Shown here piece by piece: positions 1-50,881 of a stretch of 50,881 bases of DNA. The number at the start of each line of letters is the position of its first letter. Positions within the stretch are counted from its first letter, which is position 1. The stretch comes from Blautia sp. Its GTDB lineage: Bacteria; Bacillota; Clostridia; Lachnospirales; Lachnospiraceae. The DNA lies in NCBI GenBank assembly GCA_017463155.1, contig JAFTPT010000037.1, positions 1-50,881 of the forward strand, written 5' to 3'. The position numbers were made by a program, and so were the translations under genes. The notes under the pieces were generated by a model. That model saw nothing but the letters and a program-made list of their open reading frames with translations, was not told where the DNA came from and did not search any database.

Positions 1-72
1 CGGCTATATCCTTCCCACTGCCGGGCGGATTCCGGACTTTCACCGGTTAGAAACGTGCGCCGCCGGGCGCAC
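1..72 (-). mobile_element. Group II intron 5' end (probably class IIC), cut by window edge
   Basis: Read on the minus strand, the sequence from 72 downward begins GTGCGCCCGGC, the GUGYG-type start of bacterial group II introns. It continues through GCGCACG and then GGTGAAAGTCC, a string typical of domain I of bacterial introns. The 5' exon ends in a strong hairpin followed by TTTTTCTT, directly abutting the intron. Insertion just behind a rho-independent terminator is the known target habit of class IIC introns. Only about 72 bases are in view, so domains II-VI and any reverse transcriptase gene would lie left of position 1. The class call rests on the insertion site and the start motif, not on a full fold. 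Confidence 0.7.
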
Positions 73-75
73 AAG

Positions 76-126
76 AAAAAGGCCGGAGTTCATATAGCAT
101 GCCTAGCTATATTGAACTCCGGCCTT
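76..126 (-). terminator. Terminator hairpin used as intron target
   Basis: The arms 81-92 and 113-124 pair perfectly, extended by 93-98 with 106-111 and one bulged base at 112. On the minus strand the stem is followed by TTTTTCTT. It would end a minus-strand transcript coming from the right. The intron start at 72 lies only a few bases past the U-tract. Confidence 0.8.
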
Positions 127-180
127 AGTGGTGGCATAACGCCCCGGCGGTCAGTCAGTCCAACCTGATATCTGATCTTT

Positions 181-606
181 TCATCTGTTCCTGATCGGTT
201 TTGACTTATATGTTTTGCCTGTATACAGGTCTCCCGTATATACATGCGAGCAGATCACACAGACGACACTGATATGAATATGTACCGGTGCGTTTTTGTA
301 CGCCTGTGCAGGTAAAAAAGGGTAAAATAATACACGGCCAGGTCTTATGAAAGACTTTAACCGTGTAAAATAGTATCGCCTGCTGATATAGAATAATAAT
401 CCTTTTCCGGTTAAAATCTTCTTCTCATATTGAATGTAGTCATAATGCTCGTGTATTTCATGATTATTTAAAGAGATCCCTTCTACTGCTTTCTTATCTG
501 CCTTGGGATTACATAATACCAGACATTTCCATTCTTGTCACTTGGTAAATTCACCAATCTTTTGCACATTTTTCTTTGAATTTTCTACAGAACGTTTTGT
601 AGGCAT
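181..606 (-). pseudogene. Possible broken ORF, single in-frame TGA
   Basis: The minus strand has a 142-codon frame from an ATG at 606 to a TGA at 181-183, interrupted only by a TGA at 538-540 (codon 23). The open part after that stop runs 118 codons. The predicted N-terminus is basic (MPTKRSVENSKK). I recognise no family and see no Shine-Dalgarno before the ATG. The region is much more AT-rich than its neighbours and lies between two terminators and beside a group II intron, so a decayed imported gene is plausible. Chance openness in AT-rich DNA is equally possible. Confidence 0.25.
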
Positions 607-654
607 AAAGTTTCAGGAAACGCTCGGAAGTGTTGACAATTGTCAGGCAGAAGC

Positions 655-705
655 AAAAACCGGTCCTGCCTCTGCTTCTTTCGGCAGATGTCAGGACCGG
701 TTTTT
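655..705. terminator. Bidirectional terminator
   Basis: The arms 655-668 and 692-705 form a perfect 14-bp stem (AAAAACCGGTCCTG), with A/T runs on both sides so it can work in either direction. It lies just past the end of the minus-strand gene at 730 and closes the ior operon. Confidence 0.85.
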
Positions 706-729
706 GTTTTAACACTCTGTAAAACGCAG

Positions 730-1146
730 TTATTCCGGAAGCTTTCCGGGTGCATACTGCCGGATCAGCTTCTCGGTTCTTTCGACCATCTCCAGGACCA
801 GGCCGTCGCAATGAGGTTTCTTCTCCTCTCCCTTCTCGGCGCTGATGCGCAGGAGGTCACGGCAGTCCATGCAGCCCTCGTGTTCCGCCTTGATGTCGCG
901 GTACAGGTCGAGGATGACCTTCTTGTCATCGATACCGGCAAGGCCCAGCACGGTCACGGCGCCGATGATGGCTCCGCAGGTGCCTCCCATGCGGAGGCCG
1001 CCGCCCGTGTTGCCCATCAGATGGTAGGCCATCTCTTCGTCAAGGCCGAAATCCTCGGCAAAGGCGCACAAAACAGACTGGGAACAGCTGTAGTGTCTCT
1101 CAGTGACAGCTCGAAGAGCCTTCGCCTTTTCCAGATACTTATCCAT
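730..1146 (-). CDS. C_GCAxxG_C_C family protein
   Basis: This 138-residue protein belongs to the small, cysteine-rich C_GCAxxG_C_C family, which is widespread in anaerobes and thought to be redox-related; no reaction is established. Visible family marks are an early cysteine stretch (YSCSQSVLCAF), the glycine-rich core GGTCGAIIG, and later cysteines in EGCMDC and PHCDG. The start is set at 1146 because GGAAAGGA precedes this ATG; the longer frame upstream runs into the preceding gene. It is the last gene of the unit iorA-iorB-aminotransferase, 34 bases after the aminotransferase stop. A role as redox partner or metal protein for that pathway is inference only. Confidence 0.85.
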   Translation of the reverse strand: MDKYLEKAKALRAVTERHYSCSQSVLCAFAEDFGLDEEMAYHLMGNTGGGLRMGGTCGAIIGAVTVLGLAGIDDKKVILDLYRDIKAEHEGCMDCRDLLRISAEKGEEKKPHCDGLVLEMVERTEKLIRQYAPGKLPE

Positions 1147-1180
1147 ATTTATTCCTTTCCGGGATCGATCCTCCCGAACT

Positions 1181-2371
1181 TCAAAGCAGGTGATACTCCT
1201 CCGCCAGCTTCCTGAACTGCGGAAGGGCATTCACGATGGTCTCGTAGGCAACACAGTAAGCCAGCCGCATGTATCCGGGGCACGCAAAGGAGCTTCCCGG
1301 GACCATCAGGATGTTGTATTTCTTACCGGCGTTCACGAATTCCTTTTCATCCGGTACCGGGGACTTTACGAACAGGTAGAAGGCTCCCTCCGGCTTGATG
1401 CACTCGAATCCGAGCTCCTTCAGACCGTTGTACAGGGCCTGGCGGTTCTTGTCGTAGGCGGCCACGTCGGTCTTCTCATCGACACAGCGGGCGATCACCT
1501 TCTGCATCAGGGACGGAGCGTTCACCGCACCGCTGACACGGTTGGCGATGGTCGTCGCCTGGATCAATTCGTCCGCGCCGTCTGCCTCGTCGGGAATCAC
1601 CACATAGCCAATCCGCTCGCCCGGCAGGGACAGGGACTTGCTGTAGGAATAACCGACGATCGTGTTGGCATAGTATTTGGTCAGGTACGGCACAAAGACG
1701 CCGTCGTAGGCCAGCTCCCGGTAGGGCTCGTCCGAGATCAGATAGATGACCGTGCCGAACTCCTTCTGCTTTTCCTCCAGGATGGCTGCCAGCTTTTTGA
1801 TCGTCTCCTCGGAGTAGACAACGCCCGTCGGATTGTGAGGCGTGTTGACGATCACGGCCCTGGTCTTCGGCGTGATCTTTTCGGCAAACTCGGCGAGGTT
1901 CGGCTGGAAGGTGCTGGTGTCGGGCGTTACCTCAACGAGAACGCCGTCGTAGTTGCGGACGTATGCGCCGTATTCCAGGAAATACGGGGCAAAGACGATC
2001 ACCTCTTCGCCCGGATTCAGGATCGCCTTGAGGGTGATGTTGAGACCGCTGGCCGCGCCGACGGTCATGATCAGGTTTTTTGCCGCGAAGGTCGTCCCGA
2101 ACCGGCGGTTCAGGGACTCCGCGATGGTCTGGCGGACGTCCTCAAAGCCTGCGTTGTTCATGTAGCCGTGGATCACCGTGGGCTCTGTCTCGTTGACCAG
2201 GTCGATGATGGCCTGCCGGACGCTGTCCGGAGCCGGTACGCTGGGATTTCCCAGGCTGAAGTCAAAGACATTCTCCGGACCATACTGCTGACGAAGGCGG
2301 TTCCCTTCCTCGAACATGATGCGGATCGCGGAATTGTTTTTTACAAAGGGTTTCATTTTTTCTGAGATCAT
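1181..2371 (-). CDS. PLP-dependent class I/II aminotransferase
   Basis: This 396-residue fold-type I aminotransferase is close in layout to aspartate/aromatic aminotransferases. The pyridoxal-phosphate lysine sits in SYSKSLSLPGERIGY; NTPHNPTG and SDEPYREL are the usual cofactor-pocket motifs, and the N-terminal FSLGNPSVPAP corresponds to the substrate-gating loop. It starts 19 bases after iorB stops and is surely co-transcribed with it. In that context it probably converts aromatic or branched amino acids to the 2-oxo acids oxidised by IorAB, but substrate specificity cannot be read from the sequence. Confidence 0.9.
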   Translation of the reverse strand: MISEKMKPFVKNNSAIRIMFEEGNRLRQQYGPENVFDFSLGNPSVPAPDSVRQAIIDLVNETEPTVIHGYMNNAGFEDVRQTIAESLNRRFGTTFAAKNLIMTVGAASGLNITLKAILNPGEEVIVFAPYFLEYGAYVRNYDGVLVEVTPDTSTFQPNLAEFAEKITPKTRAVIVNTPHNPTGVVYSEETIKKLAAILEEKQKEFGTVIYLISDEPYRELAYDGVFVPYLTKYYANTIVGYSYSKSLSLPGERIGYVVIPDEADGADELIQATTIANRVSGAVNAPSLMQKVIARCVDEKTDVAAYDKNRQALYNGLKELGFECIKPEGAFYLFVKSPVPDEKEFVNAGKKYNILMVPGSSFACPGYMRLAYCVAYETIVNALPQFRKLAEEYHLL

Positions 2372-2390
2372 GCTGTCATTTCCTCCGTTA

Positions 2391-2963
2391 TCACTGTACC
2401 GCGTCCATACCGACCTGCAGCGCTTTTTTGTTCAGTTCCAGGAACTTCGGCTTGATGTTCGCTTCCAGGATCGTATCCCAGTCGATCGCGGTGAGGCCCA
2501 TGGCTTTGATGAGCGTCCCGAGAAGGATGATGTTGGAAGCCTTTTCGTTCCCCAGTTCCCTGGCAAGGCCTGTCGCGTCCACGACGCGGGCACTCACATG
2601 CTTTTTGATCTCGTCCAGCACATCGTCCGGATAGGTCTCATCACCCGTGATGACGGACATGGAGGGGATCTCCACATCGTTGACCACCAGGGTTCCGTCC
2701 TTTTTGAGGTAATCCAGCGCCCGGAGCGCTTCCATTTTTTCGAACGAGACGATGATATCGGCCTGACCTTTTTCAATCACGGGGGACATGACCTTCTCGC
2801 CGTAGCGGACCTGTGAGGAGACCGAGCCGCCCCGCTGGGACATGCCGTGGATCTCACTCATCTTGACGTCATAGCCTGCTTCCATGAGGCCGTTTGTCAG
2901 GATCTTGCTGGCAAGGATCGTTCCCTGGCCGCCGACGCCAACCAAAAGTATACTTTTTGTCAT
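2391..2963 (-). CDS. iorB: Indolepyruvate:ferredoxin oxidoreductase, beta subunit
   Basis: This is the 190-residue gamma-domain subunit of 2-oxoacid:ferredoxin oxidoreductases (POR_N/IorB type). The N-terminus MTKSILLVGVGGQGT is the Rossmann-like start typical of IorB, followed by EIHGMSQRGGSV, a strongly conserved stretch. It pairs with IorA to oxidise aryl pyruvates to aryl acetyl-CoA, reducing ferredoxin. The start at 2963 lies five bases past the iorA stop; the longer upstream frame overlaps iorA and is not the protein start. Confidence 0.93.
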   Translation of the reverse strand: MTKSILLVGVGGQGTILASKILTNGLMEAGYDVKMSEIHGMSQRGGSVSSQVRYGEKVMSPVIEKGQADIIVSFEKMEALRALDYLKKDGTLVVNDVEIPSMSVITGDETYPDDVLDEIKKHVSARVVDATGLARELGNEKASNIILLGTLIKAMGLTAIDWDTILEANIKPKFLELNKKALQVGMDAVQ

Positions 2964-2968
2964 GGTCT

Positions 2969-4747
2969 TCAGTCCTCCTTCCCGATCGCCTGCTTCGGGC
3001 AGACCTGCGCGCAGACATCGCAGCCCACACACTGTGCCCGGTTGATCACGACTTTTTTGGTCTCCGCCACGTAGGACATGGCCGGACATCCGGCCTTCAG
3101 GCACTTCTTGCAGCCGATGCACTTGTCCGGATCCACCTTGTCGCGGGTCACGAACAGCTCGGTGAATTCTTCCCTGTCCTCTTTGGAGAACTTCTTGAGT
3201 GCGCAGGGCCAGCGCGTGATGATCACGGACGGCTCGTCAAGGGCCAGGCACTTGTCCAGCGTGTCGTCCACTTCCTGCAGGTTGTTGGGGTTGATGACGT
3301 ACACGTGCTTGACGCCGATGGCGCGGACGATATCCTCGATCTTGATGAGGGTCGTCTCCTCGCCCTTGGCGGTGTAGCCGGTGCCGGGGTTGTCCTGATG
3401 GCCTGTCATGCCGGTGATCCGGTTGTCGAGGATGATGTTGACGGTGTTGGCTTTATTGTAGACCGTGTTGATCAGCGAATTGATACCGGTGTGGAAGAAC
3501 GTGGAGTCTCCGAGCACCGTCACGACGCGCCTGTCAACGCCCTCCATGTGGAAGGCTCTCTGAGCACCGGCGCCGAGGCTGAAGCTGGCTCCCATACATA
3601 CGGTGGAATCCATGGCCTGGTACGGCTTGCCGGCAGCCAGCGTGTAGCAGCCGATGTCGCCGCTGATCATGATGTCCTTGCGCTTGCCGAGCCGGTAGAA
3701 AAGGCCTCTGTGCGGGCAGCCCGCGCAGAAGGTCGGCGCGCGGCCGATCAGCTTGGTGCGGTCAAATTCGATCGTCTCGTTGGGCTTGCCGGTGATGCAT
3801 GCACGGATCACATCCGGCGTCAGCTCGCCCATCGACGGAAACAGGTCCTTGCCGATGCAGGCGCAGCCCTGCTGGCGGACGAATTCCTCGATGTAGGGAT
3901 CATTCTCCTCCAGCACGTAGACCTTGTCCACGCGGCTGCAGAAGTCCTTGATAAGTCCCGCGGGCAGCGGATTGGTAAAGCCGAGCTTCAGGTAGGAGGC
4001 CTTGTCCCCGAAGATCTCCTTTGCATAGTAATAGCAGATCCCGGAGGCGATGACGCCCACGCTCGTGTCCCCCATCTCGATGCGGTTGAAGGGCGTAGTC
4101 TCGGAGTAGGCTTCGAGCTTTTTCATGCGCTCCAGGAGCTTGACCTTCAGATTGCGCGCGATGGCGGGAAGGCAGACATACTTGGCCGGATTCTTGGTCC
4201 ATTCCTTGTGGGGAACATCCTTCCGGTCCTTCAGCTCCACGATGGTCTTGGAATGACACACGCGGGTGGTCAGACGGATGATGAACGGAGTGTCGAACTC
4301 TTCTCCCAGCTCGTAGGCCGCCTTGACCATGTCGATGCATTCCTGGCTGTCGGAGGGCTCGAGCATGGCGATCTTGGCAGCCTTTGCGTAGTTCCGGTTG
4401 TCCTGCTCGTTCTGGGAGGAGAACATGCCCGGCTCATCGGCCGTCACGATCACGTTTCCGCCGTTCACGCCCATATAGGCCCAGGTGAACATCGGGTCCG
4501 CCGCCACATTCATTCCGACATGCTTCATGGAGACCATGCTGCGAAGGCCCGCGATCGAGGCTCCGATCGCGGATTCCATGGCGACCTTCTCGTTGGGTGC
4601 CCATTCCGCGTAGATCTCTTTGTATTCTGCAAGGTTTTCCAGTATCTCCGTACTGGGTGTGCCCGGATAGGCAGACGCGTAGGATACGCCTGCCTCGTAG
4701 GCTCCTCTGGCGATGGCCTCATCGCCTGTCAAGAGTTTTTTCATCAT
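2969..4747 (-). CDS. iorA: Indolepyruvate:ferredoxin oxidoreductase, alpha subunit
   Basis: This 592-residue catalytic subunit uses thiamine diphosphate and iron-sulphur clusters. The N-terminal pyrimidine-type domain (ASAYPGTPSTEI) is followed by a C-terminal TPP-binding region with GDIGCYTL and GDSTFFHTG. At the C-terminus two 4Fe-4S motifs, CIGCKKCLKAGCP and CVGCDVCAQVCP, carry electrons to ferredoxin. The full length matches IorA proteins. Two adjacent ATGs exist at 4747 and 4744; AGGAGG at 4751-4756 favours the second slightly. It is the first gene of the unit and its promoter must lie in 4748-4852, overlapping the atp terminator. Confidence 0.95.
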   Translation of the reverse strand: MMKKLLTGDEAIARGAYEAGVSYASAYPGTPSTEILENLAEYKEIYAEWAPNEKVAMESAIGASIAGLRSMVSMKHVGMNVAADPMFTWAYMGVNGGNVIVTADEPGMFSSQNEQDNRNYAKAAKIAMLEPSDSQECIDMVKAAYELGEEFDTPFIIRLTTRVCHSKTIVELKDRKDVPHKEWTKNPAKYVCLPAIARNLKVKLLERMKKLEAYSETTPFNRIEMGDTSVGVIASGICYYYAKEIFGDKASYLKLGFTNPLPAGLIKDFCSRVDKVYVLEENDPYIEEFVRQQGCACIGKDLFPSMGELTPDVIRACITGKPNETIEFDRTKLIGRAPTFCAGCPHRGLFYRLGKRKDIMISGDIGCYTLAAGKPYQAMDSTVCMGASFSLGAGAQRAFHMEGVDRRVVTVLGDSTFFHTGINSLINTVYNKANTVNIILDNRITGMTGHQDNPGTGYTAKGEETTLIKIEDIVRAIGVKHVYVINPNNLQEVDDTLDKCLALDEPSVIITRWPCALKKFSKEDREEFTELFVTRDKVDPDKCIGCKKCLKAGCPAMSYVAETKKVVINRAQCVGCDVCAQVCPKQAIGKED

Positions 4748-4763
4748 AACCTCCTCACAAAAG

Positions 4764-4790
4764 AAAAGCCGATCTGTGACGACCGGCTTT
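4764..4790 (-). terminator. Terminator of the atp operon
   Basis: On the minus strand a 10-bp stem AAAGCCGGTC/GATCGGCTTT (one G-U pair) with a 6-base loop is followed by TCTTTT. It sits between atpC and iorA and separates the two operons. Confidence 0.75.
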
Positions 4791-4852
4791 CCTGCATCTT
4801 AAACTATCTCCCGGTACTGGTTTACCGATACATGCGTGATGCCGGCAGCGGC

Positions 4853-5254
4853 TCACTGCTTAACGCTGAGTCTCACGAGCGCTCTCTGGAGCTTGGCCTG
4901 GACGATCGCGTAATCGTGATCCGAAAGACCACCCTTGGCGATCATCTCCTCTGCCTTTCTTCTGGCTTCCTTCGCCCGTTCCTCATCAATATTTTCCTCC
5001 CACTCCCAGGTGGTGGCCAGCACATGTACGCTTCCCCCGATGACCGTCAGCATACCGCCGATACAGGCGGCGTTCCGCACAGTGCCATCCTCGAGGACCA
5101 CATGAGCCTCGCCCATCCCGAGAGCCGTACAGTAATTGATATGACCTGCCAGGATCGCCAGGTCTCCCGTGATGGTACGACAAACGATCCGTTCAGCCTC
5201 TCCTTCATACAGGAGGCCGTCCGGAGTACCGATCCTAAGCGGAAACGTTGCCAT
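4853..5254 (-). CDS. atpC: ATP synthase F1 epsilon subunit
   Basis: This 133-residue central-stalk subunit has an N-terminal beta-sandwich (FPLRIGTPDGLLYEGEAERI, then GDLAILAGH) and a C-terminal helical hairpin rich in Ala, Arg and Glu that can inhibit ATP hydrolysis in the family. It is the last gene of the atp operon. Two in-frame ATGs are six bases apart; the second (5254) is chosen because AGGAGG directly touches the first. Confidence 0.93.
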   Translation of the reverse strand: MATFPLRIGTPDGLLYEGEAERIVCRTITGDLAILAGHINYCTALGMGEAHVVLEDGTVRNAACIGGMLTVIGGSVHVLATTWEWEENIDEERAKEARRKAEEMIAKGGLSDHDYAIVQAKLQRALVRLSVKQ

Positions 5255-5266
5255 AGACATCCTCCT

Positions 5267-6664
<1,398 letters not shown>

Positions 6665-6698
6665 TTATGATCTCCATTCTGCGGATTCTAAGCTCTCA

Positions 6699-7559
6699 TC
6701 AGAGGCCTTCGGCGCCTCCGACGATTTCCGTGATTTCCTGCGTAATGCTTGCCTGCCGCGCCCGGTTGTAATGCAGATTCAGCTTTTCGATCATTTCCTC
6801 CGCATTGTCGGTGGCTGCCTCCATCGCGTTGCGCCTGGCCGCCAGCTCACTGGCCACACTGTCGCAGACGCCGCCGTAGACAAGCCCCGCCAGATACTCC
6901 GGCACGATCGCGTCAAAGACCGTCTGTGCATCCGGTTCATACAGGATCAGATTGCGGTTCTTCCGGCGCTCCTCCTCCCCGTTTTCAGCCACTCCCGAAA
7001 GGGGAAGCATCGGATACACCTTCGGGGCCTGCGAGAGCATGGAGACAAATTCGGTGTAGCAAAGCTCGATGCTGCCGAATTCCTTGCCTCGGTAGCCCTG
7101 ACAGAGGACGTTCGCGATCTCAAAGCAGTCGGACACCGATATGTCCGCGATCTCCGCAAAGCTTTCCGTCAGGATCGTCGCCTTGCGGCGCTTGTAATAC
7201 TCCACGGCCTTTTTGCCGATGGGCAGCACCACATATTCCTTGCCCTTCATCTCCTCCTCCACACGCTTGAACATGTTGGAGTTGTAGCCGCCGGCCAGAC
7301 CGCGGTCGCCCGCGATGACCACATAGCAGCATACAGTGCTCTCCGTAGGCTTTGTGTAGACGGAGGTGAAATCCAGGTTCGTCTCGGCGATATCCTGAAG
7401 GGTCCCGTACAGTTCCTTAAAATACGGACGGCAGAGGTCTGCTCTTTCCTTTGCCTTACGCAGCTTGGAGGATGCCACGAGTTCCATGGCCTTGGTGATC
7501 TGCATGGTACTCTGGACACTCTTTATACGAAGCTTGACCGCTTTCATATTTGAAGCCAT
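6699..7559 (-). CDS. atpG: ATP synthase F1 gamma subunit
   Basis: This is the 286-residue rotor shaft of F1. The N-terminal helix (MKAVKLRIKSVQSTMQITKA) and the C-terminal helix (RRNAMEAATDNAEEMIEKL, then ITQEITEIVGGA) are the classic coiled-coil ends, with the GDRGLAGGYN segment in the Rossmann-like middle. GGGAGG lies seven bases before the ATG. It sits between atpA and atpD, as is usual. Confidence 0.97.
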   Translation of the reverse strand: MASNMKAVKLRIKSVQSTMQITKAMELVASSKLRKAKERADLCRPYFKELYGTLQDIAETNLDFTSVYTKPTESTVCCYVVIAGDRGLAGGYNSNMFKRVEEEMKGKEYVVLPIGKKAVEYYKRRKATILTESFAEIADISVSDCFEIANVLCQGYRGKEFGSIELCYTEFVSMLSQAPKVYPMLPLSGVAENGEEERRKNRNLILYEPDAQTVFDAIVPEYLAGLVYGGVCDSVASELAARRNAMEAATDNAEEMIEKLNLHYNRARQASITQEITEIVGGAEGL

Positions 7560-7577
7560 TTTGCGTCCTCCCGGTGT

Positions 7578-9110
<1,533 letters not shown>

Positions 9111-9125
9111 GTTTCCATTCCATCC

Positions 9126-9665
9126 TTATACGATTATTTCACTTAGTTTCCTGGAAATGCCGTCCAGACGTCCGCTGACCGTACCATCCAGCTGCCTGCC
9201 TTCCAATTCAACCTTGATTCCTGCAACCACCTTCGGATCGACCTTTTTGATGAGCGAAATGGTCTTGCCGCTGACGGCTTCGAGTTTCGCCCTGAGGGCC
9301 TTCTCCTGGGCTTCGCCAAGGGGAACCGCGCTGGTGACCACCGCCTCCGCAATGTGATTGTCATCATTGTACCGGCGGGTGTATTCCTCGCAGCATCCTG
9401 CATACTCCCGGAGGAGATTTTTGTCACATAATAATTTGAGAAAACTGACCAGATAGCGCTCTGCCTGGGAGCCAAAGGCTTCTTCGATCATGTTCTTCCG
9501 TTCCGAGGCCGGAATGGAAGGCTCCGCAAGAAGCCGCAGGTAATCCGGATTCTCCCGGAAGATCGTCCGTACCTGCTGCAGCTGCTCCAGGATCGTGCCT
9601 GTCAGCTGTTCCTCGGCGGCGAGGTCATAAAGGCTGCCGCCGTAAATTCTGGCAGTCTGCGTCAT
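9126..9665 (-). CDS. atpH: ATP synthase F1 delta subunit
   Basis: This 179-residue peripheral-stalk subunit is at normal length. It has an N-terminal helical bundle beginning ARIYGGSLYDLAAEE and the conserved C-terminal block DPKVVAGIKVELEGRQLDGT, typical of OSCP/delta. Its ATG overlaps the atpF stop by four bases (ATGA), implying translational coupling with the b subunit it binds. Confidence 0.95.
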   Translation of the reverse strand: MTQTARIYGGSLYDLAAEEQLTGTILEQLQQVRTIFRENPDYLRLLAEPSIPASERKNMIEEAFGSQAERYLVSFLKLLCDKNLLREYAGCCEEYTRRYNDDNHIAEAVVTSAVPLGEAQEKALRAKLEAVSGKTISLIKKVDPKVVAGIKVELEGRQLDGTVSGRLDGISRKLSEIIV

Positions 9666-10165
9666 GACGTCTCACCTACATTCGCTATAAATTCATTTAT
9701 CAGCTTCTCATGGTCTTCTTCCGAAATCTCGCGCTCGATCACTTTGCCGGCGATCTCCATCGCCATGCTTCCGATCTCATCCTTGATCTCATTGACGGCC
9801 TTGCGCTTCTCAAGAGCGATGTCCGCCTCCGCCTTGACCTTGATGGCGGCCGCCTCCTTGTTCGCCTGCTGCAGCATCTCCTCGGTCTGGAGAGCAGCCG
9901 TTTTCTGGGCGGTGGTCAGGATCTCGTTTGCCTTGGCTCTGGCATCCTGCATGTTCTGCTCATACTCGGCCTTCATGGCCACAGCCTCATCCTTTGCCTT
10001 GACCGCATCCTGGATCTCCGCGTCCGCCATGGCTTTCCGTTTTTCCAGGACCTCATTGATCGGCTTGTAAAGGAATTTCTTGATCAGAAATGCCGTGATA
10101 AAGAGATTCAGGATCTGCGCGATGATGGTCCAGGGAACAAGTCCGACTAATTCCTGCACCTGCAT
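9662..10165 (-). CDS. atpF: ATP synthase F0 b subunit
   Basis: This 167-residue protein has one N-terminal membrane helix (about residues 9-29, IIAQILNLFITAFLIKKFLY) followed by a long charged coiled coil rich in Ala, Glu, Lys and Gln. This is the peripheral stalk that holds F1 to the a subunit. It lies 12 bases after atpE and overlaps atpH by four bases. Confidence 0.95.
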   Translation of the reverse strand: MQVQELVGLVPWTIIAQILNLFITAFLIKKFLYKPINEVLEKRKAMADAEIQDAVKAKDEAVAMKAEYEQNMQDARAKANEILTTAQKTAALQTEEMLQQANKEAAAIKVKAEADIALEKRKAVNEIKDEIGSMAMEIAGKVIEREISEEDHEKLINEFIANVGETS

Positions 10166-10177
10166 GCTTTATCCCCC

Positions 10178-10474
<297 letters not shown>

Positions 10475-10510
10475 TTATATTGTCCTTATTTAATTGTCTA
10501 TGAATTGCTG

Positions 10511-11290
10511 TTAGTCTGTCTCTGCCGCCGTCGATATGTACATGACGGTCAGCATGCAGAAAATGAAGGCCTGCATGATCCCCGAGAACCAGTCAAAGTA
10601 CACCGACGTGATCGCCGGAATACCCACATCCAGGAACGGGATCTTTGAAAGCACCGCGCCGACGGCACCCGGGATCAACCGGAAGAGCGCAGCGCTGGCC
10701 CCGGCCAGGGCCCCGTAGATCAGGCCGTTGATGACCACGCCGGAAAGGATGTTTCCAAAATGACGGCAGGCCATACTGACCGGCGTCGAAAACTCCGACA
10801 GGACATTGAAGGGCGTCAGGACAAAGATCGGCTCCGTAAATCCCTTCAGATAACCGCCCACTCCGTTGGCCTTCAGTTTTTGCTTTGTGATCATGACAAA
10901 GACCACGATCGCCCACGCAGCTTCCGTGGACAGATCCGCCGTCGGGCTCCGCAGGCCCACCAGGCTGATCAGGTTCGAGATCACGCTGGTCACAAAAAGA
11001 GCTGATACGAAAGGTATCATGTACGCGAACTTCTCGCCCATCAGGCCGACTACGAAGTTTTTGCCCGTATCCACCAGCATCTCCGCCAATGCCTGGCGCT
11101 TGGAGATATTCTCGACCCGGAGATTCCGCGTCAGGAAGATACACAGCAAAAAGATCAGCAGCATGACGAGCCAGCTTACGACAATGGTTTCGCTGATCTG
11201 CAGCCTGCCTAGGAACGGCAGGTCAACGGGAAGTTCAAAAAGAACTCTTGCTCCCGATATATCCAGATCCATACTCAATTCCACCTCCAT
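10511..11290 (-). CDS. atpB: ATP synthase F0 a subunit
   Basis: This 259-residue membrane stator protein has five or six hydrophobic helices. The conserved helix with the essential arginine appears as CRHFGNILSG. The C-terminal region is also hydrophobic, as expected for the half-channels. It is the first structural gene of the operon after the two small accessory genes and precedes atpE by 54 bases. Confidence 0.95.
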   Translation of the reverse strand: MEVELSMDLDISGARVLFELPVDLPFLGRLQISETIVVSWLVMLLIFLLCIFLTRNLRVENISKRQALAEMLVDTGKNFVVGLMGEKFAYMIPFVSALFVTSVISNLISLVGLRSPTADLSTEAAWAIVVFVMITKQKLKANGVGGYLKGFTEPIFVLTPFNVLSEFSTPVSMACRHFGNILSGVVINGLIYGALAGASAALFRLIPGAVGAVLSKIPFLDVGIPAITSVYFDWFSGIMQAFIFCMLTVMYISTAAETD

Positions 11291-11356
11291 TCGCTTTTGG
11301 TCTTTTATGCTTCACCGCCCTCCGCCTGCGATAAAGCAGAAGCGGGTAAAACCGTA

Positions 11357-11776
11357 TTATGCGTTCTGTTTCAGAAGGATCGACCGTATCTTGGCGGCCG
11401 CCCCGGGAAACAGAAGCGGGACAAGTCCTGCCACGAACTGGATGAACGGGGCCGCGATCGCGATCACCATCCAGATGACCTGCAGGAGCATCCGCCGGGT
11501 GTAGCTGGATTTCATATACGCGGACGCCTGCTTTTCATCCTCGGTGGACGACACCTTCTGGACCGTAAGTCCCAGCAGAAAGAAATTGACTGCCGCTACG
11601 ATCCCGCCGAGGATCCCACCCAGGACGACCCGGTAGTCAAACGGTACTTTATCAGGCATAACACCATGAAGTATTGCAAAAACCACAAGCATGACGGCCA
11701 CTCCGATCAGCTCGGAAACTGCCACGAATTTTGTCTCCTTCCGGACGGCCGGTGCCACATTGTCAAAAAGATGCAT
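11357..11776 (-). CDS. atpI: ATP synthase subunit I (AtpI-like)
   Basis: This 139-residue membrane protein has four predicted helices in two hairpins, separated by a polar segment near residues 70-90 (VQKVSSTEDEKQASAY). Position at the head of an atp operon, size and topology fit the ATP synthase I family, thought to help c-ring assembly or Mg2+ supply. Sequence motifs in this family are weak, so the call leans on context. Confidence 0.75.
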   Translation of the reverse strand: MHLFDNVAPAVRKETKFVAVSELIGVAVMLVVFAILHGVMPDKVPFDYRVVLGGILGGIVAAVNFFLLGLTVQKVSSTEDEKQASAYMKSSYTRRMLLQVIWMVIAIAAPFIQFVAGLVPLLFPGAAAKIRSILLKQNA

Positions 11777-11785
11777 AGCTGCTCC

Positions 11786-12055
11786 TCACCCATGCTGGTT
11801 AAACGAGATCTTTTCTTTTTTTTCCTTGATTTCCTTTTCGGTCCTCTTCATCTCGGCGACGTAGAATTTGTAGCCGACCATAGCCGAGCTCCCGAGTCCC
11901 AGGATCAGGCCCGGGATAAAGACCCATCCCCCGACGCCTTTGCTTGTCGTCAGCCACCAGCAGAGGCCCAGGCACATCAGAAGGGGCGCCGCCAGGGAAA
12001 GTCCCAGCTGGGTCAGAAGCGAGATATTCTTAAAAACATTTGCCCATTTTTTCAC
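11786..12055 (-). CDS. AtpZ/AtpI-type accessory protein
   Basis: This 89-residue protein has two membrane helices (about residues 13-35 and 44-64) and a highly charged C-terminal tail (EMKRTEKEIKEKKEKI). It is the first gene of the atp operon, with the promoter at 12131-12159 upstream. Size, topology and position match the AtpZ family that accompanies AtpI. The family is proposed to aid assembly of the rotor ring or cation transport. Confidence 0.75.
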   Translation of the reverse strand: MKKWANVFKNISLLTQLGLSLAAPLLMCLGLCWWLTTSKGVGGWVFIPGLILGLGSSAMVGYKFYVAEMKRTEKEIKEKKEKISFNQHG

Positions 12056-12130
12056 GGACCCACCTTCCGGACCTTTCTGCAGGGCATCATCTGTCCTGCA
12101 AACAGCGTACTCCTGATTACAATATCGAAT

Positions 12131-12159
12131 ATTTTACCATAAAATAATTAGTACCACAA
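12131..12159 (-). promoter_or_regulatory. Promoter of the atp operon
   Basis: On the minus strand, TTGTGG (12154-12159) and TAAAAT (12131-12136) are separated by 17 bases, upstream of the first atp gene. The surrounding DNA is AT-rich. Confidence 0.6.
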
Positions 12160-12201
12160 TCCGGATTCTGCTGATTTTGTGCAGAATTTCAATTTTTATG
12201 T

Positions 12202-12261
12202 CTAAAAAATAACAAAGGCAGCCTGATCCCGGCATTTCTGCAGGCACAGACTGCCTTTGTT
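12202..12261 (-). terminator. Terminator after the orphan binding protein gene
   Basis: The arms 12211-12221 and 12251-12261 (AACAAAGGCAG) form an 11-bp stem with a structured loop; on the minus strand they are followed by ATTTTTTAG. It isolates the upstream gene from the atp operon. Confidence 0.8.
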
Positions 12262-12271
12262 GGCGTATTGA

Positions 12272-13348
12272 TCAATAAATATATCTCTCATTCACCGGGT
12301 CGTCAATGTTCCCGGCGTCGATCCAGCAGGCTTCCAGAAGAAGATCCTCCGGCGCGTCGGTCTGTTCCTCAGCCGTAAGGGAGATCGCCATGGTCATCGT
12401 CTCGTAGCCCATCATATACGGATCCTGGGAAACACACCCCAGTTCTTCGCCGCCTGTGATGGCCTTCTGCTGGTTCGTTGTGGCGTCCGTGCCGATCACA
12501 ACGGCCGAAAAACGCTCCGGCTTGGAAGCCTTCAGGTAAATGTCCATAATATCCGCATTGGTGCAGTAAACACCGGCGAGCCCCGGGATCAGCAGCACTT
12601 CCTCCATCACCTGCGTGATATCCTCCACCTCATCCGAACAGATCTCCGATACGATCGAGAGGCCCGGATACTGATCCAGTACTTCCGAAAAACCCTGCAC
12701 GCGCTCCGCGAGAGCTTTGGTCTTTCCCTGCAGGGAGAAGACCGCGATCTTCCCGATCTCCCCGACAGCCTCGGCCATCTTTTCTCCTGCAAGCCGTCCC
12801 GCCGCCAGGTTGTCGGTCCCGCAGTAGCAGCTGACCAGGGACGTGTCGGACAGGTTGGAATCAAAAGCGACCACGGGGATCCCGTTTTCCCGGGCCGCCT
12901 CCAGCTGCGCCTGACAGGAATCCATATCGCCCGCGCACAGGCAGATCACCGACGGGTTTTCAGCCACAATGGCATCCAGGGTATTGATCTGGTTTTCCAC
13001 ATTCAGCTCACTGTCAGGTCCTTCAAAGGTCATGCTGATCCTGTCATCGCCGGAGAAGCCGTACGCTTCGTTTGCGTCCGTCACAGCATCCTTCATTCCT
13101 TTTTTGACAAGCTTCCAGAATTCACCCTTCACGCTCTTGCTGACTACGGCGATCCTGGCTCCGGGCTGTACCGGATCCGTCATGGAAAACCCGGCGGAGG
13201 GAAGTTCTTCGCTGTCTGCCTCCAGGGGCTGTTCCGCCGTGGTCTCCCCCTGGGAGCCGGCCGCTGATACGATATAGACCGCGCCTGCAGCGATAAGTGC
13301 AAGCAGCAGTATGGCAAGAAGCATATATTTTCTCTTTGTAAGTTTCAT
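12272..13348 (-). CDS. Periplasmic-type sugar-binding protein, orphan
   Basis: This 358-residue protein of the RbsB/Peripla_BP_4 type starts with KRKYM and a hydrophobic helix (residues 9-30), then an acidic linker and the two-lobed fold. Recognisable marks are RIAVVSKSVKGEFWKLVKKG, the CLCAGDMDS and VVAFDSN strands and VIGTDATTNQQKAI. No lipobox cysteine follows the helix, so it is probably membrane-anchored by an uncleaved signal or secreted. No permease or ATPase gene is adjacent, so it may serve a remote transporter or act as a sensor. It has its own promoter and terminator. Confidence 0.85.
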   Translation of the reverse strand: MKLTKRKYMLLAILLLALIAAGAVYIVSAAGSQGETTAEQPLEADSEELPSAGFSMTDPVQPGARIAVVSKSVKGEFWKLVKKGMKDAVTDANEAYGFSGDDRISMTFEGPDSELNVENQINTLDAIVAENPSVICLCAGDMDSCQAQLEAARENGIPVVAFDSNLSDTSLVSCYCGTDNLAAGRLAGEKMAEAVGEIGKIAVFSLQGKTKALAERVQGFSEVLDQYPGLSIVSEICSDEVEDITQVMEEVLLIPGLAGVYCTNADIMDIYLKASKPERFSAVVIGTDATTNQQKAITGGEELGCVSQDPYMMGYETMTMAISLTAEEQTDAPEDLLLEACWIDAGNIDDPVNERYIY

Positions 13349-13372
13349 ACCTCAAACCACCTCTTCTGCATC

Positions 13373-13400
13373 ATTATACACGTTTTCGGCCTTTCGTCCA
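13373..13400 (-). promoter_or_regulatory. Promoter of the orphan binding protein gene
   Basis: On the minus strand, TGGACG (13395-13400) and a perfect TATAAT (13373-13378) are 16 bases apart, 25 bases before the start codon. Confidence 0.6.
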
Positions 13401-13485
13401 GTTGTTTTTACAGAAATGTAAGAATTCCGGCATCAAAAAATCCTGCCCGAACGCCGTGCCCGCATCTTTTTCCATCCGGATCCTT

Positions 13486-14286
13486 TCATGCTTCGGAAAT
13501 AAAGCAGGACCGTTCCTGGAGCCGGAAGCGCATCCGCCGGCCCGTCTTCGGATGGTCAAACGAAAGGGAAAAAGCACAGAGCGCCAGCGCGTCGGCCGGA
13601 CGGCCGCCGTATTTCCGGTCGCCCAGGATCGGCATGCCGGCGTGGGAAAGCTGCGCGCGGATCTGGTGAAAGCGGCCTGTCTCCAGCCGGATCTGCAAAA
13701 TGAAGGTATCTTCCCCGGCTGCCCTGATCACGCGGTACCAAAGCCGTGCCTTTTTTGCATCCTTCGTGCCCGCCGGCACGATCTCGGTGCGATTGTTCCG
13801 TCCATCCTTCCGAAGATGATCCTCGAGAAGGTGCCCTGTCCATTCCGGGTCTGTGCCGGAAAGCGTGTCCGGCACGCTTCCGCTCACCGGGACCTCCCGT
13901 ACAAGAAGATCTCTCTGTCCGGGTGCTTCCGCTGTCACAACGGCCATGTATTCTTTATCCATGCGGCCATCCTGCACCTGCCGGCCAAGCGATGCGGCGG
14001 CGGCAGGAGTTTTGGCAAAGACCAGGATCCCTTCCACCGGCTGGTCGAGCCTGTGCACCACGCCAAGGTAGGGGATCTCGTTTCTTTGGCCTTTTTTACC
14101 TGTTCCCGCATCCCAGGCCTGCTTCTCCTTTGCCGCAAGGTAGGTCAGAAGCGCGCTGTTAAGGTCCATGGAGCCGGAACGGGCATGCTGCACCGCAAGT
14201 CCTCCCGGCTTATGAAAAACAAGGATCTCATTATCTTCATAGAGGATCCGCCCGGGGATCTCCGCCATCGAAAATGTACTCATCAT
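13486..14286 (-). CDS. RluA-family pseudouridine synthase
   Basis: This 266-residue enzyme isomerises uridine to pseudouridine in RNA. The catalytic aspartate lies in VVHRLDQPVEG, and the family motifs ILYEDNEILVFHKPGGL, GRFHQIRAQLSHAGMPILGD and KYGG are all present. There is no N-terminal S4 domain, so it resembles the short RluA-like proteins of Clostridia; the target base cannot be named. The start at 14286 (or 14283) follows GGAGG; the longer frame to 14343 has no such site. The candidate RNA transcript upstream points toward this gene and could read into it. Confidence 0.9.
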   Translation of the reverse strand: MMSTFSMAEIPGRILYEDNEILVFHKPGGLAVQHARSGSMDLNSALLTYLAAKEKQAWDAGTGKKGQRNEIPYLGVVHRLDQPVEGILVFAKTPAAAASLGRQVQDGRMDKEYMAVVTAEAPGQRDLLVREVPVSGSVPDTLSGTDPEWTGHLLEDHLRKDGRNNRTEIVPAGTKDAKKARLWYRVIRAAGEDTFILQIRLETGRFHQIRAQLSHAGMPILGDRKYGGRPADALALCAFSLSFDHPKTGRRMRFRLQERSCFISEA

Positions 14287-14370
14287 TCTTCCTCCGGGGT
14301 TCATTATGACACAAAAAAACCAGCCTGTCCATGGTCTGTCCATGGATGGCCGGTGCCGCAGACAAAGGAT

Positions 14371-14429
14371 AAGACGGTCATCACTTCTCGTTCGGGTTTC
14401 TCCTTTACCCTGGAAATGATGACCGTCTT
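14371..14429 (-). terminator. Long-loop terminator-like inverted repeat
   Basis: Perfect 13-bp arms (AAGACGGTCATCA and its complement) enclose 33 bases that hold a smaller GGGT/ACCC hairpin. The U-tract on the minus strand is weak (ATCCTTTGT), so it may be a processing or partial termination site rather than a full terminator. Confidence 0.5.
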
Positions 14430-15221
14430 AATGTTCAAAGTTCAATGGTATTTATACCTCTTTCTTCTTTTCTATATTCAGTTGTCTTTATTCAATTGTT
14501 TTCTTCTCGTTTCCTGCTCATGATCTTCTGATCACTTAGAAAGTTTTATAGATTTTGAATTATTATTCACGGGTAATAATTCATCTGATCAGGGAAGAAA
14601 TTCTGGATATACTTTTCCGTTCCTTTGATAAACAATCCTGAACTAATCTTGTATTTAATCCAAATCCGCTTATTTTTCTTTATCTTTTATCTTCTTTCTT
14701 CGATATTCTTCTATCTGTAAATGAGATATATGATAAAGGAAAAGTTCCTGTGGAATTTCTTCTTTTTTATGAATATCTCTTAATATTCCTCTGATGCAAA
14801 GCTTCGTCCCTTATTCCATTGTTGCTTATAAGGATCTCAAAGTATCGTTCTTATCCTTCCACGAACTTCTCCGAAGCTCTTCCTCCGGACGATGTTCTGA
14901 GATAAGGGTTATACTCTTTTGAAGAAAGTTTCTTTACACGATCTTCAAAATCTTTGTACCAGGTTTGTGACATCTGTTCAATATGATGAGCCGCTACTAT
15001 ATGACCTTGATACGTTTGTTCTGATCTCTTTTCAGAACCTCTCTCTTTATTCTCTTCTGTATCAGGTATTTCTTGCAGGAAACGCAGCTCCTGTCACTTC
15101 ATATTGATTGGTAGTTCGCTACCTTCTCAACGGAATTCGTTCCTTTCTCTCTCGCTCCTTATTCTCAGATGATGGGTTTTCATCTGATCGGATACCGGTT
15201 TGTTTTTGTTTTTCTTTTGAT
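14371..15221 (-). ncRNA. Candidate large structured non-coding RNA
   Basis: This is a gene-free stretch of about 850 bases, clearly AT-rich and purine-rich on the minus strand. It begins at a near-consensus promoter (15228-15256) and ends in a 13-bp inverted repeat (14371-14383 with 14417-14429). Many perfect local hairpins line it: 15166-15172/15180-15186, 15132-15135/15140-15143, 15110-15114/15119-15123 (CGAA loop), 15076-15080/15089-15093, 15018-15024/15032-15038, 14771-14776/14783-14788, 14557-14565/14574-14582 and 14521-14525/14530-14534. This resembles giant bacterial RNAs such as ROOL, GOLLD or OLE in general style. Open frames of up to 80 codons without a usable start occur, so a decayed gene or a long 5' leader of the RluA gene remain alternatives. 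Confidence 0.5.
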
Positions 15222-15227
15222 GAACCT

Positions 15228-15256
15228 ATAATACCATCACAATTTGGATTTGTCAA
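15228..15256 (-). promoter_or_regulatory. Near-consensus promoter of the candidate RNA
   Basis: On the minus strand TTGACA (15251-15256) and TATTAT (15228-15233) are spaced exactly 17 bases. No start codon with a long frame follows, which is the main reason to suspect an RNA gene downstream. Confidence 0.75.
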
Positions 15257-15369
15257 GGGTATTTTCGCTTATTATTGTCATTTTTTATCGTATTATCTGT
15301 CTCGAAAGTCATTAATCTTCTAATTGTTCGAAAATTATATACAAAATATACTTTCCGTCCGATAATGCA

Positions 15370-15395
15370 AACGGGCGGACTCTCGTCCGCCCGTT
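15370..15395 (-). terminator. Terminator after the hydratase gene
   Basis: The perfect 11-bp stem AACGGGCGGAC has a 4-base loop and lies nine bases past the hydratase stop at 15404. The following minus-strand U-tract is short, but the stem is very stable. Confidence 0.75.
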
Positions 15396-15403
15396 CTTAT
15401 CCG

Positions 15404-17698
15404 TTACTTCACTGAATTATAATTGATGAGGCATCCCTTCAGGATGATCTCCCGCTCATCGTCCGTGAGATCGCCCAGGGTCACGGTAAATCTCGTAAGC
15501 TCGCCGGCCTTCACCACATATCCGCTGATCGCTTCTTCTTTATCTTCCACAGCCGCACGGATCCCCGGGAAGAACAGGTAGTCCCCGTTGGCAAACGGCA
15601 GATTGCCCTCCGGGATCACAAAGGGCAGCATGCCCCAGTTGATCAGGTTGCTGCGGTAGCGCTTGGTGGCGTACTCGTTGGCAATGTTGGCCCAGCCGCC
15701 CAGCACCTTCTGGCAGGAGGCCGCCTGCTCCCTGGCGGAACCGTCGCCAGGCTTCACCGCAAAGATCGTGCTGCCGATCCCGAGTTTATGATACGCCGTT
15801 TCCGGGAAGGCCTTGCGGATCGTATCCATCACCGGGGAGAGTTCCGGAAGAGCGGCTGCCACCGCCTGCTCCGCCTCCGTATCCGATGCGTCCGGCTTCT
15901 GAAGCACTTCCTCCAGGGCTGCTTCGCCCTTGTGGACCTCCTTGGCCCGTCCGACATAGGCCGGATCCTTCCTGGACAGGGCGAATTCCGCCAGGCCCAG
16001 CGGGTTGGAGCGGTAGGACGAGGTCTCGCCGGAGGGGATCAGCTCATCCGTCGTGGTCACCGGATCATGGATCTCGGACACCACTTTCAGGATCAGGTCC
16101 TCTGAAAGAGCCGGCATCTTCGGCCAGTCCTTGATATTCGGACCGAACTGGATCTCCACGGAGGGATCCGCGACGCCCTTGCTGTCAAAGACACGGTTCT
16201 CGTAGATCGTCCTGTCAAAGAAATACTTCTGTCCGGTATAACCGCCGGTATACTCCTCCGCCGAGGTCAGGAAGCCCTTGTTGGCCGCCGTCGCCGCGAT
16301 GGATCTCGCGTCCATCAGCGCCACGGAAGAGATCTGTCCGTTCTGGATCTTGGAACCCTCCCGGTTCGGGAAGTTCCGCGTGGTATGGCGGATGCTGAAC
16401 GCGTTGTTGGCCGGCGTGTCGCCCGCGCCGAAGCAGGGACCGCAGAAAGCAGTCTTCACCACGGCGCCGGTGGCCAGCAGATCCGCCAGTACGCCGTTTT
16501 TCGCCAGCTCCATGTAGATCGGGGTGCTGGCCGGATAGACGCTCAGGGTAAAGGTGTCCGCGCCGATGCTCCTGCCGCGCAGGATGTCAGCCGCCGCGCA
16601 GATGTTCTCAAAGCCGCCGCCGGCACAGCCGGCGATAATGCCCTGGTCCACGTAAAGCTTTCCGTCGGTCACCTTGCTCTTTAGAGAATACGGGATCTTT
16701 CCGTCCAGGCTGACAGCCGCCCTCTTCTCCACATCCGCCAGGATATCGCCGAGGTTTTCCTTCACCTCGTCGATGGTGTAGGTGTTGCTCGGATGGAAGG
16801 GCATGGCGATCATCGGTTTGATCTCCGAGAGGTCGATCTCCACACAGCCGTCATAGTAGGCGTTATCCCCGGGCAGGAGTTCTTTATAGTCCTCCTCCCG
16901 GCCGTGGATCTCGTAGAATTCCCGGATCTTCTCATCGGTCTGCCAGATGGAGGACAGGCAGGTGGTCTCTGTCGTCATCACATCCACACCGATCCGGAAA
17001 TCCGCGCTCAGGTTTTTGACGCCCGGTCCCACGAACTCCATGACCTTGTTCTTAACATAGCCGTTCGCGAAGACTTTTCCGATGATGGCGAGCGCCACGT
17101 CCTGCGGGCCGACGCCGGGTCTTGGTTCCCCGGTCAGGTAGATCGCCACGACGCCGGGCATGTTGATGTCGTAGGTCTGGGACAGAAGCTGTTTGACCAG
17201 CTCCGGACCGCCCTCTCCCACAGCCATGGTGCCCAGCGCTCCATAGCGGGTATGGCTGTCGGAGCCGAGGATCATTTTACCTCCGCCGGCAAGCATTTCC
17301 CTGGCGAACTGGTGGATGACGGCCTGGTGGGGCGGTACATACACGCCGCCGTACTTTTTGGCGCAGGTCAGGCCGAACATGTGGTCATCCTCATTGATCG
17401 TGCCGCCCACGGCACAGAGGGAATTGTGGCAGTTGGTCAGTACGTAGGGCACGGGAAATCTTTCGAGTCCGGAGGCCCTGGCTGTCTGGATGATCCCCAC
17501 GAAGGTGATATCATGGGAGGTCAGTTTATCAAAACGGATCTGCAGCTTCTCCATATTCCCGGAGAGATTGTGCTCCTTCAGGATCCCGTAGGCGATGGTC
17601 TTCTTCCCGGCTTCCTCCCGGGAGACCGGAAGGTGCGCTTCCTGCGCGGGAATGATCTTCCCTCCGGACAGGTATACACCCTGTTCATACAGCTTCAT
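15404..17698 (-). CDS. Aconitase-family hydratase, YbhJ-like
   Basis: This 764-residue member of the aconitase superfamily matches the size and layout of E. coli YbhJ-type putative hydratases. Likely 4Fe-4S ligands are C358 (GCAGGGFEN), C419 and C422 (CGPCFGAGD); [20 protein letters not shown] is the aconitase substrate-loop signature. The C-terminal swivel domain (about 610-764, [23 protein letters not shown]) is fused at the end, as in aconitases. The substrate of this subfamily is unknown, so citrate should not be assumed. It is divergent from the 88-residue protein gene at 17888, with interlocked promoters. Confidence 0.88.
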
Positions 17699-17748
17699 TA
17701 TCGTTCCTCCTCTGGTAATTCAGGTCACGGTGGACCGGCGTTTTGGGT

Positions 17749-17777
17749 AGTATACCATTTTTCGGGAGTTCTGTCCA
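17749..17777 (-). promoter_or_regulatory. Promoter of the hydratase gene
   Basis: On the minus strand, TGGACA (17772-17777) and TATACT (17749-17754) are 17 bases apart. Its -35 box is only two bases away from the -35 box of the opposite promoter. Confidence 0.7.
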
Positions 17778-17786
17778 TATTGACAG
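17771..17786. promoter_or_regulatory. Possible operator between divergent promoters
   Basis: CTGTC and GACAG are separated by six bases, covering both -35 boxes. A regulator bound here would control both directions. The arms are short and occur partly because both boxes resemble TTGACA/TGGACA, so this is tentative. Confidence 0.35.
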
Positions 17787-17808
17787 ACCGGAAGGATTCA
17801 CCTACAAT
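17780..17808 (+). promoter_or_regulatory. Promoter of the 88-residue protein gene
   Basis: TTGACA (17780-17785) and TACAAT (17803-17808) are 17 bases apart, about 80 bases before the start codon at 17888. Confidence 0.75.
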
Positions 17809-17887
17809 AAGTACAACTTTTGACCCGGACGGCAGAGAGGCCGCAGACCTTCGCCGCGCGGATCATACAAGGAGAGGAGCATCGCTT

Positions 17888-18154
17888 ATGTTTCGCATCT
17901 GGGGAAAGCTCTGGAAGGACAGTCATATGGTGAGGGATATCACGCTCACGGATGACAGTGCGGATACCCGCACCCACAAGGTCTTTCACGCACTGGAGCA
18001 GATCTGTCATGAATTTGACCTGGCCCAGCCGATCTGGCTGGATTCGTCGATCCGGCAGTTCCGGAAGAACGCCCGGGCCCGTTTTTACCAGGACAGCTTT
18101 ATCGAACAGATCAGCTTCGACTATCTGGAGATCCAGGTCATCGAGGAAGACTGA
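17888..18154 (+). CDS. Small conserved-looking protein of unknown function
   Basis: This 88-residue soluble protein starts MFRIWGKLWKDSHMVRDI. It is rich in aromatic and charged residues, with DLAQPIWLDSSIRQFRKNAR in the middle and an acidic end (LEIQVIEED). No signal peptide or membrane helix is visible. I do not recognise a named family. It is very likely real: it has its own near-consensus promoter, GGAG upstream of the ATG and codon use like its neighbours. It is divergent from the YbhJ-like hydratase, which hints at shared control. Confidence 0.8.
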   Translation: MFRIWGKLWKDSHMVRDITLTDDSADTRTHKVFHALEQICHEFDLAQPIWLDSSIRQFRKNARARFYQDSFIEQISFDYLEIQVIEED

Positions 18155-18182
18155 TCCGGGCTTTTACCAGGCGGAGAGGATG

Positions 18183-18205
18183 AAAAAAAGAGGGCTCCGG
18201 CCCTC
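18183..18205 (-). terminator. Terminator after the hydantoinase-like gene
   Basis: GAGGGC/GCCCTC with a 4-base loop is followed on the minus strand by seven T. It also lies 28 bases after the plus-strand small gene and may serve both sides. Confidence 0.75.
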
Positions 18206-18206
18206 C

Positions 18207-18430
18207 TTCTTCCTGAATGGTCTGTATTATCGTGCTGACATGATGGAGCTGGACGGGCAGAGGTCTGTCCGTCGTATTCAGATAATACTCGTTCGCCACC
18301 CCGAAGGGCATGTATACCGAGTATCTGTAGAACTTATCCAGCTCCTCCTGCGAGACCGGAATGTATTTCGGAACGCCGATCCTCCCGGATCAGATTGCTG
18401 AAAGACGTACTCCGGTATGCGATACTCTGC
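18207..18430 (-). pseudogene. Possible frameshifted small gene remnant
   Basis: Directly after the hydantoinase stop the minus strand has AAGGAG. Two frames then read protein-like in succession: IPEYVFQQSDPGGSAF near 18400, then VPKYIPVSQEELDKFYRYS and onward to about 18210 in a frame shifted by one base. No intact start exists, and the second frame runs through the terminator hairpin. I recognise no family. It could be the broken remnant of a small partner of the hydantoinase-like protein. Confidence 0.3.
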
Positions 18431-18433
18431 TCC

Positions 18434-20455
18434 TTATACCTCTCTGGCGACAACGGACAGCACGATCTCGAAAAGCAGACCGTCGGCTCTGTGCCGGAAC
18501 CGGTTCTCCTTCACCGTGATCTCCACCTGCGGTTCCTTCGTCATATTCTGCATCCGGGCCCATTTCTGTACCGCCCGGTCAAGTACCTGTTTTCCGAACG
18601 CGATCGCTTCGGGTTCCTTTTTGAACGTGTATTTTTTGCCGTCCTCGTGGAGCGACAGACACTGGAAGGAGGGTCCGTCATATTCGGCCTTGATGACCAG
18701 ATCCCTCCGCAGGACCTTGCGGCTCGCAACGGCTCCGAGGGCGTTCGCGACGCCCGCGTAGGGCGGGATCACGACCCTCGTATGAAGAAGTTCTGCCACC
18801 CTCGGCAGGAAAATATGGATCGGAGCTCCGACGCCGAGGAGCGGCAGGTCCGTCGACAGCCTCAGCACGGCATCCGCTCCTCCCGCCTTCTCCGGGTGGT
18901 CCACCGAAAGGCAGGCCGCCTCATAACAGCGGTCCAGCAGCGGTTCCAGGTATTCGGCCGACTTGAATTCCTTTGCTTTTGGGTACTGCTGCCGCAGGAT
19001 CACGCCTGCCAGGCAGCGGTACATCCGTTTCCAGACCATCTCATAAACAAGGTCCGGAACCTGCTCAAGGGGCTCCCTGATATTCGCAAACAGGCATTCG
19101 ACCGCCGCCTCTGCGGCTGTCCTGTCATATAAGGTAAAGTCTCCTTTCAGGATCATCATGTCCGTCGGCGTCAGCCCGCTTTTCAGGATCACGCCGTCCG
19201 CCTCCAGGCGCTCCGTGGAAAGGAAGCGTGGAAGGACCTCCATCCGTTCGGCGAGCTCCAGCGTGAGAAGCGGTTTCTCTTTCAGGACGCTGCAGAGCTT
19301 CTGCTCATATTCGGAATAGCCCTGCTTTCCGGAAATATCCTTCTGGAGTACAAAGTATTCATGGATCCAGCAGGCCTGAAAAAGCTGCTTTTTGGCAAGA
19401 GCCTTCAGTTCCTCCACGACAAACGGGTATTCCGCCGCCAGCACGGAGATGGGGATCACCCGGACCGTGTCCAGATACAGCTGGCTGTCTTTATAGCGGA
19501 CCGCGGTGTCTCCGCCGAGACCGTAGGTCTCCACATAGAGTCCCTTGACCATGGTCTTCCACTGTCCGATCCGGATGCCTGTCGACGCCAGGACCGGCTG
19601 ACTGTCATGTACGATGGCGATGTCCGTGGTCGTTCCGCCCATGTCCACGATGATGCCGCTGTCTTCTTTTGCAAGCTCACTGCCGCCCACCACACTCGAG
19701 GCCGGACCGCACAGGATCGTCTCCACCGGAAAATGTTCTGTCATATCCTCGGACATCACCGTGCCGTCGCTTCGCACGATGGACAGGGGCAGATCGATCC
19801 CCCGCTCCTGCATCACGTGATGGACAGCCTGCATGAAATCCGAGATAAGCGGCACCAGCCGCGCGTTGAGCAGCGTTCCGGCACAGGTCTTCAGGATATC
19901 TACCTCGCTGGAGATATCGAAGGAGATCGTAAGAGGCACGGAAAGCTCCTCCTGCAGGATCTTGAGTGCCGTCAGTTCAAACCGTCCGCCGTTTGCCCTT
20001 GGATGCTTCTGGACGATGCCGACGGAATCACAGTCTCCGAAGTATTCTTTGGCCCTTCGCCGAAGATCCTCCCAGTCCGGGTCAAAGGGATTGGAATAGA
20101 TCCCTTCCACCTTGGCGTCCAGGATCACGAAGCGGGTCATGTCCTTGAGGCCGTAGGAGGCATAGATCTCCTTCAGGTGATCCATCATGCTCTCGTCAAA
20201 GCCGATCATCAGAAGCTTGGCTCTTGCGCCCTTGTCTTCCACGCAGGCGTTGGTAGCCAGAGTCGTGGAGAGCCCGATCGCGCCGGCCTTTTCCACCAGT
20301 TCTTTGGGCAGCGTATCCAGGGCATTTGCGATCCCGATCTCCAGATTTGATTTTGTTGTCAGGGCTTTCCCTGCGCCCAGTATCTCGTTTGTTTCAAAAT
20401 CATAGATTACTGCGTCTGTACAGGTTCCCCCTGTGTCGATCCCTATTCCAAGCAT
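18434..20455 (-). CDS. Hydantoinase/oxoprolinase-family protein
   Basis: This 673-residue protein begins MLGIGIDTGGTCTDAVIYD, the first phosphate-binding loop of the ASKHA (actin/Hsp70) ATPase fold as used in HyuA/oxoprolinase proteins. The second loop is IIVDMGGTTTDIAIV (about residue 270), with GLSTTLATNACVEDKGA and YGLGGDTAVR as further family marks. The family performs ATP-dependent opening of 5-oxoproline, hydantoin or acetone-type substrates; no HyuB-like partner is adjacent, so the reaction is open. It is monocistronic apart from the remnant downstream. Confidence 0.87.
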   Translation of the reverse strand: MLGIGIDTGGTCTDAVIYDFETNEILGAGKALTTKSNLEIGIANALDTLPKELVEKAGAIGLSTTLATNACVEDKGARAKLLMIGFDESMMDHLKEIYASYGLKDMTRFVILDAKVEGIYSNPFDPDWEDLRRRAKEYFGDCDSVGIVQKHPRANGGRFELTALKILQEELSVPLTISFDISSEVDILKTCAGTLLNARLVPLISDFMQAVHHVMQERGIDLPLSIVRSDGTVMSEDMTEHFPVETILCGPASSVVGGSELAKEDSGIIVDMGGTTTDIAIVHDSQPVLASTGIRIGQWKTMVKGLYVETYGLGGDTAVRYKDSQLYLDTVRVIPISVLAAEYPFVVEELKALAKKQLFQACWIHEYFVLQKDISGKQGYSEYEQKLCSVLKEKPLLTLELAERMEVLPRFLSTERLEADGVILKSGLTPTDMMILKGDFTLYDRTAAEAAVECLFANIREPLEQVPDLVYEMVWKRMYRCLAGVILRQQYPKAKEFKSAEYLEPLLDRCYEAACLSVDHPEKAGGADAVLRLSTDLPLLGVGAPIHIFLPRVAELLHTRVVIPPYAGVANALGAVASRKVLRRDLVIKAEYDGPSFQCLSLHEDGKKYTFKKEPEAIAFGKQVLDRAVQKWARMQNMTKEPQVEITVKENRFRHRADGLLFEIVLSVVAREV

Positions 20456-20590
20456 GCTCGTGCAGGTCCTCTCTTTATAGTATGATTCTCACCAAATGTA
20501 TGATAACGGATTGCTCTGTTCTTTGCGCTTTCGTATCTCCGTTTTACTCTGTTCCGGCGCTTTCTTCCGCCGGCACAGATCACTGTCATC

Positions 20591-20620
20591 ATCATAATAT
20601 ACACTTCCGCAGGTTGTCAA
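20591..20620 (-). promoter_or_regulatory. Promoter of the hydantoinase-like gene
   Basis: On the minus strand TTGACA (20615-20620) and TATGAT (20591-20596) are 18 bases apart. The leader to the start codon is about 130 bases and holds a CCGGCG/CGCCGG hairpin near 20554-20573. The rest of the 316-base gap up to fba shows only the fba ribosome site and a T-rich stretch. Confidence 0.55.
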
Positions 20621-20771
20621 ACGTGAATAGGGTCATCGGGGATGAATGGCGTAGGCAGCTCCTGTTTCTTTGAAAAATATGAAAAAAACAAAAAAAATGG
20701 TTTTAACTTTTCTTTTTTGTGTTATTATGTGGGTGGTAAAGAAATAATCCATTAAGAAAGGCGGTAAGATT

Positions 20772-21710
20772 ATGGCACTTGTCACATCAACCGAAATGTT
20801 CAAAAAGGCCTATGACGGCGGCTACGCCATCGGCGCATTCAACGTTAACAACATGGAGATCGTGCAGGGAATCACCGAGGCTGCTGCTGAGCTCAGATCC
20901 CCGATCATCCTTCAGGCATCTGCCGGTGCCCGCAAGTATGCGAACTCCATCTATCTGACCAAGCTGGTCGAGGCTGCTGTTGAGCTTCATCCGGAGGTTC
21001 CCATGGTTCTTCATCTTGACCATGGTGCAGATTTCGAGACCTGTAAGTCCTGTATCGACGGCGGCTTCACTTCCGTCATGATCGACTATTCCGGTCATTC
21101 CTTCGAGGAGAACATCGCAGAGTCCAGAAAGGTTGCTGAATATGCGCATGAGAGAGGCGTTGTTGTCGAGGCCGAGCTGGGTACCCTCGCCGGTATCGAG
21201 GATGCTGTCAGCGTCGACGCCGATAAGGCTATGTTTACCAACCCTGACGAGGTCGAGGAGTTCGTGAAGAGAACCGGTGTTGACTCCCTTGCGATCGCGA
21301 TCGGCACCAGCCATGGCGCTTACAAGTTCAAACCGGGCACCGATCCCAAGCTTCGTCTGGACATCCTGGAGGAGGTTGCCAGAAGACTTCCGGGCTTCCC
21401 GATCGTTCTTCATGGTTCTTCTTCTGTTCCGCAGGAGTATGTCAAGATCATCAACGGCCATGGCGGCGCGCTGAAGGATGCCATCGGTATTCCGGAAGAG
21501 CAGCTCCGTCTGGCAGCGAAGGGCGCTGTCTGCAAGATCAACATCGACTCCGACCTTCGTCTTGGTATGACCGCAGGTATCCGTGAGCATATGCAGGCTC
21601 ATCCGGATCACTTTGATCCGCGTCAGTATCTGACCGACGGCCGTAAGTATGTCAAGGACATCGTTGCTCATAAGATCGTCGAGGTTCTTGGTTCCGACGG
21701 AAAGATTTGA
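20772..21710 (+). CDS. fba: Class II fructose-1,6-bisphosphate aldolase
   Basis: This 312-residue zinc-dependent aldolase cleaves fructose 1,6-bisphosphate to dihydroxyacetone phosphate and glyceraldehyde 3-phosphate in glycolysis. The metal-binding histidines are in VLHLDHGAD, SHGAYKF and IVLHGSSSVP; ALVTSTEMFKKAYDGGYAIG and INIDSDLRLGMTAGIR are family blocks. Codon use differs from the neighbours in the way of a highly expressed gene (AAG, GTT, CTT preferred). AAAGGCGGTAAG precedes the ATG. It is monocistronic, with a terminator right after it. Confidence 0.97.
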   Translation: MALVTSTEMFKKAYDGGYAIGAFNVNNMEIVQGITEAAAELRSPIILQASAGARKYANSIYLTKLVEAAVELHPEVPMVLHLDHGADFETCKSCIDGGFTSVMIDYSGHSFEENIAESRKVAEYAHERGVVVEAELGTLAGIEDAVSVDADKAMFTNPDEVEEFVKRTGVDSLAIAIGTSHGAYKFKPGTDPKLRLDILEEVARRLPGFPIVLHGSSSVPQEYVKIINGHGGALKDAIGIPEEQLRLAAKGAVCKINIDSDLRLGMTAGIREHMQAHPDHFDPRQYLTDGRKYVKDIVAHKIVEVLGSDGKI

Positions 21711-21732
21711 TCCGACGCTACATTTTGACACA

Positions 21733-21768
21733 AAAACTGCCGCACCCCGTCCGGGATGCGGCAGTTTT
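21733..21768. terminator. Terminator of fba
   Basis: The 12-bp stem AAAACTGCCGCA (21733-21744 with 21757-21768) is followed by AATTT; A-rich DNA on the other side could let it work in reverse too. Confidence 0.85.
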
Positions 21769-21777
21769 AATTTAAGG

Positions 21778-22446
21778 CTCGTTTGAACACCTGTCGGTCG
21801 CAGCACTGTATATGCGGCTGTTCCAGGCCACGCTTGTCTCCTTGGGATCGCTGCGCCGCCTGTTTTCATGTGCTCCCGGCCAAGCCAGCTTCGCTTAACG
21901 GCGGCCTCCGCACATGAAGCTATGCTCGCGATCCCTGACGTCGACTGCGAAGTGCCCTCTCACAGCCGTCATATACAGTTGCCTGCACCGACCGTATTCT
22001 GCACTCGCAATGTCCAAACGCCGCTTCTCGTCCGCTGTCTGTACACAGCGCGGAAATCCCTGCGTAAAAAGTAGCTGAGCAGGAAAGAGAGATCTTCCCT
22101 GCTCAGCTGCTGCACGTACAGATTTCGACTTTCATGGATAGATTCGCTCTGTCAGGTCGCTGCGGAACGCGAAATCGTCCGCTGTTCTACGCAGGCTCTC
22201 GGCTGTACACCTTCTGAGCGCAGAATAGCGTCCCGGGAGAACAGCAGAATATGACAGCTGTTAAAAGGCCACTTCGAAGTCGACGCCGGGGATCGCGAGC
22301 ATAGCTTCATGTGCGGAGGCCGCCGATTAGCGAAGCTGGCTTGGCCGGGAGCACATGAAAATAAGCGGCGCAGCGATCTCAAGGAGACAAGCGTGGCCTG
22401 TACAGCTGCATATTCCTGCGTTCATCCCGGCCGGTATTCAAGCGAG
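21778..22446. repeat. Large inverted repeat of two intergenic elements
   Basis: Two copies of one element face each other between fba and pgi. The core, 21824-21975 against about 22249-22400, matches with roughly 13 differences in 150 positions by eye. Weaker similarity extends to the outer ends, CTCGTTTGAACACC on the left and its variant on the right. Each copy is itself dyadic: GGGATCGC/GCGATCCC and CATGTGC/GCACATG. A hairpin with arms near 22074-22086 and 22097-22110 sits at the centre. No gene is convincing inside; the short frames on both strands follow the repeat. It looks like a non-autonomous, MITE-like or REP-like element. Confidence 0.8.
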
Positions 22447-22473
22447 AACTTCCTATATCCTGGAACAGCCAAA

Positions 22474-23823
22474 TCAGCTCAGCTTCGTGAGCAGTTCCTC
22501 GCGGAGCTCTTCGTATCCGGGCTTGCCGAGAAGCGCGAACATGTTCTTCTTGTAGCTCTCGACGCCGGGCTGGTTGAACGGATTGACGCCCAGCAGATAG
22601 CCGCTGACGCCGCAGGCAAACTCAAAGAAGTAGAACAGCTGTCCCAGGGAGAACTCATCCTGGGCCGGGATGTCCACACGCAGGTTCGGGACATTGCCGT
22701 CCGTATGCGCCAGGATCGTTCCGTTCATGGCGTTCTTGTTTACAAAATCCATGTTCTTGCCGGCCAGGTAGTTGAGGCCGTCCAGATCCACGGCTTCCTC
22801 CCCGATCACGACCTCGGCACCCGGATCCTCCACGTTCAGTACCGTCTCGAACAGGATACGGTTGCCGTCCTGGATGAACTGGCCCATGGAATGAAGATCC
22901 GTCGTCAGATCCACGGCTGCCGGGAAGATACCCTTCTGGTCCTTGCCCTCACTCTCGCCGTAGAGCTGTTTCCACCACTCACTGATATAATGAAGGCTCG
23001 GCTCATAGTTGGCAACGATCTCCACCGTCTTGCCCTTGCGCAGAAGGATATTGCGGATCGCCGCGTATTTGAGCGCATCATTCTCCTCAAAGGCGTTGCC
23101 AAGCGCCATCTCACGACCGGAAGCAGCCCCTTCCATCAGTTTATCGATATCCGCACCGCTGACCGCGATGGGAAGAAGACCGACGGCCGTCAGGACGGAG
23201 AAACGTCCTCCGACATCATCCGGAACCACGAACTCCTCGTAGCCTTCCTCATCGGCCACCTTCTTGAGGGCACCTCTGGCCTTGTCGGTCGTCGCGTAGA
23301 TCCTCTTCGCGGCGCCTTCCTTGCCGTACTTCTTCTCAAGGAGGGCTTTGAACACACGGAAGGCGATCGCCGGCTCAGTGGTCGTTCCGGACTTGGAGAT
23401 GATGTTGACGGAGAAATCACGGTCACCGACCACATCGATCAATCCCTGCAGATAACGGCTGCTGATGGAATTGCCGGCAAAATAAATCTCCGGTGTCTTC
23501 CGGATCTCCTTCGAAACGTTGTTGTAGAAGCCGTGGCGCAGAAACTCGATCGCCGCTCTCGCTCCAAGATAGGAGCCGCCGATGCCGATGACGATCAGGA
23601 CCTCGGAATCCTCCTGGATCCTCTTTGCTGCCGCCTTGATCCGGGCAAACTCGTCCTTATCGTAATCCACCGGAAGATCGATCCATCCAAGGAAGTCATT
23701 GCCGGCTCCGCATTTGCCGACCAACGTCTCCTTTGCAGCCATGGCGAGGCCTTTCATGGCTTCCATCTCATGTGCCTGTACAAAACCGCATGCCTTCGAG
23801 TAATCAAATGTTACCTTGCTCAT
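22474..23823 (-). CDS. pgi: Glucose-6-phosphate isomerase
   Basis: This 449-residue protein interconverts glucose 6-phosphate and fructose 6-phosphate. Family marks are [33 protein letters not shown] (phosphate binding), [17 protein letters not shown] and the C-terminal [16 protein letters not shown]. The start at 23823 follows AAGGAG; an upstream in-frame ATG at 23889 lies inside an inverted repeat and is rejected. The length fits the shorter Gram-positive form. It is probably at the end of the murF unit, but separated from it by a 24-bp inverted repeat. Confidence 0.97.
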
Positions 23824-23846
23824 GATCCTTCTCCTTTTCTTAAACA

Positions 23847-23911
23847 AGACAGGGGACGGTTCTCTGTCTTTTTCTGTTTTCAGTTCCAAGACAGAGAACC
23901 GTCCCCTGTCT
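23847..23911. terminator. Strong inverted repeat with GGGGACGGTTCT core
   Basis: Perfect 24-bp arms (23847-23870, 23888-23911) enclose a 17-base loop between murF and pgi. T-runs flank it, so termination is likely. The same 12-base core recurs in the hairpin at 44254-44281. Confidence 0.75.
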
Positions 23912-23914
23912 TTG

Positions 23915-25282
23915 TTACATTTCCGTGAGCTTTTTGACGACCTCCGGGAACTTCATAAAATGCGAAGCCTTTACCAGGATGTTGTCACCGTTCTGTACAT
24001 ACCCGGTAAGATGGGAAAGCAGGCTCGTAAGATCCGGCTCCAGGATCACCTCCGGACCGCCGGATTGCCGGGCGGCTTCCGCCATATGCGAACTCAATTC
24101 TCCGACGCAGATGAGAAGGTCCAGGCCGCTCATCGCCGCGTGCCTGCCCACCTCCCGGTGCATCTCCGGCGCGTTTTCGCCGAGCTCGCCCATATCGCCC
24201 AGGATCGCGACCTTCCGGCCGTTCGCCGTCGACAGGACGTCCAAAGATCCCTTCATCGTGGCCGGACTTGCGTTGTAGCAGTCGTCGATCACCAGGAACC
24301 GCTCCGTCTCGATCATGTGGAAACGGCCCTGCAGTGGCTCGATACTCTCGATCCCGCGGCGGATCTCCTCGGCGGACAATCCGTAGATCCGGCCCACCGC
24401 CGCTCCCGCCAGCGCGTTCATCACCATGTGGATGCCCGGCATGGGGATTGTGACAGAAAAGTTCTCCGCGTCCAGGTGGATCCGGCATTTCATACCCTTA
24501 AGTCCCAGGTTTTCGATCTCATCGGCATATACATCATTGGACGGGTCCAGCCCGTAAAAGACCGGCCGTATCCCGTTGTGCTCCTTGACCCGGATCAGCT
24601 TGTCATCATCGCCGTTCAGGACGATGTGTCCCTCCGGGCGGACAAAATCCAGCATCTCCGTCTTGGCCCTGAACACGCCGTCCCTGTCACCCAGGAACTC
24701 CAGGTGGCACGTGCCGATATTCGTGATCAGCGCCGTATCCGGTCTCGCGATCCGGGCAAGCCTTGTCATCTCCCCGAAATCACTGATCCCCATCTCCAGG
24801 ACAGCGATCTGGTCCTCGTCCCGCAGGCGGAAGACCGTCAGCGGAAGACCCAGCTCGTTGTTGAAGTTGCCCTCGGTCTTCAGCGTCCGGTATTTCTGCT
24901 TCAGCACGGAGGCGACCATCTCCTTGGTGCTGGTCTTCCCCACCGAGCCGGAGATCCCGACCACCGGGATCTGCAGCTCTTCGAGGTAGAAGGCTGCGAT
25001 GTCCTTGACGGCCTGCAGACTTGAATCCACCTTGATAAACGGACCGCAGCCGGGCTCGGGGACCTTTTCTCCGATGCTGCAGAGGGCGCCCGCTTCCATC
25101 ACCTGGGGGATAAAGCTGTGGCCGTCCACCCGTTCGCCTGCGATCGCGACGAACAGGCAGTCCTCCGTCACCTTCCGGCTGTCGCTCGTGATCTGTGTTA
25201 CCTCCCGGTCCATAACACCGTCGGCCCCGTACAGGGTACCGCCGGTCACCCGGGCTATGTTCTGTAATGAAAGACCCTTCAT
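23915..25282 (-). CDS. murF: UDP-MurNAc-tripeptide--D-Ala-D-Ala ligase
   Basis: This 455-residue cytoplasmic ligase adds D-Ala-D-Ala to UDP-MurNAc-tripeptide, the last soluble step of peptidoglycan precursor synthesis. It shows the ATP loop [28 protein letters not shown], the central ATP-Mg region and the C-terminal Mur ligase domain ([30 protein letters not shown]). The start at 25282 ([10 protein letters not shown]) is preceded by AAAGGAA and overlaps the stop of a possible 40-codon frame as ATGA. It lies downstream of ddl, which makes its dipeptide substrate. Confidence 0.96.
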
Positions 25283-25401
25283 CCGGTCATTTCCTTTCTG
25301 ATAATTTTCTTTATGACTTCTCTGACACAACAATCTATGAAAGAAGCTTCGCATGGCTTCTCTTCGTTCCCGCCATGATGCAGCCATTCGGATTCCCGCA
25401 T
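25279..25401 (-). CDS. Possible 40-residue peptide coupled to murF
   Basis: This short frame fills the 133-base gap between ddl and murF. The ATG at 25401 has GGAG seven bases upstream, and its TGA overlaps the murF ATG (ATGA), the pattern of translational coupling. The predicted peptide starts MRESEWLHHGGNEEKP, has a CC pair and ends with a basic amphipathic stretch (VIKKIIRKEM). No family is recognised. It may be a real small protein or only a leader frame that helps murF translation. Confidence 0.4.
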   Translation of the reverse strand: MRESEWLHHGGNEEKPCEASFIDCCVREVIKKIIRKEMTG

Positions 25402-25415
25402 CGTTTCACTCCGCT

Positions 25416-26450
25416 TCATTCATACTTCTTCAAAGACACCCGCAGCAGTTCTTCGCAGAGTGACGGGTAATCGATCCCGAGGACCGCCGCCTCCTGAGGG
25501 ATCAGGCTCGTGGGCGTCATACCCGGCAGCGTATTTGCCTCCAGGCAGAAGATATCCCCGTTGTCCTGCATGATAAAATCCAGCCTGCAGTAGGCTTCCA
25601 GTGCCAGTGCCCTGGCGCCCGCCTCCGCGGTCTCCTGCATCTTTTTGGTAAGCTCCTGCGGGATCTCGGCCGGACAGGTCTCGATCGTGGAGCCCGGCTG
25701 GTATTTGTTTTTGTAATCGTAGAAGCCCACCAGCGGACGGATCTCGATCACCGGATAGGCCTTTCCGTCAACGACGGCCACAGAGAATTCCCTTCCCTCG
25801 ATGTACTCCTCCACCACGATCTCGTCCTCGTAGCCGAAAGCGCTGTCCAGCGCCTCCTCATATTCCTTCTGGTCGTGAACGATATAGACGCCGACCGAGG
25901 AGCCGCCGCAGCAGGTCTTAACGACCACCGGGAAAGGAAGGCCCAGCACCGTAATATCCCTGACGATACCATCCTTCATCATGGTGATCCCTTTTGGGGT
26001 AGGTACGCCGTTCATCCGGAACATCTGCTTGGTGATCCCCTTGTCCATCGCCATCGCGCTGCTGAGATACCCGGTTCCGGTATAGCGGATCCCCATCAGG
26101 TCAAAAGCCGCCTGGACCCGTCCGTCCTCCCCGTTCGCGCCGTGGAGTCCCAGGAAGACAATGTCCGCCTCTTCGCAGACCGGCAGGATCCCGGGCCCAA
26201 AAAAGCTCCTCCGGGTCCTGGCCATCTCCGGCACCTTGTCATTAAAGCTGCTGATAAACGCAGCCGCCGCATCCACATCATATTCTTCAGGGAAATGCTC
26301 TTCGCCCGCATCCGGAGCAAGCCCGCAGAAAATGTCCGCCAGGATCGCCCTGTGTCCTTTTTCCCGAAGGGCCTTGCAGATCCCGGTCCCTGAAACTATG
26401 GAGATCTCTCTTTCCGTGCTGGTCCCGCCAGCCAAAACAACGATCTTCAT
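25416..26450 (-). CDS. ddl: D-alanine--D-alanine ligase
   Basis: This 344-residue ATP-grasp ligase makes D-Ala-D-Ala for the cell wall. N-terminal VVLAGGTSTEREIS, GLHGANGEDGRVQAAFDLMG, YTGTGYLSSAMAMDKGITK, the ATP-grasp part VVEEYIEGREFSVAV and the C-terminal CRLDFIMQDNGDIFCLEANTLPGMTPTS are all present. The usual HGPYGEDG is HGANGEDG here, a modest change. It precedes murF and follows the L,D-transpeptidase-like gene by 34 bases. Whether the product could be D-Ala-D-Ser or another depsipeptide is not decidable by eye, and no van-type neighbours are seen. Confidence 0.93.
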   Translation of the reverse strand: MKIVVLAGGTSTEREISIVSGTGICKALREKGHRAILADIFCGLAPDAGEEHFPEEYDVDAAAAFISSFNDKVPEMARTRRSFFGPGILPVCEEADIVFLGLHGANGEDGRVQAAFDLMGIRYTGTGYLSSAMAMDKGITKQMFRMNGVPTPKGITMMKDGIVRDITVLGLPFPVVVKTCCGGSSVGVYIVHDQKEYEEALDSAFGYEDEIVVEEYIEGREFSVAVVDGKAYPVIEIRPLVGFYDYKNKYQPGSTIETCPAEIPQELTKKMQETAEAGARALALEAYCRLDFIMQDNGDIFCLEANTLPGMTPTSLIPQEAAVLGIDYPSLCEELLRVSLKKYE

Positions 26451-26484
26451 ATGAAACGATAAGCTCCTTTCTTAGATCCGTGGT

Positions 26485-27885
26485 TCACTCATAGATGACG
26501 ACCGGCGTCCCTTCCTCCACGAGGCTGTACAGCTGGGACATGGCCTCAAAGGGAACATTGACACATCCGGGCGTCCCGTCGATCATGTAGATGTCCTTGC
26601 CGAATTCCTCGCGCCAATCGGCATCATGGATGCCCAGATTATCATGAAACCGAAGCAAAAACCACGAATCCCCGTAAATATCTCCGTCATCCACTCTGGG
26701 CGGATCTTCTTTTTCCAGTACCTCGTAGCAGCCCATCGGCGTATGGGTCTCACTGCTGTAAGGCGCGCCGCTGACGATGCTGCAGTCCAGGACCGGCTTT
26801 CCGTCGTCATAACAGACCAGCCTCTGTTCCTCAAGATTGATCTCGATATAGGAAGCGCCGATATCATTCTGGCCGCGGCTGGCGGCCGTCTGCCGATAGA
26901 CCGGCTCCCGCACTTCGATGGTTCCTTTATCGATCAGGGAAAGAAGCTCCCTGGTCTCCGCTTCCGTATCGATGATCCAGCCGTAATCCCCTGCCTCCAG
27001 AGTGATCAGGCGGTCATCGTAGGTGAGAAATTCCCTCTCCTCGCCAACGGTATCATAAACTTCACCCAGATGCCTGACAAATGCGGCGGCCTGGTCCCGA
27101 TCCAGGGAATAGATCCCGCGTTTATCCTGTACGAACCAGCTCTTCAGCCTGTCGAAATCGACTCTCTCACTGCGGTCCCCGAAATCATAGGTGATCACCA
27201 CGTCTTTCAGGGTATTCATATACTCGCAGTTCTCCACCAGCACCGGATCGTCCCGGTAGAGCGTGGGCAGAAGGTAGCACTCCTCTTCCTCGAGAGAGAC
27301 CTTCGGGTTCAGCTCGCCGAGTGCCTTTTCGATGACAGCCAGCACCTTGTTCCGGTCAAGCAGCGAGCCGGTGGTCTCCGGAGAGATCACAAAGCCCTCC
27401 GCTGTGGATACGATCGAAGCATTGACCGGCTTCTTCATGTTTTCCTTCTGCAGACAGTCCAGTTCATCCACCTGAACCTCCAGAAAACGCTGGTTCCAGG
27501 AGACGGAGCGGCCGGTATGGTAGGCGCCCGGCTCACGAAGCGCCAGGAACCACCTGACCTTTTCCTGGCCGTCCAGGAAGGTCTGCACGCTGCCGTCGGA
27601 CTCGTACGTCAGTTCAATGTCCTTGCCGCTGATGCTCTCCACACCGTTCCGCATGGTATCGATCTCCATGGCATAGGCATTGACCTCTCTTTTGAGGACC
27701 TTCTCCGCTTCCCGCACCGTCATAAAATCACAGCGGAAGCCATTGATCGTAGTCCCCGGCAGAAAATGACTGTTAAAAAAGATGTAGCCGACAAAATAGG
27801 CGGCTGCCGTGAGCAGAAGGAAGGCAGGGATCAGGAACAACGCGATCTTCCTGCCGGGTCCTCTCCTCTCAGAATCCCGACTCAT
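26485..27885 (-). CDS. YkuD L,D-transpeptidase with YoaR-type domains
   Basis: This 466-residue membrane-anchored protein starts with a short basic cytoplasmic segment (RRGPGRK) and one membrane helix (about residues 14-36). Next comes a long extracytoplasmic part like the PG_binding_4/YoaR domains of clostridial L,D-transpeptidases, then the C-terminal YkuD domain (YIEINLEEQRLVCYDDGK, HTPMGCYEV). The family's H...(S/T)HGC motif appears as GIHDAD followed 14-18 residues later by GTPGCVNVP: the cysteine is kept, but the His before GC is Pro. It starts two bases after the aminotransferase stop and precedes ddl and murF, fitting a wall cross-linking role. Confidence 0.88.
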   Translation of the reverse strand: MSRDSERRGPGRKIALFLIPAFLLLTAAAYFVGYIFFNSHFLPGTTINGFRCDFMTVREAEKVLKREVNAYAMEIDTMRNGVESISGKDIELTYESDGSVQTFLDGQEKVRWFLALREPGAYHTGRSVSWNQRFLEVQVDELDCLQKENMKKPVNASIVSTAEGFVISPETTGSLLDRNKVLAVIEKALGELNPKVSLEEEECYLLPTLYRDDPVLVENCEYMNTLKDVVITYDFGDRSERVDFDRLKSWFVQDKRGIYSLDRDQAAAFVRHLGEVYDTVGEEREFLTYDDRLITLEAGDYGWIIDTEAETRELLSLIDKGTIEVREPVYRQTAASRGQNDIGASYIEINLEEQRLVCYDDGKPVLDCSIVSGAPYSSETHTPMGCYEVLEKEDPPRVDDGDIYGDSWFLLRFHDNLGIHDADWREEFGKDIYMIDGTPGCVNVPFEAMSQLYSLVEEGTPVVIYE

Positions 27886-27887
27886 AC

Positions 27888-29171
27888 TCAGTTCTCCAGT
27901 AATTTCTCCACACTGGCCAGCTTCACACACACCACGAACACATGGCAGGCCTGCTCCAGCTCCTCAAGCGAGGGATAGGTCGGCGCGATACGGATGTTCC
28001 TGTCATGGGGGTCCTTCCCGTAGGGGAAGGTCGCACCGGCTCCGGTCATGACCACGCCGGCCTCCCTGGCCATGGCCACGATCCTCTTGGCGCAGCCGTC
28101 CATGGAATCAAAACCGATAAAGTAACCGCCATGCGGCTTTGTCCATTCACCGATCCCGAGGCCGCCGATCTCCTTGTCAAGCACATCCCAGACCATCTCG
28201 AACTTGGGCCGGATGATGGCGGCATGCTTGCGCATGTGCTCATGAAGCCCGTCGAGATCCTTGAAAAAGCGTACATGGCGCAGCTGGTTCAGCTTGTCAT
28301 GGCCGATGGTCTGGATCTGCATGTATTTGCGGAAATCGTCAAGGTTTGCCTCGGACGCGGCCACCGCCGCGATCCCGGACCCCGGAAAGCTGACCTTGGA
28401 GGTCGAAGTGAATTTGTATACCAGGTCCGGATTGCCGGCTTTCCGGCATTCGTGAAGGATCTCCACCAGGAAATCCTGATGATCGTCGTAAAGGTGATGG
28501 ATGCTGTAGGCGTTGTCCCAGTAGATCCTGAAGTCAGGCGCAGCCGGCCGGAGCCTTGCGAACCGCTCCACTGTCTCCTGTGAGTAGGTGTAGCCCTGCG
28601 GATTGGAGTACTTGGGTACGCACCAGATGCCCTTGATGGCATCATCCTCCGCGACCAGCTTTTCCACCATGTCCATGTCCGGTCCGTCCGGGCTCATGGG
28701 CACGTTGATCATCTCGATCCCGAAAAACTCCGTGATCTTGAAATGGCGGTCGTAGCCCGGCACCGGACAGAGGAATTTGACCTTGTCCAGCTTGCACCAG
28801 GGGGTATGGCCCATCACACCGTGGGTCATGGACCTTGCGATGGAGTCGAACATGACGTTCAGGCTTGAATTCCCGTAGATGATGATGTTCTCCGGCTCCA
28901 CCTCGGACATCTGGCCCAGCAGGCGTTTGGCCTCCGGAATACCGTCGATCACGCCGTAATTCCGGCAATCCACACCGGTCTCACACCGAAGATCCGCATT
29001 TCCGTGCAGAACATCCATCATATCCATGGAAAGATCCAGCTGCTCACGGCCGGGTTTTCCTCTGGACATATCAAGAGAGAGCCCCTTCGCCTTGATCTCG
29101 TCGTACTGGCTGCGTAGTTCCGCCTGCAGGGCTGTAAGCTCTTCTCGGGTCATCTCGCTGAATTTTTTCAT
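27888..29171 (-). CDS. PLP-dependent aminotransferase (aspartate-type)
   Basis: This 427-residue fold-type I enzyme belongs to the group with the N-terminus LDMSRGKPGREQLDLS, often annotated aspartate aminotransferase of the Corynebacterium-like class. The cofactor lysine is in KFTSTSKVSFPGSGIAA; CVPKYSNPQGYTYS and YWDNAYSIHHL are pocket motifs. The start is taken at 29171 because the in-frame ATG at 29186 is itself part of the GAGGAGG ribosome site. It heads the unit that includes the L,D-transpeptidase, ddl and murF; a link to amino-acid supply for the wall is possible but unproven. Confidence 0.9.
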   Translation of the reverse strand: MKKFSEMTREELTALQAELRSQYDEIKAKGLSLDMSRGKPGREQLDLSMDMMDVLHGNADLRCETGVDCRNYGVIDGIPEAKRLLGQMSEVEPENIIIYGNSSLNVMFDSIARSMTHGVMGHTPWCKLDKVKFLCPVPGYDRHFKITEFFGIEMINVPMSPDGPDMDMVEKLVAEDDAIKGIWCVPKYSNPQGYTYSQETVERFARLRPAAPDFRIYWDNAYSIHHLYDDHQDFLVEILHECRKAGNPDLVYKFTSTSKVSFPGSGIAAVAASEANLDDFRKYMQIQTIGHDKLNQLRHVRFFKDLDGLHEHMRKHAAIIRPKFEMVWDVLDKEIGGLGIGEWTKPHGGYFIGFDSMDGCAKRIVAMAREAGVVMTGAGATFPYGKDPHDRNIRIAPTYPSLEELEQACHVFVVCVKLASVEKLLEN

Positions 29172-29204
29172 AATCGTCCTCCTCATATGGTGTCTTGGAA
29201 TGTG

Positions 29205-29254
29205 AAAAGCCGGTCACATCTTAAGAGACTGCGCGTCCCTCTTGCTCCGGCTTT
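29205..29254. terminator. Terminator between small Cys-rich gene and aminotransferase
   Basis: AAAGCCGG (29206-29213) pairs with CCGGCTTT (29247-29254), with an inner stem near 29225-29241. On the minus strand it ends in TTTTC, closing the small gene upstream. Confidence 0.65.
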
Positions 29255-29258
29255 ATCT

Positions 29259-29447
29259 TTAGTAATTATAAGCGCCTTCAAACCGGTAGCAGCTCTCCCT
29301 CTGCTTCGACCGGTCCTCGCAGCTGCTGCAGCGGTCACAGAATTCCTGCTGATAGCACAGGGCACAGACACACCCCTGACACCGGGAACGGTCATACTCC
29401 GGGCTTAAAGAAAACGGCACTTTCTTTTCCTGTTCTTTCCCTTCCAT
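29259..29447 (-). CDS. Small cysteine-rich protein
   Basis: This 62-residue protein has eight cysteines clustered in its C-terminal half (RCQGCVCALC, FCDRCSSC, then one more before YRFEGAYNY), a pattern that suggests one or two zinc or iron-sulphur sites. Its N-terminus is charged and shows no signal peptide. It is probably real: a promoter with perfect TATAAT lies upstream at 29507-29535, AAAGGGAG precedes the ATG at 29447, and a terminator follows. The longer frame to 29483 adds only a non-conserved looking leader. No named family recognised. Confidence 0.65.
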   Translation of the reverse strand: MEGKEQEKKVPFSLSPEYDRSRCQGCVCALCYQQEFCDRCSSCEDRSKQRESCYRFEGAYNY

Positions 29448-29506
29448 GCATATCACACTCCCTTTCAATAAGGAAACCGGCAATACACTGCTGCTTATCT
29501 TTATAG

Positions 29507-29535
29507 ATTATACTCGCTTCGGTAAGCTGATGCAA
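29507..29535 (-). promoter_or_regulatory. Promoter of the small Cys-rich gene
   Basis: On the minus strand TTGCAT (29530-29535) and TATAAT (29507-29512) are 17 bases apart, about 60 bases before the start codon. Confidence 0.7.
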
Positions 29536-29628
29536 GAAAAAAGAGACCACATACTTCTAGTTTAATGGAGGATCGCGGGCAGCCACATATCTCGTACCTC
29601 CCCAGGCGGTATGCAAGCGAGCCCCTGT

Positions 29629-31014
29629 TTATCTCGTCTCTTCCTCATACCTGATCTTCTGCTGCAGCTGTCCGATCCCGGAGACGAAGCCCGCGGACGC
29701 GAGGGACTGGATCGCCGCGCCGTAGGCCGCCTCCTCGCGGCACACAGGCACCAGGAGGGGCATGCGGAAAAGCTCCTCCGCAAGGATCCGGAGCAGGTGG
29801 TTTTTGCGGATGCCGTTGCCCGCGCCGACCAGGAACTCCGCCCTCTTGCCGGTCAGACGGCACATCTCGCGGTACATATCGAGCAGCTCCTCCAGGATCC
29901 CCTGCAGCATGCCGAGGGTCATGGCCCCGGGGTGAAAGTTCTCCACACCGATGCCGGTGATCATGCCCCTCTCACGGGGATGGCTGCGCGTGCCGGCAAA
30001 GGTCGTCCGGATCTTCCAGGCCGCCTCCCGGCCGTAATTATCCATAAAAGCCATGGCCTGCTGTTCCATCGCGTCGTACAGGTCCTCTTCATCTTCATTG
30101 CCGGCGACGTTCCGGTAGAACTCCTCCAGCATGGCGTAGGCCCGTCCGCCGCACAGGCTGGAACCCGCCATCAGGAAGACGCCCTCCGTACAAGGCCGGA
30201 GCTCGATGGCACCCTCGGCATCCACATACCGGTCCGACGTAAAGGAGATCTGGCTGCCCGTCCCGATGTTCAAAAGCACCGTGTCCGTGAGGCTCCGGAC
30301 CGAGCCCAGAACACTTGCCTGGTTGTCGCCGAGAGACGCGCTCACCGGGATCCCGCTGCGCAGGCCTCCCGCCGTGGATCCGATGATCTCGTGGCCCGGA
30401 AGGATCCTGGGCAGCATGGACAGATCCATATCCAGCTCCTCCAGCTCGTCCCGGCAGAAATCCCCGATCTCCAGGTCAAAGCAGCCCCAGCTGGCCGCCA
30501 TGTCCCTGGCGATATACGGATCACGGCGGCCGCAAAGTTTCATGCCGATGTAGTCGCTGATGGTCACCATGCCCGCCGCATCATCCGGCAGCGCACGCTT
30601 CCGCATCAGGTAGTAGTGCGTCGTCAGCCCGTAGCCGGCAGCCGCGCTGCCCGTCAGCTCCTTCAGGATCTCCGCGCAGGTCCGGCCCTCGGAGAGAAGC
30701 TCATTTCCGCAGAGATCCTGCCACGTATAGAGCGGGCTGACCGCGTCTCCCTGCCTGTCTATATACAGCATGCCGTGCATCTGGCCCGTCAGGCCGATGC
30801 TGTCCGGTCGTCCGCATTTGGCCTGGAGATCCGAAAGCCCTTCCAGGACCACCTGCCGGATCTTTTCCGGATCCTGGATCCGGGAAGCGGATGTCCGGCC
30901 CTTCAGGAATGACCTGTGAGGGATCGTCCTGCTGCCGAGCACCTCGCCGCTATGGCCGTCCACCATGACCAGGCTGACCGTGGTCGTTCCGATATCAATA
31001 CCGATCGCTTGCAT
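29629..31014 (-). CDS. FGGY-family carbohydrate kinase (sedoheptulokinase-like)
   Basis: This 461-residue sugar kinase has an N-terminal FGGY domain (AIGIDIGTTTVSLVMVDGHS, GLTGQMHGMLYID) with substrate-side ASLGDNQASVLGS, and a C-terminal domain with LNIGTGSQISF, LVGAGNGIRKN and EEAAYGAAIQ. It transfers phosphate from ATP to a sugar or polyol. Overall length and the GQMHG and GDNQ motifs look most like sedoheptulokinase/xylulokinase proteins, but the substrate is not certain. It is divergent from the YesMN two-component genes, with a long palindrome between, so it may be part of the same sugar regulon. Confidence 0.87.
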   Translation of the reverse strand: MQAIGIDIGTTTVSLVMVDGHSGEVLGSRTIPHRSFLKGRTSASRIQDPEKIRQVVLEGLSDLQAKCGRPDSIGLTGQMHGMLYIDRQGDAVSPLYTWQDLCGNELLSEGRTCAEILKELTGSAAAGYGLTTHYYLMRKRALPDDAAGMVTISDYIGMKLCGRRDPYIARDMAASWGCFDLEIGDFCRDELEELDMDLSMLPRILPGHEIIGSTAGGLRSGIPVSASLGDNQASVLGSVRSLTDTVLLNIGTGSQISFTSDRYVDAEGAIELRPCTEGVFLMAGSSLCGGRAYAMLEEFYRNVAGNEDEEDLYDAMEQQAMAFMDNYGREAAWKIRTTFAGTRSHPRERGMITGIGVENFHPGAMTLGMLQGILEELLDMYREMCRLTGKRAEFLVGAGNGIRKNHLLRILAEELFRMPLLVPVCREEAAYGAAIQSLASAGFVSGIGQLQQKIRYEEETR

Positions 31015-31053
31015 CGTCTGCCTCCTGTATCATCGCCTTTCCTTCTGAAACAA

Positions 31054-31082
31054 AGTATACAATCAACTTGTGCATAAATCAA
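31054..31082 (-). promoter_or_regulatory. Promoter of the FGGY kinase gene
   Basis: On the minus strand, TTGATT (31077-31082) and TATACT (31054-31059) are 17 bases apart, 40 bases before the start codon. The palindrome at 31099-31140 lies just upstream, where an activator would bind. Confidence 0.7.
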
Positions 31083-31098
31083 CAAGCGGATAGTAACG

Positions 31099-31140
31099 GT
31101 ATGTGTCAAGTAAACGTTGGCACGTTTTCTTGGCACATAC
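31099..31140. promoter_or_regulatory. 42-bp near-perfect palindrome, likely operator
   Basis: GTATGTGTCAAG and CTTGGCACATAC (one mismatch) flank AAACG and CGTTT around a central TTGGCA; all arms share one dyad axis. It also holds direct copies of TTGGCAC at 31117-31123 and 31130-31136, with a third, inverted copy at 31193-31199. It lies between the divergent kinase and the YesMN genes. AraC-type regulators often bind direct repeats and LacI-type ones bind palindromes; either could act here. Confidence 0.65.
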
Positions 31141-31274
31141 GCACTTTTTTACACGGTTCCCCTTTCCCGGATTCTATGATATGATGATTACAGTGCCAAA
31201 AGTCTTCTCACACGTCGTACCTGCTGTGGGTGTTCAGGCAGCCTTGTCAACACAATTCCGGAAGTGAGGGCATC

Positions 31275-33137
31275 ATGCATATTCCACGATCCATCAGCCG
31301 CCGTTTTCACAACCAGAATATTGCCGGACGCATCATCATCGTCATCTCCGCCCTGATGATCGTCACGGTGCTGGGCTTTATCGCCAGCCTGTTCGTCGCG
31401 TACCGGTCAAATCTTGCCCGGGAACAGCGCCTTTCCATCGAAAAGGACATGACCATGACCATGGAGAAGCTGGACATGTTTTTTGACATGGTCGAAAGCG
31501 ACTCCGTGTCCGTGCTTGTCAGTGAAGACTGCCAGAAGCTGCTCGCCAGCAGCAGTCCCATCTTCGAAAACGACATCCTTCTCAGGCACCAGCAGTACAA
31601 GATCCTGCGGGATCTGATCAACGGCTACATCGGCCAGAAGGGCATCTATCACACCATCGCCTTCTATGATCTCTACGGCAACTGCTATGTCAGCGAATCC
31701 CTGGAAAAGGATGACAGCAATTTCCGCGCACAGCAGAAGCGCGCCTCTGATTTTCTCTCCTCCTCCCAGGTAAGTCTGGTCACCGGGCTGCACCTGAGCC
31801 CCTGGCGCAAGCAGGGCTCCGGCTATTATGAAAGCTGTATCAGCTATTTTCACAAGATCAACGGGCGGGACAACGGCCGTCTGATCGGCATGATCGAGCT
31901 GGAGATCCCGGTCTCCTCGCTGGTCAACCTGTACCGGACCGTCATGAGCGATACCGTCCGTATCGAATTTTCCTCCGGACAGATGATCATCGTTTCCCCG
32001 GATGGATCCCGCCTGTACCAAAGCCTCGCCCAGGAGGACTGGTATGACGCGGACGCCCTCTCTTCTCTTTCCCCGGGAACCTTATACATGCAGGAAAACC
32101 GAAGTGCCTGGCGCTTCTGCAAGGTATACCCGGATCAGAACTGGCTGATGATCAGCACGGTCCAGAAGGCCGGCTACTGGGCTTCGCTCCGGAATTACGT
32201 GATCGCGCTTCTGTTCCTCAGTGTGTGTCTGCTTCTCGGCGCCATCATCCTGATCCGGTATCTGGTCAACTCCATCACAAGTCCGATCCGCAGCATGACA
32301 CAGACGGTCGTCCGGATCGGACAGGGCGACAGCGAGTCCCGGATCAGCACGGGCGAAGGCGGCGAGATCGGCATTCTGGAAACAGAGATCAACCGCATGC
32401 TCGACCGGATCCAGACGCTGATGGACGAGAACGTCCAGAAGGAGCAGCTGAAACGCGAGGCGGAGATGTCCATGCTGCAGCTGCAGATGACCCCGCATTT
32501 CTTCTATAACATCCTTGAGAGTATTGTCGGCCTCATCTACATGGATGAAAAAAAGACCGCCGTGCAGGCGATCCAGCATCTTTCCGGTTTTTACCGGGGC
32601 GTCCTGAATCATGGCAAAGAGATCATTTCCATCGGCCAGGAGCTGGAGACCGCCCGCAACTATCTCGAGATCATGATGATCTGCCATCCGGGGCTTTTTA
32701 CCTATCAGATCACCTGCTCCGAAAGCGCCCGCAGCTGTGCGGTCTGCAAGCTTTCCCTGCAGCCCATCCTGGAGAATGCTGTCCATCACGGGTTTCAGGA
32801 CATGGAATCCGGCGGCCTGATCGACGTCACGGTCACGGAGCAGGAGGAGCAGATCTTCATCGACGTAAAGGACAACGGCAAAGGCATGGATGATGAGTCC
32901 CGCAAACGTGTCCTCAAGGAGGAAAACAGCGGTTTCCGGATGGAAAGCTTCGGCCTTCGGAACACGGATGACCGCTTCAAGCTGTACTTCGGGCCGGATT
33001 ACGGTGTCCGGATCCTGCGGGCAGACCAGGGCACCTGGATCCGGATCAACCTGCCGCGGGAGTGTCAGCAGATCATGAATTCCCCGGCGGATCCGGTCCC
33101 GGCACAGGTGGAAAAAAGCGATACCGCACGCGAATGA
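31275..33137 (+). CDS. YesM-type sensor histidine kinase
   Basis: This 620-residue membrane kinase has helices at about residues 18-43 and 307-330 enclosing a 260-residue extracellular sensor. A HAMP linker follows (SPIRSMTQTVVRIGQGD), then the His_kinase domain with phospho-acceptor H408 in QMTPHFFYN and the ATPase domain with ENAVHHG, DNGKGM and GFRMESFGLRNTDDRF. The start at 31275 has GAGGG six bases upstream. It pairs with the AraC-type regulator that follows by 29 bases. Such pairs in Clostridia sense extracellular oligosaccharides and control the adjacent CUT1 transporter. Confidence 0.92.
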   Translation: MHIPRSISRRFHNQNIAGRIIIVISALMIVTVLGFIASLFVAYRSNLAREQRLSIEKDMTMTMEKLDMFFDMVESDSVSVLVSEDCQKLLASSSPIFENDILLRHQQYKILRDLINGYIGQKGIYHTIAFYDLYGNCYVSESLEKDDSNFRAQQKRASDFLSSSQVSLVTGLHLSPWRKQGSGYYESCISYFHKINGRDNGRLIGMIELEIPVSSLVNLYRTVMSDTVRIEFSSGQMIIVSPDGSRLYQSLAQEDWYDADALSSLSPGTLYMQENRSAWRFCKVYPDQNWLMISTVQKAGYWASLRNYVIALLFLSVCLLLGAIILIRYLVNSITSPIRSMTQTVVRIGQGDSESRISTGEGGEIGILETEINRMLDRIQTLMDENVQKEQLKREAEMSMLQLQMTPHFFYNILESIVGLIYMDEKKTAVQAIQHLSGFYRGVLNHGKEIISIGQELETARNYLEIMMICHPGLFTYQITCSESARSCAVCKLSLQPILENAVHHGFQDMESGGLIDVTVTEQEEQIFIDVKDNGKGMDDESRKRVLKEENSGFRMESFGLRNTDDRFKLYFGPDYGVRILRADQGTWIRINLPRECQQIMNSPADPVPAQVEKSDTARE

Positions 33138-33166
33138 CCCCGCACGAATGGTTGGAGGTGACATAC

Positions 33167-34807
33167 ATGTACCGCGTTATCATCGTTGATGATGAAATGC
33201 TGATCCGTAAAAGGATCTGCCTTGGCTTTGACTGGAATGAACTCGGATATGAGATCGCGGATGACGTGGGCGACGGACAGAAGGCGCTTTCCATGATGCT
33301 TACGAACGCCTATGATCTGGCGATCGTGGACATTGCCATGCCCGGTATGAACGGGATCGAGCTGGTCAGAAAGCTCCGGGAAGCACACAGCTCCCTGCGC
33401 GTGATCTTCCTGACCGGCCACAGCGATTTTGCCTATGCAAAAGAAGCCATCCGCTACGGCGTTTATTCCTATATCCTGAAGCCGATCAACGAGGAAGAGT
33501 TTGTCCAGACCCTTACCGAGCTGCGCAGCGAGCTTAACAGGGAACAGAGGGCAAACCGTCTTCAGGATACCATGGCGCGGGACCAGGCCGAGGTCCGGCT
33601 GTTTATGGAGTTCCGTTTCTTCAGTGACCTGCTGAACGGAACGGCCACGGAAAGCCAGCTTCTCGAATCGAAGGAAAAAGCGGCTTCCATGGGGCTCTCC
33701 GCGGACCTGCCCTACTTTCTGCTGGTCTTTCGTTCTCCCGAAATGGCAAAGGAGGATCCCCATGACCTCTATACGCACTACCAGGAGCTGGTAGGCGCCG
33801 CGCTTACGATCTTTTCCGGGCAGAGCCTGTCCCTCTTTTTCCACCTTCTCGACCAGTGCTATGTCCTGTTTCTCAATCCGGATCCGGGGAGCTGTACCGA
33901 TGATCCGGAAACATGTGCGGGCATCCTGCGGGAGCAGGCTTCCCGGTTTATCGCTTTTCTGGACAGTCTCTTCCATACGGAGCACCGGTGCGGGATCAGC
34001 GGCTTCAAGACGTCCTTTTCCCACTTCGCAAAGGCCTACCAGGAAGCCCAGAGTGCCCTCAGCAACGTGATCATCTACGGAAACACGGTGATCCACTGGA
34101 ATGATCTTACGTCCGCCGGACGGCAGCCCTACCAGATCTCTGCCGGCGAGCTCCGGACATTCCGGAACCATCTCGTGGAGAACGAGCCGGACGGCTGCCG
34201 GCAGCTCCTGGAGCAGGTCTTCTCGGAGATGGCGGAGCAGGGCTGTACCTATGAGGACATCCTGATGAACGTCAACCGGCTGATCCTGTCCATGTCCGAC
34301 ACCTGCTCGCTGTTCGGCTTTGAATTCCGCTGGATCATGGAATGCTCCGGCGTCAATGTCGCCTTTGAGCGGATGAATTCCGTGGAAGAGATGAAAGACT
34401 GGCTCTTCGGTCTTTCCGAGAAGATCATCAACAGCCGCACTTACCGCGATGAAAAAAAGAAGGACATCCCGCTGGTGGCCCAGAGCTGCCAGTACCTGCA
34501 GCAGCACAGCAACGACAACCAGCTCACCCAGGCGTCGGTGGCGGAAGCCCTGGGCGTGACCGCCGCCTACCTGAGCGCCCTGTTCAAAAAATCCATGGGC
34601 GTCTCCATGATGAATTACCTGACCATGCTCCGGCTCGAGAACGCCCGAACGCTCCTGCTGGAGCAGAAAGAGCTTCCTCTCCGCGTCATCGCGGAGCAGG
34701 TCGGCTACAGTGATGAATTCTATTTCAGCCGCAGTTTCAAAAAATATTATGGCGTATCGCCCTCCCGGATCCGGAAGGATACGGAGATCACCGGCCCTGC
34801 CAGCTAG
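33167..34807 (+). CDS. YesN-type AraC-family response regulator
   Basis: This 546-residue regulator has an N-terminal receiver domain with phospho-acceptor D55 (AIVDIAMPGMNG), acidic D8-D9 and K105 (YILKPI). A middle region of about 300 residues has no recognised motif, and the C-terminal AraC HTH pair (about 445-540) contains TQASVAEALGVTAAYLSALF and VIAEQVGYSDEFYFSRSFKK. GGAGGTGA lies before the ATG at 33167. It should activate the transport and catabolic genes downstream, and perhaps the divergent kinase, through the repeats at 31117-31199. Confidence 0.93.
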   Translation: MYRVIIVDDEMLIRKRICLGFDWNELGYEIADDVGDGQKALSMMLTNAYDLAIVDIAMPGMNGIELVRKLREAHSSLRVIFLTGHSDFAYAKEAIRYGVYSYILKPINEEEFVQTLTELRSELNREQRANRLQDTMARDQAEVRLFMEFRFFSDLLNGTATESQLLESKEKAASMGLSADLPYFLLVFRSPEMAKEDPHDLYTHYQELVGAALTIFSGQSLSLFFHLLDQCYVLFLNPDPGSCTDDPETCAGILREQASRFIAFLDSLFHTEHRCGISGFKTSFSHFAKAYQEAQSALSNVIIYGNTVIHWNDLTSAGRQPYQISAGELRTFRNHLVENEPDGCRQLLEQVFSEMAEQGCTYEDILMNVNRLILSMSDTCSLFGFEFRWIMECSGVNVAFERMNSVEEMKDWLFGLSEKIINSRTYRDEKKKDIPLVAQSCQYLQQHSNDNQLTQASVAEALGVTAAYLSALFKKSMGVSMMNYLTMLRLENARTLLLEQKELPLRVIAEQVGYSDEFYFSRSFKKYYGVSPSRIRKDTEITGPAS

Positions 34808-34819
34808 GCAGGGCTTTTT
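34794..34819 (+). terminator. Terminator after the response regulator
   Basis: GCCCTGCC/GGCAGGGC with a 5-base loop is followed by TTTTTC. The regulator's stop codon lies inside the hairpin. It insulates the regulator genes from the transporter operon. Confidence 0.8.
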
Positions 34820-34915
34820 CTATCTGCGGGACCTAAAATATTTACAAAGCCATCAAAAATGAATCCATGGAATTCCGGCGTCCGGAAATGTACAGTAAAA
34901 CCATGATGTTACCCG

Positions 34916-34937
34916 GCCGCGGGATCCCGCCCGCGGC
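34916..34937 (+). promoter_or_regulatory. GC-rich leader hairpin before binding protein gene
   Basis: GCCGCGGG/CCCGCGGC with a 6-base loop lies 25 bases before the start codon and is followed by TTCTCTC. It may attenuate or protect the transcript. No clear promoter is visible between 34820 and 34915. Confidence 0.4.
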
Positions 34938-34962
34938 TTCTCTCAAGAAAGGAGTTATGAAT

Positions 34963-36276
34963 ATGAAGAGAGCATTCGCAATCATCCTTTCCGCTGCCAT
35001 GGCAGTCGGCGCCGTCGCCGGATTTACCGTAACGGCACAGGCAGAAGAAAAAGTCACCGTCCGTATCCTTACCAGATACAGCAACCCGGACAACGCCCGT
35101 GAGAAATATTTCATGGACAAGGTCGCACAGTTCCAGGAAGAGAATCCGGACATCGACCTTCAGGACGTCTCCATCTCCGATGAAGAGTCCCACGACACCC
35201 TGTTCAAGACTTCCGTAGCCGCCAGCGATCCGATCGAAGTCTTCAACTTCCTCGGCTATGCTGCCAACCTTGACTATGTACAGAACGGCGTCATCACCGA
35301 CATCTCCGGCGAGCTCGAGGCCGATCCGGAATGGGGCGCGAGCTACATCGACGCACTGTTCGCACCTGTCGACTACTCCGCCTTCGGCGTGGACGGCATC
35401 TATGGCATGCCCACTCCTCCCTACGGTGTGTGCTGCTTCTACAACGCCAAGATCTTCGAGGAGCTCGGCATCGAGATGCCCGAGTCCTGGGAAGCGATCG
35501 AGGCAGCCGCTCCGGCCATCATCGAGGCGGGCTATATCCCGATGGCCTTCGGCGCGAAGGACAACTACCGTGCAGGTCATTTCCTGACCGCTCTTTCCAT
35601 GAAGATGTACGGCTCCGATCTCAATAACGCCCTGATCTCCGGCGAAAAGAAATGGAACGATCCGGAAATGCTGGGCCTGGTGCAGCAGATGCAGGATTGG
35701 TACGAAGCAGGTCTCTTCGGCGACAACAACCTGGCCTATGACGCCAACGGCGAGCTGGCCAAGCTGGAAGGCGAAGAAGCCGCGATCATCTTCAGCGGTT
35801 CCTGGAACATCGGCACCATCAACGGCGCTTCCAATATCTCCGACATCGTCTGCAAGGGCTTCCCGTACTTCGAGTCCAAGCCCGAGTTCAAGGATGCCTG
35901 GATGGGCGGCCCGGACGACTTCATGTCCATGAGCTCCCAGCCCGGAGATCCCGACTACGACGCGACTCTGCGTGTCCTGAAGTTCTTCACCTCCGATGAT
36001 TACTATCTCGGCCTTTATGAGGCCCTTGGCGGCGCAGGCACCTATCCGATCAACTTTGAAAAGACCATCGAAGCAGATGCTCTGACCACCGAATTCAACG
36101 ACTACTACTCCGTCGCTACCGATATGATCGGTGAGATCGAGCAGTTCTCCCCGATGACCTCCCTGATGGATCTGGTCCGGACCGAAGTCACCACCATCTT
36201 CTCCGGAGATTCCGCCGAGGACATCGTAAACCGCATTCAGGATGAGGTCGACTACTACAACGACAGCAATGCCTGA
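34963..36276 (+). CDS. CUT1 ABC transporter substrate-binding protein
   Basis: This 437-residue family 1 solute-binding protein is made for a sugar or oligosaccharide. A signal peptide (MKRAFAIILSAAMAVGAVAG) leads to a likely cleavage at AQA-EE; the position where a lipobox cysteine would stand reads VAGF, so it is not a normal lipoprotein. The fold is marked by VRILTRYSNPDNAREKYF, FNFLGYAANL, IYGMPTPPYGVCCFYNAKIF and AAIIFSGSWNIG. The second ATG (34963) is better spaced from AAAGGAG than the one at 34957. The two permease genes follow after a hairpin; no ATPase gene is present. Confidence 0.92.
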   Translation: MKRAFAIILSAAMAVGAVAGFTVTAQAEEKVTVRILTRYSNPDNAREKYFMDKVAQFQEENPDIDLQDVSISDEESHDTLFKTSVAASDPIEVFNFLGYAANLDYVQNGVITDISGELEADPEWGASYIDALFAPVDYSAFGVDGIYGMPTPPYGVCCFYNAKIFEELGIEMPESWEAIEAAAPAIIEAGYIPMAFGAKDNYRAGHFLTALSMKMYGSDLNNALISGEKKWNDPEMLGLVQQMQDWYEAGLFGDNNLAYDANGELAKLEGEEAAIIFSGSWNIGTINGASNISDIVCKGFPYFESKPEFKDAWMGGPDDFMSMSSQPGDPDYDATLRVLKFFTSDDYYLGLYEALGGAGTYPINFEKTIEADALTTEFNDYYSVATDMIGEIEQFSPMTSLMDLVRTEVTTIFSGDSAEDIVNRIQDEVDYYNDSNA

Positions 36277-36322
36277 TCCGCACACATGTAAATAACAGGC
36301 GCCTGATTCCTAATGACAGGCA

Positions 36323-36355
36323 GGAACAGCGAGGGTCCTCCTCGCTGTTCCTTTT
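36323..36355 (+). terminator. Intra-operon terminator between binding protein and permease
   Basis: The perfect 12-bp stem GGAACAGCGAGG with a 5-base loop is followed by TTTTC. Partial termination here would make far more binding protein than permease, a common arrangement in sugar ABC operons. Confidence 0.75.
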
Positions 36356-36405
36356 CAGAAGCAACGCACAGGCATCAACTGTTCTTACCAAAGAAAGGAG
36401 CCGCT

Positions 36406-37296
36406 ATGTTTGGTGTCATGAGCAAACGGAAAAAGTTCGAGGCCCTGCTGGTCAGCCTCCCTGCTTTTCTCCTGTACTCCTTCGTCTTTATCTATCCGAT
36501 GATCACCGTATTCCGGCTGGCATTTTTCAAATGGAACGGTATCCCCAGCTCACCCATGCAGTATGTCGGGTTCCGTAATTTCATCGCCGTCTTCAATGAC
36601 CGCAAATTCATGATCGCCCTCCGGAACGTGGGGATCTTCATCCTGTCCGGTGTATTCCTGATCATGCCGGTCGCCCTGTTCCTCGCGACCGTCATCCAGT
36701 CAAAGATCCGTGTCAAACGGTTCTTCCGGACCAGCTACTTCATGCCGCAGGTCATCAGCCGGACGGCCATCGCCCTGATGTGGTATTTCCTTCTGTATCC
36801 GGAAGGCGGCCCCCTGGCGACACTGTTCCAGAGCATCGGCCTCGGCCACATCGACGTCAACTTCCTTGGCAGCCAGAAATACGCGATCTACGCGATCACC
36901 GTCATCAATGCCTGGACCTACGCCGGCTTCAACATGCTGATCTTCTCGGCGGGACTCACGTCCATCCCGAATGAGATCCTCGAAGCAGCGGAGGTGGACG
37001 GGGCCTCGGGCTTCAAGAGGTTCCGCTACATCACGGTCCCCATGCTGAAGAGCAGTTTTCAGATCTTTATCCTGAACGCCGTGGTCGGTTCCATCACCAC
37101 CTTTGAGATGGTCTACGTCACCACCGGCGGCGGGCCCGGCAGCGCCTCCGAGGTCTTCGGTACATTGCTGTACAAGAACGCGTTTACATACAATAACTAC
37201 GGTTACTCGAACGCCATGGGCGCATTCCTGATCGTCGCCTCCTTCGTGGCAAGTATCCTCCTTCGGAAAATGTTTGCCTACAGCGACAGAAAGTAG
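36406..37296 (+). CDS. CUT1 sugar ABC transporter permease, UgpA/LacF type
   Basis: This 296-residue inner-membrane permease has six predicted helices. The conserved EAA loop that contacts the ATPase reads EILEAAEVDGASGFKRFRYI. The first helix follows KRKKFEALLVS. The start at 36406 has AAAGGAG five bases upstream. It forms a heterodimer with the next gene product. As is usual in Firmicutes, a shared ATPase (MsmX type) encoded elsewhere must power it. Confidence 0.93.
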   Translation: MFGVMSKRKKFEALLVSLPAFLLYSFVFIYPMITVFRLAFFKWNGIPSSPMQYVGFRNFIAVFNDRKFMIALRNVGIFILSGVFLIMPVALFLATVIQSKIRVKRFFRTSYFMPQVISRTAIALMWYFLLYPEGGPLATLFQSIGLGHIDVNFLGSQKYAIYAITVINAWTYAGFNMLIFSAGLTSIPNEILEAAEVDGASGFKRFRYITVPMLKSSFQIFILNAVVGSITTFEMVYVTTGGGPGSASEVFGTLLYKNAFTYNNYGYSNAMGAFLIVASFVASILLRKMFAYSDRK

Positions 37297-37304
37297 GTGC
37301 TGAG

Positions 37305-38132
37305 ATGAAAAAAATACGCATACGCTCCATCATTTTTGTCCTGTTTGCGATCCTGTTCGCAGCGATCTTCATCTACCCGATCTACTTTACGGTGGTCTCG
37401 TCCTTCAAGAACAACAATGAGATCTGGAATACCATGTTCTCTCTTCCGTCAAAGATCGAGTGGTCCAACTACACCTCCGCCATCCAGGATGTCAAGATCC
37501 TGAAGGCGGTCCTGAATTCCTTCATCTTCTCCCTGGGCGCGAGCTTTGTGGTGGTCATCGTAGTGACCATGGCCGCCTACGTATGTGCCCGGAACATCCT
37601 GAAGGTCAGCAAGTTCCTGAAAACCTACTACCTGCTCGGCATGATGGTCCCGCCCTACGCGATGCTGATCCCGGTGGTGACCATGTTCACGAGGCTCGGC
37701 TTCCGCGACAAGTACTGGCCCATGATCCTTCTGTACGCGGCGATCAACTTCCCCATGAGCTTTTACCTGATCTCCAGCTACATCGAGGGGATCAGCCAGG
37801 ATCTGGATGAGGTGGCGCTGCTGGACGGCTGCGACCTGTTCACGCTGATCTTCCGGATCATCTTCCCGATCGCCCGTCCGGGCATCTTTACAGGCGCGAT
37901 CATCACCTTCCTCGCGGTCTACAACGAGCTGATCTTTGCCAACACACTGCTGACCAACCAGGCGATGAAGACCATCTCCGTCCGGCTGCTTGGCCTGCAG
38001 GGTGAACGTTTTACCAGCTACGGTCCCATGTTCGCATCCATCGTGCTCTCCGTCGTCCCCATCCTGATCGTCTACCTGATCTTCCAGGACCGGGTCGAGG
38101 GCGGTATCGCCGAAGGCGCGGTCAAGGGCTGA
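37305..38132 (+). CDS. CUT1 sugar ABC transporter permease, MalG type
   Basis: This 275-residue permease has six helices, beginning IRSIIFVLFAILFAAIFIYP. The EAA loop appears as DLDEVALLDGCDLFTLIFRI, followed by the typical IIFPIARPGIFTGAIITF. It lies eight bases after the first permease gene. It completes the membrane channel of the importer. Confidence 0.93.
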   Translation: MKKIRIRSIIFVLFAILFAAIFIYPIYFTVVSSFKNNNEIWNTMFSLPSKIEWSNYTSAIQDVKILKAVLNSFIFSLGASFVVVIVVTMAAYVCARNILKVSKFLKTYYLLGMMVPPYAMLIPVVTMFTRLGFRDKYWPMILLYAAINFPMSFYLISSYIEGISQDLDEVALLDGCDLFTLIFRIIFPIARPGIFTGAIITFLAVYNELIFANTLLTNQAMKTISVRLLGLQGERFTSYGPMFASIVLSVVPILIVYLIFQDRVEGGIAEGAVKG

Positions 38133-38144
38133 TGTCAGCGTACG

Positions 38145-38162
38145 AAGCCCCGGCCGGGGCTT
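38145..38162 (+). terminator. Short hairpin between permease and catabolic genes
   Basis: AAGCCCC/GGGGCTT with a 4-base GGCC loop is followed by TTC. It is a probable weak attenuator or mRNA-stabilising hairpin rather than a full stop. Confidence 0.45.
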
Positions 38163-38184
38163 TCGTCACAGAAAGGAGTCTCTC

Positions 38185-38592
38185 ATGGTCAATATCAAAG
38201 CACTGCAGCACATCGGGATCATCGTCCCGGACGTACAGAAATCCGCCGAATGGTATATCGAAAGATCCGGCTTCGTCAAGGAAGGCGACTTCTGGGCGGA
38301 CGGAAGCCACGCCATCTTTGTCAGAAATCCCGCGTCCAACGTCCTGTTCGAGCTGATCCAGCGTCCGCCGGGAAGCGAGGAAGCCCTGGAGGCGGAGCGA
38401 AGCGGCGGTCACATCGACCACGTCGCCTACGAGGTGGCCGATCTTCCGCTGGAATTCGAGCACGCCAAAGAGGCCGGGATGGATATCATCGAAGGGATCT
38501 GTGACGTACCCACCTTCTGGGACAACGGATTCCAGTATTTCCTGGTCCACAGCGCAGGCCGGGAAAAGATCGAATATTGCTGGGTTTTATAA
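38185..38592 (+). CDS. VOC-superfamily (glyoxalase-like) protein
   Basis: This 135-residue protein has two paired beta-alpha-beta-beta-beta modules of the vicinal oxygen chelate fold. Likely metal ligands are His in LQHIGI, Glu in LFELIQ, His in HIDHVAYEV and Glu in KIEYCW. Such enzymes catalyse isomerase, epimerase or lyase reactions on oxo compounds. Sitting within a sugar operon, it more likely acts on a sugar-derived intermediate than on methylglyoxal, but this is inference. AAAGGAG precedes the ATG. Confidence 0.85.
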   Translation: MVNIKALQHIGIIVPDVQKSAEWYIERSGFVKEGDFWADGSHAIFVRNPASNVLFELIQRPPGSEEALEAERSGGHIDHVAYEVADLPLEFEHAKEAGMDIIEGICDVPTFWDNGFQYFLVHSAGREKIEYCWVL

Positions 38593-38622
38593 TTCGAGCT
38601 ATAATAAAAGGAGGTCCGAACC

Positions 38623-39978
38623 ATGACACGAAACATCTCAAAAGCCAGAATCGTTCCCATGCAGTTTGCCGGCGCCACCGATCAGGAATTTGACCGGATC
38701 ATGGCCGCCCTTACGGACATCTACAGCGAAGAAGCTGAATTCCTTCCCAAGATCCCGGTCGGCGCGCCCGTCCCTGCGGAGGCCGACGCGGTCCTCTTCC
38801 CGGTCATGTGGGTCGAAGTCTACAAGGAGATCGACAAGCTTCTGGACACCATCCATGTGCCGGTGCTGGTGCTCACCACCACCTTCGGTGTCTCCCTGAT
38901 GTTCGACTGGGAGTCCGTCGCCTACATGAAGAGCAAAGGTCTCAAGGTCTTCAACCCGCACAGCATTGAGCTTGCAAAGACCATCTTCAAGGCGCTGGCG
39001 CTTAAACGCGACATGCAGCACCAGAAGTTCCTGGTCTTCCACGACACGGACGGGGACGGCACCTGGATCCCGGAGCAGTTCAAGATCTTCTACTGGTGGA
39101 ACGAGGAATGTCAGCAGTCCATGAAGGACAAATTCGGCATCACCATCGTCCACAAATCCATGAAGGCCCTGGGCGAAAAAGCCGCCGCGATCCCGGATGA
39201 GGATGCTCTTACCGAGCTGAAGCGCTGGGATTTCGACGAAGAGATTCCTTACAAAAAGCCCGTCCTCGGCGCGATCCGCCTGTTCATGGCGATCCGCGAT
39301 GAGGTTGACGCGGAAGGCGATGTGGTCGGCTGCGGCGTCAACTGCCTGAACGAATCCTATTTCAGCGACACGACGCCCTGCCTTGCCTGGAGTCTCCTTT
39401 ACCAGGACCGCGGCGTCATGTGGGTCTGCGAGAGCGATACCTCTTCTCTCATGACGGAGTACCTGTTCGGAAAGACCATCGACGCTTCGATCTTCACCAC
39501 CAACATCTATCCGTTCCTGTCCGGCATGCCTGCCCTCTCCCATGAGAAGATCCAGTCCTTCCCGGATGTGGAAGACCCGGACGACCATGCACTGCTGGTA
39601 CACTGCGGATACCTGGGGTGCATTCCCAAAGCCCTCTCCACGAGATGGGTGCTTCGTCCGCCGGTCCTCGGATGGCATTCCTGGGATATGGTCGGCGACA
39701 ACGGCGTCGTGGTGGATGCCGAGGTTGAAAAAGGAGACATCACCCTCTGCAAGCTCCACGGATCCTTTGACAAGGTGTTCGTGGAAAAGGCTGTGCTTGA
39801 AGAGTATGTCAAATATCCGGGTTCGGACTGCCGCAACGGCGGCCTGATCAAGGTGGCCGACGGCTATGATATGATGGAACGCATCGTTTCCCATCACGTG
39901 ATCGTACTGACAGGAAAACGCAGCAACCAGATGAAAGCCGTCGCGGAAATCTTTGATATCGACGTAGATCTGGGCTGA
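38623..39978 (+). CDS. L-fucose isomerase-like protein
   Basis: This 451-residue protein resembles the FucI/AraA-like sugar isomerase superfamily. The C-terminal half has the family-like run CGVNCLNESYFSDTTPC, then WVCESDTSSLMTEYLFGKTI, comparable to the substrate- and metal-binding part of fucose isomerase. The N-terminal half has alternating strands and helices (VLFPVMWVEVYKEIDKLL). GGAGG is placed seven to nine bases before the ATG. It probably isomerises the imported sugar or a derivative; the exact substrate is unknown. Confidence 0.75.
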   Translation: MTRNISKARIVPMQFAGATDQEFDRIMAALTDIYSEEAEFLPKIPVGAPVPAEADAVLFPVMWVEVYKEIDKLLDTIHVPVLVLTTTFGVSLMFDWESVAYMKSKGLKVFNPHSIELAKTIFKALALKRDMQHQKFLVFHDTDGDGTWIPEQFKIFYWWNEECQQSMKDKFGITIVHKSMKALGEKAAAIPDEDALTELKRWDFDEEIPYKKPVLGAIRLFMAIRDEVDAEGDVVGCGVNCLNESYFSDTTPCLAWSLLYQDRGVMWVCESDTSSLMTEYLFGKTIDASIFTTNIYPFLSGMPALSHEKIQSFPDVEDPDDHALLVHCGYLGCIPKALSTRWVLRPPVLGWHSWDMVGDNGVVVDAEVEKGDITLCKLHGSFDKVFVEKAVLEEYVKYPGSDCRNGGLIKVADGYDMMERIVSHHVIVLTGKRSNQMKAVAEIFDIDVDLG

Positions 39979-40059
39979 GCCGGAGCCGCATCACGCGGAA
40001 CGATCAGGAAAGGGGCAGGCGCGGAGCCCTTTCATTGCCCGGCATTGAGAGGAGATAGC

Positions 40060-43000
40060 ATGAAAAAAACCATCTGCAGAACAGAGAAGGTGACGATCCC
40101 TACCTACGAGATCGGTGCCTATGACAAAAACCCCATGTTTCTTGAAAAGCGGGTCTACCAGGGCTCCAGCGGACGTGTCTACCCGCACGCCGTCTGTGAG
40201 AAGGTCTCCGACGAGAAGACCGACCGGGAGTACACGGCCGTCTTTCTTGAAAACGATTACATTCTTGTCATGATCCTGCCGGAGATCGGCGGAAGGATCC
40301 AGCGGCTTTATGACAAGACCACCGGCTATGATGCCGTCTACTATAACGAAGTGATCAAGCCTGCCCTGGTCGGACTGGTCGGTCCGTGGATCTCGGGCGG
40401 GATCGAATTCAACTGGCCCCAGCATCACAGGCCGTCCACCTTTGACCCGGTGGATCACTGGGTTACGGAGAATGACGATGGTTCCGTCACGGTATGGGTC
40501 GGTGAAACCGAAAAAATGTTCCACCAGAAGACCTCCACGGCCTTCACGGTCTACCCGGACAAGGCCTTCCTCGAGATCCGCGGACAGTTCTACAACCCGA
40601 CAGACCGTCCGCAGACCTTCCTGTGGTGGGCCAACCCGGCTGTTTCTGTGAATGACCACACCCGGTCCATCTTCCCGCCGGATGTCACGGCGGTCATGGA
40701 CCACGGAAAAAGGGACGTTTCCACCTTCCCCATCGCCACCGGCACCTACTACAAGGTCGATTACAGTCCGGGCACGGACATTTCCCGCTACAAAAATGTC
40801 CCCGTGCCCACCTCCTATATGGCTGCACATTCCGATTTTGACTTTGTCGGAAACTATGACGATGCTGTCCGGGCCGGGCTTCTGCATGTGGCCGACCACC
40901 ACATTTCTCCGGGTAAAAAGCAGTGGACCTGGGGCAACGGTGACTTCGGCCGTGCCTGGGACCGCAATCTGACCGATGAGAACGGCCCCTATATCGAGCT
41001 GATGACCGGCGTCTATACCGACAACCAGCCTGATTTTACGTTCCTCAAGCCCTACGAAAAGAAGAGCTTTACCCAGTATTTCATGCCTTACCGGCAGGTG
41101 GGCGGTGTGAAGAACGCTTCCAAAGAACTGCTCATGAATCTGGAGTGCGCCGAAAACGCTGTCCGGGTGCTTCTGTACGCCCCCGTGGAACTCGGGAATG
41201 TCACGCTGGAGCTTCTGAAGGATGGCGCGGCCGTCTGTAAAGAGGAACTCACGCTTCACACCTCGGATGTCTTTGAAAAGGAGATTCCCCTCACCTATGA
41301 GGATCCGTGCTCGCTGACGCTTCGCGCCGTAAAGGATGAGAAGGTCCTTCTCTCCTACACGCCGCTTCCGGCCTCGGAGGAACCGGTCCCGTCACCGGCA
41401 GAGGCTCTTCCGGAGCCCGAAAAGGTTGCGACCAACGAACAGCTGTTCCTGGCGGCCACGCATCTGGAGCAGTACCGCCATGCCACCCGTTCCCCCGGGC
41501 CCTACTATCTGGAGGGGCTTCGCCGGGATCCCACGGATATCCGTCTGAACAACGGATACGGCAAATATCTGTACAAGAAGGGACTATTTGAAAAAGCCCT
41601 TCCCTGCTTCCGGCAGGCGGTAAAGAGCGCCACCTGGAAAAACCCGAACCCCTATGACTGCGAGCCTTACTATTATCTGGGACTGACGCTCAAGGCGCTC
41701 GGGCAGAAGGAGGAGGCCTACGATGCCTTCTATAAGGCGGCCTGGGACGGAAACCAGCAGCGGAACGCCTTCTACCAGCTGGCCCTTCTCGCGGCGGAAA
41801 AGGAAGCGTACGAACAGGCTCTGTTTTTTGCCGAGCAGTCCCTGCAGAACGGCCTTCACAACCTGAAAGCAAGGCTTCTGAAGACGACCCTCCTGCGCCT
41901 TACCGGCCGTACGGAGGAAGCCATCTCCTTTGCAAAGGAAACCCGCCGGATCGATCCGCTTGATCACGGCAGCCTCTACGAGCTGTACAGACTCACGGAG
42001 GAAGAGGCGCTTCTTCAGGAATGCAGGGCATTGCTTCGCAATGATGCCCATAACTATATCGAGCTGGCCCTCTCCTACCGCGCCGCGGGCATGAAGGCGG
42101 AAGAAGCAAAGGTGCTTCACCTTGCCCCGAAGGACAGCGGCCCCCTGCTCCTGTATTATCTGTACGACTGTACCGGAAATGATTCCGAGCTTGCCGCGGC
42201 CGAAGCTGCCGACAGCCTGTACTGCTTCCCGAACCGTCTGGAGGACATCGAGGTGCTTCAGAAGGCGGCGACTGCGGGTGGACAGTATGCAAAGTACTAT
42301 CTCGGCTGTCTGTACTATGACCGGGAACGGCACGCGGATGCGGCCGTTCTCTGGGAGGAATGCGCTTCCCGTATCTCCCTGCCCACCGTATATCGCAACC
42401 TGTCCCTGTACTACTACAATAAGGCAGGACAGCCCGATAAAGCCGGTGAAGCCATGGAAAAAGCCTTTGCCATGGATCAGACGGACGCAAGGATCTTCTT
42501 TGAGCTGGACCAGTTCTACAAGATCACCAACCGTCCGGCCAGCGAAAGGCTCGACAAAATGGAAGCCCATCCGGAGCTCCTCGCACAGCGGGACGACCTG
42601 TATACGGAATACATCACTCTTCTTAACATGGCCGGCCGTTACCGGGAAGCCTATGAGCGCACCATGAACCACAAATTCCATCCCTGGGAGGGTGGCGAAG
42701 GAAAGATCCCGGCCCAGTACCGGAGCGCGCTCAAAAAAATGGCCCTCGCCTGCATGGACGAGGACCGTAAGAAGGCCGTTTCCCTCCTTACACAGGCGCT
42801 GGCATATCCGGAAAACCTGGGGGAAGGAAAGCTGATCGGCTCCAAGGATAATGATCTGTACTACCTGCTCGGGACACTGGCCGAAAACGAAGAAGAGGCC
42901 AAAGAGTACTATACAAAAGCAACCATGGGCGACGGAACGCTTGGTTCAGCCATGTACTACAACGACCAGCCGCCCCAGATGACCTACTATGCCGCCCTGG

Positions 43001-43305
43001 CGTACAAAAAGCTCGGCGAAGAGGAAAAAGCGGAGCAGATGTTCCGGGCCTTCCTGGACTACGGAGCCGCCCACATGGATGACGAGATCACGATCGATTA
43101 TTTTGCGGTCTCGCTGCCCGACTTCCTGATCTTCGACGCGGACCTGAACAAAAAGAACCAGGTCCACTGCTGCCTGATGAACGCCCTCGGATCTCTCGGG
43201 CTCGGGCAACACGAGGAGGCTGCCGGCTGGATCGAAAAGGGCCTTGCCCTTGAACAGTGCAGCCAGGTCCTTCTGGAACTGAAGGAACAGGAGCTTGACA
43301 TGTAG
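40060..43305 (+). CDS. DUF5107 domain protein with TPR repeats
   Basis: This very large cytoplasmic protein (1081 residues, no signal peptide) has an N-terminal beta-rich domain (about 1-330) of the DUF5107 type, related to the galactose-mutarotase-like fold. It carries LPEIGGRIQRLYDK and the striking GPWISGGIEFNWPQHHRP at about 108-125. From about residue 455 on, helical tetratricopeptide-type repeats follow (GLFEKALPCFRQAVK, GQKEEAYDAFYKAAW, EEAAGWIEKGLAL). DUF5107-TPR proteins occur in sugar clusters but have no assigned reaction that I can vouch for. The start at 40060 follows GAGGAGA. It is a candidate novel intracellular glycan-processing enzyme. Confidence 0.85.
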   Translation: MKKTICRTEKVTIPTYEIGAYDKNPMFLEKRVYQGSSGRVYPHAVCEKVSDEKTDREYTAVFLENDYILVMILPEIGGRIQRLYDKTTGYDAVYYNEVIKPALVGLVGPWISGGIEFNWPQHHRPSTFDPVDHWVTENDDGSVTVWVGETEKMFHQKTSTAFTVYPDKAFLEIRGQFYNPTDRPQTFLWWANPAVSVNDHTRSIFPPDVTAVMDHGKRDVSTFPIATGTYYKVDYSPGTDISRYKNVPVPTSYMAAHSDFDFVGNYDDAVRAGLLHVADHHISPGKKQWTWGNGDFGRAWDRNLTDENGPYIELMTGVYTDNQPDFTFLKPYEKKSFTQYFMPYRQVGGVKNASKELLMNLECAENAVRVLLYAPVELGNVTLELLKDGAAVCKEELTLHTSDVFEKEIPLTYEDPCSLTLRAVKDEKVLLSYTPLPASEEPVPSPAEALPEPEKVATNEQLFLAATHLEQYRHATRSPGPYYLEGLRRDPTDIRLNNGYGKYLYKKGLFEKALPCFRQAVKSATWKNPNPYDCEPYYYLGLTLKALGQKEEAYDAFYKAAWDGNQQRNAFYQLALLAAEKEAYEQALFFAEQSLQNGLHNLKARLLKTTLLRLTGRTEEAISFAKETRRIDPLDHGSLYELYRLTEEEALLQECRALLRNDAHNYIELALSYRAAGMKAEEAKVLHLAPKDSGPLLLYYLYDCTGNDSELAAAEAADSLYCFPNRLEDIEVLQKAATAGGQYAKYYLGCLYYDRERHADAAVLWEECASRISLPTVYRNLSLYYYNKAGQPDKAGEAMEKAFAMDQTDARIFFELDQFYKITNRPASERLDKMEAHPELLAQRDDLYTEYITLLNMAGRYREAYERTMNHKFHPWEGGEGKIPAQYRSALKKMALACMDEDRKKAVSLLTQALAYPENLGEGKLIGSKDNDLYYLLGTLAENEEEAKEYYTKATMGDGTLGSAMYYNDQPPQMTYYAALAYKKLGEEEKAEQMFRAFLDYGAAHMDDEITIDYFAVSLPDFLIFDADLNKKNQVHCCLMNALGSLGLGQHEEAAGWIEKGLALEQCSQVLLELKEQELDM

Positions 43306-43330
43306 CTCCGCGACTTGTCTAATATTGCAC

Positions 43331-43383
43331 CCCGGGCCGGAAAAGGTGACAAAAATCGCCAATGACTTCCGGTCCGGGTTTTT
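43331..43383 (+). terminator. Terminator after the DUF5107 gene
   Basis: CCCGGGCCGGA pairs with TCCGGTCCGGG (one G-U pair) and is followed by TTTTTC. The next promoter overlaps its 3' half. Confidence 0.8.
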
Positions 43384-43390
43384 CTATAAT
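43362..43390 (+). promoter_or_regulatory. Promoter nested in the terminator
   Basis: ATGACT (43362-43367) and a perfect TATAAT (43385-43390) are 17 bases apart, 50 bases before the epimerase-like gene. RNA polymerase can thus restart directly behind the terminator. Confidence 0.55.
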
Positions 43391-43439
43391 GGTACCATGA
43401 TGACATTGTCATATGACTAATTCCGACGGAGGTACCATT

Positions 43440-44243
43440 ATGAAGTTAAAGTTTGGCGTTAACCTGGAAGCCTTCTATACCGAGCTGCCCTTCGAAGAGC
43501 GGTTTGCCGCAGCCAAAAAAGATGGCTTCAACTATGTCGAGTTCTGGGGCTGGGAGGACAAGGATCTTCCCAAAGTCAAGCAGATCCTGGCGGACAATGA
43601 CCTGACCCTTTGCAATTTTAACGGCGATGGTCCCTTCTCCATGTGCAACCCGCAGACAAAGGAGCAGTATCTCGAGCACCTGAAACGGGCCGTAGAGGCA
43701 GCAAAGTTCATGGATCTCCATACCCTGGGCATCCACTCCGATTCTCTGCAGGAGTGGCCGCAGTACGCAGTGCCGCTTCCGGAGGACTACTCCTACACCA
43801 TGAAGATCTGCACCTGCTTTGACATCCTGAAGACCATCGCTCCCTGGGGCGAAGAAGCGGACATTACCTTCGTACTGGAGCCGCTGAACACGGTCAAGGA
43901 CCATATCGGGAACTTCCTCGAAGACACCCGCACAGCCGCAGAGCTCGGGATCCTCACCGGTTCCGACCGTATCAAGGTCCTGTACGACGCCTACCATATG
44001 TATCTGAATGAAGGACGCATCGTGGAATCGACGCAGAAATATCTCGACCGGATCGGCTACATCCACATCGCCGACGCACCCGGCCGTCACGAGCCCGGCA
44101 CCGGTGCGATCAATTACAGGAGATACTTCGACTTTGTGGCCGAGGCCGGCTACGACGGAGTCATCACCTTCGAGCTGTATCCGGAATCAAGTACGGAGAA
44201 GGCTGTCGCCGCCATCAAGGAAGTCTGCGGCGAACACTGGTAA
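43440..44243 (+). CDS. Sugar phosphate isomerase/epimerase, hydroxypyruvate isomerase-like
   Basis: This 267-residue TIM-barrel protein of the AP-endonuclease-2-like family has predicted metal ligands Glu in FVLEPLNT, Asp/His in LYDAYHMY, His in YIHIADAPGRHEPGTG and the final Glu in FELYPE. The block HIADAPGRHEPGTGAINY is very like hydroxypyruvate isomerase (Hyi), though relatives act on ketoses or inositol derivatives. GGAGGT lies before the ATG at 43440. It closes the sugar cluster, followed by a strong terminator. Confidence 0.88.
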   Translation: MKLKFGVNLEAFYTELPFEERFAAAKKDGFNYVEFWGWEDKDLPKVKQILADNDLTLCNFNGDGPFSMCNPQTKEQYLEHLKRAVEAAKFMDLHTLGIHSDSLQEWPQYAVPLPEDYSYTMKICTCFDILKTIAPWGEEADITFVLEPLNTVKDHIGNFLEDTRTAAELGILTGSDRIKVLYDAYHMYLNEGRIVESTQKYLDRIGYIHIADAPGRHEPGTGAINYRRYFDFVAEAGYDGVITFELYPESSTEKAVAAIKEVCGEHW

Positions 44244-44253
44244 AACGAAACGA

Positions 44254-44288
44254 GGGGACGGTTCTTTGGAGAACCGTCCCCTTTTTTT
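44254..44288. terminator. Strong terminator with GGGGACGGTTCT arms
   Basis: The perfect 12-bp stem (44254-44265 with 44270-44281), 4-base loop, is followed by seven T on the plus strand. It also faces the end of the minus-strand methyltransferase gene. The arm is identical to the core of the 23847-23911 repeat. Confidence 0.9.
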
Positions 44289-44296
44289 ACTCTTTT

Positions 44297-45157
44297 TTAC
44301 TGGATCGACCATCTTCCGGACGCGCCGCACGGGAGGATCAGTCCGGTCTCCCTGACGGGAAGACCGATCTCACCGGATTCCACATGCCCGCCGAAGCTCT
44401 TAAGCTCCGTGGACAGAAGATAGGTCAGCACGGCGGGCTGAAGACCCGTCGTATAGGAATTCAAAAGGAAGAACACCGGTTCTTCCGATAAAAGCTTTGC
44501 GCATAACCGGATCAGCGGGTGGATCATATCCTCGATCTTCCAGATCTCACCCTTGGGACCGCGCCCGTAGGACGGCGGATCCATGATGATCGCGTCGTAA
44601 TGGTTGCCCCGGCGGATCTCCCGCTCGACAAACTTCACGCAGTCGTCCACAAGCCAGCGGATGGGCGCCTCCGAAAGGCCGGACGCTGCCGCGTTCTCCT
44701 TCGCCCAGGTCACCATCCCTTTGGACGCATCCACATGCGTGACCGCCGCGCCGGCCGACGCCGCCGCCAGTGTAGCGCCGCCCGTATAGGCAAACAGGTT
44801 CAATACCTTGACCGGGCGCCCTGCTTCCTTGATCTTCTGCCGGAACCAGTCCCAGTTCACGGCCTGCTCCGGGAACAGCCCGGTATGCTTGAAGCTGAAG
44901 GGCTTTAAGTGGAAGGTCAGATCGTCATAGTGGATCTCCCACTGCTCCGGCAGGTGAAAGAATTCCCATTCGCCTCCACCCTTACTGCTTCTGTGATAAT
45001 GTCCGTTAGGCTTCTTCCAGCCCTTGTGTACCCGCTCCGTGTCCCAGATGACCTGGGGATCCGGCCGCACCAGCAGATAGTCTCCCCAGCGCTCCAGCTT
45101 CTCGCCCCTGGAGGTATCGAGCACCTCGTATTCCTTCCAGCGGTCAGCGGTCCACAT
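44297..45157 (-). CDS. Class I SAM-dependent (rRNA-type) methyltransferase
   Basis: This 286-residue methyltransferase of the COG1092/RlmI-like group shows the AdoMet motif VLNLFAYTGGATLAAASAGA, acidic HVDASKGMV, and the catalytic-type IMDPPSYGRGPKGE. The N-terminal third (VIWDTERVHKGWKKPNG, HTGLFPEQAVNWDW) is typical of this short form, lacking the PUA domain of RlmI. The start at 45157 follows AAGGAG; the long upstream extension overlaps another gene. Target RNA position unknown. Its first bases overlap the end of the preceding small gene by 14 bases. Confidence 0.87.
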   Translation of the reverse strand: MWTADRWKEYEVLDTSRGEKLERWGDYLLVRPDPQVIWDTERVHKGWKKPNGHYHRSSKGGGEWEFFHLPEQWEIHYDDLTFHLKPFSFKHTGLFPEQAVNWDWFRQKIKEAGRPVKVLNLFAYTGGATLAAASAGAAVTHVDASKGMVTWAKENAAASGLSEAPIRWLVDDCVKFVEREIRRGNHYDAIIMDPPSYGRGPKGEIWKIEDMIHPLIRLCAKLLSEEPVFFLLNSYTTGLQPAVLTYLLSTELKSFGGHVESGEIGLPVRETGLILPCGASGRWSIQ

Positions 45158-45383
45158 GGCTGTCTCCTTCCTGCTTTTGGGAGCTTTTTGTCCACCGTGC
45201 CGCTTCGCAGCCGACAAAATCGCCGCCCAGGATCCGGATCTCATCCGGAAGCGCTTCGCCTCTCTCGGCAAATTCCGCCTCGATCTTTTTCCTTGCGTCG
45301 GTCTCGTTGTACGAATAAACCATACCGTCACAGTAGGGGAATGCCTCCCCCCGACGATATCCCTCCCATTCATAACGGTTCAT
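45144..45383 (-). CDS. Small protein of unknown function
   Basis: This 79-residue acidic-to-neutral protein starts MNRYEWEGYRRGEAFPYCDG, with ARKKIEAEFAERGEALPDE in the middle. No membrane segment or known family. AAAGGAG stands ten bases before its ATG, it starts 15 bases after the rrf2 stop, and its end overlaps the methyltransferase start by 14 bases, all of which fit a translated operon member. Confidence 0.65.
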   Translation of the reverse strand: MNRYEWEGYRRGEAFPYCDGMVYSYNETDARKKIEAEFAERGEALPDEIRILGGDFVGCEAARWTKSSQKQEGDSHVDR

Positions 45384-45398
45384 CTGCCAAAAGCTCCT

Positions 45399-45830
45399 TT
45401 AGATAAAATAGTTGTTTTCCTTCTCCTGCTGCCAGCTGAGCAGGTCTTCCAGCGTGACATGATCGACCACGCCGCTCACGGCCTCCGCGATCCGGTTCCA
45501 GAGGATCCGGGTCACACATTCCTCCTCACGGTCACAGGTACCCGGCATCTCTGTACATTCCACCGGTGCCAGACTTCCCTCCGTCAGGCGCAGGATCATC
45601 CCTACGGTGTACTCCTCGGGACGACGGGTCAGCACATAGCCGCCCATCGGTCCCCGGACGCTTCGCACGAAGCCCGCCTTATTGAGTACGGATATGATCT
45701 GTTCAAGATATTTGTCCGAGATCTCCTGCCGGGCAGCCACATCCTTCAGCCGGATCGGATCCCCCGAATTATGAGCCGCCAGGTCCAGCATCAGCCGGAT
45801 GGCATAGCGCCCCTTTGTGGAAATTCTCAT
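45399..45830 (-). CDS. Rrf2-family transcriptional regulator
   Basis: This 143-residue winged-helix regulator begins MRISTKGRYAIRLMLDLAAH, the Rrf2/IscR/CymR signature, with the recognition region EISDKYLEQIISVLNKAGFVRSVRG. Three cysteines (VECTEMPGTC, then EEC) spaced six and five apart could bind an iron-sulphur cluster as in IscR; CymR lacks such a set. Just downstream of cysK, it probably controls cysteine or iron-sulphur metabolism, possibly including its own operon. Confidence 0.92.
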   Translation of the reverse strand: MRISTKGRYAIRLMLDLAAHNSGDPIRLKDVAARQEISDKYLEQIISVLNKAGFVRSVRGPMGGYVLTRRPEEYTVGMILRLTEGSLAPVECTEMPGTCDREEECVTRILWNRIAEAVSGVVDHVTLEDLLSWQQEKENNYFI

Positions 45831-45885
45831 ACAAACCTCCTATCAGACAAGTTATGATCCACGATCAGGCCATGGAAAGGACAAG

Positions 45886-46818
45886 TCAATCAGTAAAAAG
45901 CGGTGTCGAATAATACCTGTCGCCGCTGTCCGGAAGAAGGGCAACGATGGTCTTGCCCTCGTTTTCGGGACGCTTTGCCAGCTCGATCGCCGCATGGAGC
46001 GATGCCCCGGAGGAAATACCGGTCAGGATCCCCTCGGCCTTTGTCAGCGCCTTGGAGGCTGCAAACGCATCGTCATTCTCCACCGTGATGATCTCATCAT
46101 AGATCTTCGTGTTCAGGACAGAGGGTACAAACCCCGCGCCGATCCCCTGGATCTTGTGGGGGCCGGGCTTGCCTTCCGAAAGGACCGGCGAAGAAGCCGG
46201 TTCCACTGCTACGATTTTAACACCGGGCTTCTGAGATTTCAAGTATTCTCCTACGCCGGTCAGAGTGCCGCCGGTACCGACGCCCGCGACAAAGAAATCG
46301 ACCTCGCCGTCCGTATCCGCCCAGATCTCGGGACCGGTCGTCTCCCTGTGCATTTTGGGGTTGGCGGGATTGTCGAACTGTGCCGGGATAAAGCTGTCCG
46401 GGATCTCGGAGGCAAGCTCCTCGGCCTTCGCGATGGCTCCCTTCATGCCCTTGGTTCCGTCGGTCAGGACCACCTCCGCACCGTAGGCTTTCAGAATGTT
46501 GCGGCGTTCCACGCTCATGGTCTCCGGCATGGTCAGGATGATCCGGTAGCCCTTGGCGGCTGCGATCGCGGCCAGCCCGATACCGGTATTTCCGGAGGTC
46601 GGCTCGATGATGGTGGAGCCTTCCTTCAGAACGCCCCTCTCCTCTGCGTCCTCGATCATCGCCTTGGCGATCCTGTCCTTGACGCTTCCGGCAGGATTCA
46701 GGTATTCAAGCTTGACCAGGACCCTTGCCTTCAGTCCTTCCGCCTTTTCGATACGACTTACTTCCACCAGCGGGGTCTTTCCGATCAGTTCCAGTGTTCC
46801 CTTGTAGATGTTTGCCAT
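45886..46818 (-). CDS. cysK: Cysteine synthase A (O-acetylserine sulfhydrylase)
   Basis: This 310-residue PLP enzyme joins sulphide to O-acetylserine to give cysteine. The cofactor lysine is in [22 protein letters not shown] binds the substrate carboxylate, [12 protein letters not shown] the phosphate, and [11 protein letters not shown] is the C-terminal signature. Full length. It is the first gene of a unit with rrf2, 55 bases apart, driven by a near-consensus promoter. Confidence 0.97.
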
Positions 46819-46830
46819 GATGCTACCTCC

Positions 46831-46868
46831 TATTTCCTAGTTATCAAGTATGAAATATATGATTTAAG
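46831..46868 (-). promoter_or_regulatory. AT-rich possible operator before cysK
   Basis: Between the cysK promoter and ribosome site the minus strand reads an AT-rich stretch with a partial dyad (ATCATATATTTCAT) and ACTAGGAAATAGG. An Rrf2-type regulator is encoded in the same operon, so a binding site here is plausible. I cannot match it to a defined consensus. Confidence 0.3.
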
Positions 46869-46871
46869 GAG

Positions 46872-46899
46872 ATTATAGCATATCTCAAGGATTTGTCAA
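46872..46899 (-). promoter_or_regulatory. Promoter of cysK
   Basis: On the minus strand, perfect TTGACA (46894-46899) and TATAAT (46872-46877) are 16 bases apart. Confidence 0.8.
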
Positions 46900-46916
46900 T
46901 CATTTTTTCTGTTTTT

Positions 46917-48797
46917 TCAGAAACCTTCATGGATCTCATACCAGGAGATGCACGCTTTCGTCCATCGCTCCAGCGCCTCCCCGGCTTTTTTCAGCGGCAT
47001 GGCCGGATCCGTTTCCTCTGCTCCCGGCCGGCCGGCTGCCCAGCTCTCGTATTCTTTCTGATACTGCGCGATGCGCTGCTCCTCCAGCTCCCGTACGGTT
47101 CCGGCTGCCTCCTCCATCTCCCCGGCAGCCAGCCGCAGCTGCCAGTCCCGGAAGGCCTCCTCCGTTCCGATCTCCCGCAGGCGGTGCCGTTCCTTTTCAG
47201 GTACGGCGCGGATCCCGGCCAGAAGGGCCTGGTCCTCCGCACGGATCAGGGCCGAGAGCTGTTCACCGCTGCCCTTCTCCCTTCGTGCCAGGTAATGCTC
47301 ATAGCCGAAGGGGTAATACATCGCTGAGGCTCCGTCCAGCACCAGGATCGAATCGGCCACCTGCTGTACAAAGTAGCGGTCATGGGACACGAACAGGATC
47401 GTCCCTTTGTAAGCCCGGAAGGCAGACTCGAGCGTCTCCTTCGCCTGGATGTCCATGTGATTGGTGGGTTCGTCGAGCAGCAGCAGGTTCGGACGGCTCT
47501 GCAGCAGTTCACAAAGCAAAAGCCGTGCCTTTTCTCCGCCCGACAGGGCATTCACGGTCACAGAGGCCGCCGCGCCGCCAAACAGGTAGGCGCCGAGGAT
47601 CTGCCGTGCCTCCTTGTCCGTCAAAGCCGGAAACAGGTCATGGAAATGGTCCAGCACGCTCTTTTCGGATGAAAGCTCCGCAGAAAGCTGGTCAAAATAC
47701 CCGAGCATCGTCCGTTCTCCCAGAACGCACTCCCCGCCAAGCGGCGGAAGCAAACCTGCCACGGTCTTAAGAAACGTGGTCTTGCCGGCTCCGTTATCCC
47801 CGATGATCCCGATCTTCTGTCCGCTTTTGACCCGCAGGGACAGCATGAGCAGCATCTTTGCGTAACCGATCTTCAGCTCCCTGGCCTGCAGGATCCATTT
47901 GGCCGGCTGTACCAGGGGCATGATATCCCCGGTAAAGATGTGGATGTCGTTCTCCTCCGGCTTCGGCAGCTTTTCCATCCGTTCCAGGATCGTCTTCCGG
48001 GACCTTGCAAAGGCGGCCTTACGGGGTTTGTGTTTGAATTTTTCGATCAGCCCGGTCAGCCGCTCGACCTCCTTCTGCTGCGCGTCGTACGCCTTACGGG
48101 CTTCCTGCAGCTCCTTCTGTTTCTGCTGCCGGTAGTGGGTGTAGTTTCCCGGATATCTTTTGAGCTGTCCGTTTTTGAGCTCATAGATCACGGTCGCCGT
48201 CCGGTCCAGGAAGAAGCGGTCATGGGAGACATAGAGCACGGCTCCTTTGTAATTCCGGATAAACTCTTCAAGCCACTCGGTGGCCGCGAGGTCCAGATGA
48301 TTGGTGGGCTCATCGAGCAGCAAAAGGTCCGGCTCCGACAAAAACAGCCGGATCAGCGCGATCCTCGTCTGCTCGCCTCCCGAAAAGGAACCGAGAAGGC
48401 GCTCTTTATCCTCCCGGCCAAAGCCCATCCCGGTAAACATCCGGTCGTAGGACAGCTCATAGGCATAACGTTCCTGTGAATAGCGGTCCTCGGCGGGACA
48501 GCTCTCAAGCAGCAGCTCTTCCACGGTCCTCTGGAGATCCTGCTCCTGGGTCTGGCGCAGCATGCCGATCTTGACAGCTCTGGACGTCCGGATGCCCGGA
48601 CCTTCCCGGCGATCGTCCCGGTCCAGAAAAAGCTCTCCCGCGATCAGCTTAAGGAGCGTCGTTTTGCCGGCCCCGTTCCGCCCGACGATACCGATATGCT
48701 CATTTCCCTTGATCTCAAAATCAATATGGGACAAGATCTGCCGTCCTCCGGCGGAAACTGTCCCATTTCTGATCTGGTATAGAATTCCCGTACTCAT
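46917..48797 (-). CDS. ABC-F family ATPase
   Basis: This 626-residue soluble protein has two ATP-binding cassettes: Walker A GRNGAGKTT and GDNGAGKTT, signatures FSGGEQTR and LSGGEKAR, Walker B LLLLDEPTNH twice. A charged linker lies between them (about 220-290, with QQKQKELQEARKAYDAQQ) and a helical C-terminal extension after the second. No membrane helices, so it acts on ribosomes, as translation factor or antibiotic-protection protein; which one is not decidable by eye. Its ATG overlaps the stop of the HAD gene by four bases. Confidence 0.93.
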   Translation of the reverse strand: MSTGILYQIRNGTVSAGGRQILSHIDFEIKGNEHIGIVGRNGAGKTTLLKLIAGELFLDRDDRREGPGIRTSRAVKIGMLRQTQEQDLQRTVEELLLESCPAEDRYSQERYAYELSYDRMFTGMGFGREDKERLLGSFSGGEQTRIALIRLFLSEPDLLLLDEPTNHLDLAATEWLEEFIRNYKGAVLYVSHDRFFLDRTATVIYELKNGQLKRYPGNYTHYRQQKQKELQEARKAYDAQQKEVERLTGLIEKFKHKPRKAAFARSRKTILERMEKLPKPEENDIHIFTGDIMPLVQPAKWILQARELKIGYAKMLLMLSLRVKSGQKIGIIGDNGAGKTTFLKTVAGLLPPLGGECVLGERTMLGYFDQLSAELSSEKSVLDHFHDLFPALTDKEARQILGAYLFGGAAASVTVNALSGGEKARLLLCELLQSRPNLLLLDEPTNHMDIQAKETLESAFRAYKGTILFVSHDRYFVQQVADSILVLDGASAMYYPFGYEHYLARREKGSGEQLSALIRAEDQALLAGIRAVPEKERHRLREIGTEEAFRDWQLRLAAGEMEEAAGTVRELEEQRIAQYQKEYESWAAGRPGAEETDPAMPLKKAGEALERWTKACISWYEIHEGF

Positions 48798-49582
48798 AAC
48801 AATCCAAAATGTAAACAGGCATTCCAGATGCCGTCCTCAAACATCGGCGTGGTCACATAGTCTGCGATCTTTTTGACGGAATCCTGGCCGTTTCCCATGG
48901 CGACCGACGTCCCGGCCGCCTCCATCATTCCGATATCGTTATTGCTGTCCCCGAACGCGAAGGTGTCCGCCGGGTCCATATGAAGCAGCTCACAGACCTT
49001 CCGAAGGCCGGTCCCTTTGTGGAAGCCCCGGGGGACGATCTCTGCCACGGCTTCGTTGTGGATCATAAAATCAAAATCCTTTGAAAGCACCCGGAAGCAG
49101 GTCTCCCTGTCGGCATTGTCCGTTGCGCAGGAAAACTTGGAGACTTCCCAGCGTCCCCATTCTCCTTCGATGGTCTTCAGCCTGTCGCCCGCGTCCGCCT
49201 TGAGTTTCTTCCCGTAGAATTCGTGGGCGAACTCCGCGTCATCCATATACATATACTCCCGTCCCTCCAGAATCGGGCGGAAGCCATAGGATCTGCAGGT
49301 CACGATCGCCCATTCCATGAGCTTCGGATCGATCCGGTGATAAAAAACACTTTTATCCTGATAAAGGATCTCCGTCCCGCATCCGGCCACGATCCCGTCA
49401 AAGCCGATCCCGAGGAGATTCGGTTCCCAGATATAGCCCCGGCACCGGCCGCTGCACAAAAACGCGAGGTGGCCGTTCTCCCGGAGACGGCGGATCGCCT
49501 GCACGGTGCTTTCCGGGATCTCGTTTTTCTCATTCCAGATGGTTCCGTCGATATCAAAAAAACATGCTTTTCTGTCTGCCAT
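48794..49582 (-). CDS. HAD-superfamily hydrolase, Cof type
   Basis: This 262-residue phosphatase shows motif I FFDIDGTIW, motif II FLCSGR, the C2-type cap in the middle, a lysine before FHKGTGLRKV and motif IV FGDSNNDIGMM. These Cof/YbjI-like enzymes dephosphorylate sugar phosphates or flavin nucleotides; specificity unknown. The start at 49582 follows AGAGGA. It is translationally coupled to the ABC-F gene. Confidence 0.92.
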   Translation of the reverse strand: MADRKACFFDIDGTIWNEKNEIPESTVQAIRRLRENGHLAFLCSGRCRGYIWEPNLLGIGFDGIVAGCGTEILYQDKSVFYHRIDPKLMEWAIVTCRSYGFRPILEGREYMYMDDAEFAHEFYGKKLKADAGDRLKTIEGEWGRWEVSKFSCATDNADRETCFRVLSKDFDFMIHNEAVAEIVPRGFHKGTGLRKVCELLHMDPADTFAFGDSNNDIGMMEAAGTSVAMGNGQDSVKKIADYVTTPMFEDGIWNACLHFGLL

Positions 49583-49657
49583 GATTCCTCTGCTTTCTGC
49601 GGACCTTTGCAGCCTTTTGCAGCTGCGAAAAGCCCCGTTTGCTTTTTCATCAATCCT

Positions 49658-49686
49658 ATGATAACACGTTTCCGTGTTTCTGTAAG
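49658..49686 (-). promoter_or_regulatory. Possible promoter of HAD/ABC-F unit
   Basis: On the minus strand CTTACA (49681-49686) and TATCAT (49658-49663) are 17 bases apart, 75 bases before the HAD start. Moderate match only. Confidence 0.45.
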
Positions 49687-49847
49687 CCATTATTTTTTAG
49701 AGGTGACGACTCTGTACTGCTCCAATGAAACAGGACCGCTCCGTGAGGATGCGCACTGCGCGGAAAATCCATTTTCCGCTTGTATATCCCCCTCTGTTCT
49801 GCTACAGTAAGGAAGAATCCTGTCGTAATCATAAGGAGAATATACAT

Positions 49848-50657
49848 ATGATGACACCACTTATGCAGCAGATCGCAGAAGCCGCCCTCGAAGCCGGCCG
49901 GATCATGAAAAGCGCCGACCAGGAGCACCTGTCGACGATTAATAAGGAAGGACACGCCAATTTCGTGACCAAATACGATATGCAGGTACAGCGTTTTCTG
50001 ATGGAAAAGCTGGCGGCCATTCTCCCGGAAGCGCATTTTGTCGGCGAAGAAAACGGGCAGGAGGTCTTCCTGCCGGAGTATAAAAACGGATTTACCTTCG
50101 TGATCGACCCGATCGACGGTACGACCAACTTTATGAAAGCCTACCGGCCGTCTGTCACCTCGATTGGCCTTCTGAAGGACGGCGAGCCTTATCTCGGCGT
50201 GATCTACAACCCCTACACAGACCAGCTGTACCGGGCGGAAAAAGGGCTCGGGGCCTTTGAGAATGACCGCAGGATCACGACCTCCCCGGTGCCGCTTTCA
50301 GACAGTCTTGTCTCCATGGGGACGGCGCCCTATTACGGGCCCGAGATCTCCCGCTCCGCCTTTGAGATCGGCTACTGGTACCTGGATAAAAGCATCGACA
50401 TCCGCCGGAGCGGAAGCGCCGCCAACGACATCTGCATGGTGGCCTCCGGAAGAACAGGCCTGTTCTTTGAGCCGCAGCTTGGCCTCTGGGATTACGCAGC
50501 CGGCGCTGTCATCCTGGCCGAGGCCGGCGGACAGTTCTGCGACATGCACGGAAAGCCCATCCCCTTCACCGGAAAGACCTCCTTCCTCGGAGTATCCGGC
50601 GCCATTGCCGGAAACGGAGGATACATGCCCCCGGAGGAGCTGATGCACGGATTCTGA
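49848..50657 (+). CDS. Inositol monophosphatase family protein
   Basis: This 269-residue Mg2+-dependent phosphatase of the IMPase/CysQ group has metal-site motifs FVGEENG, DPIDGTTNF and, near the end, GLWDYAAGAVILAEAGG. The N-terminal helix and HANFVTKYDMQVQRFL match the family. It may release inositol from inositol phosphate or act on 3'-phosphoadenosine phosphate or fructose bisphosphate. AAGGAGAA precedes the ATG at 49848. It is divergent from the HAD gene and followed by a terminator. Confidence 0.93.
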   Translation: MMTPLMQQIAEAALEAGRIMKSADQEHLSTINKEGHANFVTKYDMQVQRFLMEKLAAILPEAHFVGEENGQEVFLPEYKNGFTFVIDPIDGTTNFMKAYRPSVTSIGLLKDGEPYLGVIYNPYTDQLYRAEKGLGAFENDRRITTSPVPLSDSLVSMGTAPYYGPEISRSAFEIGYWYLDKSIDIRRSGSAANDICMVASGRTGLFFEPQLGLWDYAAGAVILAEAGGQFCDMHGKPIPFTGKTSFLGVSGAIAGNGGYMPPEELMHGF

Positions 50658-50676
50658 GCCTCGTTGTTCTGATTTC

Positions 50677-50701
50677 AGTGTCTTTATAAGGACACTTTTT
50701 C
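50677..50701 (+). terminator. Terminator after the IMPase gene
   Basis: AGTGTC/GACACT with an 8-base loop runs into TTTTT. Confidence 0.75.
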
Positions 50702-50798
50702 GGCTAAAAAAAACGCAGTACCATATAAGTTGGTTCTTTGTAAACGTAAATTCCCCCGTTTTTGAGATTCAGCCAATATTTCCCGAATTATAAAATCA

Positions 50799-50881
50799 TC
50801 AATCCATAGCCTCACGCACCCTTTTCATCTCCGCTTTTGTCCGTCTGGTTCTTGGAAATTTGTCTTTCGAACCAGCAGGAC
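50799..50881 (-). CDS. C-terminal end of an unidentified gene, cut by window edge
   Basis: A minus-strand frame enters from the right edge and ends in two consecutive TGA codons (50799-50801 first). Its last residues, PRTRRTKAEMKRVREAMD, are basic and gene-like, possibly DNA- or RNA-binding. Only 26 residues are visible, so no family can be given, and it may be chance. Confidence 0.3.
   Translation of the reverse strand, partial: PAGSKDKFPRTRRTKAEMKRVREAMD

Follow-up and report, generated by a model that had tools for sequence, protein, structure and literature searches.

The question raised by this locus is what is encoded by a stretch of some 850 nt that lies between a gene for an aconitase and a gene for an RluA-type pseudouridine synthase in a 50,881-nucleotide piece of DNA from Blautia sp., the whole of which is called the window below. 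The original prediction proposed a large structured RNA transcribed from the minus strand, with a decayed gene as its main rival. The promoter that it described is present: TTGACA and TATTAT, 17 bases apart, occupy 15228..15256 on the minus strand with 11 of 12 matches to the consensus, and a TG precedes the -10 hexamer to make it an extended -10 element (TGGTATTAT). From a predicted start near 15220 the RNA would run for about 850 nt to a 3' hairpin (14371..15220, minus strand). The sharp contrast in composition with the flanking coding DNA was also borne out, G+C falling from 0.628 at 15501-16000 to 0.336 at 14501-15000 and returning to 0.624 at 13501-14000, and the RNA strand is AT-rich and purine-rich as stated, with 42% A and 62.6% purine. 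Nor does the region hold an intact gene: no stop-to-stop frame on the RNA strand exceeds 80 amino acids, and a Pfam scan of 10 of the 18 listed frames of the region gave no match except one at E 0.098. The minus strand folds with a predicted energy of -221.8 kcal/mol (z -7.85, 20 shuffles), and the plus strand of the same region gives a z of -4.40. Judged from its sequence, the minus strand at 15256-14371 carries a free-standing gene for an RNA, with a near-consensus promoter, a length of about 850 nt and a 3' hairpin; it combines a promoter of its own and that hairpin with compensatory changes in its stems (see below), and it has no long open reading frame of a known family.

Homologues of the RNA were sought in several ways, and 59 members, the window included, were collected, all labelled as Lachnospiraceae or as relatives without a firm placement save for two odd labels noted below. 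Searched at the DNA level, 299 genomes of the family gave matches in 16, of which the window's own genome and six others proved on reading to hold members; nine short matches (L004, L006, L008-L011, L013-L015) were excluded from the member count. When a pattern made from the first members was run on 397 family genomes, it occurred in 22; reading confirmed members in 16, while the matches L022, L028, L034, L035, L038 and L040 came without the surrounding features and were dropped. A fuller pattern of the core gave 40 loci among 84,980 species genomes, 13 of which were already known, and no match in viral contigs. Covariance models of the core were also run on 299 family genomes, of which the first model matched 32 and an improved one 39; all 39 places found by the latter read as members, as does L152 from the first model. 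Among 196 genomes sampled from the order there were three covariance-model matches, all within the window's family, and among 291 sampled from the class there were two, the window's own and L150, which was rejected as a chance match within coding sequence; both samples include family genomes with no such match. In these searches the RNA was met in Lachnospiraceae only, where roughly one in eight of the sampled genomes carries it. More divergent members have probably been missed, because even the weakest matches within the family proved real.

By their labels, the carriers include Blautia, Dorea, Robinsoniella, Anaerobium acetethylicum, [Clostridium] fimetarium and Galacturonibacter, all Lachnospiraceae, together with other members of that family and unplaced Eubacteriales. 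Cultured strains are among them, such as Blautia sp. MSJ-19 (L067) and [Clostridium] fimetarium DSM 9179 (L041). Two loci carry labels from elsewhere: L055, labelled uncultured Bacteroides, has a core identical to that of L020 of the window's family, and L053, labelled Thermoflexaceae (a Chloroflexota family), also carries the RNA; both look like mislabelled metagenome assemblies. Fourteen loci were removed as duplicates, and L042 and L080, which are identical at 216 of 220 bases, were both retained in the counts. L062 is without the 5' part and L031 stops at the end of its contig. Eleven later members (L105, L142-L149, L152 and L153) stand outside the counts of 58 and 59 used below. The members are mutually related, so that all such counts overstate the case. 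At the contig end of L007, positions 1774-1825 read like a sequencing adapter of the Nextera type, which we take to be contamination of the assembly end.

The promoter is strikingly uniform across relatives. With TTGAC and TANNNT required and a spacer of 16-18 bases permitted, the pattern fits 48 of the 53 members tested (six members were left out), and the other five have no promoter by this pattern. Although the pattern allowed variation, the spacer is 17 in all 48, the sixth base of the -35 hexamer is A in all 48, and 46 carry the TG extension at -10. This uniformity leads us to predict strong transcription. From predicted start to hairpin, the RNA of these 48 members would measure 437-1086 nt, with a median of 760 nt. 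Upstream in 18 of the 59 members (L025, L026, L030, L032, L048, L098 and others; the window is not included) the constant letters GACGAGAAA occupy the loop of a 5' hairpin on stems that change.

An alignment of 41 members reveals a conserved core in which two helices, a and b, cross as an H-type pseudoknot. In the window (minus strand throughout), the 5' strand of helix a (TCAATATGA) lies at 15099..15107 and its 3' strand (TCATATTGA) at 14978..14986; those of helix b lie at 15092..15097 (GTGACA) and 14967..14972 (TGTCAC), and most relatives have GTGGTA/TACCAC in place of the latter pair. Helix a is 99% paired over the 41 members with double changes at 5 of 10 pairs, and helix b is 98% paired with double changes at 3 of 6. 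The third element of the core, hairpin P3 (14917..14950), is 79.9% paired with double changes at all 12 of its pairs, and in 59 of 59 members it closes a conserved 10-nt loop, TGTRAAGAAA (14938-14929 in the window). Taken together, a, b and P3 show 20 double-change pairs against 14.0 in shuffled alignments, and a covariation score of 0.379 against 0.164, a value reached by none of 500 shuffles; slid controls were 37-47% paired. The P3 loop with its closing base (14939-14929 in the window) also spells, in all 59 members, a start codon with a stop directly after it (GTG-TAA in 44, GTG-TGA in 10, ATG-TAA in three and ATG-TGA in two), a reading which may be structural only.

The fold extends well beyond the core. 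In 14 full-length members, from the window's own group, RNAalifold and inspection gave 105 pairs in 16 helices, the H-type pseudoknot included, that are 93.7% paired, a figure favoured by the derivation of the structure from the very alignment on which it was tested; slid controls were 41-48% paired. Double changes occur at 53 of the 105 pairs against 25.5 in shuffled alignments, a number reached in none of 500, and these changes are spread over 13 of the 16 helices, the other three having none. It is clear that not all of these helices are local. Helix c pairs 15084..15091 with 14987..14994 and has 5 of 8 pairs changed on both sides, and a long-range helix (helix 8) joins CTGGTACAAAG at 14952..14962 to CTTTGCATCAG at 14791..14801, is 93.5% paired and has double changes at 4 of 10 pairs. 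Between these strands and downstream of them lie a small hairpin, TTTC-CTGCAA-GAAA (helix 4, 15069..15082), which is nearly invariant so that covariation is not applicable; a helix formed by ACCTGATAC at 15059..15067 with GTATCAAGGT at 15013-15004 (helices 5 and 6); the hairpin GTTCT...AGAAC (helix 7, 15018..15038), found by comparison of the 14 members; a local helix at 14810..14832 in which helix 10 shows double changes and helix 11 does not; another at 14773..14786 (helix 12, double changes at 2 of 5 pairs); the hairpin GAATTATTA..TAATAATTC (helix 13, 14557..14582, double changes at 8 of 9 pairs); and the hairpin CTTTCTAAGT..ATGAGCAGGAAA at 14511..14542, where helix 15 has double changes and helix 14 is nearly invariant. 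RNAalifold also offered a pairing of the 5' strand of helix a with the second mini-ORF described below, which was set aside because the pairing between the two strands of helix a covaries.

A divergent group of members has an additional long-range helix, in which AATCGGAG pairs with CTCCGATT; the partner pairs at 7 or 8 of its 8 places in 20 of 20 members, these having been selected by the presence of the 3' strand. In L142 this helix shows a compensation at two places. The 3' strand scored in L104 lay beyond the hairpin, and the expected CTCCGACT was located at +155. The structure of the predicted RNA is established by comparison between members. What had been proposed as a large structured RNA of about 850 nt has homologues with compensatory changes in their stems. 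Two findings had been named in advance as speaking against the proposal, homologues without such changes and successive frames that match one protein family; the first came out the opposite way, and the second was not seen in the 10 frames scanned. In addition to what had been proposed, the family has the pseudoknot, a conserved ribosome-binding site with a mini-ORF, and a second mini-ORF ahead of the 3' hairpin.

The first mini-ORF of the window is TTG AGA AGG TAG, three codons and a stop, at 15119..15130 on the minus strand, preceded by a ribosome-binding region at 15131..15145 (AAGGAACGAATTCCG) that is partly closed as GGAA/TTCC; some 90 nt separate this site from the predicted 5' end. Its start codon is conserved in 58 of 58 members, with CC-N-NTG directly ahead of helix a in every readable one, and is TTG in 33, ATG in 17, GTG in eight and CTG in none. 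A Shine-Dalgarno sequence of at least 5 nt precedes it in 56 of 57 members, against 36% when the upstream letters are shuffled, and the distance from start codon to helix a is 21-29 nt. Two classes of frame follow. In 28 of the 58 members, the window among them, a stop at codon 3-5 leaves only two to four codons. The frames of the other 30 reach helix a, and 27 of these share one phase, run for 15-31 codons across the 5' strands of the pseudoknot and do so from spacers of 23, 26 or 29 nt; as for the exceptions, L076 and L079 stop within a or b and L074 passes out of phase. The bias in phase relative to the short class has a P of 0.003 if relatedness is ignored, and stops in the other phases within helices a and b explain part of it, so that the count of 27 in 30 is suggestive and not a clean test. 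The encoded peptides resemble one another mainly where base pairing fixes the letters, and vary widely elsewhere. Eleven later members were read only after the idea of a mini-ORF had been formed; ten of them (L142-L146, L148, L149, L152, L105 and L153) have ATG or TTG and a long in-phase frame, and in the eleventh, L147, helix a has been lost and the frame is 14 codons long. The conserved Shine-Dalgarno sequence and start codon strongly suggest that ribosomes bind, or translate, at this site, and translation of the mini-ORF itself is likely.

The second mini-ORF, TTG AAC TTT GAA CAT TAA (five codons and a stop, 14428..14445, minus strand), stands directly before the 3' hairpin. An ATG/TTG/GTG-RAY motif is found in this position in 47 of 58 members examined and opens a frame of five to seven codons in 42 of the 47, six codons in 37, usually TTG AAT AAC/AAA GAA GAA TTT/CAT and a stop; the mini-ORF is absent or unclear in 16 of the 58. 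The tabulated starts are TTG (43), GTG (4) and, in L019, CTG, and L147, read later, has ATG. Its length varies by whole codons, frames of fewer than 16 codons end in TAG (26), TAA (12) or TGA (6), and the stop mostly falls within 3 bases of the hairpin. The Shine-Dalgarno sequence is weak here, reaching 5 nt in 20 of 42 members against 26% in shuffles. Translation of this second frame is probable. The 13-bp inverted repeat said to end the RNA is indeed there, but belongs to a longer stem of 18 bp at 14371..14429, which as a folded piece has a z of -8.9. No T run longer than three was found after this hairpin in the window, and a run of at least five follows it in 16 of 54 members (five were left out). 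A second hairpin followed by T7, at 14313..14353 on the minus strand, is a likely terminator ahead of the RluA gene.

On balance it is probable that these RNAs form a new family of strongly transcribed, structured RNAs, coupled to a ribosome at the mini-ORF and acting in trans. Downstream of the start codon that it occupies, a ribosome covers some 15-19 nt. Ribosomes would bind at the Shine-Dalgarno sequence and start codon 21-29 nt ahead of the pseudoknot, which would therefore begin just past the initiating ribosome. In the short class, two to four codons would bring the ribosome to a stop as its leading edge touches the pseudoknot, whereas in the long class 15-31 codons would carry it across the two 5' strands; most members have another frame, of five to seven codons, that terminates at the base of the 3' hairpin. 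The bound ribosome could serve as a roadblock against the decay of a long and largely untranslated RNA, and could set the pseudoknot open or closed, after which the folded RNA might act in trans on a partner. The proposal that ribosome loading stabilises the RNA and gates the pseudoknot draws on the Shine-Dalgarno stabilisers of Bacilli (PMC3997798); the ribosome, we infer, is part of how the RNA works. Among the points against this reading is that known roadblocks of this kind are at or near the 5' end, and the present site is about 90 nt in. A further step, which we consider rather unlikely, is that a very strongly transcribed RNA of 0.4-1.1 kb captures ribosomes at the two mini-ORFs, one abutting the pseudoknot and the other the 3' hairpin, to make a new class of ribosome-gated RNA machine, which in Lachnospiraceae would signal or restrain the capacity for translation through its active fold.

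Alternatively, the RNA may be purely structural, serving like OLE or ROOL as a scaffold or oligomer, with the ribosome-binding site and mini-ORFs as structural look-alikes. The extensive conserved structure would fit this, as would the weak Shine-Dalgarno sequence of the second mini-ORF and the ability of the CC ahead of the first start codon to pair with the GG of the Shine-Dalgarno sequence, seen in the window as GGAA/TTCC. Pairing alone would not lead one to expect, however, that the first start varies among the three used codons and is never CTG, that the long frames hold one phase at three spacer lengths, or that the second mini-ORF uses all three stops, shifts in length by whole codons and begins with ATG in L147. 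A purely structural role therefore seems improbable, if less so than the other alternatives.

Less probable again is a dual-function regulatory RNA, which would pair with mRNAs in trans and also encode a small functional peptide. The long in-phase frame in 27 of 58 members, and in 10 of the 11 later ones, is what such an RNA should have, but the frame is just two to four codons in 28 of the 58, the window too, and the peptide varies widely outside the paired strands.

It is also possible that the RNA is a leader or attenuator which controls the downstream gene in cis, and this was judged from the neighbours, whose families were named from Pfam on three representatives. The nearest downstream gene is of the RluA type in at least 20 of the 59 members, the window and L036 included, and an aconitase gene lies upstream in at least 12, as in the window (15404..17698, minus strand); neighbour counts are minima because the gene caller also called spurious antisense frames, in L036 for example. 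Ten members (L019, L024, L030, L033, L096, L098, L099, L100, L103 and L104) have a TPR protein downstream, the L104 copy matching Pfam TPR_2 and TPR_8, and the other members are without it there. In five members the downstream gene is a sodium/calcium exchanger, convergent in four of them, and in the rest the downstream genes are diverse and some are convergent. A cis leader would gain from the frequency of RluA, from the position of the second mini-ORF, which ends at the base of a hairpin as in ribosome-controlled attenuators, and from the T run after that hairpin in just 16 of 54 members. Across the 59 members, however, no single kind of co-directional downstream gene was found, control of one particular gene was rejected since the downstream genes differ between members, and in the window the T7 hairpin (14353-14313) and a promoter-like site stand between the RNA and the RluA gene; cis control is accordingly a very doubtful explanation. 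That site, TGGACA-17-CATAAT at 14331-14303, lies ahead of the likely true RluA start at 14286, after GGAGGAAG (gene 13486..14286, minus strand); the listed frame starts at 14343, within the T7 hairpin, and the start at 14286 fits better. A decayed protein gene or a chance structure, the main rival in the original prediction, has open frames of up to 80 codons to recommend it but is next to negligible, given 10 scanned frames with no family match, a promoter, helices and 3' hairpin conserved family-wide, indels that break any long frame, and covariation in both the 41-member and the 14-member sets.

Because the adjacent gene changes between lineages, the RNA probably acts in trans, and an RNA that is its own unit is the most likely arrangement. 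Large structured bacterial RNAs are few, and every new one is a lead to RNA biology not yet known; this family belongs to gut bacteria such as relatives of Blautia, has a near-ideal promoter and roughly equals the known giants in length. It joins, in one RNA, an elaborate fold and start codons seemingly kept by selection, and so allows a direct test of whether a ribosome can be a functional component of an RNA that is not a messenger.

For this family of large structured RNAs from Lachnospiraceae we found no entry in a catalogue. No Rfam family reached its gathering cut-off anywhere in the window, and membership of a known family was rejected on this basis; annotation of these genomes that is based on Rfam would miss the RNA, because no Rfam model catches it. 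A permissive Rfam search (to E 5) of seven homologous loci gave ten weak matches, none of them ROOL, GOLLD or OLE, all far below the cut-offs and to unrelated families; the best (E 0.005, a microRNA family) falls outside the RNA, and in L002 a weak match to mir-286 (E 0.54) runs into the 3' hairpin. The resemblance noted to ROOL, GOLLD and OLE goes no further than size and style; membership was rejected, as their covariance models did not match. Like ROOL, GOLLD is found in phages or prophages, in many cases close to tRNA islands. A search at blastn sensitivity of 50,697 phage records and 72,556 plasmid records gave nothing that matched the window RNA, no tRNA genes were found in the window, and an origin in phages, plasmids or viruses was rejected for want of a match in the collections searched. 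A CsrB-type sponge for CsrA was also rejected; the RNA has 19 GGA against 17.8 in shuffles, and no CsrA gene was found in the 92%-complete host genome. The RNA is described nowhere in the literature searched, which excludes supplements and most subscription journals, and a fragment of it may stand unnamed in the tables of PMC8040213, whose candidates are of 27-219 bp.

With OLE, ROOL and GOLLD the RNA shares a size class of hundreds of nucleotides and an elaborate conserved fold, and the role of those RNAs is not or only partly known (PMC12286853). ROOL is encoded in prophages and phages (PMC12286853), whereas searches of phage, plasmid and viral collections gave no match for the window RNA. 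A further mark of OLE, ROOL and GOLLD is an RNA-only homo-oligomer. Also unlike all three, the present RNA has a conserved Shine-Dalgarno sequence and mini-ORF. RNAIII and SgrS are dual-function regulatory RNAs, smaller than this one, that base-pair with mRNAs and encode a small peptide. They too hold a short frame within a structured transcript, but here the frame is often two to four codons, and it is the initiation site, not the peptide, that is conserved. A pseudoknot and a short ORF also occur together in another conserved RNA, the odc1 (uORF) motif, which PMC8632094 describes as a gene-control element of alpha-proteobacteria named for its associated gene; the present RNA differs in its length of 0.4-1.1 kb and its varied neighbours. 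Finally, in Bacilli a strong Shine-Dalgarno sequence at the 5' end can protect a long untranslated RNA, as in the ermC and cryIIIA leaders (PMC3997798). The ribosome-binding site of the present family could shield a long untranslated RNA in a similar manner; the ermC and cryIIIA stabilisers are mRNA leaders, whereas here the site lies inside a structured RNA, about 90 nt from its predicted 5' end.
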